DNA of 64,000 nt from the NCBI GenBank assembly GCA_029974835.1, contig JARKQN010000127.1:1-64000 (forward strand). Reading direction: 5' to 3'. The notes beneath the pieces were generated by a model. It did no database searches and was not told where the DNA came from. It saw only the letters and a list, made by a program, of their open reading frames with translations. Each line of letters begins with the position of its first letter. Position 1 is the stretch's first letter. Both the position numbers and the translations under genes were made by a program. Positions 1 to 64,000 of the stretch are shown in pieces. Source of the stretch: Bacteroidales bacterium. GTDB taxonomy: Bacteria > Bacteroidota > Bacteroidia > Bacteroidales > VadinHA17.

Positions 1-2
1 AG

Positions 3-239
3 AAAGTTACAGGACCCTATTTCGACCGCGACAGCCTGGATATGGCGAAGGGGGGAGGTACGGTTATCGCAAAGGGAGATACACTATGGGCAGGAGTGGG
101 TCACCAGGCTGTGGCAAACTTCGATGGAACAGATTACCTGGTTTATCATGGATATGATCTTAAAGATAACGGCCGCTCGAAACTTATAATAAAAAAACTT
201 GGATGGGACAGCAGAGGATGGCCTTACATAGTAAACTGA
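3..239 (+). CDS. GH43 family arabinanase-like glycosidase, C-terminal fragment
   Basis: Only the last 78 residues are inside the window; the reading frame is open from base 3. The fragment has the pattern of the end of a five-bladed beta-propeller GH43 enzyme: a GPYFDRDSLDM strand, a GGGT turn, an H in the GVGHQAV segment, DYLVYHGYD, and a GWP near the end. In arabinan endo-1,5-alpha-L-arabinosidases this region closes the propeller and supplies a substrate-proximal histidine. The enzyme probably hydrolyses arabinan in the periplasm or outside the cell, but the catalytic acids lie upstream of the window, so substrate is an inference from the C-terminal motifs. Confidence 0.75.
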   Translation, partial: KVTGPYFDRDSLDMAKGGGTVIAKGDTLWAGVGHQAVANFDGTDYLVYHGYDLKDNGRSKLIIKKLGWDSRGWPYIVN

Positions 240-266
240 CCCTGCAAATCAAAAAGGATTATTTTC

Positions 267-274
267 TATCTTTG
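267..274 (+). promoter_or_regulatory. Bacteroidota -7 box (TATCTTTG) for the YhcH-like lipoprotein gene
   Basis: An exact match to the TAnnTTTG box lies 38 nt before the ATG at 313. No good -33 TTTG is visible about 20 nt upstream, so strength is uncertain. Confidence 0.5.
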
Positions 275-312
275 CACTTACCTTCTCAGGTAAACCAAAA
301 ATTTACGATTAA

Positions 313-930
313 ATGAAAAAACTCTTTATCCCGATTATCATGGCAGCATTGATTTCCGGTCTTTCAGGATGCAACGAAAACACTGATCCATCCCTGTGGA
401 GTGAAAAGAAAACTGATGAATGGTTTTCGAAAACAGCGTGGTACGCCGACTGGAATGTCAAACCTGACCCCTCGGTCAGTAAAAAGGAGATGGCCATTGC
501 ATGGCATAAAAACAAAGAGAGATGGCAGAAGGCTTTCTCTTTTCTTAAGGAAACCAACCTTGATACTCTTGAACTCAGACGATACGATATCGACGGAAAT
601 AACCTTTATGTCCTGGTCAGTGAATACCAGACCAAAGATGAAAATGCGGCAAAGTTTGAGGCTCACAGAAGATACGCAGATATTCAGTATGTTGCAAAGG
701 GATCCGAGATAATCCAGATCACTCCCCTGGCCATGCGCGATACAATTACTCAGGAGTACGATGCCACACGCGACATTGAATTTTTCACGGTGAAAGAACA
801 TGCCTCCTTTAATGCCGACCCCGGCAGGTTCTTCGTTTTCTTCCCCGGCGACGCCCATAAGCCCGGACTGAAAGCAGGTTCGGAACCTGCACCTGTAAGG
901 AAGATAGTTATTAAGCTGCTACTTGACTGA
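313..930 (+). CDS. YhcH/YjgK/YiaL family (DUF386) lipoprotein
   Basis: This 205-residue protein starts with a lipoprotein signal (hydrophobic stretch then LSGC around residue 20), so it should be anchored in a membrane facing the periplasm. The rest matches the YhcH/YiaL cupin-like family: FEAHRRYADIQYVAKG (about residues 116-131) and FFPGDAHKPG (about 176-185) carry the family's conserved His, Asp and Glu, which bind metal in known members. Family members are linked to sugar or sialic-acid catabolism, but their reaction is unclear. The neighbouring GH43 end fits a polysaccharide-related job. Most E. coli homologues are cytoplasmic and about 150 residues; the signal and extra N-terminal helix make this the longer exported form. 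Confidence 0.8.
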   Translation: MKKLFIPIIMAALISGLSGCNENTDPSLWSEKKTDEWFSKTAWYADWNVKPDPSVSKKEMAIAWHKNKERWQKAFSFLKETNLDTLELRRYDIDGNNLYVLVSEYQTKDENAAKFEAHRRYADIQYVAKGSEIIQITPLAMRDTITQEYDATRDIEFFTVKEHASFNADPGRFFVFFPGDAHKPGLKAGSEPAPVRKIVIKLLLD

Positions 931-932
931 GA

Positions 933-1559
933 GTGGAAATCATTAATACCATCATCGAATGGTACATGGGCCACCTGAATTATTTCACGGTGGCTCTTCT
1001 TATGACTATTGAGAGCTCATTCATCCCTTTCCCCTCAGAGGCTGTAATTCCTTTTGCCGCATATAAGGCAGCCCAGGGTGAACTGAACATATTTCTTGTG
1101 GTTCTCTCCGGAACGGCAGGCGCCCTGGCAGGAGCACTGGTTAACTATTATCTCGCCCTCTGGCTCGGACGTCCTCTGGTTTACAGGTTTGCACGCTCAG
1201 CCATAGGGAGGATGCTGCTGCTTTCAGAAGGTAAAGTGGCACATGCAGAAGAATACTTCGTAAAGAACGGGAAATCGTCAACTTTCATCGGAAGGCTGGT
1301 CCCGGCAGTGCGACAACTGATCTCCATCCCTGCAGGACTGTCGAAAATGAATATGCGCGATTTTATTATTTATACTACTCTTGGCGCCGGAATATGGAAT
1401 GTAATCCTTGCTGTTACGGGATACTACCTGTATGAGGTGAGGGAAAAAATTTACCCCTGGATAGGAGAAATTCTGATTTTCCTGGGAGTTGCCTTTGTGA
1501 TATATCTTGTTGTAAAGGCCCGTGCCGGAAGGAAACGGAATTCTAAAACTTCGCAATAA
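933..1559 (+). CDS. DedA family membrane protein
   Basis: The 208-residue protein begins at a GTG two bases after the upstream stop, so it is probably co-transcribed with the lipoprotein gene. It has the DedA layout: a re-entrant hydrophobic segment with ESSFIPFPSEA near the N-terminus, a central hydrophobic helix, then the signature GRLVPAVRQLISIPAG (about residues 118-133) and two C-terminal membrane helices. DedA proteins work in the inner membrane in proton-dependent lipid-carrier or phospholipid flipping and envelope homeostasis. Substrate cannot be told from sequence. Its 3' end overlaps the end of the convergent porin gene by 17 bp. Confidence 0.85.
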   Translation: MEIINTIIEWYMGHLNYFTVALLMTIESSFIPFPSEAVIPFAAYKAAQGELNIFLVVLSGTAGALAGALVNYYLALWLGRPLVYRFARSAIGRMLLLSEGKVAHAEEYFVKNGKSSTFIGRLVPAVRQLISIPAGLSKMNMRDFIIYTTLGAGIWNVILAVTGYYLYEVREKIYPWIGEILIFLGVAFVIYLVVKARAGRKRNSKTSQ

Positions 1560-2520
1560 ACTCAAGGGTAAGCTTATCTGTATGTATCGGTAAACTCTTC
1601 CTGAAGTAGTTTTCGTAATTAACCCTTATTTCGGCGGTGAACTGTTTCGGTTCGAAGCCGAAGTTGACGCCGAGTGTAAGCCTGTCGGCCTCAGTATTGC
1701 CGCCGAATATTGATCCTCCCATCTTATCATACCTTGCCGTTGGTGAAATAAGCCGGAGCATTTCATTTTTCACCTCAAAATTATAATATCCGTGAATATA
1801 CCATCCGTCATCGTGCCGCCTTACCGACGATGTGTCGGACCAGCCCCGGTAAACGTATTCTGTTTCAAGAAAGAGGTTGCCGGCCGTGTATCTTGCCTCC
1901 GCACCATACATCCTGAGGTGGATTTTGTTGATGGCTTCTCCCATATAAGCATTACCCGCAATTCTGAAACCGTCGTCTCTTCCGGCTGTCACCCTTGCCG
2001 CTAAATTCGGTTTTTCAATCCACTGAGGGTTGTTGTTGCCTGTTCCGTTTACCGCTCCCAGGGTCATGTCAACAGGAAAAGCTCCTGCGGTCCTGTAATT
2101 GACGTAAAACCCGATGTCTCTCATTCCGTCATTGATGTACTTTGCAAGGAATGACCTGTTTGCAAAAATGTTTTCGGCGGGATTTCTCATATAATCCGTG
2201 CTGAAGGGAATCTTTCTTTGTCCCATGAAAAAGCTCAGCCTGCTGACAGGTTCGAATCTTACGTAGGCATCAAGCATTTTGATGCGGCCTTCATCCGACA
2301 GGTCAAGTTCGGCACGGTAGGAAAAATACCCGTTTATTCTGCCCCTGGCCCCAAACCTGGCATTGCGCACTTCAAACCTCAACATCATATTGTCGAGGTC
2401 GTATTCAGCCTTGGTTTTCAGCACCCCGTCAATATCGGGAAGATATTCGGAACCCTCCTGTGAGTACGATACTGAGGGTAAAAAAAGGATTACGGCAAAC
2501 AAAAGCGTCTTAAACTTCAT
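1543..2520 (-). CDS. Outer-membrane porin, phosphate-selective porin O/P-like
   Basis: A 325-residue protein with a clean signal peptide (MKFKTLL...SYSQ) and a long run of alternating aromatic/polar beta strands ending in F, as expected for an outer-membrane barrel. Segments such as GQRKIPFSTDYMRNP and YRAELDLSDEGRIKMLDAYV resemble the OprO/OprP-like porin family of Bacteroidota. It should form a diffusion channel for small anions or other solutes; specificity is not readable. It follows the acyltransferase gene on the same strand with a 9-bp gap and may be in one transcript with it. Confidence 0.75.
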   Translation of the reverse strand: MKFKTLLFAVILFLPSVSYSQEGSEYLPDIDGVLKTKAEYDLDNMMLRFEVRNARFGARGRINGYFSYRAELDLSDEGRIKMLDAYVRFEPVSRLSFFMGQRKIPFSTDYMRNPAENIFANRSFLAKYINDGMRDIGFYVNYRTAGAFPVDMTLGAVNGTGNNNPQWIEKPNLAARVTAGRDDGFRIAGNAYMGEAINKIHLRMYGAEARYTAGNLFLETEYVYRGWSDTSSVRRHDDGWYIHGYYNFEVKNEMLRLISPTARYDKMGGSIFGGNTEADRLTLGVNFGFEPKQFTAEIRVNYENYFRKSLPIHTDKLTLEFIAKF

Positions 2521-2529
2521 CGTGAAAAT

Positions 2530-3345
2530 TCATTGTTCAAGAGAATAGACCAATTGCTTTATTTCCTGCGCCCATTCCTGATGTGTTTTATCGCCCGTTA
2601 AACTCTGCCATGGGATCACTTTCCCGAAAGTGATGGTCACTGATGAGTTGCGTTTCTTCATCATTTCGCGGGGAAGGAGCGCTGTCTCGATATACATCTT
2701 TATTCCAAGTAATTTCCTGAGGTTTGCCACGGTATAGAATAGTCCGGAGTTTCTTCCGCTGATATGAACTGGAATGATATCCCTTTGATGCTGAACGGCT
2801 TTTGTGACAAATGATTTCTGCCATCCGATGTCTGATATCTTTCCTTTTCTTCTTCTGGATACTTCGCCTGCAGGGAAAATGACTATCTGTTTGTCTGAGG
2901 CATAAACCTCGTCAAGTTTCCTGGCGGTATCGCGTGATGTCTTACCGAAAACGTCGAGCCCGATAAAAAGTGGTCTCAGGTTTGGTATATGGTTCAGAAG
3001 CTGGTTGGCGGGAGAAACAATGTCGCTGAAACGTGAGGCGAGAGCCTTATAAAGAGAGAGAGCATCTATTCCGCCGAGGGGATGGTTTGACGCGAAAATA
3101 AATCTGCCTGTTGCAGGAATGTTCTCTTCACCCCTTGTGAAAACGGTTACATTCCATCCCTTCAGCACATCTTCAACAAAGCTTAGACCACCGAGATGCC
3201 TGCTGCGGTAAATTGTCAGGTTCATCTCATCCTCGAAGATAAGCTTTTTGAGCATCCTGATCATAAAGTCAGGCATGCGGCGGAGAAAGTTCCGGCTTCC
3301 CTTTATAACCTTCTCAATGTCAATAGTCTTATCGAAATTCTCCAC
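2530..3345 (-). CDS. PlsC-like 1-acyl lipid acyltransferase
   Basis: This 271-residue protein has the fold markers of the PlsC/LPLAT family: a catalytic block SNHPLGGIDALSL (about residues 89-101) and a second block IFPAGEVSRRRKGKI that corresponds to the acceptor-binding region. The catalytic spacing is H-x5-D rather than the textbook H-x4-D. From memory, this longer NHPLGG(I/L)D form is common in Bacteroidota enzymes, including those making N-acyl amino-acid lipids. It should transfer an acyl chain onto a lyso-lipid at the inner membrane. No N-acyltransferase partner is adjacent, so a glycine/serine-lipid role is only a possibility. Confidence 0.75.
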   Translation of the reverse strand: MENFDKTIDIEKVIKGSRNFLRRMPDFMIRMLKKLIFEDEMNLTIYRSRHLGGLSFVEDVLKGWNVTVFTRGEENIPATGRFIFASNHPLGGIDALSLYKALASRFSDIVSPANQLLNHIPNLRPLFIGLDVFGKTSRDTARKLDEVYASDKQIVIFPAGEVSRRRKGKISDIGWQKSFVTKAVQHQRDIIPVHISGRNSGLFYTVANLRKLLGIKMYIETALLPREMMKKRNSSVTITFGKVIPWQSLTGDKTHQEWAQEIKQLVYSLEQ

Positions 3346-3364
3346 TCAGGTTTTATCTATGTCT

Positions 3365-3721
3365 TTATTCAACCACTTCGGCGTCGATAAATACCTCTTT
3401 TTTTGTGTTGGTTCTAGACCGCCTTATTGTTCTGGCTCCTCTGCTTCCGAAGAAGCCCCATCCTCCGCTGCCAAGCAGAAAACCAAGAGCATATAATCCG
3501 CCGTTGTTGTTCTGGGCGTACATGGTTATTTTATCGTTGAAAAGCATTCCGATAAAATCGAACGGGGCAATAAAACCGTGCCACAATCCTCCGAAAAATC
3601 CGTATGTATGCCCTGTAAGGCATGCATTGACATCTTCCGATTTTGCACAGCCCGAAAGGATAAGCAGCAATGCCGCCGAAATTATCACAATCGAAAAACC
3701 GGTTTTAAAAGGTCTGGTCAT
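3365..3721 (-). CDS. Small membrane-anchored lipoprotein of unknown function
   Basis: The 118-residue product has a hydrophobic N-terminus ending in LSGC (about residues 22-25), a typical lipobox. The middle (GGLWHGFIAPFDFIGMLF) is a hydrophobic, tryptophan/glycine-rich segment, followed by another glycine-rich hydrophobic stretch and a basic tail. Similar GLWHG-IAP segments occur in small uncharacterised envelope proteins of many bacteria. It precedes the acyltransferase gene on the same strand. No function can be assigned. Confidence 0.6.
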   Translation of the reverse strand: MTRPFKTGFSIVIISAALLLILSGCAKSEDVNACLTGHTYGFFGGLWHGFIAPFDFIGMLFNDKITMYAQNNNGGLYALGFLLGSGGWGFFGSRGARTIRRSRTNTKKEVFIDAEVVE

Positions 3722-3745
3722 TTGAATATCTGTTTTGGTAAAATG

Positions 3746-4159
3746 TCATCTGTATTTTGCAGATTTGATAAACCTTATATTGCGGAACCTCAGGGCTGCC
3801 CAGTCATCATTAATCAGAATTCTTTCAACACGGTCAAATCCCCTGTCGAGCAGCATACCCCATCCATGGTCGCGGTCGAGGTCAGATCCGTTCTTTCCGT
3901 TGCCTCTGCGCGGGTATGCAAACCAGAGATGTCCGTCAGCCACAAGATTGTGTATGGCTTTCGGAGCCATTTCATCCACATCCTCCATGTACTTCACGAA
4001 AATAAGCATCAGCTCGTAGGGAAACCTGGGATCTATGGCTGTATCGATTACAAGTCCCGGATTTTCTTTCATCAACTGATCAACAACCCCTTTTTCTGCA
4101 TTAAGCACCAGAATGCGCGGCTGATCCTTGTATCTGAGCTTCCCGAGGAGGTCTTTCAT
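3746..4159 (-). CDS. DUF3052-like conserved protein of unknown function
   Basis: A 137-residue soluble protein without signal peptide. It looks like a degenerate Rossmann-type domain: ILVLNAEKGV at the start, then a strand-helix pattern leading to LWFAYPRR and SDLDRDHGW, the phrase typical of the DUF3052 family. The biochemical role of that family is unknown. The gene faces away from the TPP riboswitch and shares the 235-bp region upstream of it. Confidence 0.6.
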   Translation of the reverse strand: MKDLLGKLRYKDQPRILVLNAEKGVVDQLMKENPGLVIDTAIDPRFPYELMLIFVKYMEDVDEMAPKAIHNLVADGHLWFAYPRRGNGKNGSDLDRDHGWGMLLDRGFDRVERILINDDWAALRFRNIRFIKSAKYR

Positions 4160-4239
4160 CCTTAATTTTTGAGAGGCCTAATTTAATCATTTAAATAATT
4201 GTAAGCCTTAAGGACACCTTTTGAAATTTAAAAAAGTCT

Positions 4240-4247
4240 TATCTTTG
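4240..4247 (+). promoter_or_regulatory. -7 box (TATCTTTG) driving the TPP-riboswitch operon
   Basis: An exact TAnnTTTG match lies just before the riboswitch aptamer. A TTTG at 4220-4223 lies 16 nt upstream, slightly closer than usual for a -33 element. Transcription would start about 4252-4255, at the aptamer's first stem. Confidence 0.6.
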
Positions 4248-4250
4248 CAA

Positions 4251-4338
4251 AGTCTTAGGATGGGGTGCCTTAATATTACGGGCTGAGATCATACCCTTGA
4301 ACCTGATCCGGGTAATGCCGGCGTAGGGAATAAAGAGT
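4251..4338 (+). promoter_or_regulatory. TPP riboswitch (THI box)
   Basis: The conserved thiamine pyrophosphate aptamer is readable directly: GGGGTGCC at 4262-4269, GGCTGAGATCATACCCTTGAACCTGATC at about 4280-4307 (the pyrimidine-sensing CUGAGA and the ACCUGAUC core), and the 3' GGGTAATGCCGGCGTAGGGA that closes the pyrophosphate-sensing helix. Outer strands CTTA and TAAAG can form P1. In Bacteroidota, TPP binding is expected to lower expression of the operon downstream, here the thiamine receptor, permease and kinase genes. Only about 55 nt separate the aptamer from the ATG at 4395; no strong terminator is visible there, so control of translation initiation is the simpler guess. Confidence 0.95.
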
Positions 4339-4394
4339 ATCACACAATTCAGCGCTAACACCTCATCGGTTGAAAATATTTTAACTGATGAAAA

Positions 4395-6827
4395 ATGAAA
4401 GCGAAAAAAGTTTTAATTATCAATCTCCTGTGCCTTTTTACCGCATTTTATGCAGCGGCACAAACCGGCGTGAATAGTGTCGCCGGACGTGTTACCGACG
4501 AAACGGGCTCTCCTCTTCCGGGTGCCTCCGTTCGTGCGGAAGGAACCGGTCTGGGTGTAGTGACCGACTCAAATGGCAGGTTCCGGCTCGCATTACCTGA
4601 AAAGGGAACATATACCCTGATGGTTTCCTTCACTGGATTTGAGAGCGCCGGCATTAATGTTTCCGTGCCTCAGAGTGGTGATCTGACAATAGCTCTTAAG
4701 CAGTTGGTTTTTATTACCGATGAGGTAATCGTTACCGCCTCAAGGGCGGAAAGGAGTACCCCGGTAACGTACAAAAATGTTTCGGGGGAGATGCTTAAAC
4801 GGCTGAATACCGGTCAGGAACTGCCTTTTGCGCTGGCGCTCACACCATCACTGGTCGAAACCTCCGAAGCCGGAAACGGGGTCGGTTATGCAGGCTTCAG
4901 GATAAGGGGTACCGAGGCAAACCGCATCAACGTTACACTCGACGGGATACCTCTTAACGACGCCGAATCGCAGCAGGTCTTCTGGGTTGATATCCCCGAC
5001 CTTGTTTCTTCGGTCGAAAATATACAGGTGCAGCGCGGTGTGGGAACATCAACCAACGGGGCCGGAGCTTTCGGAGCTTCTGTTAATATTTTAACAAAAT
5101 CAGGCACTGCTGAACCATACGCGGGGATCATTTCCTCTTTCGGCTCATTCAATACTTTCAGAACCGGTGCGGAAGCCGCAACAGGCCTGCTGAACAATAA
5201 ATTCAGCTTCAGGATGAGGGTGTCGGAGGTGAAAAGCGACGGCTATATCATGCGAACCGGTTCCGACAATAAATCACTGTTCCTGAGCGCAGGCTGGAGA
5301 ACCTCAAATTCCATACTTAAAACAAACATTATTCTGGGAAGGGAAAAAACCGGCATCAGCTGGTGGGGAGTGCCAGCCGATTCACTTGGTACAAACAGGA
5401 GGTATAACCCCGCCGGTGAATACAGAGATCCTTCAGGAAAACTGAGCTACTACGAAAATGAAACGGACAATTACCTGCAGAACCATTACCAGCTCATTTA
5501 CAGCATAAAACTTTCCGGCACCCTTCTTCTTAATGCCGCTGTTCACTATACATACGGTAAAGGTTATTACGAAGAATACAGAGAGAATCAGAAGTTCTCG
5601 AAATACGGTTTGCCTCCGGTTAAAATCGATACATCATACCTTCTTTCGACCGATCTGATCAGGAGAAAATGGATGGAAAACGGATTTTACGGAATGGTAT
5701 ATTCACTCACCTGGAGAAGGGGAGATTACAATGCCGTACTGGGTGGAGGAGTGAACCGCTATGACGGCGATCACTTCGGGAAAATAATCTGGATGAGAAA
5801 TGCAGGGGATACGCAGAAAGATCATACATGGTATTTCAATAACGGAACCAAGAGCGAAGGGAATCTGTACGGCAGAATACATTTTCCTGTTGCAGGAACC
5901 GTCACGGGTTTTGCCGACATGCAGTACCGCTATATAAAATATGTAATGACCGGCCCTGATGATGATTTCAAAGATCTTTCTCAAAAACACGTGTTCTCAT
6001 TCTTTAATCCAAAGGCCGGTCTGTTCTGGCCGGTAAGGGAAAACCATGAAGCTTACCTCTCCTTCTCGGTTGCCAACCGCGAACCCGCCAGATCCGATTT
6101 CAAGGAGGCGGCCGGAGACCCGGAGGCAACGCCAAAACCTGAAACCCTTTATGACCTTGAGGCCGGATATAATATCAAAGGCGAATCATTTACTGCAGGG
6201 TTGAACCTGTACGGCATGTTCTATGACAACCAGCTTGTGCCGACCGGACAACTGAGCGATGTGGGTTACCCGGTAATGACAAATGTTAAGAAAAGTTACA
6301 GAACAGGGATTGAATTTTCCGCATCGGTAAAGCCCCTGTCTGAGTTCTCCTGGAACTTAAACCTTACCCTTAGCAGGAACAGGATAAAAGATTTCCTGCT
6401 CCACTACACTGATTATAATACATCCGACTGGAGCAGTGAATACAAAAGCGTTGAACTGGGAACTGTCGAAATAGCTTATTCCCCGTCAGTCATTGCAGGA
6501 AGCGACTTTGAATACAGACCCGCTGATTTTCTTTCGGTGCATTTCCTGAGCAAATATGTAGGGAAACAGTATTTCGACAATACAGGAAGTGAGAACAGAA
6601 TCATCAGACCATATTTTGTAAATAATATGCAAATTGAATTCCACCCCGTAGTCAAATCCCTGAAAGGCGCCATGATACAGCTTGCCGTGAACAATATTTT
6701 TAATCACAAATACGAAAGCAACGCCTACGGTGGTGTGTGGTACGAAGACGGGCAGGAGAAAACATGGGCTTATTTCTTTCCCCAGGCAGGAATCAATTAT
6801 ATGGTCACCGCCCGGCTTGAATTTTAA
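4395..6827 (+). CDS. TonB-dependent outer-membrane receptor, thiamine-regulated
   Basis: The 810-residue protein has a signal peptide (to AAAQ, about residue 23), a carboxypeptidase-regulatory-like beta-sandwich (VAGRVTDETGSPLPGASV, residues about 28-105), a plug domain (DEVIVTASRAERSTP; RIRGTEANRINVTLDGIPLNDAESQ; VQRGVGTSTNGAGAFG) and a long beta-barrel ending in F. It imports a ligand across the outer membrane using TonB energy. The TPP riboswitch upstream and the PnuT and thiamine kinase genes downstream make thiamine or a thiamine phosphate the expected ligand; this matches the thiamine-regulated receptor (Omr1) described for Bacteroidota. Confidence 0.9.
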   Translation: MKAKKVLIINLLCLFTAFYAAAQTGVNSVAGRVTDETGSPLPGASVRAEGTGLGVVTDSNGRFRLALPEKGTYTLMVSFTGFESAGINVSVPQSGDLTIALKQLVFITDEVIVTASRAERSTPVTYKNVSGEMLKRLNTGQELPFALALTPSLVETSEAGNGVGYAGFRIRGTEANRINVTLDGIPLNDAESQQVFWVDIPDLVSSVENIQVQRGVGTSTNGAGAFGASVNILTKSGTAEPYAGIISSFGSFNTFRTGAEAATGLLNNKFSFRMRVSEVKSDGYIMRTGSDNKSLFLSAGWRTSNSILKTNIILGREKTGISWWGVPADSLGTNRRYNPAGEYRDPSGKLSYYENETDNYLQNHYQLIYSIKLSGTLLLNAAVHYTYGKGYYEEYRENQKFSKYGLPPVKIDTSYLLSTDLIRRKWMENGFYGMVYSLTWRRGDYNAVLGGGVNRYDGDHFGKIIWMRNAGDTQKDHTWYFNNGTKSEGNLYGRIHFPVAGTVTGFADMQYRYIKYVMTGPDDDFKDLSQKHVFSFFNPKAGLFWPVRENHEAYLSFSVANREPARSDFKEAAGDPEATPKPETLYDLEAGYNIKGESFTAGLNLYGMFYDNQLVPTGQLSDVGYPVMTNVKKSYRTGIEFSASVKPLSEFSWNLNLTLSRNRIKDFLLHYTDYNTSDWSSEYKSVELGTVEIAYSPSVIAGSDFEYRPADFLSVHFLSKYVGKQYFDNTGSENRIIRPYFVNNMQIEFHPVVKSLKGAMIQLAVNNIFNHKYESNAYGGVWYEDGQEKTWAYFFPQAGINYMVTARLEF

Positions 6828-6830
6828 ATA

Positions 6831-7487
6831 ATGGAAATTATCGACTGGTTTTCAGGAAATTACATTGAGATTGCGGGAGCTCTTGCCGGTATTTTGTACG
6901 TTTTCCTTGAGATTAGGCAGAACCCGATGCTCTGGCCGGTGGGCATAATTACTTCAGGTGCCTACATTATTGTCTTCTTTACGGAGAAGCTCTATGCCGA
7001 TATGAGTCTCCAGTTTTATTATGTGGTGATCAGCTTCCTCGGATGGAACTGGTGGATCAAGGGTAAGAGTATGAGGAAGAGTATGGGGAAGAGTGAGAGT
7101 GAGTGGGAGAGTGGGAGTGGGAAGAATATGAAAGTGAAGGGAACACTGCAGGTCTCGAGGCTGAAGGCCAGGACGGGCTTCGTACTGGCAGTTATTTCAA
7201 TTGCCATGTTCTTTGTTTTATGGCTTGCTCTCGGCAGGTATACCGACTCGCCCGTGCCTGCAGCCGATTCATTTATAACTACCCTTTCGGTTGTTGCAAC
7301 ATGGATGCTGGCACGGAAAATTTATGAACACTGGTACCTGTGGATCATCGTAAACTTCTCAATGTCGGCACTCTGCATTTTCAGAGGTCTTTACCCGACT
7401 CTGATACTCTACCTTGTATATGCCATAATGTCATTTGCCGGACTGAAGGAATGGTCAAAGTCGCTTCACGGTTCTGAGATGAAATGA
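6831..7487 (+). CDS. pnuT: PnuC-family inner-membrane transporter, predicted thiamine permease PnuT
   Basis: This 218-residue membrane protein begins 3 bp after the receptor gene. It has PnuC-type helices, with the substrate-site tryptophans in LGWNWW (about residues 66-71) and the ARKIYEHWYLWIIVN segment near the C-terminus. PnuC-type proteins carry vitamins by facilitated diffusion, and trapping comes from phosphorylation, here by the thiamine kinase encoded next. One oddity is a basic and serine-rich cytoplasmic insertion of about 25 residues after LGWNWW, encoded by a stretch with no cytosine and 12-bp tandem repeats. Context, not sequence alone, assigns thiamine. Confidence 0.85.
   Translation: MEIIDWFSGNYIEIAGALAGILYVFLEIRQNPMLWPVGIITSGAYIIVFFTEKLYADMSLQFYYVVISFLGWNWWIKGKSMRKSMGKSESEWESGSGKNMKVKGTLQVSRLKARTGFVLAVISIAMFFVLWLALGRYTDSPVPAADSFITTLSVVATWMLARKIYEHWYLWIIVNFSMSALCIFRGLYPTLILYLVYAIMSFAGLKEWSKSLHGSEMK
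7059..7143 (+). repeat. Cytosine-free, GA-rich tract with three 12-bp tandem repeats inside pnuT
   Basis: No C occurs for 85 bases. Units at 7065-7076, 7077-7088 and 7089-7100 share the core AAGAGT and encode KSMR, KSMG and KSES, followed by a GAGTGGGAG-type run. The period is a multiple of three, so changes in copy number would keep the frame. Confidence 0.85.
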
Positions 7488-7514
7488 AACATTTGTACCT
7501 TTGATGGTTTCATT

Positions 7515-8162
7515 ATGAAAGAGACAACAGTAATACTTGCCGACGGCAAATTTCCCGAACATCCTGTTCCCCTCGGGATTCTGAAAAAAACGCAACGGGT
7601 CGTTCTCTGCGACGGAGCCGCAAGGCACCTCAGAACTCTCGGAACCGAGCCGCTTGCCATAGTGGGTGATTGCGATTCAGTTCCTCTGTTTATCGTGAAG
7701 AAATATCACAACAAAATATTCAGGATTGCGGAACAGGAAACCAACGACCTCACAAAGGCTGTTACGTGGTGCAGCGGGAGGGGTTTGAAGAATATTTTAA
7801 TTCTGGGCGCAACAGGGAAGCGGGAAGACCATACTATCGGGAATATTTCACTGCTGCTTGAATATGGCCGGCTTCTTAAGGTGAAAATGATCACCGATAC
7901 CGGTGTGATTCTTCCTGTTTACGAAAGCAGCGAATTCAATACATTTCCCGGGCAGGAAATTTCATTCTTCTCGGTCGACGGTACTACAGAAATTACCACT
8001 GAAGGGCTCGAATATCCGCTGGTAAGGCGAAGGCTGACCAACTGGTGGCAGGCAACCCTTAACCGTGCCTCCGGCAGCACGATAAGACTGATCTTCAGCC
8101 CGGGGCCGCTGATCCTTTTTATGGGTTTCGGCAACAAAGAGTGGGAAAGATCCGTTTTCTAG
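7515..8162 (+). CDS. thiN: Thiamine pyrophosphokinase
   Basis: The 215-residue enzyme makes thiamine pyrophosphate from thiamine and ATP. Family motifs are intact: LADGKFP and CDGAARHL at the N-terminus, GDCDS (about residues 52-56) for metal/ATP, NDLTKA (about 77-82), and GATGKREDHTIGN (about 95-107) in the nucleotide site. The C-terminal half is the beta-rich thiamine-binding domain. It is the third gene of the TPP-riboswitch operon; product binding to the riboswitch would close a feedback loop. No thiamine biosynthesis gene lies nearby, consistent with a salvage operon. Confidence 0.92.
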   Translation: MKETTVILADGKFPEHPVPLGILKKTQRVVLCDGAARHLRTLGTEPLAIVGDCDSVPLFIVKKYHNKIFRIAEQETNDLTKAVTWCSGRGLKNILILGATGKREDHTIGNISLLLEYGRLLKVKMITDTGVILPVYESSEFNTFPGQEISFFSVDGTTEITTEGLEYPLVRRRLTNWWQATLNRASGSTIRLIFSPGPLILFMGFGNKEWERSVF

Positions 8163-8241
8163 ATCTGTGACATTAATAAAAAACATGCCGCGAAAAGTAT
8201 TTCTAAAGAAATTAGTAATTTTATAGTTTAAAACCTACAAT

Positions 8242-9177
8242 ATGAAAAACAAAACACTATTCCTGTCATTAATCCTTGTATCAGCATTTACACTGGCTTC
8301 CAGCGGCCAGATTGGTAACATGATCAGGAACAAAGCTTCACAGGCGGTCGGAAATATCGGCAAGGCCGTGAAGAAAGAGACTCAGAAAGAGGCAGACTCC
8401 ATTGCACAGGCCAAAGCCGAACAGGCTGTAAACCAGAAAGCTGAGGGAGCAGGTGAAAACCGTGAACAGAAAGGTCTTAACCTTGGCGGACTTTTTGCAA
8501 ACAAAGTCGATCTGAAATATGAGCAGGCATATTCATTCAGCAATTCTATCTATATGCAGGCCGAGATGTACGACAAAAAGGATGTCCTGAAAATGGATTA
8601 TTATATTTATTACAACGATAATAATTCAAGCGGGGGCTTCGAGTCAAAAATGAACGTCCAGACCGATGAGGGAAGCGGAGCCGTTAAAACCTCAATAGTA
8701 TACGATAACGCAAATAAATGCATGCTGCTCCTGATGGATATGGGCGAGGGGAAGTTTGGCATGATAAGTGCCGTACCCGATGAGCAGGAAGGTGCACAGA
8801 CAGGAGATGTCACAACAAAGGGCGAATTCACGAAAACAGGAAACACCCGCGTGATTGCAGGTTACAGGTGCGATGAATATCTCTACAGGGAGCCCGATGT
8901 AAAAGGATATAACAAGATGTGGATTACACGCGACCTGAAGGTCAGTGCCGACAGGAGAACAATGAGCCGTTCGGGCATGCCTGCCTACTATGCCAACAAT
9001 GCCTTCCTTGACGGTGCAACCCTTGCAATGGAAACCTACGACGAGAAGAATGTCCTTACCATGAAGATGGAGACAAAGGAGATCAGGAAAAATATCAACT
9101 ACACTATTGGCGTGGCCGGTTACCCCCTCAGGCAGGTGAACCTTAACCAGATGCAGGCACAGCAGCCAAAGAAATAA
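8242..9177 (+). CDS. Secreted DUF4412-type protein
   Basis: A 311-residue protein with a signal peptide (ending about residue 22, SSGQ), then an alanine/glutamine/lysine-rich helical segment (about 30-75) and a beta-rich domain containing GYRCDEYLY and MWITRDLKVS, the usual phrases of the DUF4412 family of Bacteroidota. The role is unknown; these proteins are thought to be periplasmic or outer-membrane associated. Its transcript should end at the hairpin at 9205-9242, inside the end of the convergent helicase gene. Confidence 0.7.
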   Translation: MKNKTLFLSLILVSAFTLASSGQIGNMIRNKASQAVGNIGKAVKKETQKEADSIAQAKAEQAVNQKAEGAGENREQKGLNLGGLFANKVDLKYEQAYSFSNSIYMQAEMYDKKDVLKMDYYIYYNDNNSSGGFESKMNVQTDEGSGAVKTSIVYDNANKCMLLLMDMGEGKFGMISAVPDEQEGAQTGDVTTKGEFTKTGNTRVIAGYRCDEYLYREPDVKGYNKMWITRDLKVSADRRTMSRSGMPAYYANNAFLDGATLAMETYDEKNVLTMKMETKEIRKNINYTIGVAGYPLRQVNLNQMQAQQPKK

Positions 9178-9196
9178 GGGTTTTTACGTATATTAA

Positions 9197-11491
9197 TCAC
9201 TTTATCCTCCTGAGTTTTGCAAACCTCAGGAGGAGTTTTTTTCTGCCAGCCGTTTCAAACTCGACCAGCGCGGTGGTGTTTGGGGCATCGCCCGATATTT
9301 CAATTACCTTCCCCGTTCCGAACCGCTCATGCTCAACAGAATCACCTTCCGACAGGGAAGTGGCAAACTCACCTGCCGACGGCGCAGCGCTGACTGTACG
9401 TGACGTGATCTTCGAAAGCTTTTTCCCTTCCCTGGCGTCACTTCCCGGGTAAACAGTTTTTTCTTCCCTCAGCCGGTAACTCTCCGGCCCTGGTTTGACA
9501 GCACCTCCCGACACTCTCGAGGCAAGCTGCGGGAATTCGATATACGCGGGATCAATCTCCCTGAGGAATCTGCTGGGTTTGCTGAATTCCAGGCTTCCGT
9601 ACCTGTACCTGTTCATTGCGTAGGTAAGGGTGGCCAGTTTCTTTGCCCTGGTCAGTGCCACATAAAACAGCCGCCTCTCTTCTTCAATCTCCCTGGGAGA
9701 TCCCGACGACATGGGAGAGGGGAAGAGGTTGTCTTCCATGCCTGTTACATATACATGACTGAATTCCAGTCCTTTGGCAGAATGTATCGTCATCAGGGTG
9801 ACCTTGTCATTACCTTCAGGATCTTCAATATCCTGGTCGGTCAGCAGCGCCACATTCTGAAGGTAAGCCTCGAGAGTGCAGGGTTCGCCGTTGGTACGCG
9901 CCGAGTCGGTAAACTCCTTTATCCCGTTCATCAGCTCTTCAAAGTTCTCGTAGCGGCTTACCTCTTCAGGCGTCTTACCTTCCTGCAGGTCCCTGATAAT
10001 TCCCGACTCCCTGGCTATTTCACGGGCAGCATCCCATGCATCCGCTTCAAGGGTTTTCTCAATGAACCCGGCAATGAGATTCCTGTAACCTGCCAGCTTG
10101 CGGCACGTCGGATTGTTGAAATACTCACTGAAATCATCAATCCGGCCGATAATATTCCAGGCGGAATTGCCCGACAACGATGCAATTTCGAAAAGCTTTT
10201 TTATTGTCGTATCGCCTATGCCCCTTTTGGGGTAGTTGACGGTTCTTTTCAGAGCCTCCTCGTCCTCCGGGTTCACCACCATCCTGAAATAAGCCAGGAT
10301 ATCTTTTATTTCCTTCCGTTCGTAAAACGATATGCTACCGTAAATCCGGTAGGGAATGTTCTTTTTGCGAAGCGTCTCTTCAAAAATCCTCGATTGCGCA
10401 TTTGTCCGGTAAAGAATTGCAAAGTCGCACCAGTTGAGTCTCCCCGAGAATCTCCGGTCGAAAAGGTCTGAGGCTACAAGGATACCTTCCTCGGTGTCTG
10501 TCATGGCCTGCATAATCCTTATCTTTTCGCCCTTCTCGTTTTCCGAAAATACGGTTTTATGAATCTGGCCGGTATTGTTTGCTATTATCGTATTTGCTGC
10601 GTTAACGATATTCTGCGTCGACCTGTAGTTCTGTTCAAGCTTGAAGATCCTGGCTTCCGGGTAATCGTCGCGGAATTCGAGAATATTCTCTATTCTGGCG
10701 CCCCTGAATGAATAGATGCTTTGTGCGTCGTCGCCCACAACGCACAGGTTGCGGTGTTTCTCCGAAAGCTTTTTTACAATCAGATACTGGGCATAGTTTG
10801 TGTCCTGGTACTCATCCACAAGTATGTAGTCGAACTTTTTCTGGTATTTGTCAAGGACTTCCGGGAAATCCCTCAGCAGAATATTGGTGTTCAGCAGGAG
10901 GTCGTCGAAATCCATGGCATTGGCCCTGTAGCATCTCTGCTGGTATGCCTTGTAGAGTTCATGAAGCAGGGGCATCCGTATAGCCTTGTCATATTCTGTT
11001 ATACCTGCATTTGAGGCATATACCTGTGGGGTGATAAGATTGTTTTTTGCCCATGAAATCCTTGATGCAACTACTCCGGGCTTATAAACGTCGTCACCCA
11101 GGCCGGCTTCCTTTATAACCGACCTGATAAGGCTTTTCGAGTCGGTGGCATCGTAGATGGTGAAGGAAGGCTTATATCCGAGTTTTTCGCCCTCGGTGCG
11201 GAGTATTTTTGCAAATATTGAATGGAAGGTACCCATCCACAGGTAGCGCGTTGTTTCAAAACCGGCTATGGCGGTTATCCGTTCCTTCATTTCGCCGGCC
11301 GCCTTGTTTGTGAATGTAAGGGCCAGTATCCGCCAGGCTTTCACTCCCTTTTCGAGAAGGTGAGCTATGCGGTAGGTAAGTGCACGTGTTTTCCCGGCGC
11401 CCGCGCCGGCTATTACCAGCGAAGGGCCTTCCGTGTTAAGTACGGCTTCACGCTGGGCCTGGTTGAGTTCATCGAGGTAACTGCCGGTCAT
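9197..11491 (-). CDS. uvrD: UvrD/PcrA-type superfamily 1 DNA helicase
   Basis: The 764-residue protein has all SF1A motifs in order: Walker A GAGAGKT (about residues 30-36), DEYQD Walker B (about 226-230), GDDAQSIYSFRGA, LEQNYRST, IHSAKGLEF and VALTRAKK. These drive ATP-dependent 3'-5' unwinding in nucleotide excision repair, mismatch repair and clearing of protein blocks. The C-terminus (DSVEHERFGTGKVIEI...) is the Tudor-like domain that in PcrA/UvrD contacts RNA polymerase. Length is slightly above the family norm of about 720-740. The gene stands alone on its strand. Confidence 0.95.
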   Translation of the reverse strand: MTGSYLDELNQAQREAVLNTEGPSLVIAGAGAGKTRALTYRIAHLLEKGVKAWRILALTFTNKAAGEMKERITAIAGFETTRYLWMGTFHSIFAKILRTEGEKLGYKPSFTIYDATDSKSLIRSVIKEAGLGDDVYKPGVVASRISWAKNNLITPQVYASNAGITEYDKAIRMPLLHELYKAYQQRCYRANAMDFDDLLLNTNILLRDFPEVLDKYQKKFDYILVDEYQDTNYAQYLIVKKLSEKHRNLCVVGDDAQSIYSFRGARIENILEFRDDYPEARIFKLEQNYRSTQNIVNAANTIIANNTGQIHKTVFSENEKGEKIRIMQAMTDTEEGILVASDLFDRRFSGRLNWCDFAILYRTNAQSRIFEETLRKKNIPYRIYGSISFYERKEIKDILAYFRMVVNPEDEEALKRTVNYPKRGIGDTTIKKLFEIASLSGNSAWNIIGRIDDFSEYFNNPTCRKLAGYRNLIAGFIEKTLEADAWDAAREIARESGIIRDLQEGKTPEEVSRYENFEELMNGIKEFTDSARTNGEPCTLEAYLQNVALLTDQDIEDPEGNDKVTLMTIHSAKGLEFSHVYVTGMEDNLFPSPMSSGSPREIEEERRLFYVALTRAKKLATLTYAMNRYRYGSLEFSKPSRFLREIDPAYIEFPQLASRVSGGAVKPGPESYRLREEKTVYPGSDAREGKKLSKITSRTVSAAPSAGEFATSLSEGDSVEHERFGTGKVIEISGDAPNTTALVEFETAGRKKLLLRFAKLRRIK
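9205..9242 (+). terminator. Intrinsic terminator overlapping the 3' end of uvrD
   Basis: A perfect 10-bp stem (TCCTCCTGAG at 9205-9214, CTCAGGAGGA at 9225-9234) with a 10-nt loop is followed by GTTTTTTT. It lies inside the last codons of the minus-strand helicase gene and would end the plus-strand DUF4412 transcript. Confidence 0.85.
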
Positions 11492-11733
11492 TTATTAAAT
11501 AGGTATTTAGAATCGCAGCGCCGGCAAATTTAACAATTACAGTTGTCAGATGAATTTCAATTACGGAATAAAAACATTTATTTTATCAACAACCTGAAGG
11601 TTTGGAATTTTATCAGGCTGGTGTTCCATTAAAAACACTTTTGCAATCTCAGGTTAGCAATGAAATCATTATACTTGCCGTTAATTATACAAAGTTTGAA
11701 GGTTTAACGTTTTAAAATATTAACCTGTTGCCT

Positions 11734-12954
11734 GTGAAGCCTCTTTTTGTTTTCATATTCCTTCTCTTTACACCTGTGATTCTGTCACAGATCACGGCAC
11801 CTTCAGCAAGCGGCATGCAGATGACATCCTATCCTTCCGATCCGCTTCTGAAGCATCCCGTTTTCGTGTTCTGCAATCCGTCAGGCAGCATTAAGGGGAC
11901 ACTTGTGGCAGCCAGTCCCGGCGGCTCGGCTCCTTTCACCTTTTCATGGCATAAATGGAACACGGCGACAAAGGATTTTTCTGACTTCATCAGGACCGAT
12001 GCAGGTGTTTCAACTTCATCGCTTACAGGACTTGAAGAGGGAGGCTACAGGGCGCATATTACGGACGGTTCGGGTTATGACACTATGCTTGTTGCCTGGG
12101 TGCACCTCGACAGGCCGTTTGCCGAAGCCAGGCTTCAGAACTTCACATGCGATTATGTGGCACTGGCAGGGAAAGCGGTTGCTGATACATTCTATTATTA
12201 TGATCCTTCAGGCGGGCAGGCTGTGAAACTGGGTAACCCTGTCACCTTCATATGGTCGTCAACTCCCTCGTCTTCAATTCCCTTTCCCAATATAGAGATC
12301 AATCCTGTTACCTATAACCCTCCTCTTGAGGATGTAGTTTATAAACTGCAGGTTACGGACAATTTCGGATGTGTGAGTGAATCGTCATTTCCTTATGCTT
12401 CAATACATGTAAAGGCCGATTTTAAGGCAGACCCCGTGACCGGGGAAGCGCCGTTGCAGGTGAATTTTGAGGATAAATCGGTGAGGGGTCACAAATACCT
12501 GTGGAAGTTCGGCGATAAGGATACATCCTCGGCAAGGAGTCCGGAGCACATTTACTACAAGCCCGGCGAATATACTGTTACGCTGATTGTCGAAAGCGAA
12601 AACCTCTGCGTCGATTCTCTTCTTTTTGAGAAGATTGTCGTAGAACCGTCATCTCTCGATATCCCTAATGTTTTCACGCCCGACGGTGACGGCATAAATG
12701 ATTTTTTTGTTGTTGAGTCAAAGTCGCTTCGCAGCATCAGCGTGGAAATTTACAGCCGCAGCGGCATGATGGTTTACAGTTTCTACGGAGAAGGAGAGCG
12801 ACTTGCAGGCTGGCAGGGATGGGACGGCAATGTAAACAAATCGTCGGTTAAGGCCGCTCCCGGCATATACTTTTACATAATAAGAGCCAGGGGCTGGGAC
12901 GATAAGATTTACGAAGGCAAACAATACAGGGGATTCTTCTACCTGTACAGGTAA
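11734..12954 (+). CDS. PKD-domain protein with gliding-motility-associated (CHU_C) C-terminal domain
   Basis: A GTG at 11734 gives 406 residues with a good signal peptide (KPLFVFIFLLFTPVILSQ); a TTG six bases earlier is also possible. The middle holds a PKD domain: ADFKADPVTGEAPLQVNF through YLWKFGDKDTSS to YTVTLIVES (about residues 228-300). The C-terminus starts with NVFTPDGDGINDFF and ends in a beta-rich domain with GWDGN and APGIYFYII, the gliding-motility-associated C-terminal domain that acts as a type B export signal for the type IX secretion system. It should be a cell-surface or secreted protein. The binding target is unknown. Confidence 0.85.
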   Translation: MKPLFVFIFLLFTPVILSQITAPSASGMQMTSYPSDPLLKHPVFVFCNPSGSIKGTLVAASPGGSAPFTFSWHKWNTATKDFSDFIRTDAGVSTSSLTGLEEGGYRAHITDGSGYDTMLVAWVHLDRPFAEARLQNFTCDYVALAGKAVADTFYYYDPSGGQAVKLGNPVTFIWSSTPSSSIPFPNIEINPVTYNPPLEDVVYKLQVTDNFGCVSESSFPYASIHVKADFKADPVTGEAPLQVNFEDKSVRGHKYLWKFGDKDTSSARSPEHIYYKPGEYTVTLIVESENLCVDSLLFEKIVVEPSSLDIPNVFTPDGDGINDFFVVESKSLRSISVEIYSRSGMMVYSFYGEGERLAGWQGWDGNVNKSSVKAAPGIYFYIIRARGWDDKIYEGKQYRGFFYLYR

Positions 12955-12988
12955 TCAAATAAATCTGCAAATGCGTTTTGGCTGAAAT

Positions 12989-13786
12989 TCAAACAAACAA
13001 CTCGGCCCTGAAGACAGTTTTAGCCTGACCCGAAATAATAACGCGATTGCCCTGAAGCAGGCATCTGAGCACTCCGCCCCGTGCCGACAACTGCCTTACT
13101 TTAAATTCCTTTTTACCGCTCCTTGCGTTCCAGTAAGGGACCAGCACGCACTGCGCCGAACCGGTAACCGGATCCTCATTTATCCCAAGGGCAGGGGCAA
13201 AGCACCTCAGAACGTAATCAAAATCGCTGCTGCCCGAAGGCGCCGTAACTATAAGATAGCCAAACCCGGAATCGCACAGCCCGGCAAAATCGGGCGACAT
13301 CTTTTTAACCTCCTCCTCGGTTTTACATACCGCAAGAGCCCATCCGTTTGATGTCCGGTATAATTCCGGGGGATTAATCCCCGAAGCTTTGAGGAACTTC
13401 TCCGGTATCTCTGTCTTTTTTACCCCGTACGACGGAAAATCAAGCGATATCCATTCTCCATCCTTCCTTGCCGAAAGAATGCCTGCCTTCGACGAAAGCA
13501 TTATAACCTGCCCGGGCGAGGCGAGCCCGGTCTCGAAAAGAATATGTGCAGAAGAAAGAGTTGCATGCCCGCAAAGATCTATCTCGGCTTCAGGCGTGAA
13601 GAAACGTATATTCAGCATACCTCCGTCAGAAAAGAGAAAAGCTGTCTCGGACAGATTCATCTCCGCTGCAATATTCTGCATCCAGCCGGAAGGCTCCTCC
13701 TTCTCCGTAATACATACTCCTGCAGGGTTGCCATTGAAGGGTTCGGACGTGAATGCATCCACCTGGTAAATCACTTTTGAGGCCAT
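12989..13786 (-). CDS. PhzF-family isomerase/epimerase
   Basis: I start at the ATG at 13786 (265 residues), because the family begins with a VDAFTSEPFNGNPAGV segment, which follows directly; the open frame upstream encodes an unlikely 41-residue extension. Key motifs are NLSETAFLF with the catalytic glutamate (about residues 44-52), IDLCGHATLSSAH, and NEDPVTGSAQCVL near the C-terminus. PhzF-like proteins are two-domain, diaminopimelate-epimerase-fold enzymes. Most outside phenazine producers have no known substrate, and no phenazine genes are present here. Confidence 0.88.
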   Translation of the reverse strand: MASKVIYQVDAFTSEPFNGNPAGVCITEKEEPSGWMQNIAAEMNLSETAFLFSDGGMLNIRFFTPEAEIDLCGHATLSSAHILFETGLASPGQVIMLSSKAGILSARKDGEWISLDFPSYGVKKTEIPEKFLKASGINPPELYRTSNGWALAVCKTEEEVKKMSPDFAGLCDSGFGYLIVTAPSGSSDFDYVLRCFAPALGINEDPVTGSAQCVLVPYWNARSGKKEFKVRQLSARGGVLRCLLQGNRVIISGQAKTVFRAELFV

Positions 13787-13975
13787 AATAAGTTTTATGC
13801 AAATGTACTGAGAAAGAGTGAACAAAATATACAGGTACCTGTTTAACCCTATCAGATTGCGCCGGCCGGTTTCGCCATTCACCGGCATATTACGCAGTTT
13901 GACCGGCATTAACAGAATTTTAACGAAAAAAACTATGTAAACTAAAAAAGTTTTCTCATTTTTGCGCGGTTAATT

Positions 13976-14587
13976 ATGGAAATCAGGGATAAGATAATCG
14001 AAGGAGCTGCCGAAATGTTCCGTAAATACGGAATAAAGGCGGTAACAATGGATTCACTTGCAGCCCACCTGGGTGTGTCAAAACGTACTATTTATGAAAA
14101 CTTCTCCGACAAGGACGATCTTCTTAAAGGTGTTCTGACGTCAATGGCCGCCCGGCAGAAGGAACTGGGGGAGAGGATACTCGGTGAGTCGGAAAATGCA
14201 ATAAATGCAATTTTCAGGCTTATCGAACTGAACGTGGAGCATTTCTTTACCATGAGCCCGGCATTTACGGAGGATATCAAAAGATTCCACCAGGAAATGA
14301 TGCTCAGGAAGGACACAAAGTGCGAACTTCCCGATTACAGGAATAACAAGATGGTGATTGAGAGGGGCATTAAGGAAAAACTGTTCCGGAAAGACATTAA
14401 CGGTGATATCGTAAACAGGACAATTTACCTGATGGTGCTTTCGGTCATGAACACTGACCTCTTTCCCCTCGAAAGCTTTTCAAGACGGGAGGTGGTGATG
14501 AATTCCATCGTCAATTATCTTAAAGGTATTGCCACTCCTGAAGGACTGGAGATTATTAAAAAGCATGAAAAAACAATTCTTATTTAA
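13976..14587 (+). CDS. TetR/AcrR family transcriptional regulator
   Basis: The 203-residue protein has an N-terminal helix-turn-helix (TMDSLAAHLGVSKRTIYENF, about residues 24-43) and a helical ligand-binding domain that I cannot match to a ligand. A CATTTTTG box at 13957-13964, one base off the -7 consensus, lies 11 bp before the ATG. It is the first gene of the efflux operon, 19 bp ahead of the TolC-like gene, and is likely its local repressor. The AT-rich region just upstream would be the place for its operator, but I see no clear palindrome. Confidence 0.88.
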   Translation: MEIRDKIIEGAAEMFRKYGIKAVTMDSLAAHLGVSKRTIYENFSDKDDLLKGVLTSMAARQKELGERILGESENAINAIFRLIELNVEHFFTMSPAFTEDIKRFHQEMMLRKDTKCELPDYRNNKMVIERGIKEKLFRKDINGDIVNRTIYLMVLSVMNTDLFPLESFSRREVVMNSIVNYLKGIATPEGLEIIKKHEKTILI

Positions 14588-14606
14588 CTCAATTATTTAC
14601 AACGCT

Positions 14607-15944
14607 ATGTTTCTGAAGAAAAAGATTCTGACTGCAGCGTGCACTCTTTTATTAACGCCTGCCCTGATGCTGCAGGGGCAGGAAACAACACTGAACCTGT
14701 CACTGAAGGATGCACAGGACCTGGCATTGAAAAAGAATAAAATGGTTATCTCGGCAGGGCTCGATGTCGACGCCTCAGGCAAGGCTCTGTGGGAAGCCAT
14801 ATCCGCCGGTCTGCCTCAGGTAAATATCACCGGCTCTTTCAACGATAACCTGAAGCTGATGACAACCCTCCTTCCGGGAGAGTTTTTCGGACAGCCGGGC
14901 GTGAAGATACCCGTAACATTCGGTTCACAGTTTACATCAGGAGCTACCATGCAGGCCACCACTCTTATCTTCAATGCACCTTACCTGATAGGTATTGAAA
15001 CATCCAAAGTGGCCGAACAACTCAGCCGTCATAACCTTAAAAGGACAGAACTTGACACAAAAGAAACGGTCGGCGTTACATATTTTCTGATTCTGGTTTC
15101 GGAAAGGTCGCTTGAGATCATAAAGGAGAACATTTCGAACCTGAACGAAACCCTTAAATCGACGCGTGCCATGCTTGCTGCCGGTATGGCTGAACAGACC
15201 GATGTCGACCAGATGGAGTCGAACGTTAAGACAGTTGAGAACAGCCGCAGCCAGCTCGAAAGAACCGTTGAACTCAATTACAACATGCTGAGGTTTCAGC
15301 TGGGGGTGCCGGCAGGTACGAAAATCATCCTGAAGGATAACCTGGAAACCCTGACCACACAGATAAATGTGGAAGCCATACTTTCAAAGGAATTCGACCA
15401 CACACAAAACGTCTCATGGCTTCTTGCAGATGACCAGGAAAAAATGTCAGCACTTGCCCTCAAAGGTCAGAAGGCCAACGTCCTCCCTTCCCTTTCAGGT
15501 TTTTACAACTATGGTGTAAGCGGCATGGGCGACAAGATTGCCGACCTTAGGTGGTTTAAAAACTCGATGGTCGGGCTCCAGCTTTCGGTTCCCATTTTTG
15601 CAAGCGGGCACCGCTACTCAGCAATAAGAAGAGCCCGGATAAACCTTGAGAAGGCAAAAACCGCAAAAGATATGGCTGCCGAACAACTGCTGATACAGGA
15701 AAAACAGCTGCGGTACAACCTGGTTAACGCAAACATGCAGTATAAAACCCAGCTCGAAAACGTGGAGCTTTCCAGAAGAGTCTTTCAGAGCATGGAGAAT
15801 AAATACAGGCAGGGAATGGCCTCAAGCATTGACCTTACGCAAGCCAACAGCCTGTACCTCCAGGCTCAGAATAACTACGTGTCTGCCTTGTTCAACCTTT
15901 ACCAGACCAAGGTAGCCCTCGACAAATTGCTCAACAATCTTTAA
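14607..15944 (+). CDS. TolC-family outer-membrane efflux protein
   Basis: Start chosen at 14607 because it gives a clean signal peptide (MFLKKKILTAACTLLL...LQGQ) and lies after the regulator's stop; the open frame upstream overlaps the regulator. The 445-residue product has the two repeated TolC halves: long alpha-helical, glutamine- and glutamate-rich stretches (for example SLEIIKENISNLNETL and YKTQLENVELSRRVF) separated by beta-strand segments with GLQLSVPIFASG, a typical OEP phrase. It should form the trimeric outer-membrane channel of the RND pump encoded by the next two genes. Confidence 0.9.
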   Translation: MFLKKKILTAACTLLLTPALMLQGQETTLNLSLKDAQDLALKKNKMVISAGLDVDASGKALWEAISAGLPQVNITGSFNDNLKLMTTLLPGEFFGQPGVKIPVTFGSQFTSGATMQATTLIFNAPYLIGIETSKVAEQLSRHNLKRTELDTKETVGVTYFLILVSERSLEIIKENISNLNETLKSTRAMLAAGMAEQTDVDQMESNVKTVENSRSQLERTVELNYNMLRFQLGVPAGTKIILKDNLETLTTQINVEAILSKEFDHTQNVSWLLADDQEKMSALALKGQKANVLPSLSGFYNYGVSGMGDKIADLRWFKNSMVGLQLSVPIFASGHRYSAIRRARINLEKAKTAKDMAAEQLLIQEKQLRYNLVNANMQYKTQLENVELSRRVFQSMENKYRQGMASSIDLTQANSLYLQAQNNYVSALFNLYQTKVALDKLLNNL

Positions 15945-15987
15945 TACAGTATATAACAAATTAATTGTCATAATTTTAAATATTACA

Positions 15988-17031
15988 ATGATGAAATTTC
16001 TTAAATCCATCCCGTTGTTAACAATCGCAGCTTTGGTTGTAAATGGCTGTTCATCAGGAAGCTCAGAACAGGCATCTGCTGAAAAAAATGCAGCACCTGT
16101 GAAAGTTGTCTCTCTGGCAAAATCCTCGATATCAAGAACAATAGATTATACAGCAACAACTCTTCCGTTTGAGGAGGTGAATGTAGCGCCGTCATCTCCG
16201 GGGCGCATAGAGAAAATTTATGTTGAAGTGGGCGACAGGGTAAATGCAGGAGATAAACTGTTTCTTATGGACCGTACCCAGCTTTACCAGCTGAAACTTC
16301 AGCTGAGCAGCCTCGAGAAGGACCTCTGGAGGCTTGATACCCTTCTGAAGGCCGGAAGTGCAAAACAGCAGCAGTACGACCAGGTAAAGACACAGTACGA
16401 CGTTACCAGGACCAACGCCGACTTTATGGAACAAAACACACTTCTTAAATCACCCTTCAGCGGAATAGTTACCGGCAAATACTACGAGGACGGGGAGATG
16501 TATTCCGGCGCTCCTGCTGCCATGAGCGGCAAGCCCGCCGTGGTGACGGTGATGCAGATCAACCCCCTGAAGGTAAATGTCAGCCTTTCGGAACAGTATT
16601 ACCCTCTGGTGAAAACAGGCATGAAGGCAACAATTACTGCCGACGTTTACAAAGGCGAGGTCTTCACCGGCAGGGTTTTCAGGGTCTCCCCCACAGTCAA
16701 TGCCGCAACACGTTCTTTCACCGCGGAAATTGAGGTGCCGAACCGTAACGAAATGCTTAAGCCGGGCATGTTTGTAAGGGTATCCATGAACCTTGGTGAA
16801 GTTGAAACGTTCGTTGTACCGGCATACACCGTAATGATGCAGGAAGGTACCAACAAAAGGTACGTTATGATTGCCGCAGATAACACGGCGAAAAGAGTTG
16901 ATGTTGTGATCGGAAAAAGGTTCGACGACAGCTTTGAGATTATTTCCGAGAACCTTAAGGAGGGCGACTTGCTTATAAATGAAGGTCACTCAAGGCTTTC
17001 GGACGGAGATAAAATTGAGATTGTAAAATAA
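15988..17031 (+). CDS. RND efflux periplasmic adaptor (membrane fusion) lipoprotein
   Basis: The 347-residue protein starts with a lipoprotein signal (VVNGC, cysteine about residue 21), so it is tethered to the inner membrane. It has the adaptor order: a lipoyl half (VAPSSPGRIEKIYVEVGDRVNAGDKLF, about 62-90), a short coiled-coil hairpin (LQLSSLEKDLWRLDTLLKAG...), the returning lipoyl half, a beta-barrel (VSLSEQYYPLVKTGMKATITADVY) and a membrane-proximal domain. It links the pump to the TolC-like channel. Two consecutive ATGs at 15988 and 15991 are both possible starts. Confidence 0.93.
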   Translation: MMKFLKSIPLLTIAALVVNGCSSGSSEQASAEKNAAPVKVVSLAKSSISRTIDYTATTLPFEEVNVAPSSPGRIEKIYVEVGDRVNAGDKLFLMDRTQLYQLKLQLSSLEKDLWRLDTLLKAGSAKQQQYDQVKTQYDVTRTNADFMEQNTLLKSPFSGIVTGKYYEDGEMYSGAPAAMSGKPAVVTVMQINPLKVNVSLSEQYYPLVKTGMKATITADVYKGEVFTGRVFRVSPTVNAATRSFTAEIEVPNRNEMLKPGMFVRVSMNLGEVETFVVPAYTVMMQEGTNKRYVMIAADNTAKRVDVVIGKRFDDSFEIISENLKEGDLLINEGHSRLSDGDKIEIVK

Positions 17032-17049
17032 TTCTGAAACACTACTGCA

Positions 17050-20000
17050 ATGAGTATATACGAATCATCGGTCAGGAGGCCTGTCACCACCATTCTCATA
17101 TTCGTTGGAATGATTGTTATCGGCCTCTATTCACTGGTTCAGCTACCGGTTGACCTGTATCCCGAAATAGAATTACCCTTTATCACGGTTGTTACCACTT
17201 TCCCCGGAACCAGCGCTTCGGATGTGGAGGAAAATGTTACCCGTCCGATTGAGAATGCTCTTAACAGCGTCGGAAACCTCAAGGAGCTGACTTCAACCTC
17301 CAGCGACGGACTTTCGGTTGTATTCCTTCAGTTCGAATACGGCAGCAACCTCGATGATGCAATGAACGATATCAGGAGCAACCTCAATTTTGTGACAAGG
17401 GCGCTCCCTGATGGCGCAGAGGATCCAACCATCATCAAGTTTAATTCGAGCATGATGCCGATAATATTCTATGCCGTAACAGCCAGAGAGAGTTACGAGG
17501 GACTTGAGAAAATACTTGATGAAAGAGTGGTTAATCCTCTCAACAGAATTGATGGCGTAGCTTCAGTAAGCCTGTCGGGTGTCCCGGGCAGAAGAGTCTA
17601 TATCGACATTGACCCCCGGAAAATGGAGGCTTACAACCTCACCGTCGAACAGGTCGGGAATATCCTGAGGGCCGAGAATCTTAATCTGCCAGCCGGTTCA
17701 CTCGAGATGGGACAGTCCGATTATGCCCTCAGAATACAGGGTGAATTCCCGGAGAGCGATATTCTGAGAAACATTGTGGTGAGCTACTACAACGGCAATA
17801 CAGTTTATCTGAAAGATATTGCCGAAGTTCGGGATACAATAAGGGAATCAAAATTTGATACAAAAATAAACGGCAGCCTCGGGATGGGGCTCTATGTCCA
17901 GAAACAGTCGGGCGCCAATACCGTGAAGGTGACGCGCGAAATAGAAAAGACCATTGCCCGGGTGGCCAAAGACCTTCCTCCCGATGTAAAGATTGAAAAG
18001 CTTTTCGCAAGTGCTTCATTTATAAAAGATTCCATAAAGAATCTTTCAGAAACCCTTCTTTTCGCGGCTATATTCGTTGTTCTTGTTGTGCTTTTCTTCC
18101 TCGGCCGCTGGAGGGCAACTTTTATTGTCATTCTTACAATACCGGTATCGCTTGTCGTGGCGTTTATTTATCTTTTTGTGTCGGACGCCTCGATAAACAT
18201 TATTTCGCTCGTATCCCTTTCCATCGCCATCGGAATGGTTGTTGACGATGCCATTGTAGTGCTCGAAAACATCACAAAACACATTGAAAGGGGCAGCAGG
18301 CCGCGCGAGGCCGCCATCTATGCCACCAACGAGGTATGGCTTGCCGTCATCGTAACCACCCTGACGGTAGTTGCCGTATTCTTCCCCCTTACCTTCGTGA
18401 AGGGACTCACCGGAGTGCTCTTTAAGCAGCTTGGTCTGAGTGTCACTATCGTTATTATAACCTCAACACTTGCCGCTATTTCACTTACCCCGACTCTCAG
18501 CGCAATGCTGATGAAATACAGACCGGTAAGAAAAGACGCACCATTCTGGACATGGGACGGAAGTGTGAGAAAATGGCTCGACTGGTTTGACAACTTCTAT
18601 GAAAGTACCCTTAAATGGGCACTCAGGCACAAAACCTTCGTAATGATAACTTCCCTTCTGGTGTTCGTCGTATCAATGATGTTGTTTACCCGGATCAGTA
18701 CTGAGTTCTTCCCCGAAGCCGATAAAGCAAGACTCTCAACAACTATAGAACTTCAGACCGGCACAAGGGTGGAAAATTCCATAAAACTGGCATCTGTAAT
18801 TGACAGCCTCTTCCTTGCAAAATATCCCGAGGTCAACCTTGTCTCAACCTCTACAGGTTCTGATGACCAGGGAGGATGGGCATCCATGTTCAGTGCAGGC
18901 GGCACACATGTTATAAGGCAGAGCATCAGACTTGAACCGGTTGGCGAGAGGGAAAAAACGTGCTGGGATATTGCGGAGGAAATGAGGCAGGACCTTGCAA
19001 AATTTCCCGAGATAATAAACTATACCGTCACAACAACCGAAGGGATGGGAAGTTTCGGGAGCAACACCGTCGACGTTGAAATATACGGATACGACATTGC
19101 AGCGACAAACATACTTGCCAGGGAGCTGGCCGACAGGATTAAAAATGTAAAAGGGGCCAAGGATGTAAAAATAAGCAGGAGTAAATCAAAACCTGAACTT
19201 CAGATCGTTTTTGACCGTGAGAAGCTCAGCGCCAGCGGTCTTAATACTTCCATGGCTGCCGCTGCAGTGAAAAACCGTATTGACGGACTTATTGCCACGC
19301 GTCTGAGGCAGACGGGAAATGAATATGAAATCATTGTCAGGTTCAGGAAGGACTCCCGGAATACTCTTACAAAGATTGAGAATATCGGCATTCCCACTCC
19401 CTCCGGTCAGCTCGTAAGACTTGCCGAAGTGGCTCAGATAAAAGAATACTGGGCTCCGCCAAGCATTGAACGCAAAAGGAAGGAGAGAGTGGTAAGGATT
19501 TCCCTTACACCTTATAAGAGATCGCTCACCGATCTGCAGGCCGATCTTCAGAATATTATAGATTCAACCCCGAAACCCGCCGGTATAATGGTGCAGATCT
19601 CCGGAGCTATCCAGGAACAGATGGAGGCCTTTATGGATCTTGCCCTGCTGATCGTAGTAAGCCTTATACTTGTTTATCTTGTAATGGCCTCGCAATTCGA
19701 ATCGCTGAAGATGCCTTTCATAATTATGTTCTCTATTCCCTTCGCGTTTTCGGGGGTGGCCATTGCCCTCTATCTTACCGGAACCACGCTGAGCGTGATA
19801 TCAGGAATCGGAGCTGTGCTCCTGATAGGAATAGTCGTGAAAAACGCAATCGTGCTGGTTGACTTTATCAACCTGATGAGGGGAAGGGGACTTGATTTGT
19901 ATGAGGCGATCACCGTATCGGGCCGTTCGAGGTTAAGACCTGTGCTTATGACTTCGGCCACAACAATTTTAGGTATGTTCCCGCTGGCCCTCGGAATAGG

Positions 20001-20187
20001 GTCAGGGTCGGAGCTGTGGAGCCCTATGGGTGTGGCGGTAATCGGAGGTCTGGTCTTTTCCACTTTCGTAACTCTCGTTCTGGTTCCTGTTGTGTATGCA
20101 GTTTTTGTAAAAAGAGTTGAAAGAAGGATGAAAAGCAGAGCTTATGAAGGGCTCGATTTCCTTAATGGCAACGGAAATAATGAATAA
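17050..20187 (+). CDS. RND-family multidrug efflux permease
   Basis: At 1045 residues the length is standard for the inner-membrane RND pump. There are two similar halves, each with a large periplasmic loop. The proton relay is present: a double aspartate in GMVVDDAIVVLENI (helix 4) and a lysine in GIVVKNAIVLVDFIN (helix 10). The N-terminus SSVRRPVTTILIFVGMIVIGLYS is typical of HAE-type drug exporters, and the heavy-metal signature of CusA is not obvious. It exports hydrophobic or amphipathic compounds in exchange for protons with the adaptor and TolC-like partner. Stop and next possible ATG overlap by one base (TAATG). Confidence 0.93.
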   Translation: MSIYESSVRRPVTTILIFVGMIVIGLYSLVQLPVDLYPEIELPFITVVTTFPGTSASDVEENVTRPIENALNSVGNLKELTSTSSDGLSVVFLQFEYGSNLDDAMNDIRSNLNFVTRALPDGAEDPTIIKFNSSMMPIIFYAVTARESYEGLEKILDERVVNPLNRIDGVASVSLSGVPGRRVYIDIDPRKMEAYNLTVEQVGNILRAENLNLPAGSLEMGQSDYALRIQGEFPESDILRNIVVSYYNGNTVYLKDIAEVRDTIRESKFDTKINGSLGMGLYVQKQSGANTVKVTREIEKTIARVAKDLPPDVKIEKLFASASFIKDSIKNLSETLLFAAIFVVLVVLFFLGRWRATFIVILTIPVSLVVAFIYLFVSDASINIISLVSLSIAIGMVVDDAIVVLENITKHIERGSRPREAAIYATNEVWLAVIVTTLTVVAVFFPLTFVKGLTGVLFKQLGLSVTIVIITSTLAAISLTPTLSAMLMKYRPVRKDAPFWTWDGSVRKWLDWFDNFYESTLKWALRHKTFVMITSLLVFVVSMMLFTRISTEFFPEADKARLSTTIELQTGTRVENSIKLASVIDSLFLAKYPEVNLVSTSTGSDDQGGWASMFSAGGTHVIRQSIRLEPVGEREKTCWDIAEEMRQDLAKFPEIINYTVTTTEGMGSFGSNTVDVEIYGYDIAATNILARELADRIKNVKGAKDVKISRSKSKPELQIVFDREKLSASGLNTSMAAAAVKNRIDGLIATRLRQTGNEYEIIVRFRKDSRNTLTKIENIGIPTPSGQLVRLAEVAQIKEYWAPPSIERKRKERVVRISLTPYKRSLTDLQADLQNIIDSTPKPAGIMVQISGAIQEQMEAFMDLALLIVVSLILVYLVMASQFESLKMPFIIMFSIPFAFSGVAIALYLTGTTLSVISGIGAVLLIGIVVKNAIVLVDFINLMRGRGLDLYEAITVSGRSRLRPVLMTSATTILGMFPLALGIGSGSELWSPMGVAVIGGLVFSTFVTLVLVPVVYAVFVKRVERRMKSRAYEGLDFLNGNGNNE

Positions 20188-20207
20188 TGATATTAAACAG
20201 AAATGAT

Positions 20208-20501
20208 ATGAAAGCGGTAATGATAGTATATAACCAGGCCCTGACGGAGAAAGTCGAATACATGCTTGATCATCTGGGCGTAAGAGGGTACTCCCTGTGG
20301 GAAAATGTTCAGGGCCGGGGCACCAACACGGGGGTTCCGCATCTGGGAACACACGTCTGGCCCGAGATCAATAAAAGCGTAATCGCAGTGGTCGACGATG
20401 AAAAGGTAGCCTCAATACTCGACACCGTTAAAAAGATAGACGGAATAAACGAGGAGGTTGGCATAAGGGCATTCGTCTGGGATGTCCTGGCAACGGTCTG
20501 A
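20208..20501 (+). CDS. PII-like small regulatory protein at the end of the RND operon
   Basis: A 97-residue ferredoxin-fold, PII-like protein: KAVMIVYNQALTEKVEYMLD forms the first strand and helix, QGRGTNTGVPHLGTHVWPE fits a T-loop-like segment, and NKSVIAVVDDEKVASIL the second half. I use the ATG at 20208 because homologues begin with this MKAV phrase; an in-frame ATG at 20187 overlapping the permease stop would add seven residues. PII-like proteins bind nucleotides or metals and gate a partner. Its place as last gene of a pump operon suggests it senses or tunes the exporter, as proposed for PII relatives linked to metal RND pumps. That role is inference. Confidence 0.75.
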   Translation: MKAVMIVYNQALTEKVEYMLDHLGVRGYSLWENVQGRGTNTGVPHLGTHVWPEINKSVIAVVDDEKVASILDTVKKIDGINEEVGIRAFVWDVLATV

Positions 20502-20514
20502 CAAACCCCAAAAG

Positions 20515-20550
20515 AAAGAGCCGTACTTCACTGGTACGGCTCTTTTTTTT
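20515..20550. terminator. Bidirectional intrinsic terminator between the efflux operon and the EF-G paralogue
   Basis: A perfect 12-bp stem (AAAGAGCCGTAC at 20515-20526 and its complement at 20534-20545) with a 7-nt loop runs into eight or more T residues on the plus strand. The A-rich left arm gives a T-run on the minus strand as well, so it can end both converging transcripts. Confidence 0.95.
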
Positions 20551-20566
20551 ATCTGATGATTTATGT

Positions 20567-22723
20567 TTATTCTTCTTCTTCCTCTGCCTGGTAAGCCTTT
20601 ATAACAGCTTCCTGAACGTCGGACGGTACCTGCGAATACTCTGCGAACTTCATCGTGTAAAAAGCACGTCCGCCGGTAAGTGAGCTGAGTGCGGTGGAAT
20701 ATTTGTTCATCTCGGCAAGAGGAACCTTTGCCTTAATCACCTCAAACCTCTTTTCGCTGGACATACCGAGAACCATTCCCCTTCTGCCCTGGAGGTCGCT
20801 GATAACATCTCCCATCCTGTCGGAAGGAACAAAAATCTCCACATCGTAGATAGGTTCGAGAATCTTCGGAGCAGCATTTTTAAAAGCCATGCTGAAGGCG
20901 TTCCGGCCGGCCAGCCTGAAGGAGATATCGTTGGAGTCGACCGGGTGCATCTTGCCGTCGTAAACGTAAACCCTGATATCCCTCGCATACGATCCGGTGA
21001 GCGGGCCTACCTCCATCTTTTCCATTATACCTTTTAATATTGAAGGCATAAACCTTGCATCGATTGAACCTCCCACGATGCAGTTTACGTAAACCAGTTT
21101 GCCGCCCCACGACAGTTCAATCTCTTCCTTGTCGCGGATGGAGAGTTTATACTCCTTGCCGGCTATTTTCATCATTGTCGATTCGGAAGACCCTTCCGTA
21201 TAAGGCTCGATAATCATGTGCACTTCACCGAACTGTCCGGCGCCGCCGCTCTGCTTTTTGTGCCTGTAGTCGGCCTGTGCGGCTTTGGTAATTGTTTCCC
21301 GGTAAGGAATCTTGGGAGGGTTGAAGACTGTAGGTATTTTATAAATATTGTCAAGGTGCCATTTCAGGATGTTAAGGTGGTACTCTCCCTGCCCGTAAAT
21401 GATGATCTGTTTAAGCTCTTTTGAATACTCAACAATGATTGTCGGATCTTCCATATGCATTTTGGAAAGAGCCTCGCCCAGCTTTTCATCATCTCCTTCC
21501 GACTGGGGCTTGATGGCTGTCCGGAACTTGGGGTCGGGGAATTCTATACCCTTGTATGTCCAGTCGTTTCCGGGTGCATTCAGTGTATGGTTCATCCTGG
21601 TGTTTTTCAGCTTTACAACAGCGCCGATATCACCGGTGTTAAGTTCTGATACTTTTGTTCTGTTTTTTCCTGCACAGACGTACAACTGGGAAAGTCTTTC
21701 CTTGGTTCCGTTTGAAGTATTGATTACGTCGATGTTTTCTGTAATTTTTCCCGAGTAAACCCTGAAATAGTTTATTTCACCGATATGTTCCTCAATTGAG
21801 GATTTGAACACGTAAGCGGAAGCCGGGCCGGCCGGATTTGGTTTAACCTCCTGTCCCTTGCTGTTAAGCGGGCCGGGCATGTCGGTTACGGAAGGAGCCT
21901 CGGTGACAATAAAATCCATGAGGTCGTCGACCCCGATGTTGTTTTTGGCCGAAATGCAGAAAACCGGGAAGAGAGATCTTGCTATCAGGCTTTTTGCGAT
22001 GCCCTTTCTGACATCTGCTTCTGAAAGGGTTTCGCTTGAAAAGAAAAGTTCCATCAGCGATTCGTCGGCCTCTGCGGCTTTTTCCACAAGCTGCGACCTC
22101 AGGTCGGCAGCCCTCTCTTTCTGGTCGTCGGGTATCTCGAGAACTTCAGCTTTTCCTCCATCCTTACCGTACTTCAGCATCTTCATTTTCAGGATGTCAA
22201 TAACAGCGTTGAATCCGGTCCCTTCGTTTACGGGATACTGAATGACAACCACATCGCTGCTGAGTCTCTCCTTCATCATCTCGATCGATTTCTCAAAATT
22301 TGCCTTTTCGTGATCGAGACCGTTGACAGCCATTATTATCGGTTTATGAAGTTTTTCCGCGTGGCGGAAATGAATTTCGGTTCCCACTTCAACCCCGTTC
22401 TGAACATTTATCAGCATAACTGCACAGTCGGATGCAAACAGGGATGATATTACACCGCCGCAGAAATCATCAAGTCCGGGAGTGTCGAGTATATTTATTT
22501 TCTTATTCTGAAATTCAGTGTAAAGAACACTTGAGAATATTGAGTTGCCGCTTTCATGCTCTGCCGGGCGGTAGTCTGAAACGGTGTTTTTTGCTTCAAC
22601 TGTGCCCCTGCGGTCTGTTACCCCTCCTATAAAAAGCATTGCCTCGGCAAGCGTGGTTTTTCCTGAATTTGAGTTTCCGATAAGTGAAATGGTTTTCACC
22701 TGGTCAGTCTGGTAGGTTTTCAT
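20567..22723 (-). CDS. fusA2: EF-G paralogue (EF-G2 type) with degenerate GTPase motifs
   Basis: The 718-residue protein has the five-domain EF-G layout: G domain, then domains II-V with QSGGAGQFGEV and a C-terminal RRGMVLGM segment. The P-loop GNSNSGKTT is kept, but other GTPase motifs differ from the fusA product in this window. Switch I lacks RGITI (it reads HESGNSIFSSV), DTPGH becomes DTPGL so the catalytic histidine is replaced, and NKMD becomes NGLD. In Bacteroides thetaiotaomicron an EF-G2 paralogue is reported to support translocation without GTP hydrolysis during carbon limitation; this protein fits that description. Tet(M)-type ribosome protection is less likely. The gene is divergent from rpsL-rpsG-fusA. 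Confidence 0.85.
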   Translation of the reverse strand: MKTYQTDQVKTISLIGNSNSGKTTLAEAMLFIGGVTDRRGTVEAKNTVSDYRPAEHESGNSIFSSVLYTEFQNKKINILDTPGLDDFCGGVISSLFASDCAVMLINVQNGVEVGTEIHFRHAEKLHKPIIMAVNGLDHEKANFEKSIEMMKERLSSDVVVIQYPVNEGTGFNAVIDILKMKMLKYGKDGGKAEVLEIPDDQKERAADLRSQLVEKAAEADESLMELFFSSETLSEADVRKGIAKSLIARSLFPVFCISAKNNIGVDDLMDFIVTEAPSVTDMPGPLNSKGQEVKPNPAGPASAYVFKSSIEEHIGEINYFRVYSGKITENIDVINTSNGTKERLSQLYVCAGKNRTKVSELNTGDIGAVVKLKNTRMNHTLNAPGNDWTYKGIEFPDPKFRTAIKPQSEGDDEKLGEALSKMHMEDPTIIVEYSKELKQIIIYGQGEYHLNILKWHLDNIYKIPTVFNPPKIPYRETITKAAQADYRHKKQSGGAGQFGEVHMIIEPYTEGSSESTMMKIAGKEYKLSIRDKEEIELSWGGKLVYVNCIVGGSIDARFMPSILKGIMEKMEVGPLTGSYARDIRVYVYDGKMHPVDSNDISFRLAGRNAFSMAFKNAAPKILEPIYDVEIFVPSDRMGDVISDLQGRRGMVLGMSSEKRFEVIKAKVPLAEMNKYSTALSSLTGGRAFYTMKFAEYSQVPSDVQEAVIKAYQAEEEEE

Positions 22724-23040
22724 CCTGAAGTTCTGTTATTTGTTATACAATAGATATAATATCTGCTTAAATGAGGGGACAAAATTAATAATTTTTATAA
22801 ATCTGACCTGCCGGTGTGTTATTATTCCGGAAATTTTATTTTCTTTGCACCGGTTTTTTAAGGAACAGGAGTACCGGTGTTTCCCTTCCGGGTAAGTTTA
22901 CAAAAGAATTCATCCGGGAAATGTCGGGAAGGAACCTGAAGAAGACTTACACAAGTAAGTAACATAAAAAAAACTGTAAAGGCATCTCGTGAGGGATAAA
23001 CTCATGAGAGCGGAATGTTACGATTTTTTTGAATGACAAC
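22724..23040. other. Intergenic region between the EF-G2 gene and the translation operon
   Basis: There is no credible ORF. On the minus strand TAATTTTG (22780-22787) is an exact -7 match 57 nt before the EF-G2 start, although no clear -33 is present. On the plus strand TTTCTTTG (22840-22847) is a near-match that could give a second, long-leader transcript for rpsL. CCGGTG (22811-22816) and CACCGG (22848-22853) are complementary and followed by six T. A 9-bp stem with one G-U pair lies at 22985-22993/23001-23009. These hairpins could mark leader control of the ribosomal operon, but I cannot tie them to a known ribosomal-protein binding site. Confidence 0.45.
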
Positions 23041-23072
23041 TTGGATAATAATAAAATTAATTAATACCTTTG
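23041..23072 (+). promoter_or_regulatory. Promoter of the rpsL translation operon
   Basis: TTGG at 23041-23044 and TACCTTTG at 23065-23072 are separated by 20 bp, the expected Bacteroidota arrangement. The predicted start is about 23078, 40 nt before the rpsL ATG, in a CCCG-T5-CGGG stretch (23076-23088). Confidence 0.8.
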
Positions 23073-23117
23073 CAGCCCGTTTTTCGGGTAAGAAACATAA
23101 ACTAAACAGTTGAATAT

Positions 23118-23492
23118 ATGCCGACAATACAGCAGTTAGTCAGAAAAGGCAGGAAAAAGCTGGTGGACAAAAGTAAGGCTCCGGCTCTCGATTCGTGCCC
23201 GCAGCGCAGAGGCGTTTGCGTGAGGGTTTACACCACAACCCCCAAAAAGCCGAATTCTGCCATGAGAAAAGTTGCCAGGGTAAGGTTGACAAACCAGAAA
23301 GAGGTTAATGCATACATACCCGGCGAAGGACATAACCTTCAGGAACACTCAATAGTTCTCATGAGGGGCGGCAGGGTTAAGGATTTGCCCGGAGTAAGAT
23401 ATCACCTTGTCAGGGGTACTCTCGACACATCAGGTGTTGACGGCCGCAACCAGAGACGCTCAAAGTACGGAACAAAAAGACCCAAGAAATAA
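23118..23492 (+). CDS. rpsL: 30S ribosomal protein S12
   Basis: The 124-residue protein sits at the decoding centre. [13 protein letters not shown] (about residues 37-49) holds the lysine region affected in streptomycin resistance, with wild-type-looking residues, and [13 protein letters not shown] (about 87-99) contains the aspartate that is methylthiolated in other bacteria. The basic KYGTKRPKK tail is normal. It is the first gene of the long translation operon, just after the promoter at 23041-23072. Confidence 0.98.
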
Positions 23493-23554
23493 AATAACCG
23501 GTTTGCAGGCCCTGAAAAAGGTTCGTTTTTAAAAAGTTTAAGACACAAAATAAA

Positions 23555-24031
23555 ATGAGAAAGACAAGAGCAAAGAAGAGAATACTGGCACCGGATCCGA
23601 AATTCAACGATCCGTATGTTACCAGGTTCGTGAATAACCTGATGCTTAACGGTAAAAAAACAGTTGCCTATAAGATTTTCTATGACTCTCTTGAAATTAT
23701 CGGCGAAAAGATAAAGGAGGAGGGTAAATCTCCGCTCGATATCTGGAAGCAGGCACTCGAGAATATTACGCCCCAGGTTGAAGTAAAAAGCCGCAGGGTG
23801 GGTGGTGCAACTTTCCAGGTTCCGATGGAGATAAGACCCGACCGCAAGGTGAGCATAAGCATGAAGAACATGATCTTCTTCGCCCGCAAGCGCCCGGGCC
23901 ATTCAATGGCCGAAAAGCTGGCTTCCGAAGTAATGGCAGCATACAATAATGAAGGCGGCGCTTTCAAGAAAAAAGAGGATACCCACAGAATGGCCGAGGC
24001 TAATAAAGCTTTTGCCCACTTCAGATTCTGA
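23555..24031 (+). CDS. rpsG: 30S ribosomal protein S7
   Basis: The 158-residue S7 nucleates assembly of the 30S head by binding 16S rRNA. The start [17 protein letters not shown], the [10 protein letters not shown] helix, [11 protein letters not shown] and the C-terminal NKAFAHFRF are all family signatures. Length is normal. It lies between rpsL and fusA, as in the str operon of most bacteria; in other species S7 represses this operon by binding its mRNA. Confidence 0.98.
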
Positions 24032-24060
24032 TGCAGAATGCCTGAGAAAGCACGGAAGTA

Positions 24061-26163
24061 ATGGACAAAAACCTGAAATATACCAGAAACATCGGCATTA
24101 TGGCCCACATCGACGCGGGGAAAACAACCACGACCGAACGTATCCTTTTTTATACGGGTCGTACACACCGCATCGGTGAGGTCGATAACGGCAATGCCCA
24201 GATGGACTGGATGGTTCAGGAACAGGAGCGGGGAATCACAATCACATCGGCTGCAACAACCACTTACTGGAAATGGGGAAATGAAGATTATAAAATAAAC
24301 ATAATCGACACCCCGGGCCATGTGGATTTTACTGTCGAGGTTGAAAGATCCCTCAGAGTGCTCGACGGCGCCGTTGCTGTTTTCTGTGCAGTCGGCGGTG
24401 TAGAACCTCAGTCCGAAACCGTGTGGCGGCAGGCAAATAAATACCACGTCCCGAGAATAGCCTTCGTAAACAAAATGGACAGGCCTGGCGCAGATTTCTT
24501 CGGAGTGGTTCAGCAGATTCACGATAAACTTGGCGCCAAACCGGTCCCGGTCCAGATACCCATCGGCGCCGAAGAATACTTCGCAGGGGTTGTCGACCTT
24601 ATAAACATGAAGGCTATAGTGTGGGACGATGACTCATCGCTCGGTTCAGTTTACCGGGAAATTGAGATGCCTTCCGATATCCTCGGGGAGGCTGAACACT
24701 GGAGAAGCATTATGGTCGAATCTCTGGCCGACGTAAACGATACCATCCTCGAACGATATATCGAAGACCATCATTCAATAACCGAACAGGAAATAATCGA
24801 TGCCCTCAGGAAATGCACAATATCGGGACATGCAGTGCCGGTACTCTGCGGGGCAGCCTTCAAAAACAAAGGAATACAGAAACTGCTCGATGCAGTGATC
24901 GAATTCCTCCCTTCTCCCCTTGATGTAGGATCTGTCGAAGGAACCGACCCCAGAACAGGAGATAAAGTGGTAAGAGAACCCGATAACGACGCACCTCTTG
25001 CCGCACTTGCATTTAAAATAGCCACCGATCCGTACATGGGCAGACTGGTCTTCATGAGAATATATTCAGGAACCCTGAAATCGGGCGATACAGTTTTAAA
25101 TGTAAGAACAGGAAAAAGGGAAAGGATCAACAGGCTTTTCAGAATGCATGCAAACAAACAGACACCTGTTGAAAGTGCAGAGGCAGGCGACATTTGTGCA
25201 GGGGTGGGATTCAAGGATCTCAGAACCGGCGACACCCTTTGCGCGATCCATAAGCCTGTGATGCTCGAATCAATGGATTTCCCCGAACCCGTCATCGGAG
25301 TGGCAGTCGAACCAAAAACACAGGCAGACCTTGAAAGACTGTCGGTGGCCCTTAATAAACTTGCAGAAGAAGACCCCACTTTCCAGGTCAAGATCGATCC
25401 CGACAGCGGACAGACAGTTATTCAGGGGATGGGGGAACTTCACCTCGAGATACTTATCGACCGCCTCAGAAGGGAATTCCAGGTTGAATGCAACCAGGGT
25501 GTGCCCCAGGTAGCCTATAAGGAAGCTATCACTACCCCGGTCGAATACAGGGAAGTGTTTAAAAAACAGACCGGCGGCAGAGGCAAATTTGCAGATATAC
25601 AGGTGGAACTTATGCCTGCCGACGACGGTGTTAAGGGACTTCAGTTTGTCAATGAGGTAAGAAGCGGAAATATCCCCAAAGAATTTATCCCCGCCATCGA
25701 AAAAGGTTTCAGGGAAGCCATGGCCAACGGACCGCTTGCAGGATTCCCCCTGGAGTCGCTTAAGGTGGTTCTGAAGGATGGTTCATACCATTCGGTAGAT
25801 TCCGATTCGATCTCTTTTGAAATAGCTGCCCGCCAGGCTTTCAGGAAAGCTGCCGTTAAATGTAACCCCGTTCTGCTCGAACCGGTAATGTCGGCCGAAG
25901 TTGTTACTCCTGAAGAATATGTAGGCGATATAATAGGCGATTTCAACAGGCGGAGAGGCAAGATTGAAGGAATGGAAACCAAGGCAGGGTCGAGAGTTAT
26001 CAAGGCAAAGGTGCCCCTCGCCGAAAACTTCGGATACGTAACCGTACTTAGAACAATAACATCGGGAAGAGCCACATCAACAATGGAATTCAGCCATTAC
26101 GAAGAGGTGCCGATGGAACTGGCAAAGAAAATAGTGGAAATAACAAAAGGTAAAATACTTTGA
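24061..26163 (+). CDS. fusA: Elongation factor G
   Basis: The 700-residue canonical translocase GTPase moves tRNAs and mRNA after peptide transfer. All GTPase motifs are intact: [12 protein letters not shown], switch [14 protein letters not shown] with the catalytic histidine, NKMD, and the CGAAFKNKG segment. Domain IV contains [12 protein letters not shown] and the C-terminus has RRGKIEGM. Comparison with the divergent EF-G paralogue at 20567-22723 makes that copy's losses plain. Unlike proteobacterial str operons, tuf does not follow; rpsJ starts 1 bp after this gene. Confidence 0.98.
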
Positions 26164-26164
26164 T

Positions 26165-26470
26165 ATGAGTCAGAAAATTCGTATTAAACTTAAATCTTAT
26201 GATCATAATCTGGTGGATAAATCAGCAGAGAAGATCGTAAAAACCGTGAAATCAACCGGTGCAGTAGTCAGCGGCCCTATACCCCTGCCAACGCATAAGA
26301 GGATTTACACGGTAAACCGTTCAACCTTCGTGAACAAGAAATCGAGAGAACAGTTCCAGCTCTCTTCATATAAGAGACTCCTCGATATTTATAGCTCAAC
26401 GCCCAAAACAATCGATGCTCTCATGAAGCTCGAACTGCCCAGCGGCGTTGAGGTGGAAATAAAAGTGTGA
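26165..26470 (+). CDS. rpsJ: 30S ribosomal protein S10
   Basis: The 101-residue S10 belongs to the 30S head and, as NusE, joins NusB in transcription antitermination. [19 protein letters not shown] at the start, [17 protein letters not shown] in the extended loop and [11 protein letters not shown] at the end are canonical. It opens the S10 block and is nearly contiguous with fusA. Confidence 0.98.
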
Positions 26471-26491
26471 AACAGGTAAAAATTCAAGAAT

Positions 26492-27112
26492 ATGCAGGGA
26501 TTAATTGGTAAAAAGGTTGGAATGACCTCCCTTTTCGACGAAAACGGGAAGAATGTTCCATGTACCGTTCTGCAGGCCGGCCCGTGTGTCGTTACACAGA
26601 TAAAAACTGTCGAAAAAGACGGTTATAATGCCGTACAGCTCGGGTTTGATGATAAGAAAGAAAAGAACACTCCCGGCGCTGAACTCGGACATTTCAAAAA
26701 AGCAGGCACAACACCGCGCAGAAAAGTAATTGAATTTACGGGTTTTGAAGAGGGCCAGGTGAAACTTGGAGAGGTTATCACGGCTGAATTCTTCCGCCCC
26801 GACAATTTTGTCGACGTGCGCGGCTGGACAAAAGGAAAAGGCTTCCAGGGTGTTGTTAAAAGACATGGCTTCGGCGGAGTGGGCGGACAAACCCACGGAC
26901 AGCATAACAGGGGAAGAGCTCCCGGTTCTCTCGGCGCATCATCATTCCCTTCAAGAGTGCTCCCGGGTATGAGAATGGCCGGACGAATGGGAAATCAGAA
27001 GGTAAAAGCTATTAGCCTCAGGGTAATGAAACTTATACCTGAAGAAAATATTTTGATAGTTAAGGGATCAGTTCCCGGTCCAAAAGGTGGTTACGTAATA
27101 ATTACTAAGTGA
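26492..27112 (+). CDS. rplC: 50S ribosomal protein L3
   Basis: The 206-residue L3 starts with [17 protein letters not shown] and has the long loop [19 protein letters not shown] that reaches toward the peptidyl-transferase centre, including the glutamine in GGQTHG that is methylated in some bacteria. The TGA stop overlaps the ATG of rplD. Confidence 0.98.
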
Positions 27113-27741
27113 TGGAATTAAGCATTTATAACATTGAGGGAAAAAAGACGGGCAGAAAAGTCACCCTCGACGATGAAATATTTGGCATTGAACCCAATGA
27201 TCATGCCATCTACCTCGATACCAGACAGTACATGGCCAACAACAGGCAGGGTACGGCAAAATCGAAGGAACGGGGCGAAGTGACCGGCAGTACACGCAAG
27301 CTGAAACGCCAGAAGGGTACGGGCAGCGCCCGCTTCGGCGATATTAAGAACCCTCTCTTCAGAGGTGGCGGAAGAATATTCGGCCCCAAACCAAGAGACT
27401 ACAGCTTCAGACTTAACAAAAAAGTTAAACAGCTTGCCAGAAAATCGGCCCTTTCGTATAAGGCCTCTGAAAACAGCATTATCGTTCTGGAAGATTTCAA
27501 TATCGAAAATCCCAAAACAAAAGAGTTCAAGAAAATCAGCGATAATCTGCAGGTTTCCGATAAAAAATCACTTTATGTTTTACCGGAACAAAATAAAAAT
27601 ATATATTTGTCCTCTCGTAATTTGCAGGGCGTTGAAGTTGTAACTGTCAGTGAATTAACGACATACAAAATATTAAATGCTTCAACACTGATACTTGCAG
27701 AGAGCGCAGTTGACGTTTTGCAGCAGAATTTTAAAAACTAG
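27112..27741 (+). CDS. rplD: 50S ribosomal protein L4
   Basis: ATG at 27112 overlaps the rplC stop (TGATG), suggesting translational coupling; a GTG three bases earlier is less likely. The 209-residue protein has the extended exit-tunnel loop [18 protein letters not shown] (about residues 63-80), where macrolide-resistance changes arise in other bacteria. In E. coli L4 also represses its own operon; no such leader is evident here because the gene is internal to a longer operon. Confidence 0.97.
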
Positions 27742-27755
27742 AAACCGGAAAAAAG

Positions 27756-28046
27756 ATGAGCGTACTTATCAGGCCCATAGTGACTGAAAAAATGAACAGC
27801 CAGGGAGAGAAATTCAACCGGTACGGGTTTATTGTCGACAGAAAAGCCAATAAACTCCAGATCAGAAAGGCCGTGGAGGAACTGTACGGCGTCACTGTTG
27901 AAACAGTTAATACCATGCGTTATGCCGGAAAAGTTAAAACCCGGTATACCAAATCAGGTGCAGTAAAAGGCAGAACATCGGCCGTGAAAAAAGCGGTTGT
28001 GACACTGGCCGAAGGAAATACGATAGACTTCTATAGCAATATTTAA
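27756..28046 (+). CDS. rplW: 50S ribosomal protein L23
   Basis: The 96-residue L23 lies at the tunnel exit and is the docking site for trigger factor and [14 protein letters not shown] at the N-terminus and [23 protein letters not shown] in the middle are family signatures. It directly precedes rplB. Confidence 0.97.
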
Positions 28047-28047
28047 A

Positions 28048-28872
28048 ATGGCAGTAAGAAAACTAAAGCCTGTTACACCAGGCCAGAGACACATGATTAT
28101 CAGTGCTTTTGATGATATCACCAGCACTGTACCCGAAAAATCCCTGATTCAGCCATTGAAGAAAACAGGAGGCAGAAATGCCGACGGAAAGAGGACTATG
28201 AGATACAGGGGCGGCGGTCATAAAAGAATGTACCGTATCATCGATTTCATGAGAAACAAGGATGGAGTCCCCGGTACTGTGAAAACCATCGAATATGACC
28301 CCAACAGGTCGGCAAGAATAGCCCTTGTGGTTTATGAAGACGGAGAGAAAAGATATATTATCGCACCAAACGGCCTTCAGGTAGGACAGAAAATACTTTC
28401 AGGAAGCAATGTACCCCCTGAAGTCGGAAACTCCCTGCCTCTCGGCGACCTCCCTATGGGTACTGTTGTTCATAATATAGAACTGAAACCCGGAAAGGGA
28501 GCCGCAATGGCACGCAGCGCCGGTTCGTACGCACAGATTATCGCAAGGGAGGGAAAATATGCCACACTGAAACTCCCCTCAGGCGAAACAAGACTTGTCC
28601 TCACTTCCTGCAGGGCAACCGTGGGTTCAGTCTCCAATGCCGACCATAACCTCGAGAAATCAGGTAAAGCAGGCCGGTCAAGAAACCTCGGACGCAGACC
28701 AAGAACAAGAGGTGTCGCCATGAACCCGATCGACCACCCGATGGGCGGCGGCGAAGGTAAAGCATCAGGCGGACACCCAAGGTCAAGAAAAGGGGTTCCT
28801 GCCAAGGGTTACAAAACACGCGACAAGAAAAAGTATTCCTCAAAATATATTGTTGAAAGAAGAAAGAAATAA
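28048..28872 (+). CDS. rplB: 50S ribosomal protein L2
   Basis: The 274-residue L2 supports subunit joining and the peptidyl-transferase centre. The C-terminal block reads [18 protein letters not shown] (from about residue 226); most bacteria have DHPHGGGEG, so one histidine is methionine here, which I recall as typical for Bacteroidota. The basic C-terminus [15 protein letters not shown] is clade-like. It starts 1 bp after rplW. Confidence 0.98.
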
Positions 28873-28881
28873 CAAGGTGCT

Positions 28882-29145
28882 ATGAGCAGATCAATTAAAA
28901 AAGGCCCTTTTATCGATTTTAAGCTTGAAAAAAGAGTACTGGAAATGAACCAGAGCGGCAAGAAATCGGTGATAAAAACCTGGTCGAGAAGATCGGTAAT
29001 TTCCCCCGATTTCGTGGGGCATACAGTTGCCGTACATAACGGAAACAAATTCATACCTGTTTATATTACCGAAAATATGGTAGGTCATAAACTGGGAGAA
29101 TTTGCCCCCACACGTACTTTCAGAGGTCATTCCGGCAATAAATAA
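28882..29145 (+). CDS. rpsS: 30S ribosomal protein S19
   Basis: The 87-residue S19 of the 30S head forms a complex with S13 near the A site. [11 protein letters not shown] at the start and [29 protein letters not shown] in pieces are diagnostic. It precedes rplV by about 30 bp. Confidence 0.98.
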
Positions 29146-29175
29146 TAATGGTGTTTTTTGAAACAGATACACACA

Positions 29176-29601
29176 ATGGGTGCAAGAAAAAGAAACAGAG
29201 CAAAGGGAATTAAAGAGGCCAGGAAAAGCCTGTACCAGGCGGAACTTAAAAACTGCCCCTCTTCCCCCAGGAAAATGAGGCTCGTGGCCGACCTCATCAG
29301 AGGGTCTGAAGTTAACAAGGCTCTTGACATTCTGAAGTTCAGCAAGCAGGAAGCTTCAAGAAAACTCGAGAAACTGCTGCTTTCGGCAATTTCAAACTGG
29401 CAGCAGAAAAATGAAGGTGCAAGGGTGGAAGAGAGCGGTCTCTTTGTTAAGGAAATTTTCGTTAACGGCGGACGCAGCCTTAAAAGACTTCAGACAGCGC
29501 CCCAGGGAAGAGCTTACCGGATTAGAAAAAGATCAAATCATGTAACTCTCGTGCTCGGCAGCGCCAATAATGAAAATATTGAAAACAGCTCAAACTCATA
29601 A
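29176..29601 (+). CDS. rplV: 50S ribosomal protein L22
   Basis: I choose the ATG at 29176 (141 residues) over a TTG at 29158, because [10 protein letters not shown] fits the family. [14 protein letters not shown] and the C-terminal tunnel hairpin [17 protein letters not shown] are characteristic. The tail after the hairpin is rich in Asn, Ser and Glu and is longer than in E. coli (110 residues), common in Bacteroidota. Confidence 0.95.
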
Positions 29602-29604
29602 TAA

Positions 29605-30303
29605 ATGGGACAAAAAGTTAATCCGATAAGCAACAGGCTGGGTATTATTAAAGGTTGGGATTCAAACTGGTTCGGCGGAAAGGATTTCTCCGGCAAACTG
29701 GTAGAGGATACCAAAATAAGGGAATACCTCAATGCACGTCTTGCAAAAGCAAGCATTTCCAAAATTGTTATCGAAAGAACTCTCAAGCTTATAACTGTCA
29801 CAGTTAACACTGCACGCCCCGGAATCATTATAGGAAAAGGCGGTCAGGAAGTGGATAAGCTCAAGGAAGAATTAAAGAAGATCACTAAAAAAGAAGTCCA
29901 GATCAATATTTATGAAATAAAAAGACCGGAACTCGACGCAAGCATCGTTGCAAACAACATAGCCAGGCAGATCGAAGGAAAAATTTCCTACAGGCGCGCA
30001 ATAAAAATGGCTATAGCCTCAACCATGAGAATGGGAGCTGAAGGAATAAAAGTCGTGATCTCGGGCCGCCTCGGCGGAGCTGAAATGGCCAGAAACGAAA
30101 CTTACAAGGAGGGCAGAATTCCCCTCCATACTTTCAGGGCCGACATCGATTATGCCCTCGGTGAAGCTCATACCAAGGTGGGCCTAATAGGGGTTAAGGT
30201 ATGGATCTGCAACGGCGAAATTTACGGCAAAAGAGACCTCAGCCCGAATATCGGGGCGAAAAACGCAAAAGCAAAGGGCCTTAAAAGAAAACCCAGGAAA
30301 TAA
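29605..30303 (+). CDS. rpsC: 30S ribosomal protein S3
   Basis: The 232-residue S3 lines the mRNA entry channel. It has the KH domain ([18 protein letters not shown], about residues 73-90) and the C-terminal domain with [12 protein letters not shown] and [12 protein letters not shown]. Length is normal. It is 3 bp from rplV and followed by rplP. Confidence 0.98.
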
Positions 30304-30341
30304 AATCTGCAGACATTCAAACATATTAATGTAAACAGGCA

Positions 30342-30764
30342 ATGTTACAACCTAAGAAATCAAAATACAGGAGGCAGCAGAAGGGCAGGATGAAAGGAAA
30401 TGCCCAGAGAGGTAACCAACTCTCTTTCGGCTCTTTCGGGATTAAGGCCCTCGGATCGGCATGGATTACCGGACGGCAGATCGAAGCAGCCCGCCAGGCC
30501 GTAACCAGGCATATGAAACGTGAAGGACAGATATGGATCCGTATTTTCCCCGATAAGCCGATAACCAAAAAACCGGCTGAGGTAAGAATGGGAAAAGGTA
30601 AGGGTGCCCCCGAAGGATTCGTCGCCCCCGTTACTCCCGGTCGTATCCTTATCGAAGCCGAAGGTGTGCCTTTTGAAGTTGCAAAGGAAGCCCTCAGGCT
30701 CGCAGCTCAGAAACTGCCTATTAAAACCAGATTCGTGGTAAGGCATGATTATGTTAAAGAATAA
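30342..30764 (+). CDS. rplP: 50S ribosomal protein L16
   Basis: The 140-residue L16 helps position tRNAs at the A site. [19 protein letters not shown] opens the protein, and [22 protein letters not shown] and [12 protein letters not shown] are signatures, including the arginine-rich loop near residue 80. Confidence 0.98.
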
Positions 30765-30776
30765 AATTGTGTGGCA

Positions 30777-30980
30777 ATGAAAATGTCGGAAATAAAAGAA
30801 TTAAGCACCGCTGACCTTATCGAACGACTCGATTCGGAAAGACTTATGCTTACCCGCATGAAGCTTAATCATGCAATCTCGCCAATCGATAATCCCCAGA
30901 AGATTAAAGAGGCAAGGAAAAATATAGCAAGACTCCTTACGGAACTCAAAACAAGGGAGTCGAATAAGAAAAATCAATAG
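30777..30980 (+). CDS. rpmC: 50S ribosomal protein L29
   Basis: The ATG at 30777 gives 67 residues; GTG at 30771 and ATG at 30783 are alternatives. The protein is a two-helix hairpin typical of L29 at the tunnel exit: MSEIKELSTADLIERLDSE and PQKIKEARKNIARLLTELK. It lies between rplP and rpsQ as in the standard order. Confidence 0.95.
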   Translation: MKMSEIKELSTADLIERLDSERLMLTRMKLNHAISPIDNPQKIKEARKNIARLLTELKTRESNKKNQ

Positions 30981-30992
30981 TCAGAACCTGCC

Positions 30993-31247
30993 ATGGAAAG
31001 GAAACTCAGAAAAGAAAGAATCGGCGTGGTTGTCAGTAACAAAATGGACAAATCAATAGTTGTTGCCGTTAAAAGAAAGGTAAAACACCCGATTTACGGA
31101 AGATTTGTCAACAAGACAAAAAAGATGATGGCTCACGATGAGGAAAACTCCTGCAAAATCGGAGATACTGTCAGAATAGCGGAAACCAGACCGTTGAGCA
31201 AAAATAAAAACTGGAGACTTGTTGAAATAATTGAAAGAGCTAAGTAA
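30993..31247 (+). CDS. rpsQ: 30S ribosomal protein S17
   Basis: The 84-residue OB-fold S17 binds 16S rRNA early in assembly. [33 protein letters not shown] and [20 protein letters not shown] are family signatures. It is 2 bp from rplN. Confidence 0.98.
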
Positions 31248-31249
31248 TT

Positions 31250-31615
31250 ATGATACAGCAGGAAACAAGATTGAATGTAGCCGATAACACAGGTGCCAGG
31301 GAGGTCTTGTGCATCAGGGTGCTTGGCGGTACAAAAAAGCGATACGCCACTGTGGGCGATAAAATAATAGTTACCGTAAAAAGTGCTATCCCATCGGGCG
31401 AAGCCAAAAAGGGTATGGTCAGCAGGGCTGTCGTGGTAAGAACCAAAAAGGAAATCAGGAGACCCGACGGCTCCTATATCAGGTTCGACGACAATGCCGT
31501 CGTGCTGCTCACAAACCTCGACGAGGTAAGGGGTACACGTATCTTCGGCCCCGTGGCCAGAGAACTGCGCGATAAGTATATGAAAATCGTATCACTTGCC
31601 CCTGAAGTTCTTTAA
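31250..31615 (+). CDS. rplN: 50S ribosomal protein L14
   Basis: The 121-residue L14 forms part of an intersubunit bridge and is the target of the silencing factor Rsf[20 protein letters not shown], the loop [17 protein letters not shown] and [14 protein letters not shown] are canonical. Confidence 0.98.
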
Positions 31616-31632
31616 CATTTAAATTCTAACTG

Positions 31633-31956
31633 ATGCAGAAAAAATTACATATCAGGAAAGGCGACACCGTGATAGTCATCTCGGGTGAGTCGAAAGGACA
31701 GAAAGGCCGGGTACTGGAAGTTGACAGGGATAAACTCAGGGCTATTGTGGAAGGCGTTAACATGGTTCAGAAACATACCAAACCAAACGCCAAGGCCCCT
31801 CAGGGAGGAATCCTCAAGAAAGAGGCCCCCGTGCATATTTCAAACCTTATGCTGGTCGACCCTGCCTCAGGGAAACCCACAAGGATCGGAAGAAGGCTTA
31901 ATGAAAAAAATAAATTGATTCGTTACGCAAAAAAATCAGGGGAGGAGATTAAGTAA
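31633..31956 (+). CDS. rplX: 50S ribosomal protein L24
   Basis: The 107-residue KOW-domain L24 initiates 50S assembly. [22 protein letters not shown] is the KOW motif, and [15 protein letters not shown] is also a signature. Its stop TAA shares the final A with the rplE ATG at 31956, implying translational coupling. Confidence 0.98.
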
Positions 31957-32507
31957 TGTATACACCCGAATTGAAAACCAAATACAGGGAGGAAATAATC
32001 CCTGCTTTGATGAAAGAGTTTAACTATACAACAGTCATGCAGGTACCCAGGCTGGAAAAAATAGTTATCAGCCAGGGAGTGGGCGCTGCCATCGCCGACA
32101 AGAAAATCCTCGATTCCGGACTTAAGGAGATTACCGATATAGCCGGACAGAAGGCTGTTGCAACATATTCCAGGAAGGACATCTCAAATTTCAAGCTCAG
32201 GAAAAACATGCCGATAGGCATTATGGTCACCCTCCGGCAGGACCGTATGTATGAATTCCTCCAGAGACTTATTAATGTGGCCCTTCCCAGAATCAGGGAC
32301 TTCAAGGGAATTAATCCGACTTTCGACGGCAGGGGAAATTATACCCTCGGAATTACGGAACAGATTATATTCCCGGAGATAGACCTCGATAAGGTCGCAA
32401 AAATAATGGGATTGCAGATAACATTTGTAACCACGGCAAGAAGCGACGAGGAAGCTCTTGCTCTACTTAAATATTTCGGATTGCCTTTCAAAAACGTTAA
32501 AAACTGA
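31956..32507 (+). CDS. rplE: 50S ribosomal protein L5
   Basis: The 183-residue L5 binds 5S rRNA and contacts P-site t[52 protein letters not shown] and the end [18 protein letters not shown] are diagnostic. The gene overlaps rplX by one base. Confidence 0.98.
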
Positions 32508-32511
32508 TTAT

Positions 32512-32781
32512 ATGGCTAAGGAATCAATGAAGGCCCGTGAGGTAAAGCGTGCCAGGCTGGTGCAGAAATATGCCGCCAGAAGAGCAAAACTGAAGGCTGA
32601 AGGGGATTACGTGGGATTAAGCCGCATTCCAAGAAATTCAAACCCGATACGCCTCCGCAACAGATGCAAGCTTACCGGAAGGCCAAGAGGTTATATGAGA
32701 CAATTTGGAATCAGCAGAATCACTTTCAGGGAGATGGCTTCGAAAGGTCTTATCCCGGGAGTAAGAAAAGCCAGCTGGTAA
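32512..32781 (+). CDS. rpsN: 30S ribosomal protein S14, zinc-free type
   Basis: The ATG at 32512 gives 89 residues; the longer open frame upstream overlaps rplE and is not needed. [15 protein letters not shown] and [25 protein letters not shown] are S14 signatures. It lacks the paired CxxC zinc motifs of the short S14 form, having only one cysteine, so this is the long, zinc-independent version. Confidence 0.96.
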
Positions 32782-32817
32782 TAGTTAAAAATAAGGAAAA
32801 AAGAAACAGTAAATAAC

Positions 32818-33216
32818 ATGACAGATCCGATCGCAGATTTACTTACAAGAATAAGGAATGCCGTAATGGCCGGCCATAAGGTTGTTGAAGCTCCTTCATC
32901 AAATATGAAGACGGAGATAGCCAGGATACTCCTTGAGAAAGGATACATCCGCGGATACAAGGTCGTTGAGGGTGAAGGACCGCAGAAAATCCTGAAGATC
33001 GCCCTTAAATACCACCCGAGAAACAAAAGGCCCGCAATAAAGGCAATTCACAGAATCAGCCGCCCGGGACTAAGAAAATATACCGACGTTGAAAAAATGC
33101 CCAGGGTGCTGAACGGACTTGGAATCGCAATAATTTCCACATCCAGGGGGCTTATGACAGATAAGGAAGCCAGAAAAGAAAACGTCGGCGGAGAGATTAT
33201 TTGTTACGTTTATTAA
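32818..33216 (+). CDS. rpsH: 30S ribosomal protein S8
   Basis: The 132-residue S8 is a primary 16S binder. [13 protein letters not shown] at the start and [21 protein letters not shown] with [10 protein letters not shown] are signatures. In E. coli S8 represses the spc operon; no equivalent site is obvious here. Confidence 0.98.
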
Positions 33217-33220
33217 AAAA

Positions 33221-33232
33221 GAGGAGGAGAGG
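33221..33232 (+). promoter_or_regulatory. Unusually strong Shine-Dalgarno-like sequence before rplF
   Basis: GAGGAGGAGAGG ends 2 nt before the rplF ATG at 33235, with a GGAGG core 7-10 nt upstream. Most genes in this window have AT-rich leaders with no such match. Confidence 0.6.
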
Positions 33233-33234
33233 AA

Positions 33235-33789
33235 ATGTCAAGAATAGGAAACTTGCCAATTAACCTGCCGGCAAAGGTGACCGTCACAGTGGACGATGAT
33301 AATGTCATCGTTGTTAAGGGTCCGCTGGGTCAGTTAAGGCAGCAGATAAACCCCGATATCAGGGTGGAGGTCGAAAACAACCAGGTAGTTCTTAAGAGAC
33401 CCTCCGATTCTAAAAACCACAAATCGCTCCATGGACTCTACAGAGCCCTTATCGCCAACATGGTTGAGGGAGTGTCGAAAGGCTACAAAAAGGAACTCGA
33501 ACTGGTGGGTGTGGGCTACCGGGCAGAGGCAAAAGGCCAGAACCTCGAATTAAGCCTCGGCTTCTCTCATGAAATTATTATTCAGCTTCCCGACGAAATC
33601 AAAGTGGAGGCCAGGACAGAAAGAAGAAGTAATCCTGTTATAACCCTGACCAGCATCGACAAACAGCTCATTGGTCATGTGGCGGCCAAAATTAGATCAC
33701 TCCGTCCGCCCGAACCTTTCAAGGGTAAAGGAATCAGATTCGTCGGGGAATATATCAGAAGAAAAGCCGGGAAATCAGCAAGTGTTTAA
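33235..33789 (+). CDS. rplF: 50S ribosomal protein L6
   Basis: The 184-residue L6 has two similar alpha-beta domains near the factor-binding site. MSRIGNLPINLPAKVTV opens it, and VGVGYRAEAKGQNLELSLGFSH and PPEPFKGKGIRFVGEYIRRKAGK are diagnostic. It is one of the few genes here with a clear Shine-Dalgarno-like leader. Confidence 0.98.
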   Translation: MSRIGNLPINLPAKVTVTVDDDNVIVVKGPLGQLRQQINPDIRVEVENNQVVLKRPSDSKNHKSLHGLYRALIANMVEGVSKGYKKELELVGVGYRAEAKGQNLELSLGFSHEIIIQLPDEIKVEARTERRSNPVITLTSIDKQLIGHVAAKIRSLRPPEPFKGKGIRFVGEYIRRKAGKSASV

Positions 33790-33809
33790 CATAAGGAAAT
33801 TTTAAAGAT

Positions 33810-34169
33810 ATGGCATTAAGCAAACTGGAAAGAAGAGCCAGGGTAAGGCGGAGGATACGCAGGAAAGTGCACGGGACCAGCCTTAAACCAAGGCTTTCGG
33901 TTTTCCGCAGCAACAGGCAGATTTATGCACAACTCATTGATGATATCAATGGAGTCACCCTTTTGTCGGCCTGTTCAAGGGAGAAAGAAGTAGCATCCAA
34001 GACCGGCATCAAAAAAACAGAACAGGCTTCTCTGGTCGGCAAACTGCTGGCCTCCAAATGCCGCGAAAAGGGAATATCGGAAGTGGTATTCGACAGAGGC
34101 GGTTACCAGTATCACGGAAGGGTTAAGTCCCTGGCCGACGGAGCAAGAGAAGGTGGATTAAAATTCTAA
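33810..34169 (+). CDS. rplR: 50S ribosomal protein L18
   Basis: The 119-residue L18 binds 5S rRNA. The basic N-terminus with [23 protein letters not shown] and [26 protein letters not shown] at the C-terminus are family signatures. It lies 6 bp before rpsE. Confidence 0.98.
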
Positions 34170-34175
34170 TGAATC

Positions 34176-34688
34176 ATGGAGGGAATAAGAAAAGTAAAAA
34201 CCACTGATATAGAGCTTAAAGACAGGCTCGTCAGTATTCAGAGAGTGACAAAAGTCACAAAGGGAGGTCGCACATTCAGTTTTGCCGCTATTGTGGTTGT
34301 GGGTAATGAAAATGGTATTGTCGGTCATGGCCTCGGAAAGGCCAGCGAGGTAACCACAGCCATCTCAAAAGGAATTGAAGATGCCAAGAAGAACCTCATT
34401 AAGGTTCCCATCATTAAAGGAACCGTGCCGCACGAGCAGACCGCAAAATTCGGCGGTGCACAGGTTTTCATCAAACCGGCATCCGAAGGTACCGGAGTAA
34501 AGGCGGGAGGTGCAATGCGTGCCGTTTTCGAAAGCGTGGGCGTGAAGAACGTTCTCGCAAAATCGAAAGGGTCATCGAACCCTCATAACCTGGTCAAGGC
34601 AACCATCGCAGCCCTGCTGCAGATGAGAGATGCTTTCGCCGTAGCCGAATCGCGCGGTGTGCCAGTTGAAAAAGTATTTAACGGTTAG
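34176..34688 (+). CDS. rpsE: 30S ribosomal protein S5
   Basis: The 170-residue S5 controls decoding fidelity. The N-terminal double-stranded-RNA-like domain contains [20 protein letters not shown], followed by [17 protein letters not shown] and the C-terminal [15 protein letters not shown] and [15 protein letters not shown]. Confidence 0.98.
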
Positions 34689-34700
34689 AAACTAAATGCC

Positions 34701-34880
34701 ATGGCAAAAATCAGAATCACCCAGGTAAAGAGTAAAAACAGAAGATCAGAGAGACAGAGAAGAACTCTGGAGGCACTTGGCATTCACAGGCTCAACCAAA
34801 GCGTTGAACATGAAGCAACTCCCCAGATTCTCGGTATGGTGGAAAAAGTAAGACATCTGGTCAGAACGGAAGAAATTTAA
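34701..34880 (+). CDS. rpmD: 50S ribosomal protein L30
   Basis: A short gene of 59 residues reading MAKIRITQVKSKNRR, then QRRTLEALGIHRLNQSVEH and TPQILGMVEKVRHLV. This is the complete L30 fold, and its position between rpsE and rplO is the standard one. Length agrees with bacterial L30 (about 60 residues). Confidence 0.97.
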   Translation: MAKIRITQVKSKNRRSERQRRTLEALGIHRLNQSVEHEATPQILGMVEKVRHLVRTEEI

Positions 34881-34903
34881 ACAGAATAATACCATTTATA
34901 ATT

Positions 34904-35350
34904 ATGGATCTTAGCAACTTGAGACCGGCCAAAGGGTCAGTGAAGAAAAATAAACGCCTCGGCAGAGGACAGGGTTCGGGTAAAGGCGGCACTTCCACAA
35001 GAGGGCATAAAGGAGCCAAACAAAGATCCGGATACAAGAGAAAAATCGGATTTGAAGGCGGCCAGATGCCGCTCCAGAGAAGACTCCCGAAATACGGATT
35101 CAATAATATCAACAGAGTGGAATATAAGGCTATTAATGTAAGTACATTACAGAGTCTCGCCGAGAAACTTAATGTTGATAAAATAGATATCCAAACCCTT
35201 GTAGCAGCAGGACTGGTATCTAAAAATGCAAAGGTGAAGATCCTGGCAAAAGGCGAACTAAGCAAAAAGATCGAGGTTCATGCTCACGCTTTCAGCCAGA
35301 AGGCTGCCGACACTATCAAAGCAAACCAGGGTACTGTTGTAAAAATATAA
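34904..35350 (+). CDS. rplO: 50S ribosomal protein L15
   Basis: The 148-residue L15 has the glycine/lysine/arginine-rich N-terminal arm (RLGRGQGSGKGGTSTRGHKG, about residues 19-38) that threads into 23S rRNA, and a globular C-terminus. FEGGQMPLQRRLPKYGF is a signature. secY follows after 4 bp. Confidence 0.98.
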   Translation: MDLSNLRPAKGSVKKNKRLGRGQGSGKGGTSTRGHKGAKQRSGYKRKIGFEGGQMPLQRRLPKYGFNNINRVEYKAINVSTLQSLAEKLNVDKIDIQTLVAAGLVSKNAKVKILAKGELSKKIEVHAHAFSQKAADTIKANQGTVVKI

Positions 35351-35354
35351 TCAG

Positions 35355-36683
35355 ATGAGGCTGATACAGACCATAAAGAATATCTTTAAGATAGAAGACC
35401 TGAGGGCAAGGCTTTTATATACCCTGAGCATAATAATGATTTACAGGCTCGGGAAATATGTATCATTGCCCGGAATAGATCCTTCCCAGCTGCAGGACTT
35501 AAGAACACAAACCTCTTCAGGTATAATGAGTCTGCTCGATATGTTCTCGGGAGGTGCGTTTTCGCAGGCTTCGATCTTTGCTCTGGGAATAATGCCCTAT
35601 ATTTCAGCCTCCATCGTGGTGCAGCTCCTCGGCATCGTTTTCCCCTATTTCCAGAAACTTCAGAAGGAAGGAGAGAGCGGAAGAAGAAAAATGAACCAGT
35701 ACACACGTTACCTTACTGTCATCATTCTCATCCTTCAGGCTCCAACCTACCTTTATAACCTTCATAATGTCCTGCCCTCCACCGCATTCATCACTTCCGG
35801 TACCTTCTTTATGGTATCATCAGTGATCATTCTTACCGCGGGAACAATATTCGTTATGTGGCTGGGAGAGAAAATTACCGATAAGGGTATCGGAAACGGT
35901 ATCTCGCTTATTATAATGATAGGTATTGTGGCCCGGATGCCGGCAAACTTTATTTTCGAAGCCGGCGCCAGGATGAACGGAGCAGGCGGACTGATAGCAC
36001 TTGTTGTCGAACTCGTGTTCCTGTTCGTCGTTATTCTTGGCACAATACTCCTTGTGCAGGGGACGCGCAGGATACCGGTACAGTATGCACGCAGGATTAT
36101 CGGCAACAAACAGTACGGCGGCGTAAGACAATACATCCCCCTTAAGGTGAACGCCGCAGGCGTGATGCCGATAATATTTGCTCAGGCTATAATGATGCTG
36201 CCAATAATTATTGCAGGATATTCAAATTCATCATCAGGTTTTGTGGTGGCCTTCTCAAATATGTACGGCTTCTGGTATAACCTGGTTACAGGATTGCTCA
36301 TAATACTCTTTACATATTTCTACACTGCCATTACAATCAACCCCGTCCAGATGGCCGAGGATATGAAGAAAAACGGCGGATTTATTCCCGGTATAAAACC
36401 CGGACGAAAGACTGTTGAATTTATCGACGGCATTATGTCGAAGATAACACTGCCCGGATCAATATTCCTGGCTATTGTGGCTATAATGCCCTCATTGGCC
36501 GTGAAAGCCGGTGTGTCTCAGCAGTTCGCACAGTTCTACGGAGGCACCTCTCTGCTGATACTTGTGGGTGTGGTTCTTGATACACTGCAGCAGATAGAAA
36601 GCCACCTTCTTATGAGGCATTACGACGGCCTTATGAAATCGGGAAGGATTAAGGGAAGAACAGGAGCCGTGGCAGCGTATTAA
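35355..36683 (+). CDS. secY: SecY protein-translocation channel subunit
   Basis: The 442-residue protein has the ten membrane helices of SecY. Recognisable blocks are YRLGKYVSLPGIDP, FALGIMPYISASIVVQLL, the SecA-binding cytoplasmic loops with GTRRIPVQYARRI, and FYTAITINPVQMAEDMKKNGGF in two parts. It forms the inner-membrane channel with SecE and SecG for proteins destined for the envelope and the type IX system. Its position between rplO and map is normal; adk is not in this block. Confidence 0.98.
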   Translation: MRLIQTIKNIFKIEDLRARLLYTLSIIMIYRLGKYVSLPGIDPSQLQDLRTQTSSGIMSLLDMFSGGAFSQASIFALGIMPYISASIVVQLLGIVFPYFQKLQKEGESGRRKMNQYTRYLTVIILILQAPTYLYNLHNVLPSTAFITSGTFFMVSSVIILTAGTIFVMWLGEKITDKGIGNGISLIIMIGIVARMPANFIFEAGARMNGAGGLIALVVELVFLFVVILGTILLVQGTRRIPVQYARRIIGNKQYGGVRQYIPLKVNAAGVMPIIFAQAIMMLPIIIAGYSNSSSGFVVAFSNMYGFWYNLVTGLLIILFTYFYTAITINPVQMAEDMKKNGGFIPGIKPGRKTVEFIDGIMSKITLPGSIFLAIVAIMPSLAVKAGVSQQFAQFYGGTSLLILVGVVLDTLQQIESHLLMRHYDGLMKSGRIKGRTGAVAAY

Positions 36684-36701
36684 TATGTATTACGTTCTTT
36701 G

Positions 36702-37478
36702 ATGTTAAACAGCAGGACAAACGAAGAGATAGAACTGCTCAGAAAAAGCAACATGCTCGTGTCGTTGACACTTGCAGAGATCGCCAGGCATATAGCCCCG
36801 GGCATAACAACACTTAAGCTCGATGCAATTGCCGAATCATTTATCCGCGATCATGGCGCCGTGCCGGCCTTCAAAGGCTATAACGGCTTCCCCGCTACAC
36901 TCTGCACCTCCGTGAATGAAGAAATAGTCCACGGAATACCCTCCGCTTACGAACTGAGGGAGGGCGACATCATATCAGTCGACTGCGGAGTGGTTCTGAA
37001 CGGTTACTACGGAGATACTGCTTTTACATTTGCTGTGGGAAATATTGACGACAGGGTGCAGAAACTGCTCGATTACACAAGAGCCTCCCTCGAGGAAGGT
37101 GTGAAAGAGGCAGTTGCAGGCAACCGCGTGGGAGATATATCTTTCGCTGTTCAATCAAAAGCTGAAAGCGGAGGTTTCTCCGTCGTAAGGGAACTGGTCG
37201 GACATGGCATCGGAGTTAAGCTCCATGAAGCTCCCGAAATACCCAACTTCGGAAAAAGAGGCACCGGCCCGAAGCTTCCGAAAGGACTGGTTATCTGTAT
37301 TGAGCCAATGATAAATATGGGAACAAAGGAAACAGTACAGAAAAGCGACGGATGGACAATTGTGACTTCGGACGGAATGCCGTCGGCCCATTTTGAATAT
37401 GCGGTGGCGGTTGATAACGGGAAAGCAGATGTTTTATCAACATTCAGATTTATTGATGAAGTGTTAAAAAACAGATAA
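36702..37478 (+). CDS. map: Type I methionine aminopeptidase
   Basis: ATG at 36702 gives 258 residues; the TTG three bases before is less likely. The enzyme removes the initiator methionine from new proteins. All five metal ligands are visible: the aspartates in [16 protein letters not shown], the histidine in [12 protein letters not shown], and the glutamates in CIEPMIN and HFEYAVAV. The substrate-site histidine is in IVHGIPS. Confidence 0.97.
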
Positions 37479-37482
37479 AATT

Positions 37483-37701
37483 ATGGCTAAACAACCCCCG
37501 ATTGAGCAGGATGGTACCATTACCGAAGCCCTGTCAAACGCAATGTTCAGGGTCGAGCTTGAGAACGGGCACGTAATTACAGCCCATATCTCAGGCAAAA
37601 TGAGAATGCACTATATTAAAATATTGCCGGGCGACAAGGTCAGAGTGGAAATGTCTCCCTACGACCTTACAAAAGGAAGAATAACATTCAGATATAAATA
37701 G
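37483..37701 (+). CDS. infA: Translation initiation factor IF-1
   Basis: The 72-residue OB-fold protein reads [22 protein letters not shown] at its start and [23 protein letters not shown] at its end, the normal IF-1 sequence. It blocks the A site during initiation. It is four bases after map. Confidence 0.98.
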
Positions 37702-37716
37702 AAACAAAATTGAATT

Positions 37717-37833
37717 ATGAAAGTAAGAGCCTCTGTAAAAAAACGCAGCGCCGACTGCAAAATAGTACGCAGAAAGGGCCGTATTTACGTAATTAATAAG
37801 AAAAATCCCAAGTTTAAACAACGGCAGGGATAA
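37717..37833 (+). CDS. rpmJ: 50S ribosomal protein L36, zinc-free variant
   Basis: A 38-residue gene with the standard frame MKVRASVKK...[13 protein letters not shown]...KQRQG. The canonical zinc ribbon uses Cys11, Cys14, Cys27 and His33; here residue 11 is Ser, 27 is Asn and 33 is Phe, so only Cys14 remains and zinc binding is lost. This zinc-independent form is, as I recall, usual in Bacteroidota. Confidence 0.97.
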
Positions 37834-37866
37834 TTTACTAATTTTGCAAACCATTAAAAAAACTAT

Positions 37867-38244
37867 ATGGCACGTATTGTTGGGGTAGATTTACCAAGAC
37901 ATAAAAGAGGTGAGATAGGTCTTACATACATCTATGGTGTGGGACGCAGTACAGCCCGTAAGGTGCTTGCTCAGGCAGGTGTCGACAAGGATGTTAAGGT
38001 GGAAGAGTGGACCGATGAACAGATTAACGCCATCAGGAAAATCCTTAGCGAAAACTATAAGCTCGAAGGTGAACTCCGCTCGGAAATGCAGCTTAACATC
38101 AAAAGGCTTATGGATATCGGTTCCTACAGGGGTATCCGACACAGATCAGGACTGCCGGTCAGAGGTCAGAGCACCAAAAACAACGCAAGAACCAGAAAAG
38201 GAAGAAAGAAAACTGTTGCAAACAAGAAAAAGGCTACTAAATAA
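37867..38244 (+). CDS. rpsM: 30S ribosomal protein S13
   Basis: The 125-residue S13 contacts P-site tRNA and an intersubunit bridge. [26 protein letters not shown] and [25 protein letters not shown] in pieces are diagnostic; the Lys-rich tail is normal. It starts the alpha-operon part of the cluster. Confidence 0.98.
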
Positions 38245-38252
38245 AGTTAATT

Positions 38253-38642
38253 ATGGCGAAGAAGACCGGAGCATCAAAGAAGAAAGTAGTGCGTATCGAA
38301 CCTGCAGGGCAGGCTCATATTCATTCTTCATTCAATAATATAATTGTTACCATAACAAATAATTCCGGACAGGTTATTTCATGGTCATCGGCCGGAAAAA
38401 TGGGATTCAAGGGGTCGAAAAAGAATACACCCTATGCAGCCCAGATGGCTGCCGAAGATTGCAGCAAGGTGGCCTACGACCTGGGGCTCAGAAGAGTGAA
38501 GGTTTTTGTGAAAGGACCTGGTGCCGGACGTGAATCTGCTATCCGCTCAATAGCCAATACCGGCATCGAGGTGACTGAAATAGTGGATGTGACACCATTG
38601 CCTCACAACGGCTGCAGACCCGCAGGAAGAAGAAGAGTTTAA
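38253..38642 (+). CDS. rpsK: 30S ribosomal protein S11
   Basis: The 129-residue S11 lies on the platform near the mRNA exit. [41 protein letters not shown] and [18 protein letters not shown], each shortened in the family consensus, are signatures. It is 8 bp after rpsM. Confidence 0.98.
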
Positions 38643-38675
38643 TATTGAATGATTTAACAGAAAACATTAGGATCA

Positions 38676-39284
38676 ATGGCAAGATATACCGGACCCAGAT
38701 CAAAAATTGCAAGAAAATTCGGGGAACCTATTTTCGGCCCCGACAAATATCTCGACAGGAAAAACTTCCCTCCCGGACAGCACGGACTTAACAAAAAGAG
38801 AAAGAAGATCTCCGAGTACGGAATCCAGCTAAGGGAGAAGGTAAAGGTGAAATACCTTTACGGGCTCCTGGAGAGACAGTTCAGAAATGCTTTCGAGAAA
38901 GCTTCAAGGAGCAAGGGAGTTACAGGCGAAGTGCTGCTTCAACTACTTGAATCAAGGCTCGACAATACCGTGTACCGCCTTGGTATCGCACCAACAAGGG
39001 CGGCTGCCCGACAGCTTGTCTCCCACAGACATATTACCGTAAACGGCCGCGTAATAAATGTACCCTCCTTCCAGCTCAAACCCGGCGATATTATCGGAGT
39101 GCGCGAGAAATCAAAATCACTCGAGGTAATAACAGGCTCCATAGCTGAAAGACGCTCGGCTCGAATCCCCTGGCTCGAATGGGACGAAACCCAGATGGCC
39201 GGAAAATTTATGTCGATACTTCAGCGTGCAGATATTCCTGAAGATATTAAGGAAAACCTTATTATTGAACTTTACTCCAAATAA
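38676..39284 (+). CDS. rpsD: 30S ribosomal protein S4
   Basis: The 202-residue S4 is a primary 16S binder and fidelity protein. [17 protein letters not shown] and [19 protein letters not shown] are signatures, followed by the S4 RNA-binding domain ([20 protein letters not shown]). No N-terminal zinc cysteines are present. In other bacteria S4 regulates the alpha operon by binding mRNA. Confidence 0.98.
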
Positions 39285-39292
39285 TTAAGCCC

Positions 39293-40285
39293 ATGGCAAT
39301 TTTAGCATTTCAGAAGCCCGATAAAGTAATAATGCTCGAGTCGAATGACAAATTCGGCAAATTCGAATTCCGCCCCCTGGAACCAGGTTACGGTATCACA
39401 GTGGGAAATGCCCTCAGAAGAATTCTTCTGTCTTCACTCGAAGGATATGCCATTACACTTGTAAAAATTGACGGCGTCGACCACGAGTTTTCAACAATAA
39501 AAGGGGTTATCGAAGACGTAACCGATATTATACTTAACCTGAAACAGGTAAGGTTTAAAAGAAAAACCGAAGACGCAGAGGGCGAAAAAGTGGCTCTGAA
39601 AATCACCAACCAGGAAGTGTTCAAGGCAGGGGCTCTGAATAATGCTCTGTCCGGATTCGAGGTACTGAACCCCGACCTTGTTATCTGCAGAATGGAACCC
39701 GGAGTGAAAATCAATATGGAGCTTACAATAAGCAAGGGAAGAGGTTACGTCCCCGCCGAGGAAAACCAACCCGAAGAAGCCGAATTCGGACTTATTGCCA
39801 TAGACTCAATCTTCACACCTATACGAAACGTTAAATATTCTGTCGAAAACTTCAGGGTTGAACAGAAAACCGACTACGAAAAACTGATTATTGAGATAGA
39901 AACCGACGGATCAATACACCCGAAAGAAGCACTCAAGGAGGCAGCAAAAATACTGATATACCATTTCATGCTTTTCTCCGATGAAAAGATCACTATCGAT
40001 CAGGGTGAAAAACTTACCGGCGAGGAGTTTGACGAAGAAATACTTCATATGCGACAGCTGCTGAAAACCAAACTCGTGGATCTTGACCTTTCGGTAAGAG
40101 CCCTCAACTGCCTTAAGGCTGCCGAGGTTGAAACACTCGGAGACCTGGTCAAATTTAATAAGAACGACCTGCTTAAGTTCAGAAATTTCGGAAAGAAATC
40201 TCTTACCGAACTCGACGAACTTCTTGATTCGATGGACCTCTCTTTCGGTATGGATGTAACAAAATACAGGCTTGACAAGGATTAA
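39293..40285 (+). CDS. rpoA: RNA polymerase alpha subunit
   Basis: The 330-residue protein has the N-terminal dimerisation/assembly domain ([23 protein letters not shown], about residues 23-45) and the C-terminal helix-hairpin-helix domain ([19 protein letters not shown] and [18 protein letters not shown]), which contacts upstream DNA and activators. It lies between rpsD and rplQ, the conserved alpha-operon order. Confidence 0.98.
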
Positions 40286-40306
40286 TTTCAAAAGAAGGAT
40301 ACAGCA

Positions 40307-40840
40307 ATGCGACATCAGAGAGTAATAAACCACCTGGGAAGAACCAGTGCACACAGAAAGGCCATGCTTGCCAATATGGCAGCATCCCTTATTATGAGCA
40401 AAAGAATAAAAACCACAACAGCCAAGGCAAGGGCTCTCCGGACATATATCGAACCTCTTATCACAAAATCGAAGGAAGATTCCACACATTCGCGCAGAAT
40501 GGTTTTCAGTCACCTCCAGAATAAAGAGGCAGTTTCTGAATTGTTCAGAACAATCTCCCCCAAAGTGGCTGAAAGACCGGGCGGATACACCAGGATACTA
40601 AAAACCGGAAACAGAATCGGCGATAATGCGGAAATGTGCATAATCGAACTGGTCGACTTTAATGAGGCTATGCTCGGAACAGAACCCAAAACCAAAACCG
40701 CTGCAAGGAGAAGAAGATCTCCAAAAAAGAAAACAGCCGGACAAACCACCGGAGCCGCTGAGGCAGCCACAACCGATACCGCCTCTGAAACAACTCCGCA
40801 GGAGGAACCTGCAAAAGAACAGGGGGAAGAGTCTAAATAG
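40307..40840 (+). CDS. rplQ: 50S ribosomal protein L17 with acidic/Ala-Thr-rich tail
   Basis: The core (about residues 1-120) is normal L17: [32 protein letters not shown] and [14 protein letters not shown] tail of about 50 residues follows, first basic ([10 protein letters not shown]) and then rich in Ala, Thr, Glu and Gln. E. coli L17 has 127 residues. Such tails are known in Bacteroidota L17 and are probably disordered. It is the last gene of the translation operon, ahead of the palindrome at 40876-40909. Confidence 0.96.
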
Positions 40841-40875
40841 CTCGCAATACATTACTATACAATAATTTACAAATT

Positions 40876-40909
40876 ACAGGAGTTATTAACAATTGTTAAT
40901 AACTCCTGT
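40876..40909. terminator. Perfect 34-bp palindrome ending the translation operon
   Basis: Arms 40876-40892 and 40893-40909 are exact reverse complements with no spacer, starting ACAGGAGTTATTAAC. In RNA the arms would give a stem of about 15 bp with a 4-nt AATT loop. Only TTTATATT follows, so the U-tract is weak. It may still terminate transcription or protect the mRNA 3' end. Confidence 0.7.
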
Positions 40910-40965
40910 TTATATTGCGTTTACAACAATGACCCGAAATATTTTCAAATTGAAGTTTCATACAT

Positions 40966-40973
40966 TATTTTTG
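40966..40973 (+). promoter_or_regulatory. -7 box (TATTTTTG) of the large structured RNA
   Basis: This is an exact TAnnTTTG match. A TTTT at 40942-40945 lies 20 bp upstream in place of TTTG. Transcription would start about 40979-40982, at the left edge of the hairpin-rich, more GC-rich region. Confidence 0.65.
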
Positions 40974-40979
40974 ACATAT

Positions 40980-41476
40980 CAGGTGAGCGATAAAAGGCTG
41001 CTCAAACGATGTGGAACCAGATAACGGTTTCTTAACTGAAGCCCGGAATGGTTCGGTCAGACCCCCGGGTCTGCGCATCAGAGAGCCGAAGCCTGAACCA
41101 GGAGACCACTCTCGGAAGTCTCCGGTGTTCAGCAGATCGATGAAACCGGAAACGTTCTTTCAACGATTGGGTCACAGGGCTGCAGGAAACAAAGGACTTC
41201 GGTCTGATGGGAACTGCAAACTGAACTTCCCTCCGGGGAGGATCAGCGCATGCCTGACTGACGCTTCGTCCCGGAATTCCCGCCTCGGCGGGAAGAAAGG
41301 ACAGCCCGAAGGCACAGCCTTAACAAGCAGTGCCCGACGGTTCAGGGTTGCCAAACCAGATCTCACGATCTGCTAAGCAGCCGGCCAGAATAACAGTAGC
41401 CTGACGCCGTTCGCGGCCTCGGCTGCAAACGGTGAATGGGAACTAATCTAACGAATAGTTCCCATTACTGTTTTTT
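40980..41476 (+). ncRNA. Large (about 500 nt) structured non-coding RNA of unassigned class
   Basis: This stretch lies between rplQ and ubiD, is more GC-rich than its AT-rich flanks, and has a promoter box and a strong terminator in the same direction. Compact hairpins follow one another: CAGACC-CCCG-GGTCTG (41058-41073), TGAAC/GGAGAC with GTCTCC/GTTCA (41094-41131), GAC-TTCG-GTC (41195-41204), CTGAT/ATCAG (41204-41246), TTCCCGC-CTCG-GCGGGAA (41277-41294), AAGGC-ACA-GCCTT (41309-41321), GGTT-GCCA-AACC (41346-41357), CAGATC-TCAC-GATCTG (41357-41372) and GCCG-TTCG-CGGC (41406-41417), the last enclosed by GCAGCCG/CGGCTGC (41377-41383/41420-41426). GGCTGCT at 40996-41002 can pair alternatively with AGCAGCC at 41376-41382. 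Conserved cores of RNase P RNA, tmRNA, SRP RNA and group II domain V are absent. Open frames across it give Arg/Ser/Gly/Pro-rich sequence typical of spurious ORFs over structured RNA. Function unknown. Confidence 0.75.
41435..41476 (+). terminator. Intrinsic terminator of the structured RNA
   Basis: A perfect 11-bp stem (AATGGGAACTA at 41435-41445 and TAGTTCCCATT at 41456-41466) with a 10-nt loop is followed by ACTG and six T. The T-run fixes the RNA on the plus strand. Confidence 0.92.
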
Positions 41477-41545
41477 ATACACCCCTTATCCCTCATATCC
41501 CTTCCTATTATGCTGAAACAATTATCAACCCTCCTCGCCTTTTAA

Positions 41546-41553
41546 TATATTTG
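41546..41553 (+). promoter_or_regulatory. -7 box (TATATTTG) for ubiD
   Basis: An exact TAnnTTTG match lies 19 nt before the ubiD ATG at 41573 and downstream of the RNA terminator, so ubiD has its own promoter. A -33 element is not clear. Confidence 0.6.
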
Positions 41554-41572
41554 TAAAGTCAATATCAGAAAG

Positions 41573-43462
41573 ATGGCCTGGAAAGGACTTAATGAGTTTG
41601 TGTCTGCACTCGAAAAAAGGGGTGATCTGAAAAGAATAAAAACCTTCTTTGACCCCGAACTCGAAATAACCGAAATTGCCGACAGGTTTGTAAAAAACAA
41701 TGGCCCTGCACTGCTGTTCGAAAATAACGGAACCGCGTTTCCTCTGCTGATAAACGCTTTCGCTTCCGGAAAAAGACTTGCCATGGCATGCAGCATGGAA
41801 GACATTGGCCATCTGATTTCCAGAATCTCCCGCATTCCGGCCTCCATGCCATCCGCACCTTCATCCTTCCTCAGTAAAATTAAGGGTATCCCCGGATTGC
41901 TGAACCTTGTCAACCTGATTCCCTCAAGGTCGTCCCGGCGCGGCCTGTGCCAGCATACCATTATCAGGAAACCGGACCTGAGCATAATACCTGTTCTTAA
42001 ATGCTGGCCTCACGACGGAGGAAGATACATAACTCTTCCCGTCGTAAACACTTATCACCCCGAAACCCTGAAACCAAACGCCGGCATGTACAGGATGCAG
42101 GTACTGGGCCCGGATACAACAGCAATGCACTGGCAACTGCACAAAACAGGAGCAAATCACTTCGAAGCATGGAAAAAAACCGGCAGAAAAATGCCGGTAT
42201 CGGTTATCCTCGGGGGCGATCCGGTTTACACCTATGCCGCAACAGCCCCCCTGCCTGAGAATATCGACGAATATCTGCTGGCCGGTTTCATCAGGGGCCG
42301 GAAGGTGAAACTTGTCAAATGCATCACAAATGACATCTATGTCCCCGACGATGCTGATTTTGTTATCGAAGGGTTCGTTGACCCCCTGGAGGAACCGGTA
42401 ACTGAGGGCCCTTTCGGCGATCATACCGGTTTCTACAGCCTCGAAGGCCCCTATCCGAGGTTTCATGTAACATGTATTACTCATTCCCGTAATCCTGTTT
42501 ACCCGGCCACCATCGTGGGTGTCCCCCCAATGGAAGATTACCAGTTTACGGAACTGACTTCTGAAATATTCCAGGCCCCCCTTAAACTTACCCTGCTTCC
42601 GGAACTTGAAGATATGCACCTTCCTGCTCCGGGCGTGGCGCATAACCTCGCGATAGTCAAAATACAAAAAAGGTGGCCCGGACAGGGGAAGAAGGTGATA
42701 AATTCTGTTTTTGGCGCCGGCCAGATGATGTTTACCAAATTTCTGGTAGTGGTGAGTGAAGATACCGACATCCGCGACTACAAAAGCCTGGCACGGGTTG
42801 TTTTCAGTTCCTGCAATCCTTCGCACGACCTTGTCTTTACACGCGGCCCTCTCGATGTGCTCGATCATGCATCTGATACAGAAGCCTATGGCGGTAAACT
42901 CGGAATTGATGCCACACGTAAAGTGCCGCAGGAAAAAACAGATGAAAAGCAGGATATTCCTCTGCTCACCTGGTCAGCCGACCCCGGTACATTGTTAACT
43001 GCCGGACTGATCACGGCATACAGGGATCTGCGCGGGGAGTTTGATATTCCGGTCCTTATCGCAGCCGTAAAAAACACCGGAGGAAAAACCAACATTGCAG
43101 CGATAAAGGATTTTCTGAAGGAAACGGCCCGGCATTCAGGGTTTGGTTTATTCGTGGCAGTGGACGATGGATTTGATCTTTCTGATATCTCCCTCTGTAC
43201 CTGGCACATACTTGGCAACACGGATCCAGTTCGCGACATAGAGAATATTGAAGGAAAGCTTTATATCATAGACGCTACAACCAAGGCTTACCGGCCGGGC
43301 GGATTTCCGCGACCATGGCCGGGGATTGTGTGCTCTGACGATGATACCATACGGAGAATTGATGAGAAATGGGAAGAGCTCGGACCTGCCCCGTTTATCA
43401 AATCGCCCTCGCTTAGATTCAGCAAAGCCTTCCGCCCGGGATCGGCTGCCATCAAAGCCTGA
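41573..43462 (+). CDS. ubiD: UbiD-family decarboxylase
   Basis: The 629-residue enzyme belongs to the prenylated-FMN-dependent UbiD family. Recognisable segments are NTYHPETLKPNAGMYRMQV (about residues 157-175), AMHWQLHKTG, FVDPLEEPVTEGPFGDHTGFYS with the conserved E-x-P-F-G-D active-site run (about 270-291), and IGVPPMED-type phrases (VGVPPMEDYQF). It is longer than E. coli UbiD (497) and matches the long form seen in Bacteroidota, which is often annotated for menaquinone synthesis. The exact substrate cannot be told, and no quinone genes are adjacent. It follows the structured RNA but has its own promoter box. Confidence 0.88.
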   Translation: MAWKGLNEFVSALEKRGDLKRIKTFFDPELEITEIADRFVKNNGPALLFENNGTAFPLLINAFASGKRLAMACSMEDIGHLISRISRIPASMPSAPSSFLSKIKGIPGLLNLVNLIPSRSSRRGLCQHTIIRKPDLSIIPVLKCWPHDGGRYITLPVVNTYHPETLKPNAGMYRMQVLGPDTTAMHWQLHKTGANHFEAWKKTGRKMPVSVILGGDPVYTYAATAPLPENIDEYLLAGFIRGRKVKLVKCITNDIYVPDDADFVIEGFVDPLEEPVTEGPFGDHTGFYSLEGPYPRFHVTCITHSRNPVYPATIVGVPPMEDYQFTELTSEIFQAPLKLTLLPELEDMHLPAPGVAHNLAIVKIQKRWPGQGKKVINSVFGAGQMMFTKFLVVVSEDTDIRDYKSLARVVFSSCNPSHDLVFTRGPLDVLDHASDTEAYGGKLGIDATRKVPQEKTDEKQDIPLLTWSADPGTLLTAGLITAYRDLRGEFDIPVLIAAVKNTGGKTNIAAIKDFLKETARHSGFGLFVAVDDGFDLSDISLCTWHILGNTDPVRDIENIEGKLYIIDATTKAYRPGGFPRPWPGIVCSDDDTIRRIDEKWEELGPAPFIKSPSLRFSKAFRPGSAAIKA

Positions 43463-43509
43463 CAGGCACTGTTTACACTAACGCTTTAGGCAGAGCGCCC
43501 CTTAATTCT

Positions 43510-43517
43510 TATCTTTG
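43510..43517 (+). promoter_or_regulatory. -7 box (TATCTTTG) very close to the phosphatase start
   Basis: An exact -7 match ends only 7 nt before the ATG at 43525; TTTA at 43485-43488 lies 21 bp upstream. The mRNA would be leaderless or nearly so if the first ATG is used. Confidence 0.6.
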
Positions 43518-43524
43518 CACAAGT

Positions 43525-44523
43525 ATGAAACTCCTGCTTTCTGAATTTGTGCAAGAGTGGCCGGCAGGATGGAAACTGTTTACCGGTCAGTATTTTATGT
43601 CAGCAACAATCAGGGTTGTTGTATACATCTTCCTTTTAACGGTTGCAATCTTTCTGGCTTACCGGTTATATAAGAGCGAACTGGTCAGGGCCAGGAGAGA
43701 ACTTGCTGATTATAAAACCAGGATGGAGGAGCTAAGCCGGAAACTGTCTCTTCTTGAGGCCAGAAGCAGTAACATTACCGAAAGTCTGGTTTATGCTCAC
43801 CGCATACAGAACGCCCTTTTGCCCGAAGTGTCACTGTTGACTGAAAGCTTCCCGGAAAGCTTTATACTTTATCTTCCGAAAGATATCGTAAGCGGCGATT
43901 TATACTGGTTTTACAAACATGGAAACAGGGTAATCCTGGTTGTCGCCGACTGTACAGGCCATGGGGTGCCGGGCGCCCTGATGTCGATGATAGGCCATAA
44001 CCTTATCAACAGTCTTATCAAGGAAAATCCGGATGATAGTCCGGGAAAAATTCTTGACCGGCTCGACAAAATGGTGGGGTCTCTGTTCCCCGGAGGTAAA
44101 CCCGGAGACCCTGGAATAAAGGAAAGCATGGACATATCGGTTTGTACAGTGAATGTTAAGGACATGACTCTTGAGTTTTCAGGGGCATTCTCGTCGGTGT
44201 ATTACTTCAGCGGCGACAAACTCAATGAACTGAAAGGTGATAAATATATACTGGGGATGAAACCCGGAGAGGCATCATATACAACTCACAGAATAAATGT
44301 GAACAGGGGTGAACCGGTGTATCTTTTTACCGATGGTTATGCCGATCAGTTCGGGGGAGAGGAAAACAAGAAGTTTATGTACAGGAGGCTGAGATATCTT
44401 CTTACAACCATAAACAGGCTTCCTATGAGTGAACAGAAGATCATTCTTAAGGATACTCTTGAAAACTGGAAGGGGACAAATGACCAGATAGACGATATAC
44501 TGGTTATGGGAATAAGAATTTAA
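43525..44523 (+). CDS. Membrane-anchored SpoIIE/PP2C-type serine phosphatase
   Basis: The 332-residue protein has one membrane helix (about residues 27-48), a coiled-coil linker (KSELVRARRELADYKTRMEELSRKL...) and a PP2C/SpoIIE phosphatase domain. Metal-binding motifs are intact: the aspartate in SGDLYW (about 118-123), DCTGHGVPGALMS (about 138-150), TDGYADQFGG (about 272-281) and NDQIDDILVMGIRI. SpoIIE phosphatases usually dephosphorylate anti-anti-sigma proteins in partner-switching pathways, or dephosphorylate proteins in gliding or surface signalling. No partner is adjacent. The convergent gene encodes a hybrid kinase/receiver protein. An internal ATG at 43597 is an alternative start. Confidence 0.85.
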   Translation: MKLLLSEFVQEWPAGWKLFTGQYFMSATIRVVVYIFLLTVAIFLAYRLYKSELVRARRELADYKTRMEELSRKLSLLEARSSNITESLVYAHRIQNALLPEVSLLTESFPESFILYLPKDIVSGDLYWFYKHGNRVILVVADCTGHGVPGALMSMIGHNLINSLIKENPDDSPGKILDRLDKMVGSLFPGGKPGDPGIKESMDISVCTVNVKDMTLEFSGAFSSVYYFSGDKLNELKGDKYILGMKPGEASYTTHRINVNRGEPVYLFTDGYADQFGGEENKKFMYRRLRYLLTTINRLPMSEQKIILKDTLENWKGTNDQIDDILVMGIRI

Positions 44524-44530
44524 TGAAGTT

Positions 44531-45868
44531 TTAAAGATGTTTCTTTATGATTTCTATCAGTGAAGAGGGCTGAAAAGGTTTGCTGATATAATCGTCCATT
44601 CCCGCCGATATGCATCGCTCTTTGTCGCCGAGCATTGCATTTGCCGTGATGGCTATAATAGGTATGTGTTCATTGGTACTTGCCTCAAGTTCCCTTATCT
44701 TCCCGGCGGCAACCAGTCCGCTCATAACAGGCATCTGTATATCCATCAATATCAGATCGTATTTGAAACTGCCGAACTTCTCCAGTGCTTCCCTTCCATT
44801 TGTGGCAGTATCTATTGATCTGACAAGAGGCTTGAGGGTAAGCATGGTAATTTTCTGATTTATCTGGTTGTCTTCCACCAGCAGTATGTTGGCATCCCTC
44901 AGGTTTTTTGAAGGCCGTGCCTGTGTCTTCAGGATGTCTATCCTGGGGGAGGCAATGGTTTTTTTCTCTTCGGTTGTGGCGGGAATAAAAGGAAGGGAGA
45001 AGGATAGTTTTGTGGTTTTTTCGTCAGAATCAAAGGCATAACTGCCGCCATTATCTTCAATAATTCTGGCGGCATGGATAAGGGTTTCATTATCAGACGG
45101 AAGGGGTGTTTTTTTATCGGTCGAGATGGAGAAATTTATGTACAGACCGTCATCCCTGTTTTCATCCTTTGAAGCCACCACTTTAACTCCGGTAGGATAA
45201 TCCCTGCTTCCGGCCTCAAGAAGACTAAACAGATCCAGCAAAATCTGTTTAACCACAATGGGGTCACCGATCAGATGGTAATCCGGAAGATCCTTATCGG
45301 GCGGTAAGAAATTCAAAACCGGAGGTTGCCGGAGCCTGAACAGTTCTATAGTGTTCTGGATTGTTGAGTTAAGGTTAAAGCGTATCTTTTCTCTTCCCTC
45401 GTAACTTACGCTGCCGCTCTCCATTGTAAGCTGGTTGACGGTGTCGACCATGTTTTTTGCAGATGCAACCAGAGTCTCAATGAGCTCTTTCTGTTTCTCA
45501 TCAGGTCCCGACTTCATCAGCAGATCGCCAAGAATTACAAGGGTATTGAGAGGTTCCCTTATCCTGTGGGAGAAATCTGTAATCACCGTGTCCTTTTTTC
45601 CGCTCGACTCGGAAGTCTCCTCCAGCCTCTTGGAAAGCATGCTCAGCATAGATGAAGACCTGCGGTAAATCAGCAGTATGCCGGCCGATGCAATAAGAAC
45701 AAGTATCCCGGCAGGAAGCAGCAAGTTCAGCGAAATAAGAATTATTCCTGCAATCAGTAAAATAAGTACGGCCAGTAAAAGGTTAATTATAATCCTCCTG
45801 CCTGTTTCGGACTCATGGCTGGTTGCTCCGGCTTCGGCAGGTGAATGCCTTTTCTTCAGTTTATCCAT
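44531..45868 (-). CDS. Hybrid histidine kinase-like protein with degenerate ATPase domain and C-terminal receiver
   Basis: The 445-residue protein has two membrane helices near the N-terminus (about residues 25-66), a dimerisation/H-box helix (FSHRIREPLNTLVILGDLL, phospho-acceptor histidine about 103), a central region resembling a histidine-kinase ATPase domain, and a receiver domain (ILLVEDNQINQKI, LILMDIQMPVMSG with the acceptor aspartate about 376, and IAITANAM, SKPF). The ATPase part lacks a recognisable N box (ILLDLFSLLE instead of an NLxxNA pattern) and has no GxG box. It may have lost autokinase activity and act as a receiver or scaffold in a phosphorelay. A sensor domain is absent. 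Confidence 0.8.
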   Translation of the reverse strand: MDKLKKRHSPAEAGATSHESETGRRIIINLLLAVLILLIAGIILISLNLLLPAGILVLIASAGILLIYRRSSSMLSMLSKRLEETSESSGKKDTVITDFSHRIREPLNTLVILGDLLMKSGPDEKQKELIETLVASAKNMVDTVNQLTMESGSVSYEGREKIRFNLNSTIQNTIELFRLRQPPVLNFLPPDKDLPDYHLIGDPIVVKQILLDLFSLLEAGSRDYPTGVKVVASKDENRDDGLYINFSISTDKKTPLPSDNETLIHAARIIEDNGGSYAFDSDEKTTKLSFSLPFIPATTEEKKTIASPRIDILKTQARPSKNLRDANILLVEDNQINQKITMLTLKPLVRSIDTATNGREALEKFGSFKYDLILMDIQMPVMSGLVAAGKIRELEASTNEHIPIIAITANAMLGDKERCISAGMDDYISKPFQPSSLIEIIKKHL

Positions 45869-45966
45869 TACATCATATTTCCTTTGTAAAAATAATACAA
45901 ATATGACTTTGAAAGCAATCTGACCGGAGAAAGAAAAATCGTTTTAATAAAAAAACACTTTATATT

Positions 45967-45974
45967 TACCTTTG
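45967..45974 (+). promoter_or_regulatory. -7 box (TACCTTTG) for the tyrosine-rich secreted protein gene
   Basis: This is an exact TAnnTTTG match 68 nt before the ATG at 46043, with TTTT at 45942-45945 21 bp upstream in the -33 position. Confidence 0.55.
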
Positions 45975-46028
45975 AAACGGACAGGATTAACGCCCAGTTT
46001 CGGTATAATTTTTGATTACCGTTTCCGT

Positions 46029-46035
46029 AAGGAGG
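46029..46035 (+). promoter_or_regulatory. Textbook Shine-Dalgarno sequence before the tyrosine-rich protein gene
   Basis: AAGGAGG lies 7 nt upstream of the ATG at 46043. Such perfect complementarity to the 16S 3' end is rare in this window. Confidence 0.65.
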
Positions 46036-46042
46036 ACTTGAA

Positions 46043-46795
46043 ATGGACAGGAAGTTAAGCAACATCGTTTTTATACCGGTGGCTGTAATTGCAGCTCTGC
46101 TGCTTCTGCCATGGATATCATACGGACAGGAACAGGCCGAAATGGTAAAGTACACTCCTGACTTCAGGTTCAGGGATGGAATTTACCTTAATTTTGATCA
46201 GGTGAAGGCAAACAGGCCCATTCCAAAGGCAAAACTGCTCACCTCCGCCGATTATAACGATAAGGATTTTTTTGACAAGGTTTTTGCGGCCGACAAAATA
46301 TACTTTTACGATGAAATGGGGGTAAGGCAGGAGGTGAAGAAAGAAGAAATATGGGGATTTGCAAGGAATGGCGTGGTTTATGTTATGATACAGGGAAATT
46401 TCAACAGGATAACCTTTGTCGGCAACATCTGCCATTTTGTTGCCGACGTCACAACTTACGAAAACAGGTATAATTATTATTCCCCTTACGGCTATTATGA
46501 TCCTTATTATTATTCCCCGTATGGTTATTACGGCGGGTATTACCCTTATGGCATGTATTCACCTTATTCCTACAGACCCTATTCCTCTGCCAGGAATGAG
46601 CTCAGGCAGTATATGATTGATACAGAGACAGGTAAGATAGTTGATTTTACCGTCGAGAATGTTAAACTTTTAATAATGAAAGATCCTGAAATATACGAGG
46701 AGTATGTGAAACTGCCCAGGAAAAAGCAAAAGGAGCTTATGTTTGTTTATGTCCGTAAGTTCAACGAAAAGAATCCTTTATATTTACCCAGATAA
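46043..46795 (+). CDS. Exported protein with Tyr/Pro/Gly-rich repeat, unknown function
   Basis: The 250-residue protein has a signal peptide (hydrophobic to SYGQ, about residue 30). An N-terminal domain (TPDFRFRDGIYLNFDQ and VRQEVKKEEIWGF) is followed by a strikingly repetitive segment at about residues 140-180 built from YYSPYGYYDPYY-like units, and then a short C-terminal helical region (RNELRQYMIDTETGKI). The N-terminal phrases resemble a small beta domain found in Bacteroidota exported proteins, but I do not recognise the family. The strong Shine-Dalgarno and good promoter box suggest solid expression. It lies 11 bp before another exported protein gene. Confidence 0.6.
   Translation: MDRKLSNIVFIPVAVIAALLLLPWISYGQEQAEMVKYTPDFRFRDGIYLNFDQVKANRPIPKAKLLTSADYNDKDFFDKVFAADKIYFYDEMGVRQEVKKEEIWGFARNGVVYVMIQGNFNRITFVGNICHFVADVTTYENRYNYYSPYGYYDPYYYSPYGYYGGYYPYGMYSPYSYRPYSSARNELRQYMIDTETGKIVDFTVENVKLLIMKDPEIYEEYVKLPRKKQKELMFVYVRKFNEKNPLYLPR
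46462..46585 (+). repeat. Tyr-Pro-Gly coding repeat (TATTATTCCCC-type units)
   Basis: TATTATTCCCC(T/G)TA(C/T)GG(C/T)TATTA occurs at about 46476-46498 and again at about 46506-46530, and shorter variants follow. The units encode YYSPYGYY. Amino-acid repeats are closer than the nucleotide repeats, so selection probably acts on the protein. Confidence 0.7.
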
Positions 46796-46806
46796 AAATT
46801 CCGCAG

Positions 46807-47661
46807 ATGAAGAAAATTATCCTTTCTGCAGTTTTCGTAACCGCAGCTCTTTCATTATTGACTGCTCAGGCCCCTTTCCCCAGTGCGGCAGAGATTAAAC
46901 AATTCATGGGATCAAAGACATGTGTCGTTCTCGAAGACGACCCTTTTTCTGCCTGGAATCCCAACATCAGGGAAGCGGTAAATTCTTTCTGGACGGTTAC
47001 CCCCTTTGAGTTCATCAGTATTGTGGAATTCAATAAAAGACGTACCGATCCGTCATATTCCTTCATAGTACTTACCCAGACACATTTTGAGAGGGATAAA
47101 ACAGGAGGCCTGTTTAATTTCATCAACCTGATACAGGGCAAAAGAGTCGCCAATCTAAGCGATAATCCTGAGATTTGTGCCGTCCCGCTTTCTTTTGCCG
47201 GGGAGGAAGACATAACCTACGGTTATAAGCTCGGAGCAATCCTCGCGTTTATGCAGAAGCATGCCAGGCTGATTTCTGAGAACCCCTCTGTAACAGGAAG
47301 AAGGTATCTGAAGTACTATAACATAAACGCCCCTGAAGTTGTTAAAAAGACAATACTTGCCAAAGCTGAGGATATGGCCCCTGAGCTGGCAACGGAGGCT
47401 GCCATAAAATCAATATACCCGTACCCGTTCCGGCTTGTTGAAGAGGAAGATATTGTGAAGGCAATAAAGGAAAAGGCGCCGGCAACACTGATTCTCCATA
47501 AGGTTGGGCCTACCGACGACCGGACCGGAAGTTTCTGCTTCAAGATACTTATTGGTACCGACGATTCTGAAATGTACTATTTCGGCCAGCACAGGATAAA
47601 CAATAATAACCCGAACGCTTTTCTTGAAGAAGATCTTAAAAGACTTGCAAGGTACAGGTGA
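46807..47661 (+). CDS. Exported protein of unknown function
   Basis: The 284-residue protein has a signal peptide (MKKIILSAVFVTAALSLLTAQ). The mature part has no motif I recognise; it contains SKTCVVLEDDPFSAWN, TPFEFISIVEFNKRR and a C-terminal DDSEMYYFGQHRINNNNP. Alternating strands and helices suggest a soluble periplasmic domain. It lies 11 bp after the tyrosine-rich protein gene, so the two are probably one transcript and may act together at the envelope. Confidence 0.6.
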   Translation: MKKIILSAVFVTAALSLLTAQAPFPSAAEIKQFMGSKTCVVLEDDPFSAWNPNIREAVNSFWTVTPFEFISIVEFNKRRTDPSYSFIVLTQTHFERDKTGGLFNFINLIQGKRVANLSDNPEICAVPLSFAGEEDITYGYKLGAILAFMQKHARLISENPSVTGRRYLKYYNINAPEVVKKTILAKAEDMAPELATEAAIKSIYPYPFRLVEEEDIVKAIKEKAPATLILHKVGPTDDRTGSFCFKILIGTDDSEMYYFGQHRINNNNPNAFLEEDLKRLARYR

Positions 47662-47709
47662 TGCATCATTTTTAACCATGCCACGTCTTTTATTTAAAAC
47701 AGGATTGTC

Positions 47710-48066
47710 ATGAAAGAAATAAGAGTATTATCGGAAAGCGAACGTACCTGGGCAATGTTCTGCCACCTTTCAGCGTACGCCGGGTTTATTGTCCCGTTCG
47801 GTGGTATACTGGGTCCGATGATCTGCTGGCTCAGCAGAAGGGATGAATCAACATGGATCAATGAGAACGGCAAGGCTGCCCTTAATTTCCAGCTTTCCGT
47901 ACTTCTCTATACAATTCTCCTGATTCCGCTATGCTTTATCATTATCGGTATTCCCCTGATGGCCGCTTTATGGATTCTTAAGGTAGTGTGTATAGCCGTG
48001 GCTTCGGTTAAGGCATCCAGGGGAGAAGAATACAGATATCCGCTCTCCATTCCTTTTATCCAGTAA
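47710..48066 (+). CDS. DUF4870/Tic20-like small membrane protein
   Basis: The 118-residue protein has three hydrophobic segments. The start ERTWAMFCHLSAYAGFI and the middle GPMICWLSRRDESTWINENGKAALNFQLS are the usual phrases of DUF4870 proteins, which span the inner membrane. The family's role is unknown. It is transcribed in the same direction as the preceding gene, with a 48-bp gap. Confidence 0.8.
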   Translation: MKEIRVLSESERTWAMFCHLSAYAGFIVPFGGILGPMICWLSRRDESTWINENGKAALNFQLSVLLYTILLIPLCFIIIGIPLMAALWILKVVCIAVASVKASRGEEYRYPLSIPFIQ

Positions 48067-48154
48067 TATCCGCCAGAGCCGCCGCCCGGCGCCAAAAATT
48101 ACAGGAGTTCCTGAATATTACCGGGGTAATATTTTACTTTATTTCCCTGCTGCG

Positions 48155-48187
48155 TTTGGTTAAGTAAAAATATTTTTCTTAACTTTC
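48155..48187 (+). promoter_or_regulatory. Promoter of the polyphosphate kinase gene
   Basis: TTTG at 48155-48158 and TAACTTTC at 48180-48187 (one mismatch to TAnnTTTG) are separated by 21 bp. The ATG follows 20 nt after the -7 box. Confidence 0.65.
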
Positions 48188-48207
48188 TGTCTCTAAAACC
48201 TTTCAAC

Positions 48208-49086
48208 ATGTCTCACAAAAACAGCAAAAAGGAAGATAAATCTTCCGGAAAGAAACAGGAAGTATTTGACAAGGATGCCCTTTATCATGACATAGAGGAT
48301 GAAAAGCACAAGAAAATGAAGAAGGACACCTACTACAAGGAGTTGCGAAAACTCGAGATTGAGCTTATTAAGCTTCAGGAGTGGGTGAAAGCCAAAAAAC
48401 TGAAGGTTGTGGTTATTTTTGAAGGGAGGGATGCCGCCGGAAAGGGTGGTGTCATTAAAACTATTGCCGGCTGTCTGAATCCACGCATATGCAGGGTGGT
48501 TGCCCTTGGCACCCCGACAGAGAAGGAGAAGACACAGTGGTATTTCCAGAGATATGTTGCAAACCTTCCTGCCGGAGGTGAAATCGTCCTTTTCGACAGA
48601 AGCTGGTACAACAGGGCAGGCGTCGAAAAGGTAATGGGATTCTGCACAAATGAGGAATATGAGGAATTTCTTCGCTCATGCCCGGAATTTGAGAAAATGC
48701 TTATCAGGTCGGGAATAATCCTGATAAAATACTGGTTCTCGGTAAGTGACCATGAACAGGAAAAGAGATTCCAGGACAGGATCAAGGACCCCACAAAAAG
48801 ATGGAAGATCAGCCCGATGGATATTGAATCGCGCGACAAATGGGTGGAGTATTCAATGGCCAAGGATAAAATGTTTGCATACACCGATACCAAGCAGTCG
48901 CCATGGTATGTCGTGGAGGGCGACGACAAGAGAAGGGCAAGGCTTAACTGCATCAGCCACCTTCTTTCTCTTATACCTTACGAAGACCTCACACCGAAAC
49001 CATTTAAACTGCCGCCGCTTAAACACGATGTAGCCTACGTAAGGCCGCCGAAAACAGACCAGACTTACGTTCCCGAAAAATACTGA
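48208..49086 (+). CDS. ppk2: Polyphosphate kinase 2, class I
   Basis: The 292-residue protein transfers phosphate between polyphosphate and nucleoside diphosphates, mostly favouring GTP or ATP formation in this class. Walker A is EGRDAAGKGG (about residues 71-80), Walker B is FDRSWYNRAGVE (about 130-141), and the lid region carries DRIKDPTKRWKIS. QWYFQRYVANLPAGGEIVLF is characteristic of one-domain class I PPK2. The lysine-rich N-terminus of about 45 residues (KNSKKEDKSSGKK) is likely flexible. It may link phosphate storage to nucleotide pools under stress. Confidence 0.93.
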   Translation: MSHKNSKKEDKSSGKKQEVFDKDALYHDIEDEKHKKMKKDTYYKELRKLEIELIKLQEWVKAKKLKVVVIFEGRDAAGKGGVIKTIAGCLNPRICRVVALGTPTEKEKTQWYFQRYVANLPAGGEIVLFDRSWYNRAGVEKVMGFCTNEEYEEFLRSCPEFEKMLIRSGIILIKYWFSVSDHEQEKRFQDRIKDPTKRWKISPMDIESRDKWVEYSMAKDKMFAYTDTKQSPWYVVEGDDKRRARLNCISHLLSLIPYEDLTPKPFKLPPLKHDVAYVRPPKTDQTYVPEKY

Positions 49087-49137
49087 ACATCCGGGCCGGA
49101 AAAACCCGGACCGGTTTCAACTTTCAATTTATATGCA

Positions 49138-49145
49138 TACTTTTG
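49138..49145 (+). promoter_or_regulatory. -7 box (TACTTTTG) for hisS
   Basis: This is an exact TAnnTTTG match 18 nt before the ATG at 49164. TTTC at 49115-49118 lies 19 bp upstream in the -33 position. Confidence 0.55.
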
Positions 49146-49163
49146 GTTTTTTATTGACCAGGC

Positions 49164-50525
49164 ATGCAGGTGAAACCTAATATTCCAAAAGGAACACGGG
49201 ACTTTCCTCCCGGTGAGATTATCCGCAGGGAGCTGATATTAAACATAATAAAGGAAACATTTACCCTCTTCGGATACCAGCCGCTCGAAACTCCGGCAAT
49301 GGAAAACCTCTCCACTCTCCTCGGTAAATACGGGGAGGAAGGCGATAAACTCCTTTTCAGAATACTGAATTCGGGCGACTTCCTCGAAAATGTTACAGAA
49401 GAAGAACTGCTCAGGCGGGATTCCTCTTCCGTCTCATCAAAAATCTGCGAAAAAGGCCTCAGGTATGACCTTACCGTGCCTTTTGCCAGATTTGTTGTTC
49501 AGCACCGGAATGAGATCACCTTCCCCTTTAAAAGATACCAGATTCAGACCGTCTGGAGGGCAGACAGGCCGCAGAAAGGAAGATACCGCGAATTTACCCA
49601 GTGCGATGTGGATGTTATCGGCAGCGACTCCCTCCTCAACGAACTTGAACTGCTGCGCGTTATCGACGAGATTTTCGCAAGACTGAAAGTGCCGGTTACA
49701 ATTAAGATAAACAACAGGAAAATACTGGCCGGTCTGGCCGGGAAAGCAGGAGCGGCTGACAGGCTTACCGATATCACCACAGCCATTGACAAACTTGAAA
49801 AAACCGGAAAGGATGCAGTTATCGCCGAACTCAGGGAGAAAGGACTAAGTGAGCAGGTTATTGACGGACTGACTCCGGTTTTTGAGATAAAGGGAGATAA
49901 TTACGAAAAGCTTACGGGACTCAGAAAAATTCTCTCCGGCTCTCATGAAGGAATGAAAGGTATCGTAGAGCTTGAAACCCTGACACGGTATCTCGATCCT
50001 GATCCTCTGCGCTGCGGGTACCAGATAGACCTTGCCCTGGCACGAGGGCTGAATTACTATACAGGGGCTATAATAGAGGTAAAAGCCGATGGCGTAAACA
50101 TTGGTAGTATCTGCGGAGGCGGCAGATATGACAATCTGACGGGCATATTCGGACTGGAGGGTGTCTCCGGCGTCGGCGTCTCATTCGGAGCCGAAAGGAT
50201 TTACGATGTGATGCTGCAGCAAGGGAGATTTGAGAATGTAAGCACGGCCCCTTGCAGGGTTTTGATTATAAATTTCGGGGCGGATGAATATGTTTACGCC
50301 CTGAAGATCCTTAAGAAACTGCACTCATCGGGCGTGAGCGCCATGATTTACCCGGGTGATGCGAAAATCGGGAAACAGATGGCCTACGCTGACTCGCTCA
50401 ATATACCATACGTTGCTCTTGCAGGTGAAGATGAAATAAAAAACGGTGAAGTAACTCTTAAAAATATGGTAACCGGTAAACAACAGCGAATCAGCCTGGA
50501 AGAGACGGGTAATCTTTTCCCTTAA
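49164..50525 (+). CDS. hisS: Histidine--tRNA ligase
   Basis: The 453-residue class II synthetase charges tRNA-His. Motif 1 lies around GTRDFPPGEIIRRELI and motif 2 is QIQTVWRADRPQKGRYREFTQ (about residues 122-142). Histidine-specific segments are YDLTVPFARFV, LARGLNYYTGAIIEV and GGGRYDNLTG. The C-terminal anticodon domain follows (CRVLIINFGADEYVYALKI). No HisZ-like shortening is seen, so this is a true synthetase. Confidence 0.96.
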   Translation: MQVKPNIPKGTRDFPPGEIIRRELILNIIKETFTLFGYQPLETPAMENLSTLLGKYGEEGDKLLFRILNSGDFLENVTEEELLRRDSSSVSSKICEKGLRYDLTVPFARFVVQHRNEITFPFKRYQIQTVWRADRPQKGRYREFTQCDVDVIGSDSLLNELELLRVIDEIFARLKVPVTIKINNRKILAGLAGKAGAADRLTDITTAIDKLEKTGKDAVIAELREKGLSEQVIDGLTPVFEIKGDNYEKLTGLRKILSGSHEGMKGIVELETLTRYLDPDPLRCGYQIDLALARGLNYYTGAIIEVKADGVNIGSICGGGRYDNLTGIFGLEGVSGVGVSFGAERIYDVMLQQGRFENVSTAPCRVLIINFGADEYVYALKILKKLHSSGVSAMIYPGDAKIGKQMAYADSLNIPYVALAGEDEIKNGEVTLKNMVTGKQQRISLEETGNLFP

Positions 50526-50541
50526 AAACCTGAGTTGAAAA

Positions 50542-51018
50542 CTAATTGTTTCTCAGCTGTCTTTGCTGCTGAATGTTATTCCTTACAGGGGCATTCTCCC
50601 TCAGTTCGTTAAGAAGCTGGAGCCGGTACTGGTTCTCGGCCTGGTACAGACGCACTACTTTAAGAGGAGACAGAACCTCCCTGAATTTCTTATGATAGGA
50701 GGCATTCAGTTCCGCCTCCTTCAGGTCGAGTTCAATAAGCCTGTCGCCGGCGCTGATCAGCTCTTTTTCCGACATGTTTAACTCGTTCTGGTTAATTTCC
50801 CGGAAAATCTTTGCCCTTTCCTGTTGCACGGCAAGCTTCATGTCCTGCAACTCATTGTAGACAGGCCAGAATCTCTGTGCCTCCTGGGTGGTCAGATTCA
50901 GCCTTTTGGTGAAGAAAGCCACCTTGTAGGCGTTAAGTCTCTCCATAGCCTGATTCTGAGCATTCAGCAGACCCCAGGAGAAAAATAAACCGATAATAAT
51001 CGTTAAACCCTTTTTCAT
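50542..51018 (-). CDS. Spy/CpxP-like periplasmic protein linked to an ECF sigma factor
   Basis: The 158-residue protein has a signal peptide (to NAQ, about residue 21) and a helical mature part resembling Spy/CpxP-type sensors, with RLNLTTQEAQRFWPVYNELQ in two pieces matching the LTxxQ-like motif seen in these proteins. The C-terminus is Asn/Gln/Arg-rich. In Bacteroidota such genes often follow an ECF sigma factor and its membrane partner, as here (51028 and 51483, same strand). It probably chaperones or senses misfolded periplasmic proteins; that is inference. Confidence 0.65.
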   Translation of the reverse strand: MKKGLTIIIGLFFSWGLLNAQNQAMERLNAYKVAFFTKRLNLTTQEAQRFWPVYNELQDMKLAVQQERAKIFREINQNELNMSEKELISAGDRLIELDLKEAELNASYHKKFREVLSPLKVVRLYQAENQYRLQLLNELRENAPVRNNIQQQRQLRNN

Positions 51019-51027
51019 AACCCTGTT

Positions 51028-51453
51028 TCAAAAATATTCATATATGTCAAGAATGTTTATATTCTGCATCTGCAGATATTCGATGATATCGCTGTTCTCA
51101 ACACCGATGAATCCTGAAGTGCTTATCCTTCCGGCAGCTTCTTCTTCAAGGGCTGACAAATCCATCCCGTAAAAAATTTCTTCTGCAGTGCCGTTATAGG
51201 AAAGATCGGTGTAAATATCCATCTTCTCCCTGCCGGGGCTGATAAGAAGAAATGTGATGCTGAGAGCGGTAATTATTGCAAGTCCGGCAGCGGCTGCCAT
51301 CCATGGTCTCAACCGGAATATCTTCTTTTCAGCCGCTTTAAAGCGTGGTTCGTTTGAGGCGGCCTGCATAATGCGCCCGGTTATCCCTTCAAAGTACCCA
51401 TCGGGCACCCTGAACGGATTCTCTTTCGGTATTTTATCAAGCTCACTCATCAT
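51028..51453 (-). CDS. Putative anti-sigma-like single-pass membrane protein
   Basis: The 141-residue protein has a cytoplasmic N-terminal part (IPKENPFRVPDGYFEG), one membrane helix (about residues 51-71) and an acidic periplasmic tail. The P-x-GYFE phrase recurs in membrane proteins next to ECF sigma genes of Bacteroidota. No classical zinc-binding anti-sigma motif is present. Its position directly downstream of the sigma gene suggests it holds that factor inactive at the membrane. Confidence 0.55.
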   Translation of the reverse strand: MMSELDKIPKENPFRVPDGYFEGITGRIMQAASNEPRFKAAEKKIFRLRPWMAAAAGLAIITALSITFLLISPGREKMDIYTDLSYNGTAEEIFYGMDLSALEEEAAGRISTSGFIGVENSDIIEYLQMQNINILDIYEYF

Positions 51454-51482
51454 TTTATTAGATAAACTTTTATAATAAAGGT

Positions 51483-52031
51483 TTAAGCACCCAACAGAAA
51501 TTCCTCGATTTTTTTTACGGCATGATGGTACGAAGCCTTTAAAGCTCCTGTTGAGGTTCCCAGCACTTTCTTCATGTCTTCGTACGACATCTCTTCATAA
51601 TAGCGGAGATTAAACACTATCCTCTGCTTTTCCGGAAGCCGGAGTATTGCATTCTGCAGCTTTTTCTGGGCCTCATCACCGTCGAACCATGTACTTCCCT
51701 CATGTGCCCCGGCAAAAACAGCCCCAAGCTCATCAAGCGAAACGGTGCTGTGTCTTTTCCGGCTGTTTATCAGTGTAATGGCTTCGTTGGTGGCTATCCT
51801 GTACAACCATGTATAGAGGGAACTTTCCCGGCGGAAACTGTCAAGGTTCTTCCATACATTTAAAAAAGTATTCTGCAGGGCGTCATCAGCATCTTCATGG
51901 AGAATTACCAGGCGTCTTATGTGCCAGTAGAGCCTCCGGCCGTAACGTTCTGCCATCATCCTGAAACCAGCTTCCGGATCGGCGTCCAGAAGGGATATAA
52001 TATCATTGTCCGTCCTCTCCTTATCTTCCAA
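51483..52031 (-). CDS. ECF-type RNA polymerase sigma factor
   Basis: The sigma-70 region 2 (YWHIRRLVILHEDADDALQNTFLNVWKN) and region 4 (LPEKQRIVFNLRYYEEMSYEDMKKVLGTSTGALKASYHHAVKKI) are clear. I use the TTG at 52031 (182 residues), which fits family length. The frame is open to another TTG at 52088, but that adds a basic N-terminus and lies upstream of a -7-like box (TACCTTTC, minus strand, 52067-52074). It heads a three-gene module with the anti-sigma-like and Spy-like genes. Confidence 0.85.
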   Translation of the reverse strand: MEDKERTDNDIISLLDADPEAGFRMMAERYGRRLYWHIRRLVILHEDADDALQNTFLNVWKNLDSFRRESSLYTWLYRIATNEAITLINSRKRHSTVSLDELGAVFAGAHEGSTWFDGDEAQKKLQNAILRLPEKQRIVFNLRYYEEMSYEDMKKVLGTSTGALKASYHHAVKKIEEFLLGA

Positions 52032-52115
52032 ACAAAGAGTAATTTGTTGTTTATGTTTTGACTTCCGAAAGGTATAAAAGTTTAACAACGATGAACTCTG
52101 CAGGAAAGTAAATTA

Positions 52116-52123
52116 TAACTTTG
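52116..52123 (+). promoter_or_regulatory. -7 box (TAACTTTG) for ychF
   Basis: This is an exact TAnnTTTG match 20 nt before the ATG at 52144, in the region shared with the divergent sigma factor. No clear -33. Confidence 0.6.
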
Positions 52124-52143
52124 TACGATCAATATTATTAACC

Positions 52144-53241
52144 ATGCCACTCCAGTGCGGAATCATAGGAATCACGAATTCAGGCAAAACGACCATTTTC
52201 AACTGCCTTTCCGGAACAAAGGTTGAAACAAGCAGCTATGCCTTCAGCGCCTCAAAATCGAATATCGGAATTATCCAGGTCCCCGACCGGAGGTTATATG
52301 AACTGGAAAAGTTCCAGAAGACTGAACGCATTGTTCATACTACTGTAGGCATTGTTGATATTCCGGGACTCGCAAGAGGATCAAACAAGGGGGAAGGCGT
52401 GGGCAACAAGTTCCTGGCCGACATCCGGAACACTGATGCCCTGATCCATGTACTGAGGTGCTTCGACGACGATAACCTGCCCCATATAGATGGCTCGGTC
52501 GACCCGGTAAGAGATATGGAAACCGTGGACCTCGAACTGCAGGTGAAAGATCTGGAGTCGGTTGAAAAAAAGATGGAAAGGCTTGAAAGAGCTGCGAAAA
52601 CAGGCGATAAGGATGCGGCGCACGGCATCGAGGTACTCAAAAGGCTGAAACATCATTTTGAAAAATTCGGCAATGCAAGAACACTCGACCTGTCGCCGGA
52701 GGAGAGAAAATATACCGACGACCTGTTCCTGCTTACAATTAAGCCTGTAATGTATGTCTGTAACGTTGACGATAAATCTGTCCTGAAAGGTAACCCTTAT
52801 GTGGAAAAGGTAAAAAAACAACTGGAAGGTACCGGAAGCGAGATCCTTATTATCGCCGGTAAGCTTGAAGCCGAAATAGCCGAACTTGAATCGCCCGAGG
52901 ACAGGACAGCGTTTCTGAAAGATGCCGGGCTGGAAGAGCCGGGAGTCGACAAACTTGTGCGATCGGCCTACAGGATGCTGAATCTCCTGACATTTTTTAC
53001 GGTGGGACCAAAGGAAATAAGGGCATGGACAATAAGGAAAGGAATGAACGCACAGCAGGCCTCAGGTGCCATACACAGCGACCTCGAAAGGGGATTTATA
53101 AGGGCGGAGGTGATGAAATATGAGGATTTTATCAGGTACGGCTCGGAACATGCATGCCGCGAGGCCGGACGATTCTTTGTTGAAGGCAAAAACTACATTG
53201 TTGAAGACGGAGATATACTTCACATCCGTTTTAACGTTTAA
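52144..53241 (+). CDS. ychF: YchF/OLA1-type ribosome-associated ATPase
   Basis: The 365-residue Obg-superfamily protein has G1 GITNSGKTT, G3 DIPGLARGSNKGEG and a coiled-coil insertion (VKDLESVEKKMERLERAAK), then a C-terminal TGS-like domain (FFTVGPKEIRAWTIRKGMNAQQASG). The G4 region reads NVDD rather than the GTPase NKxD, as expected for the ATP-preferring YchF group. It binds ribosomes and affects stress responses. Length is normal. Confidence 0.92.
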   Translation: MPLQCGIIGITNSGKTTIFNCLSGTKVETSSYAFSASKSNIGIIQVPDRRLYELEKFQKTERIVHTTVGIVDIPGLARGSNKGEGVGNKFLADIRNTDALIHVLRCFDDDNLPHIDGSVDPVRDMETVDLELQVKDLESVEKKMERLERAAKTGDKDAAHGIEVLKRLKHHFEKFGNARTLDLSPEERKYTDDLFLLTIKPVMYVCNVDDKSVLKGNPYVEKVKKQLEGTGSEILIIAGKLEAEIAELESPEDRTAFLKDAGLEEPGVDKLVRSAYRMLNLLTFFTVGPKEIRAWTIRKGMNAQQASGAIHSDLERGFIRAEVMKYEDFIRYGSEHACREAGRFFVEGKNYIVEDGDILHIRFNV

Positions 53242-53247
53242 TATATT

Positions 53248-54945
53248 GTGAGGAGGTTTATAAATAAAACCTTAATACTGCTGATCCTGACAACAGGTAT
53301 CTGCCGTTCACAGGCCGTCAGCGACGACAGCCTACGTTCGGTCATTTCAGCCAGGGGAGAGGCGGAGGTACTGATCGCCAGGCCGGGTCGTCCTGAACTG
53401 GATATCATTTCAAGACATCTCTCAATCTCATCCGTAAGGGAAGGAAGTGTATATATTACACTTACTCCTGCCACGGTGGAATGGTTCCTCGGCCTGGGCA
53501 AACCCTGGAAATTAATTCCACCTGAAGATCCGAAAGGCCTTGTTACCGCTGCCTCGGTAAAGGATGCCATGGAATGGGATACCTACCCGACCTACACCCA
53601 GTATGATTCGATAATGCGTAAGTTACAGGCAGATTACCCGCAGTTGTGCCGGCTCGACACAATAGGAACAAGTATTTACGGGAAACAGGTCCTTGTATTA
53701 AAAATATCGGATAATGTTGCCGACGATGAAGATGAACCGGAAGTATTTTACTCTTCGACAATGCATGGAGATGAGCTTGCCGGGTTTGTCCTGATGCTGA
53801 GGCTGGCCGATCATCTTCTCAGGAATTATTCTTCCGATACGAGGGTAAAGAATCTTGTCGATAACCTTGAAATATGGATCAATCCCCTTGCCAATCCCGA
53901 CGGTACATACAGGACAGGGAACATCATCTCCTCACCAACAAGGACCAATGCGGAAGGCTATGACCTGAACAGAAAATTTCCCGACCCCCTCGATCCGTCA
54001 ATAGTTCCTCCTAAGGAGAATGTGGATATGATCAGCTTTATGCGGAAGAGACGATTTGTCCTTTCGGCAAATTTTCATTCAGGATTCGAGGTGGTTAATT
54101 TCCCGTGGGACAGGTGGTTCTCAAAATACCATGCAGATCATAACTGGTTTTACGAGATAAGCAGAAGATATGCCGATACCGTGCATGCTGTTTCGGGGCT
54201 CTCTTATCTTAATGAGTATGACAGTGGTGTGGTGAGGGGTTCGGATTGGTACACTATTTACGGGGGAAGGCAGGATTTTATAACATGGGAGCTCCAGGGT
54301 AGGGAAGTGACAATTGAGCTTGATTACGTAAAACAGACACCTGCTGCCCAGCTGGAGTTGCTCTGGCAGTACAACAGGCAGTCATTTATAGGGTATCTCG
54401 AAAATGCCCTGTACGGAATCCATGGCCGGGTGCTCGACGATGCCACGTCAGAACCTGTTCCGGCCCGGGTATTTATTGACGGTCATGACAAAGACAGTTC
54501 GCACGTTTATGCCGACACAACAACCGGCAGTTTCATAAGGATGCTGTCGCCAGGAACATGGGACCTTCGGTTTTCAGCATACGGCTACAGGGATACTGTC
54601 GTTACCGGAGTACAGGTTTTGCCGCTCCGGCGGACAGACCTTACTGTATATATGAAATCTGACGGTACCAAAACCGATAGCGTCTACCCGGAAACACCTC
54701 TTCTTTTTCCTGTGCCGGCAAATGAATATGTAGAGTGCAGGCTGCCGTCAACCCTTCAGGGGCGGATAAGTGTCACTATCTACACATCTGCCGGGGCAAA
54801 AATAAAAGAAACCATCACCGGTCAGAGACCTTTGATCCTTAACGTAAGAGGGCTGGCGCCGGGTGTTTATATTGCAATCTTCCGCTCCCTGTCAACCGGT
54901 GTATCGTACAGGGCAGGGATTGTCGTGGCTGCCAATGGTTATTGA
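53248..54945 (+). CDS. Secreted M14 zinc carboxypeptidase with T9SS C-terminal signal
   Basis: A GTG start gives a 565-residue protein with a signal peptide (LILLILTTGICRS). The M14 catalytic domain (about residues 115-385) keeps the metal motif MHGDE (zinc His and Glu), the substrate-binding NPDGT and DLNRKFP, the third zinc histidine in SANFHSGFE, and the catalytic Glu in VTIELDYVKQ. A carboxypeptidase-regulatory-like sandwich follows (GIHGRVLDDATSEPVPARVFI). The final 80 residues (FPVPANEYVECRL...GLAPGVYIAIF) form a type A T9SS sorting domain, as in P. gingivalis CPG70. It should be released or surface-anchored to trim peptides. It lies 6 bp after ychF. Confidence 0.88.
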   Translation: MRRFINKTLILLILTTGICRSQAVSDDSLRSVISARGEAEVLIARPGRPELDIISRHLSISSVREGSVYITLTPATVEWFLGLGKPWKLIPPEDPKGLVTAASVKDAMEWDTYPTYTQYDSIMRKLQADYPQLCRLDTIGTSIYGKQVLVLKISDNVADDEDEPEVFYSSTMHGDELAGFVLMLRLADHLLRNYSSDTRVKNLVDNLEIWINPLANPDGTYRTGNIISSPTRTNAEGYDLNRKFPDPLDPSIVPPKENVDMISFMRKRRFVLSANFHSGFEVVNFPWDRWFSKYHADHNWFYEISRRYADTVHAVSGLSYLNEYDSGVVRGSDWYTIYGGRQDFITWELQGREVTIELDYVKQTPAAQLELLWQYNRQSFIGYLENALYGIHGRVLDDATSEPVPARVFIDGHDKDSSHVYADTTTGSFIRMLSPGTWDLRFSAYGYRDTVVTGVQVLPLRRTDLTVYMKSDGTKTDSVYPETPLLFPVPANEYVECRLPSTLQGRISVTIYTSAGAKIKETITGQRPLILNVRGLAPGVYIAIFRSLSTGVSYRAGIVVAANGY

Positions 54946-54959
54946 TTATCATTCTTCTC

Positions 54960-54989
54960 TTGGTTCTGTAATCAAAAGATTTATTTTTG
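54960..54989 (+). promoter_or_regulatory. Promoter of the alkaline-phosphatase-fold protein gene
   Basis: TTGG at 54960-54963 and TATTTTTG at 54982-54989 (exact -7 box) are separated by 18 bp. The ATG is at 55041. Confidence 0.65.
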
Positions 54990-55040
54990 CACATCCGGCA
55001 GCAGGAATAAACCTGACATACCGGTTTAAAATTTTTATTC

Positions 55041-56702
55041 ATGAGAAGGAGACGGGTACCAGTATTCACTGCATGTTTTTTCATTCTGTTTTCAGCGCAA
55101 TATCTTAACGGTCAGACTGCCTATATTCCACCCGATAAACCCAGGCTTATTGTTACAATTATTGTGGAACAGCTGCGCTACGACCAGGTTGAGAAGCTGA
55201 AAAACAGGTTTTCAGACAACGGTTTGCGCAGGATGATGAATGAGGGGACGACCTTTAAAAATGCAAGGTATGGCTATGTCAATACGCAATCAGGACCCGG
55301 GCATGCCACTATATCGACGGGAACAACTCCTTCGGTGCACGGCATTACTTCCGATTACTGGCATGTGCCGCTTCGCAATGAGATTATCTATTGCACTTCC
55401 GATAAGAATGTCAGTGCTGTAGGCGGTTCATTTGAGTCGGGTCAGCATTCTCCTTCCCAACTGATGGCGTCCACCATCGCCGATGAACTTTTTCTCGCTG
55501 CCAACGGGGCGGCAAAAGTGTTCTCCGTAGGCATGAAGGAAAGCTCGGCAATACTGTCGGCCGGGCATGTGAGGGGAGGGGTGTTCTGGTTCGATTATGT
55601 CAGCGGATCGTGGATGTCAAGTACCTATTACATGAATGAACTTCCGGCATGGGTAAATGATTTTAATGCTCTGAGGCTCTCAGATTCATACATGGGTAAA
55701 ATCTGGACCCCTCTGAAGGATGCAGAATCATACAGGGATTGCCTTCCCGATTCAAACAGGTTTGAAATGGGTTTCAATAAAATAAACAGGTTTCCCTACG
55801 ATCTGAAGAAATTGCAGCCGAAGGGAGCCGGCTCCGTGAAAGACTACTCTCTGCTTGCAGAGACTCCTTTCGGCAATTCCCTGACAAAAGACTTTGCAAT
55901 GAGGCTGATCAGTGAGGAGAGCCTCGGTAAAGACGATATAACTGACTATTTATCGGTATGTTTTACCGCGAATGACAGGATAGGACACCGGTTCGGACCC
56001 TCTTCGGTGGAGGTTGCCGATGCGCTTTTAAGGCTGGATGCCGACATTTCGGAGCTTATCGGAATGCTGAATGATTCGATTGGGAAGAAAAACATCCTTA
56101 TACTTTTTACATCCGCCCACGGTGTAGCCGAGGTTCCTTCATTGCTTGAGGCGGGCAGGATACCTTCGGGATATTTCAGACATACCCAGGCACTTCAGTT
56201 GTTAAGAATATACCTGAATGCCATTTACGGCCAGGGCGAATGGGTGAAAGGATATTTCGACAACCAGATTTATCTTAACCGCACTCTGATTGAGGATGCA
56301 CGCCTTCAGCTTGAAGAGATGCAGAAACGTGTCGCACGGTTTATGGTTCAGAATACCGGTGTGGCGTCGGCATATCCGATGTACATGTTTGAAACAGCCG
56401 ATTTCAGCAACGGTTTCCTCAAAATGGCTTCCAGCAATTTTATGCCCCAGAGGTCGGGCGATGTTCTTATAATCCTCAGCCCGGGCTGGGTTGAAACCGC
56501 AGATAACACGATTACCGGACACAACTCCCCGTACGATTATGACGTGCATGTGCCTCTGATCTGGTACGGCTGGATAATAAACAGGGCTACGGTAAACAGA
56601 AAGGTTGACATGGCCGACATCGCACCCACTCTGTCGGCTCTGTGCGGAATACCTCTGCCAAACGCTGTTCGCGGCGAACCAATTGTTGAACTTCTGCGGT
56701 AA
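55041..56702 (+). CDS. Alkaline-phosphatase-superfamily (PafA-like) protein, key metal ligands altered
   Basis: The 553-residue exported protein (signal peptide to about NGQ) has the overall PafA layout: IVEQLRYDQVEKL, GTTFKNARYGYVNTQSGPGHATISTGTTPSVHGI, TANDRIGHRFGPSS, LFTSAHGVAEVP and a C-terminal TGHNSPYDYDVHVPLIWYG, quoted here in family order. Active PafA enzymes use Asp in VVDQ, Thr in TGPGHA, Asp-x3-His, Asp-His in ADHG, and a later His. Here the first Asp is Glu, the nucleophile position appears to be Ser, and the Asp of Asp-His is Ala; the other ligands remain. It may be inactive or use a changed metal site. The gene ends 3 bp from the convergent GGGPS-like gene. Confidence 0.8.
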   Translation: MRRRRVPVFTACFFILFSAQYLNGQTAYIPPDKPRLIVTIIVEQLRYDQVEKLKNRFSDNGLRRMMNEGTTFKNARYGYVNTQSGPGHATISTGTTPSVHGITSDYWHVPLRNEIIYCTSDKNVSAVGGSFESGQHSPSQLMASTIADELFLAANGAAKVFSVGMKESSAILSAGHVRGGVFWFDYVSGSWMSSTYYMNELPAWVNDFNALRLSDSYMGKIWTPLKDAESYRDCLPDSNRFEMGFNKINRFPYDLKKLQPKGAGSVKDYSLLAETPFGNSLTKDFAMRLISEESLGKDDITDYLSVCFTANDRIGHRFGPSSVEVADALLRLDADISELIGMLNDSIGKKNILILFTSAHGVAEVPSLLEAGRIPSGYFRHTQALQLLRIYLNAIYGQGEWVKGYFDNQIYLNRTLIEDARLQLEEMQKRVARFMVQNTGVASAYPMYMFETADFSNGFLKMASSNFMPQRSGDVLIILSPGWVETADNTITGHNSPYDYDVHVPLIWYGWIINRATVNRKVDMADIAPTLSALCGIPLPNAVRGEPIVELLR

Positions 56703-56705
56703 GAA

Positions 56706-57425
56706 TCAGGAAAAACTGTTCCGTATCTTACATGCCTCTTCCAGAAGGGAGGGTTCTTTCTCGCACCCGTTTCCCAGTACGATCATATCAGCTCCTGCCC
56801 TGAATGCTTCCATGATTTGGGAAGGGCTGGTTATTCCTCCGCCGACAACCACAGGTACGGAAATATTCATTTTGACTTCTCTTATTACTTCCGGAGGAAC
56901 CGGCAAATCTGCGCCGCTGCCGGCCTCAAGGTAAATCATTTTCATTCCCAGCATCTCACCCGCAAGAGCAGTGGCGGTAATAATGTCATGTTTGTCGGGC
57001 GGGATGGCCTCTGTCTGACTCAGGTACTCCACGGAACTTTTCTTTCCGCCGTTGATAAGCATGTATCCCACCGGGATGACACGCTCCTTTATATTCTTTA
57101 GAAAAGGTGCTGCAAGTACATGATTTCCGATAAGAAGTTCCGGATTCCGGCCTGATATAAGAGACAGGAAATATACACCATCTGCCTTTGTGCTTAACTG
57201 CAGCAGGTTTCCGGGGAAAAGTATTACAGGTATATTGCAGCTTGCCTTGATTGCTGAGATGAGCGGGTCTATAATGTTGAAAGTAATGCTTCCTCCGGCT
57301 AAAATAAAGTCAACATTGTTGCCGGCGGCTATTTTTATCATCCTGTCGAGCCGGGCTTCATCTGCCTTGTCAGGATCGAGCAGAAGAGCCACTGACCTGG
57401 CTGAGGGTATCAGATTCCTGTTCAT
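56706..57425 (-). CDS. Geranylgeranylglyceryl-phosphate synthase-like enzyme (group II, bacterial)
   Basis: I use the ATG at 57425 (239 residues), which overlaps the upstream gene's stop as ATGA; a GTG at 57446 would add seven residues. The TIM-barrel phosphate-binding and prenyl-site motifs are present: SVALLLDPDK, ILAGGSIT, PVILFPGN, IYLEAGSGA, VVVGGGI and ADMIVLGNG. The family joins a polyprenyl diphosphate to glycerol-1-phosphate, giving ether lipids in archaea. Bacteroidota homologues are established but their physiological product is unclear. The overlap implies translation coupled to the Sfp-type gene. Confidence 0.88.
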   Translation of the reverse strand: MNRNLIPSARSVALLLDPDKADEARLDRMIKIAAGNNVDFILAGGSITFNIIDPLISAIKASCNIPVILFPGNLLQLSTKADGVYFLSLISGRNPELLIGNHVLAAPFLKNIKERVIPVGYMLINGGKKSSVEYLSQTEAIPPDKHDIITATALAGEMLGMKMIYLEAGSGADLPVPPEVIREVKMNISVPVVVGGGITSPSQIMEAFRAGADMIVLGNGCEKEPSLLEEACKIRNSFS

Positions 57426-58063
57426 AATATCTTCTTTTTTGTCCACACAATGGCATAATTATCGTATCGTGTATAGGAGAGGTCGAACCATGAATTGATT
57501 TTCTCGGTGCGGACTCTGCCTTTTATCTCGCCGGAATCGCCGGGTTTAAAAGGTTTCAGGATAATATTGTTTTTTATGCTGATGCCCTCCTTGTCGCATA
57601 TCTTATATAATGCTTCCTTGGCGCACCAGTGAAGATAAAGATGATACCTGCTGAGTTCAGGGTCTTTTGTTATTTTCTCCTTACGGTTCATGAATTTGCT
57701 CATGAATGCTGATATGTTGGCGTTCATATATTCAAGGTCTATTCCAACCTGTTCATTGGTGCTTAGCATGATTGCTGTAAGCTTGAAGGAGTGAGAGATG
57801 CTTATGAAATGGCTTCCGCTTTTGATGAAAGGCTTATTGTTTTTGTTATACACAATCCTTGCCTCTTTCCCGATGAGCTCTGCCAGAAGGGCTCTGACAC
57901 TGAGAAATTCAAGTTTCCTGGAATTGCTTCTGAAATCGCGGTAACGTTTCCTGTCGCTGCTGTCGAGCTCCGCCATATCCAAAAGTGTCTTTATGTCCTC
58001 CTCGATCTTCCAGACACCCATAAGAGAATATTCGTTAAGATAGTGTTTGGTTATACAGCCCAT
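57422..58063 (-). CDS. Sfp/AcpT-type 4'-phosphopantetheinyl transferase
   Basis: The 213-residue enzyme attaches phosphopantetheine from CoA to carrier proteins. The key motifs are VGIDLEYM (about residues 102-109) and WCAKEALYK (about 150-158), which carry the Mg and CoA ligands. The size and N-terminal half match Sfp-type enzymes rather than the short AcpS. No carrier protein or synthase gene is adjacent, so the target is probably the fatty-acid ACP or an unlinked pathway. It lies between gldD and the GGGPS-like gene on the same strand. Confidence 0.85.
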   Translation of the reverse strand: MGCITKHYLNEYSLMGVWKIEEDIKTLLDMAELDSSDRKRYRDFRSNSRKLEFLSVRALLAELIGKEARIVYNKNNKPFIKSGSHFISISHSFKLTAIMLSTNEQVGIDLEYMNANISAFMSKFMNRKEKITKDPELSRYHLYLHWCAKEALYKICDKEGISIKNNIILKPFKPGDSGEIKGRVRTEKINSWFDLSYTRYDNYAIVWTKKKIL

Positions 58064-58073
58064 TACCTGATTT

Positions 58074-58664
58074 TTATATTCCGGGTTTCCATCTCAGGGT
58101 TTCAATGATATGAACAATATCTTCCCTGAAGAACTGAATGGCGGGAGCAAGGGAGTCTTCCCTTGGCTGCGAGTAAAAATAGAGAGCTCCGCGAAGAAAG
58201 TGACCTGTACTGTCGGTGGCGGTAAACTGTACCGAAGAAGCAGCATTGCCTTTTATGTCGTAAAGCATGCAATACACTTTGTTTACGGTATCCCGGTAGG
58301 GCTGTTCTGTTATTGCATCGGCCCGCACCGTATGACTGTAAACGAACTCGTTTGATTCCCTGAGCAGGCCGGCCAGGTTGTTATTTACCGGCAGATAACT
58401 CATGTGAATTACAGATCTGTAGCCCGGGAACTCAATGTTAAACCAGCACGGGTTGGTGTTATCCTCCACATTGTAGGAAATTTTCCCGTAGACAGGATAT
58501 TCAAAGTTGAAGGGGCAGTCAGTATCAAACATCATGTATTTCTTTTCAGGGAAGTCAATGCGGAAAAACCCTCTTGGTTTTGGCACCTCTTTCCCCCTGC
58601 AGGAAGCTATTGCCAAAAATACAATTAAAACATAAAGAGTCTTATTCCTCAGGGCTCCCGGCAT
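58074..58664 (-). CDS. gldD: Gliding-motility lipoprotein GldD
   Basis: The 196-residue protein has a signal peptide with a lipobox ending in AIASC (cysteine about residue 22). KPRGFFRIDFPEKKYM (about residues 29-44), PFNFEYPVYGKI and FNIEFPGYRSVIHMSY are hallmark GldD phrases. In Flavobacterium GldD is an inner- or outer-membrane lipoprotein needed for gliding and T9SS function; in non-gliding Bacteroidales it is kept with GldE. Its start overlaps the 3' end of gldE by 23 bp, suggesting coupled expression. Confidence 0.92.
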   Translation of the reverse strand: MPGALRNKTLYVLIVFLAIASCRGKEVPKPRGFFRIDFPEKKYMMFDTDCPFNFEYPVYGKISYNVEDNTNPCWFNIEFPGYRSVIHMSYLPVNNNLAGLLRESNEFVYSHTVRADAITEQPYRDTVNKVYCMLYDIKGNAASSVQFTATDSTGHFLRGALYFYSQPREDSLAPAIQFFREDIVHIIETLRWKPGI

Positions 58665-59934
58665 TGTCTGATTTTAAATTTACCCTTATTTCCTTGATCC
58701 TTCTTTTATCGGATGACTCAATGGTGAATATATAGGGACCGTATTCTATTGTCTGGTTTCGCTTTGGTATTTCGCCGGTCAGCTCAAGAACCAGCCCGGC
58801 AAGCGTTTCGGCTTCGCCTTTTACATCAGCGAAGGGGTCTCTGTCAAGGGAGAGAATTTTATAAAAATCGTTAAGGAGTATTTTCCCTTCAAAAATGTAA
58901 GTGTTTTCATCCACCTTTCTGTAGAGAGGAGTATCGACATCGCTCTCATCGGAAATTTCACCGACTATTTCTTCGAGAATATCTTCAAGTGTGACTATTC
59001 CCGATGTTCCACCGTACTCGTCAATCACGACAGCCATGTGAATTTTCCTTACCTGGAATTCCTTAAGCAGTTCATTTATCTTCTTTGTTTCGGGTACGAA
59101 GTATGGCGGTCTTATAAGTGACTGCCATTTAAAGGAATCGGGACTGCCGGCGTAAGGAAGGACATCTTTGGCATAAAGTATACCTTTAACGTTATCGAAA
59201 GAACCTGAATAGACAGGTATTCTTGAATATCCCGATTCGGTAATAACGGGAATGACCCTGCTGAACCCTTCCGTTATGTCGAGGGCCGTGACGTCAACCC
59301 TTGGGCACATTATTGCACTTACACTTATATTGCCGAAATTTACTATTCCCTTGAGAATCTTTTTTTCCTCCTCCAGCTTGTCGGCGGTAAGGTCAAGCGC
59401 GTCCGAAAGATCATTCATGCTGATTTTCTTTTTCCTGCTTAAGGATCTTTTCCTTACCGATTTTGTCATGAACATGAGTGCTGCTGTACCGGGTCTGAGG
59501 GCTTTCTCAAGTATTGACAATGGTACTGCCATATTGTATGCAACGGCAAAATGGTTACGTGTCGCGTACACTTTTGGCATGATTTCCCCGAAAAGGAGGA
59601 TTATGAAAGTTATGGCAACCACTTCCACGATAAATCTTGCAACGGGCGCCATGCTTTCTCCGAGAAGACTTTCACTTAGAAAGGCTGAAAGGATTATGAT
59701 ACCGACATTTACAAGATTATTTGCAACAAGAATGGTACTGAGCAGCTTATCGGGCATGGCTGTCAGTGAGAGAAGCGACAGGGCTTTCCTGGTTTTCTCC
59801 TTTCTCAGCCTGCTGAGGTCGTTGGGGCTGAGAGAGAAGAATGCCACCTCTGAGCCTGAGATTATGGCCGACAGCAGCAATAGAATAACCAGTATCAGAA
59901 ACCCGATTAATAGTTTAATATCCTCCGTACCCAC
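58642..59934 (-). CDS. gldE: Gliding-motility-associated membrane protein GldE (CNNM/CorC family)
   Basis: The 430-residue protein starts at a GTG. It has an N-terminal DUF21/CNNM domain with membrane helices (ISGSEVAFFSLSPNDLSRL at about residue 24, IILLFGEIMPKVYATRNH at about 112), a pair of CBS domains (about residues 205-335, IMCPRVDVTALD and GGTSGIVTLEDILEEIVGEI) and a C-terminal transporter-associated domain. CNNM proteins bind or move magnesium; in T9SS bacteria GldE supports GldD. The gene order ssb-gldE-gldD is conserved in Bacteroidota. Confidence 0.92.
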   Translation of the reverse strand: MGTEDIKLLIGFLILVILLLLSAIISGSEVAFFSLSPNDLSRLRKEKTRKALSLLSLTAMPDKLLSTILVANNLVNVGIIILSAFLSESLLGESMAPVARFIVEVVAITFIILLFGEIMPKVYATRNHFAVAYNMAVPLSILEKALRPGTAALMFMTKSVRKRSLSRKKKISMNDLSDALDLTADKLEEEKKILKGIVNFGNISVSAIMCPRVDVTALDITEGFSRVIPVITESGYSRIPVYSGSFDNVKGILYAKDVLPYAGSPDSFKWQSLIRPPYFVPETKKINELLKEFQVRKIHMAVVIDEYGGTSGIVTLEDILEEIVGEISDESDVDTPLYRKVDENTYIFEGKILLNDFYKILSLDRDPFADVKGEAETLAGLVLELTGEIPKRNQTIEYGPYIFTIESSDKRRIKEIRVNLKSDNAGSPEE

Positions 59935-59992
59935 TATGATAACCTGTTGATTGCGTTGCCTAATCTTTGTTTCCCGGGGAATGATTTATTAA

Positions 59993-60508
59993 CTAGAACG
60001 GCAGATCATCTTCAGGAGATCCTCCCCCGAATTCCTCATTTAAAGGTTCGTCTCCCCTGCCGGGTTCGTTGAGAGAGTCAGCCGCTTTGCCCTGGGCAGG
60101 ATAATTCCTTTCGGAGCGGTTGTTTGACGTCTGAGTTTCGGGATGCCCGGAATTATCGGACGAAGAGGCCGCGGTACCCTGCCTGCGGTCGATGATGTAC
60201 ATGGCATCGGCAAGTATTTCAGTGATATACTTGTTGTTGCCGTCCTTGTCGACGTACGACCTGGTTTTGATTTTGCCGGTAACATACAATTGTGTCCCCT
60301 TCTTTACATGTTTCTCAGCAACTTCAGCCAGCGCCCGCCATACCACAATATTGTGCCATTCGGTTGTTGTTACCGATTCTCCCTGCTGGTTTGTATATGA
60401 CTCACTTGTTGCGAGAGGAAATGTTGCCTTGGCAACTCCCTTGTCAAAGTACCTGACCACAGGATCCTTCCCGACATTGCCTACCAGAATAACTTTGTTA
60501 AGTGACAT
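59993..60508 (-). CDS. ssb: Single-stranded DNA-binding protein
   Basis: The 171-residue SSB has an OB fold (SLNKVILVGNVGKDPVVRYF, WHNIVVWRALAEVAEKHVKKG, YVTGKIKTRSYVDKDG), a glycine/serine/glutamine-rich linker and the acidic tip EDDLPF that recruits replication and repair proteins. It binds ssDNA as a tetramer. A TAACTTTA near-match to the -7 box lies on the minus strand at 60538-60545. Confidence 0.96.
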   Translation of the reverse strand: MSLNKVILVGNVGKDPVVRYFDKGVAKATFPLATSESYTNQQGESVTTTEWHNIVVWRALAEVAEKHVKKGTQLYVTGKIKTRSYVDKDGNNKYITEILADAMYIIDRRQGTAASSSDNSGHPETQTSNNRSERNYPAQGKAADSLNEPGRGDEPLNEEFGGGSPEDDLPF

Positions 60509-60545
60509 AATCTATTATGTAATATTGTTTACGACCGTAAAGTTA

Positions 60546-60809
60546 CTAAAAAAGTGCCATCCTTTAAACTCATTGATAATTAAGATTGCGGGCAGTTTCA
60601 TATTTTCTTTTGCCGTACAGATAAACCCTGATTATCCTCATGGAGTAAAACATGCCTGCGGCAAAAATTTCGTTTACCGTCCCTGGGGAACCCTCTTAGG
60701 GGAACCCCGAATCATAAAACCTTAAAATCACCCGAAACAGTAAGCCGTAACGATCCTCTGCAAAAAAATATTTTTCCGTAACTGTTTCAATTTAAATAAA
60801 TAATATTTT
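60546..60809. other. Intergenic region between ssb and the HU gene
   Basis: There is no credible ORF. TTTTGCCG at 60608-60615 and CGGCAAAA at 60659-60666 form an 8-bp inverted repeat around 43 nt. Two direct copies of GGGGAACCC lie at 60685-60693 and 60699-60707, 14 nt apart centre to centre, which could be a regulatory site. The stretch before the HU promoter is AT-rich. I see no tRNA or known RNA here. Confidence 0.4.
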
Positions 60810-60817
60810 TATATTTG
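60810..60817 (+). promoter_or_regulatory. -7 box (TATATTTG) for the HU gene
   Basis: This is an exact TAnnTTTG match, with TTTC at 60785-60788 21 bp upstream. The ATG is 56 nt downstream of the box. Confidence 0.65.
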
Positions 60818-60873
60818 CAGGGTCGAAAAAACTTATAGCAAAATAATTTGTTGAATTTTAAAACTTCACGAAA

Positions 60874-61161
60874 ATGACTAAAGCAGACATCGTAAACGAA
60901 ATTGCCAAAAACACTGGTATTGAAAAAGTAGCAGTTCAGAAAACAGTTGAAGCTTTTATGGATGCTCTTAAAAGTTCAATGATTGCAGGTAACAACGTGT
61001 ACCTGAGAGGCTTCGGAAGCTTCGTTATCAAGAAGAGGGCTAAGAAAACAGCAAGGAACATTTCAAAGAATACCACCATTATTATTCCGGCTCACAACAT
61101 TCCGGCATTCAAACCGGCCAAAACATTCGTAAACAAAGTTAAATCACACGTAAAGAAATAA
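60874..61161 (+). CDS. hup: HU-type DNA-binding protein
   Basis: The 95-residue histone-like protein binds and bends DNA as a dimer. MTKADIVNEIAKNTGIEKVAVQKTVE forms the dimer core, and the flexible beta-arm segment reads GRGF-like (YLRGFGSFVIKKRAKKTARN) followed by IIPAHNIPAFKPAKTF, where the intercalating proline sits. The gene is followed by a 29-residue gene and RNase G, a gene order I know from other Bacteroidota. Confidence 0.95.
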   Translation: MTKADIVNEIAKNTGIEKVAVQKTVEAFMDALKSSMIAGNNVYLRGFGSFVIKKRAKKTARNISKNTTIIIPAHNIPAFKPAKTFVNKVKSHVKK

Positions 61162-61164
61162 ATC

Positions 61165-61254
61165 ATGCCACGCGGTAAAAAGCGTAAAAGACATAAAATG
61201 TCCACGCACAATCGTAAAAAACGCTTGCGCAAAGACAGACATAAGAAGAAATAG
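61165..61254 (+). CDS. 29-residue COX24/AURKAIP1-like basic protein
   Basis: A complete ORF three bases after hup encodes MPRGKKRKRHK, MSTHNRKKRLRKD and RHKKK, that is 29 residues, nearly all Lys, Arg or His. Short basic proteins of this type are conserved next to hup and rng in Bacteroidota and match the AURKAIP1/COX24 domain, which in mitochondria and actinobacteria is a small-subunit ribosomal protein (mS38/bS22). A ribosomal role here is likely but is inferred from the motif. Confidence 0.8.
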   Translation: MPRGKKRKRHKMSTHNRKKRLRKDRHKKK

Positions 61255-61282
61255 CAGGGAAGAGTGAAAAATACCATAAGAT

Positions 61283-61318
61283 AATAAACCTAAAGGTCTC
61301 CCGATCTTTAGGTTTATT
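61283..61318 (+). terminator. Strong hairpin between hup/COX24-like gene and RNase G gene
   Basis: A perfect 13-bp stem (AATAAACCTAAAG at 61283-61295 and its complement at 61306-61318) has a 10-nt loop. The tract after it (GTATTATT) is a weak U-run. It may terminate the abundant HU message, giving less read-through into rng. Confidence 0.7.
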
Positions 61319-61372
61319 GTATTATTCCTTCTTTAACAAAAGTTAATCATCTTTTCATACAGCAGGGCAAAA

Positions 61373-62932
61373 GTGGAAAGCAGGGATTTGATCATTGATG
61401 CAGGTGATGAGGAGGTTTCTCTGGCTTTACTGGAAGACAAACAGCTCGTCGAACTGCATAAGGAGAAACGAAGCATTAAATTTTCTGTCGGGGATATTTA
61501 CCTGGGTAAAGTAAGAAAGGTAATGCCTGGTTTAAATGCTGCGTTCGTAAATGTCGGATATGAAAAGGATGCCTTTCTTCATTATCTCGACCTGGGACCC
61601 CAGTTCCGAACACTGCATAGGTACTACCAGTCTGCCCTTCAGAAAAAAGGTAAAATCATCCCGGTTCATAAATTCAGGCCTGAACCTGATATTGACAAAG
61701 AGGGGAAGATTACAGATGTGCTCTCAACCGGACAGACAGTAATAGTGCAGGTAATCAAGGAACCTATTTCAACAAAAGGACCAAGGCTCTCTTCAGAAAT
61801 ATCTCTCGCCGGCAGAAACCTTGTACTGATTCCATTTTCCGACAAGGTTTCGGTATCATCCAAAATTGAAAACCCCGACGAGAAGAACAGGCTGAGAACC
61901 TTGATAAACAGCATAAAACCCGTTAACTACGGGGTGATAGTCCGTACCGCCGCCGAGGGAAAAAAGGTCGCGGAACTTGATACTGAGCTTCGCCAGCTTC
62001 TCGAAAAATGGGAGAAAGCATTTGAAAATATCAAAAAGGATATTAAATCTCCCAGACTTTTTATAGGGGAGATGAACAGGGTGTCAACAATACTGCGCGA
62101 CCTTCTTAACGTAACATTCAACAGTATACATGTAAACGACAGTATCCTGGCTGAGGATGTCAGAAAATATATCAGGGAAATTGCCCCTGAAAAGGAAGGC
62201 ATAGTAAAGTACTATAAGGGTAAGCTGCCGATATTTGACCATTTCTCGGTTACAAGGCAGATTAAATCCCTTTTCGGCAGGACGGTTTCTTTCAGGCACG
62301 GAGCCTACCTTATTATTGAGCATACCGAGGCTCTTCATGTTATTGATGTAAACAGCGGCAACAGGTCAAGGTCGGGAACAGACCAGGAAACCAGCTCGCT
62401 CGAGGTGAATATGGCTGCCGCAAAAGAGATTGCCCGCCAGCTCAGACTGAGGGATATGGGCGGAATTATTGTAATCGACTTCATCGACATGCAGTCGGCC
62501 GAACATAAACAGATGCTGTACGACGCCATGCGCGATGCAATGATGAACGACCGTACAAAACACAATATCCTTCCCCTTACCAAGTTCGGTATAATGCAGA
62601 TTACCCGTCAGCGGGTCAGACCTGAAATGAAAATCGTAACAGACGAAAAATGCCCCGTCTGCAGGGGTACCGGGGAAGTAAAACCTACTCTCCTTTTTAC
62701 CGAAGAGATAGAAAACACCCTCGGGGATATCGTGAGGAAAATAAAAACCAGAAGACTTTTGCTGCATGTCCACCCGTTTATTGCAGCTTACCTTAAAAAA
62801 GGGATCTTCCCTCTCTTCAGGAGATGGAACTTTAAATATCATATCTGCCTTAAAGTGATGGCAATTCCTTCTTTCAATATGCTGGAATACAGATTTCTCG
62901 ACAGGTATGAGAATGAGATTGACCTTTCCTGA
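61373..62932 (+). CDS. rng: Ribonuclease E/G family endoribonuclease
   Basis: A GTG start gives 519 residues. The N-terminal S1 domain (DIYLGKVRKVMPGLNAAFVNVG, about residues 43-64, and DVLSTGQTVIVQVIKEP) carries an insertion, as in other Bacteroidota. The catalytic DNase I-like segment has the metal aspartates in VIDVNSGN (about 324-331) and IVIDFIDM (about 366-373). CPVCRGTGEV supplies the zinc-link cysteines. It cleaves single-stranded AU-rich RNA in rRNA maturation and mRNA decay. It lacks the long RNase E C-terminus, so RNase G naming fits. Confidence 0.93.
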   Translation: MESRDLIIDAGDEEVSLALLEDKQLVELHKEKRSIKFSVGDIYLGKVRKVMPGLNAAFVNVGYEKDAFLHYLDLGPQFRTLHRYYQSALQKKGKIIPVHKFRPEPDIDKEGKITDVLSTGQTVIVQVIKEPISTKGPRLSSEISLAGRNLVLIPFSDKVSVSSKIENPDEKNRLRTLINSIKPVNYGVIVRTAAEGKKVAELDTELRQLLEKWEKAFENIKKDIKSPRLFIGEMNRVSTILRDLLNVTFNSIHVNDSILAEDVRKYIREIAPEKEGIVKYYKGKLPIFDHFSVTRQIKSLFGRTVSFRHGAYLIIEHTEALHVIDVNSGNRSRSGTDQETSSLEVNMAAAKEIARQLRLRDMGGIIVIDFIDMQSAEHKQMLYDAMRDAMMNDRTKHNILPLTKFGIMQITRQRVRPEMKIVTDEKCPVCRGTGEVKPTLLFTEEIENTLGDIVRKIKTRRLLLHVHPFIAAYLKKGIFPLFRRWNFKYHICLKVMAIPSFNMLEYRFLDRYENEIDLS

Positions 62933-63020
62933 ACAACAATGCCTCCCTGCTGTTTAACATGGATGCAATGGCATGGTTTTATTTTAAAGATTACTTCATA
63001 ACAACATAATATTATTCAGA

Positions 63021-64000
63021 ATGAGGAAACTGGTTATTGCGATTCTGGTATCAGCGGCAAGCCTGATTCTGCACTCTCAGGTATCTGACCCCGTAACATG
63101 GAGTTTCGGCTATCAGAAAACCGGCGAAAACAGGTATGACATTATTATGTCGGCCACCATTGAAGAGGGCTCTCATATTTATTCAATAAATGTCCCTGAA
63201 AATGGTCCGATACCGACTACATTCCTTTTCGACACCACCTCTGGTGATTTTTCTGCTGAAGGTAAACCATTTGAGACAATCAAACCTGTCGAAAAATTTG
63301 ATGAGGCATTTGGGTTCAATATTAACACCTTCAGCGACCGGGCCGAGTTCAGGCAAAAGATAGTTTCGGACAAACCCGGTTTTGTTGTGAAAGGTACTGT
63401 CACATATATGTCCTGTACCAATACCACGTGCCTGCCCCCCAAAGATGTTGATTTTGAGGTTGTGATAGGACAGGTGCGACAGGAAAAGCCGGAGGCATCA
63501 ATAGCTGCTGCACCCGGTAATACCGGTCTCTTCAGGTTCTTCTGGATATCATTTCTTTTGGGTCTGGTTGGACTGCTGACGCCATGCGTATACCCGATGA
63601 TCCCCATGACGGTTGCCTTCTTTTCAAGAGGCGGTTCAGGCAGGCCGGGTCAGGTTTTAACTGCTCTGGTTTTCGGAATATCGATAGTTGTAATTTATAC
63701 CCTTCCGGGGCTGATCATCTCATTAACCGGGGCCGGAGCTGGTTTCACGAACGCCCTTAGCACACACTGGATCCCGAATCTCATTTTCTTTCTTCTTTTT
63801 GTAATTTTTGCGGTGTCGTTTTTCGGCGCTTTCGAACTGATTCTGCCTAATAAATGGGTCTCAAAAAGTGATTCGATGGTCGACAGGGGAGGCCTCCTGG
63901 CTTCATTCTTCCTGGCCCTTACAACGGTGATAGTGTCATTTTCATGCACCGGTCCGATAGTGGGCAGCCTTCTTGTGGAAGCTTCCACCGGCAGTGTGCT
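63021..64000 (+). CDS. DsbD/CcdA-like thiol:disulfide interchange protein, 5' part only
   Basis: The open frame runs from the ATG at 63021 to the window edge (326 residues). It begins with a signal peptide (MRKLVIAILVSAASLILHSQ), then a periplasmic DsbD-alpha-like domain with the cysteine pair in MSCTNTTCLPP (about residues 130-140). Membrane helices follow, with the CcdA-type cysteines in LLTPCVYPM (about 188-196) and FSCTGPIVG (about 310-318). DsbD moves electrons from cytoplasmic thioredoxin to periplasmic thiols. A C-terminal thioredoxin domain is expected beyond the window. Confidence 0.88.
   Translation, partial: MRKLVIAILVSAASLILHSQVSDPVTWSFGYQKTGENRYDIIMSATIEEGSHIYSINVPENGPIPTTFLFDTTSGDFSAEGKPFETIKPVEKFDEAFGFNINTFSDRAEFRQKIVSDKPGFVVKGTVTYMSCTNTTCLPPKDVDFEVVIGQVRQEKPEASIAAAPGNTGLFRFFWISFLLGLVGLLTPCVYPMIPMTVAFFSRGGSGRPGQVLTALVFGISIVVIYTLPGLIISLTGAGAGFTNALSTHWIPNLIFFLLFVIFAVSFFGAFELILPNKWVSKSDSMVDRGGLLASFFLALTTVIVSFSCTGPIVGSLLVEASTGSV

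Follow-up and report, generated by a model that had tools for sequence, protein, structure and literature searches.

We found that the GC-rich DNA between rplQ and ubiD in a 64,000-nt stretch of a Bacteroidales genome (the window) very probably encodes a member of a new class of large structured non-coding RNA (ncRNA), about 500 nt long in the window copy, that would act in trans from its own promoter and end at its own terminator. We infer its expression from the sequence. The RNA is absent from Rfam 15 as tested and from the literature searched, and the class looks undescribed in Bacteroidia. A preliminary description of the window had proposed a structured RNA gene of this size and called it an orphan. 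The gene was borne out by homologues, a consensus fold and covariation; the word orphan was wrong, as homologues occur in the genus, the order and the class. The features of the locus are collected in Table 1.

Table 1. Coordinates of features at and around the ncRNA gene in the window
Feature	Position	Strand	Details
rplQ	40307-40840		neighbour 5' of the ncRNA in the window; the window neighbours are L17 and UbiD
22-bp palindrome, operator-like	40882-40903	.	GTTATTAACAATTGTTAATAAC; begins 97 nt before the P1 5' strand
Two more degenerate half-sites	40907-40925	.	TGTTTATA (40907-40914) and GTTTACA (40919-40925)
Predicted -7 promoter box, Bacteroidota type	40966-40973	+	TATTTTTG, an exact TAnnTTTG
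ncRNA gene	40979-41476	+	predicted ends: 5' by promoter spacing and P1, 3' by the terminator
P1, 5' strand	40979-40984	+	UCAGGU; partner 41399-41404
5' core	40985-40996	+	GAGCGAUAAAAG; nearly invariant; consensus GAGnGAUAAAaG over 101 copies, several letters being fixed by the search expression
P2, 5' strand	40996-40999	+	GGCU; partner 41383-41386 (GGCC)
3' domain	41240-41410	+	basis of covariance model R1
3' core	41389-41398	+	AAUAACAGUA; lies opposite the 5' core in the internal loop between P1 and P2
P1, 3' strand	41399-41404	+	GCCUGA; directly after AAUAACAGUA
Last hairpin 5' of terminator	41405-41434	+	CGCCGU-GCGGC-CUCG-GCUGC-ACGGUG; covaries in 102 sequences
Predicted terminator hairpin and T-run	41435-41476	+	11-bp stem 41435-41445 / 41456-41466; T residues up to 41476
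ubiD, menaquinone-type UbiD decarboxylase	41573-43462	+	TIGR03701, 553.7 bits; constant neighbour in the genus only

A structured RNA gene with compensatory substitutions

Both ends of the gene carry signals that recur in its homologues. The exact Bacteroidota -7 box described earlier holds: a TAnnTTTG box is present in 92 of the 99 copies with enough upstream DNA, and 81 of the 99 have TTG approximately 19 nt 5' of the box. The -33 site of the window copy is weak (TTTC). The 11-bp terminator stem with a T-run in the same direction, also seen earlier, is kept as well. Its pairing is maintained in 98.8% of cells (102 copies), and its GGG/CCC core is conserved order-wide.

The RNA is predicted to fold stably. 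The minimum free energy of the window RNA was -202.8 kcal/mol (z = -6.4), and none of 100 shuffled sequences folded as low. The complementary strand likewise folds well (z = -4.1). Because both strands fold well, energy by itself establishes neither strand nor function, and it is covariation that carries these points. A consensus fold from 48 genus copies contains 104 pairs in more than nine stems, in agreement with the at least nine hairpins of the preliminary description. Double compensatory changes were found at 50 of the 104 pairs, and UUCG-type tetraloops cap many of the hairpins in the genus copies.

We measured covariation against a phylogeny-aware null modelled on R-scape (Fitch reconstruction on a FastTree tree, with substitutions placed at random columns), using a G-test with APC and 40 null alignments. 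The genus alignment, A1, included 48 of the 54 loci. Omitted were both halves of a locus that is split (L060 and L061), three short loci (L059, L062 and L063) and L057, which has a large insertion. When only proposed pairs were considered, 9 of 104 were significant at E<0.05. Among them were the long-range pairs of P1 and P2, with column pairs 4-460 and 20-443 connecting both ends of the RNA. At the same cut-off, 4 of 123152 pairs off the structure were significant, versus 59 expected. The strict test of all pairs gave one significant pair only, and it lies within the structure.

An order-wide alignment of the 3' region (A4, 102 sequences) was fitted to the model and is therefore biased towards the structure; in it 13 of 21 proposed pairs were significant at E<0.05. 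Off the structure, 2 of 6195 pairs were significant (14.8 expected), and the all-pairs test gave seven significant pairs, every one in the structure. In addition, pair counts on alignments A3 and A4 were matched by none of 500 shuffles, and slid controls were far lower. A homologue search followed by a covariation test had been proposed as a check on the preliminary description; with this R-scape-like null the outcome was positive on the proposed pairs. The locus is a structured ncRNA gene whose compensatory substitutions exceed phylogenetic expectation.

A protein-coding gene was rejected, as the earlier reading of no credible protein had anticipated. The longest open reading frame in the ncRNA (41011-41376, 121 aa) is open in one of the 48 aligned copies, that of the window itself, and had no match in Pfam or NCBIfam. 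The length of this segment is divisible by 3 in just 13 of the 48 copies. An antisense reading frame had no match in Pfam.

The body between the paired ends differs greatly among copies in length and hairpin content. RNA length was 291-655 nt in 98 of the 101 copies measured, with extremes of 264 and 878 nt (some 5' ends may be misassigned). Within the genus, L062 (G036) and L063 (G017) span 369 and 368 nt of the alignment, versus about 500, and are approximately 130 nt shorter than other genus copies; L057 (G005) spans 768 nt and is approximately 250 nt longer. In three loci of family f128, in the class and outside the order, GUUUGAGACGGGCAACCGCAGAAGUGC-like modules are repeated approximately 107 nt apart (L116, L117 and L118; four modules in L116, three listed in L118). 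Internal repeats were rejected as a general design. Among 100 copies, L116-L118 alone clearly stand out, and a few others were slightly above their 4 shuffles each.

Distribution in the genus, the order and the class

The RNA is nearly constant in its own genus. Of 58 genus genomes, 53 have the region by BLASTN; the same search found it in none of 40 genomes from other families. Three genus genomes (G002, G018 and G040, the last 100% complete) lacked the ncRNA by both BLASTN and covariance model R2, and two more that BLASTN missed (G019 and G030) had only weak R2 matches (E of 0.002 and 0.003).

Beyond the genus we used two covariance models, R1 (the 3' domain) and R2 (the last 113 nt). R1 had matches at E≤0.01 in 34 of 393 genomes of the order. 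Outside the genus, 24 copies in 20 loci were examined, and nearly all share the 5' motif, the promoter and the terminator. The 40 seed sequences of R2 represent 11 families, and the genus contributed 16. R2 matched 114 of 384 order genomes at E≤0.01 and 87 at E≤1e-6, counts that include the seeds, for which E-values are circular. The RNA is thus patchy in the order, with 270 of the 384 sampled genomes having no R2 match at E≤0.01. In the class, 25 of 395 genomes matched at E≤1e-5. In a sample of the phylum, 22 of 395 genomes matched at E≤0.01; the strong matches were in the genome of the window and in three genomes that belong to one other family in the class, and no strong R2 match was found outside the class in this sample. 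None of the members of family f60 (presumably Bacteroidaceae) listed in the order, class and phylum searches had a match at E≤1e-5.

We scanned all named genomes with an independent pattern made of the promoter and the 5' core, no part of which lies within R2. At least 117 stretches matched, and 80 loci were examined. R2 confirmed 63 of the 80 (E about 1e-7 or better). For 62 of them, the R2 match follows the pattern by 156-789 nt on the same strand; in the exception, L179, the distance is 1009 nt. Forty-nine of the 63 are not R2 seeds (non-identical over the first 60 nt). Confirmed hosts include Draconibacterium aestuarii, D. sediminis, D. mangrovi, Maribellus maritimus, a Lentimicrobium sp. 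metagenome-assembled genome (MAG) and many Bacteroidales MAGs. Of the 17 loci without R2, some are cut by the end of the locus (e.g., L197 of Perlabentimonas gracilis), and those from other phyla are probably chance matches. Among the matches listed, few lay outside Bacteroidota, and these were unconfirmed. Homologues, covariation and distribution support the earlier proposal of a Bacteroidota-specific class, the models having been run on Bacteroidota genomes only.

Some genomes have two copies. In four (loci L104, L107, L113 and L114 of G324, G129, G095 and G212, respectively) two RNA copies lie in the same orientation 0.5-1.5 kb apart, and in further genomes two copies are on different contigs.

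The neighbours of the RNA depend on where one looks. The position directly after rplQ, part of the preliminary description, is true of the window and is incidental: rplQ was upstream in 7 of 54 genus loci (flanks mostly ≤1.5 kb). Across the genus the neighbour that stays constant is ubiD. It lies 3' of the RNA and in the same orientation in 48 of these 54 loci; the other six reach a contig end within approximately 490 nt. In other families the contexts differ, and some of the next genes are on the opposite strand. The menaquinone decarboxylase reading frame of the window encodes 629 aa, of which residues 8-442 are covered by the 433-position family model, leaving a C-terminal extension. Downstream of ubiD is a gene for a SpoIIE-type phosphatase (43525-44523).

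Paired ends, conserved core and upstream repeats

Comparison of the copies shows that the two ends of the predicted RNA pair with each other (P1 and P2), closing off an internal loop that is nearly invariant. P1 pairs at 6/6 positions in 101 of 114 copies (98 from the R2 loci and 16 from the class search), versus a mean of 54.3 and a maximum of 66 with shuffled partners. Among the other copies, six pair at five positions and seven at three or fewer; the 3' motifs of those seven were possibly misread. The pairing is kept while the sequence changes. Thirty of the 40 distinct hexamer combinations are fully paired, including UCGGGU/AUCCGA, CCAAAC/GUUUGG, CCGAGU/GCUCGG and GCAGUU/AACUGC. In P2, column pair 20-443 is AU in 30, GC in 15 and GU in 3 of the 48 genus copies (E=0.019).

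Few parts of the RNA are as conserved as the internal loop between P1 and P2 (5' GAGMGAUAAAAG versus 3' AAUAACWGUA). Across the 48 genus copies AAUAAC and UA of the 3' core are invariant and its G nearly so, and order-wide these letters are nearly invariant. The 5' motif was found in 95 of 102 R2 loci. In the class search, the 3' core was readable in 16 loci; each of these has the 5' motif 202-625 nt further upstream, and P1 pairs 6/6. Of the 26 loci that entered this reading, the 10 without a readable 3' core (two of them weak genus matches) were not counted, and in two loci the better of two candidates was chosen. AGUA opposite GAG beside P1 could perhaps form an S-turn (bulged-G) motif; we hold this with less confidence than the ribonucleoprotein reading given below.

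A repeat array precedes the gene. Its consensus over 87 copies is gTTATtAACA-n0-4-TGTTnATAACnnntGTtnAtannnnGTtnA. A palindrome (TTATtAACA-n-TGTTnATAA) lies approximately 95 nt before the RNA and is followed by two TGTTnATA-like sites, the repeats being approximately 12 bp apart. The palindrome core, AACA-n0-4-TGTT, was found in 87 of 99 copies, and in 80 it falls within one 5-nt position bin. The background density of this core was 0.03 per 120 nt, sites at the RNA loci included. With up to two mismatches the palindrome was found in 18 of 26 genus genomes, always at the RNA locus, and three had one extra site; a reversed control pattern had matches in 3 of the 26. The array was not seen in the regions upstream of RNase P RNA and tmRNA, which were inspected by eye. 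These comparisons show that the array travels with the RNA, together with the predicted promoter and terminator.

Possible functions and relation to known RNAs

Our results suggest, tentatively, that the RNA is the framework of a ribonucleoprotein. The closed-end core would be the binding site of a conserved partner, most likely a protein, the variable body would serve as a scaffold, and a regulator bound to the upstream array would set the amount of the ribonucleoprotein. This proposal falls somewhat short of being probable. It draws on the layout of the RNA: the paired ends form a conserved core and the body varies freely, so the layout suits an RNA held by protein or a large RNA assembly. 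The array regulator could be a dedicated one or DnaA. Instead of being a scaffold, the RNA may be a base-pairing regulator, a ribozyme or an RNA-only assembly.

Two alternatives start from the surroundings of the RNA. A cis-regulatory leader or attenuator of ubiD, in which the RNA would sense something in the manner of a riboswitch and the terminator would decide ubiD transcription, is attractive at the genus level, given the same-strand ubiD 3' of the RNA and an unusually conserved terminator stem sequence. However, no UbiD relative was found among the reading frames within approximately 6 kb of 20 loci of other families, so the RNA is not a ubiD leader there, and the next genes are sometimes divergent in strand as noted above. 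The terminator pairing is kept throughout. The gap from the terminator to ubiD contains a TAnnTTTG box in the window, 27 nt 5' of the ATG; of 47 loci examined, 20 have such a box there, a rough count with automatically assigned starts. We rejected the leader from the contexts in other families, where it is refuted, and consider it very unlikely overall. An RNA coupled to replication or to DnaA is improbable, less so than a leader. The repeats would be DnaA boxes, the RNA level would track DnaA-ATP, and the RNA would act on replication or growth as a 6S-like global regulator. The DnaA box is TTATnCACA; the repeats TTATnAACA and TGTTnATAA differ from it by one or two letters, there are three or four sites at the spacing given above, and some class copies (L358 and L116) have an exact TGTGGATAA. 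Against this, the locus does not lie at a GC-skew switch in two long contigs, and the palindrome is nearly confined to the RNA locus. A search of 10 dnaA loci turned up no cluster of boxes 5' of the gene, with gene and strand not safely assigned for all of them. An origin of replication was also considered, and the GC skew in the two contigs argues against it.

The other alternatives concern the kind of RNA. Large structured bacterial RNAs often go undetected once divergent, so the locus might belong to a catalogued family (RNase P, tmRNA, SRP, 6S, HEARO, OLE, ROOL, GOLLD, Bacteroidales-1 or 6S-flavo), as the preliminary description had allowed. This was unsupported and we consider it extremely unlikely. 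A scan of the locus against Rfam, the first check proposed for that description, matched no family: at the gathering threshold Rfam 15 had a single match in the window, a distant TPP riboswitch, and in a permissive scan of 40850-41572 (E up to 10) the best matches were microRNA models on the upstream palindrome, which we take as chance. Rfam 15 had no match in 20 distant loci either. The absence of an RNase P RNA or tmRNA core was confirmed, both genes being elsewhere in the genome (RNase P RNA on G000:C77, 252.6 bits, RF00010; tmRNA on G000:C105, 139.6 bits, RF00023); the ncRNA has no RF00010 match, and ARAGORN found no tmRNA in the window. Nor was a leftover of an IscB-like element supported. 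HEARO (IscB omega RNA) had no Rfam match, the window neighbours are not a nuclease, and the RNA stays before ubiD in the genus. We consider an RNA of a mobile element or phage extremely unlikely too. Paired, at times tandem, copies in some genomes and the patchy distribution would fit it. However, BLASTN with the window copy was negative in 72,556 plasmid and 50,697 phage records (distant copies would be missed), R2 did not confirm the sole pattern match in a viral contig, and synteny holds across the genus; a phage or plasmid origin is thus unsupported by these searches. An RNA-only homo-oligomer, a cage or dimer like OLE, ROOL or GOLLD, is considerably less remote, if still unlikely. Size, the many stable hairpins and a second copy in several genomes point towards it, but Rfam found no sequence similarity to OLE, ROOL or GOLLD at the locus or in the 20 distant loci, and the UUCG-type tetraloops of many genus hairpins are poor kissing loops.

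The TPP riboswitch of the window lies at 4251-4346 on the + strand and scored 58.7 bits, above the gathering score.

The ncRNA resembles several known RNAs in kind. OLE RNA, too, is large, structured and stand-alone and has a conserved core, and its function was long unclear; its hosts, according to passages of PMC9723947 and PMC11332333, are Gram-positive extremophilic or anaerobic species, and the ncRNA does not match its Rfam model. ROOL and GOLLD are also large, ornate bacterial RNAs, and PMC12286853 reports that they assemble into RNA nanocages. Their Rfam models do not match the ncRNA. The raiA motif (ModT) RNA is, like the ncRNA, structured, non-coding and widely spread. It is reported from phyla including Bacillota (PMC11706538), there is no Rfam match between the two, and PMC12286853 reports only a monomer by mass photometry of the raiA motif structure. 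The candidate RNAs Bacteroidales-1 (RF01693), Bacteroides-1 (RF01694), Flavo-1 (RF01705) and 6S-flavo (RF01685), listed for Bacteroidetes in part of PMC2864571, come from the same phylum, and none matched at the locus or in the 20 distant loci. In the literature searches, several of which returned mostly unrelated papers, no title or opening of an abstract describes such an RNA; the main texts of the discovery papers PMC11109978 and PMC8632094 contain no words starting with Bacteroid, Flavobacter or Cytophag.

The ncRNA spans many families of Bacteroidia, including the culturable genera Draconibacterium and Maribellus. With a defined start and end, a conserved core and an operator array, its expression, its partner and its phenotype are directly testable.

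To our knowledge, large structured RNA classes of bacteria are few. Several of the known ones proved to be new molecular machines or assemblies. With moderate confidence, we suggest that the ncRNA may be a Bacteroidia RNA machine whose closed-end core would be catalytic or RNP-binding, with a varying body and a dedicated, possibly DnaA-type, operator array, at a fixed locus in one genus and in two copies in several genomes. Its standing would then be comparable to that of OLE or ROOL, in a phylum that has no such RNA in the literature searched.
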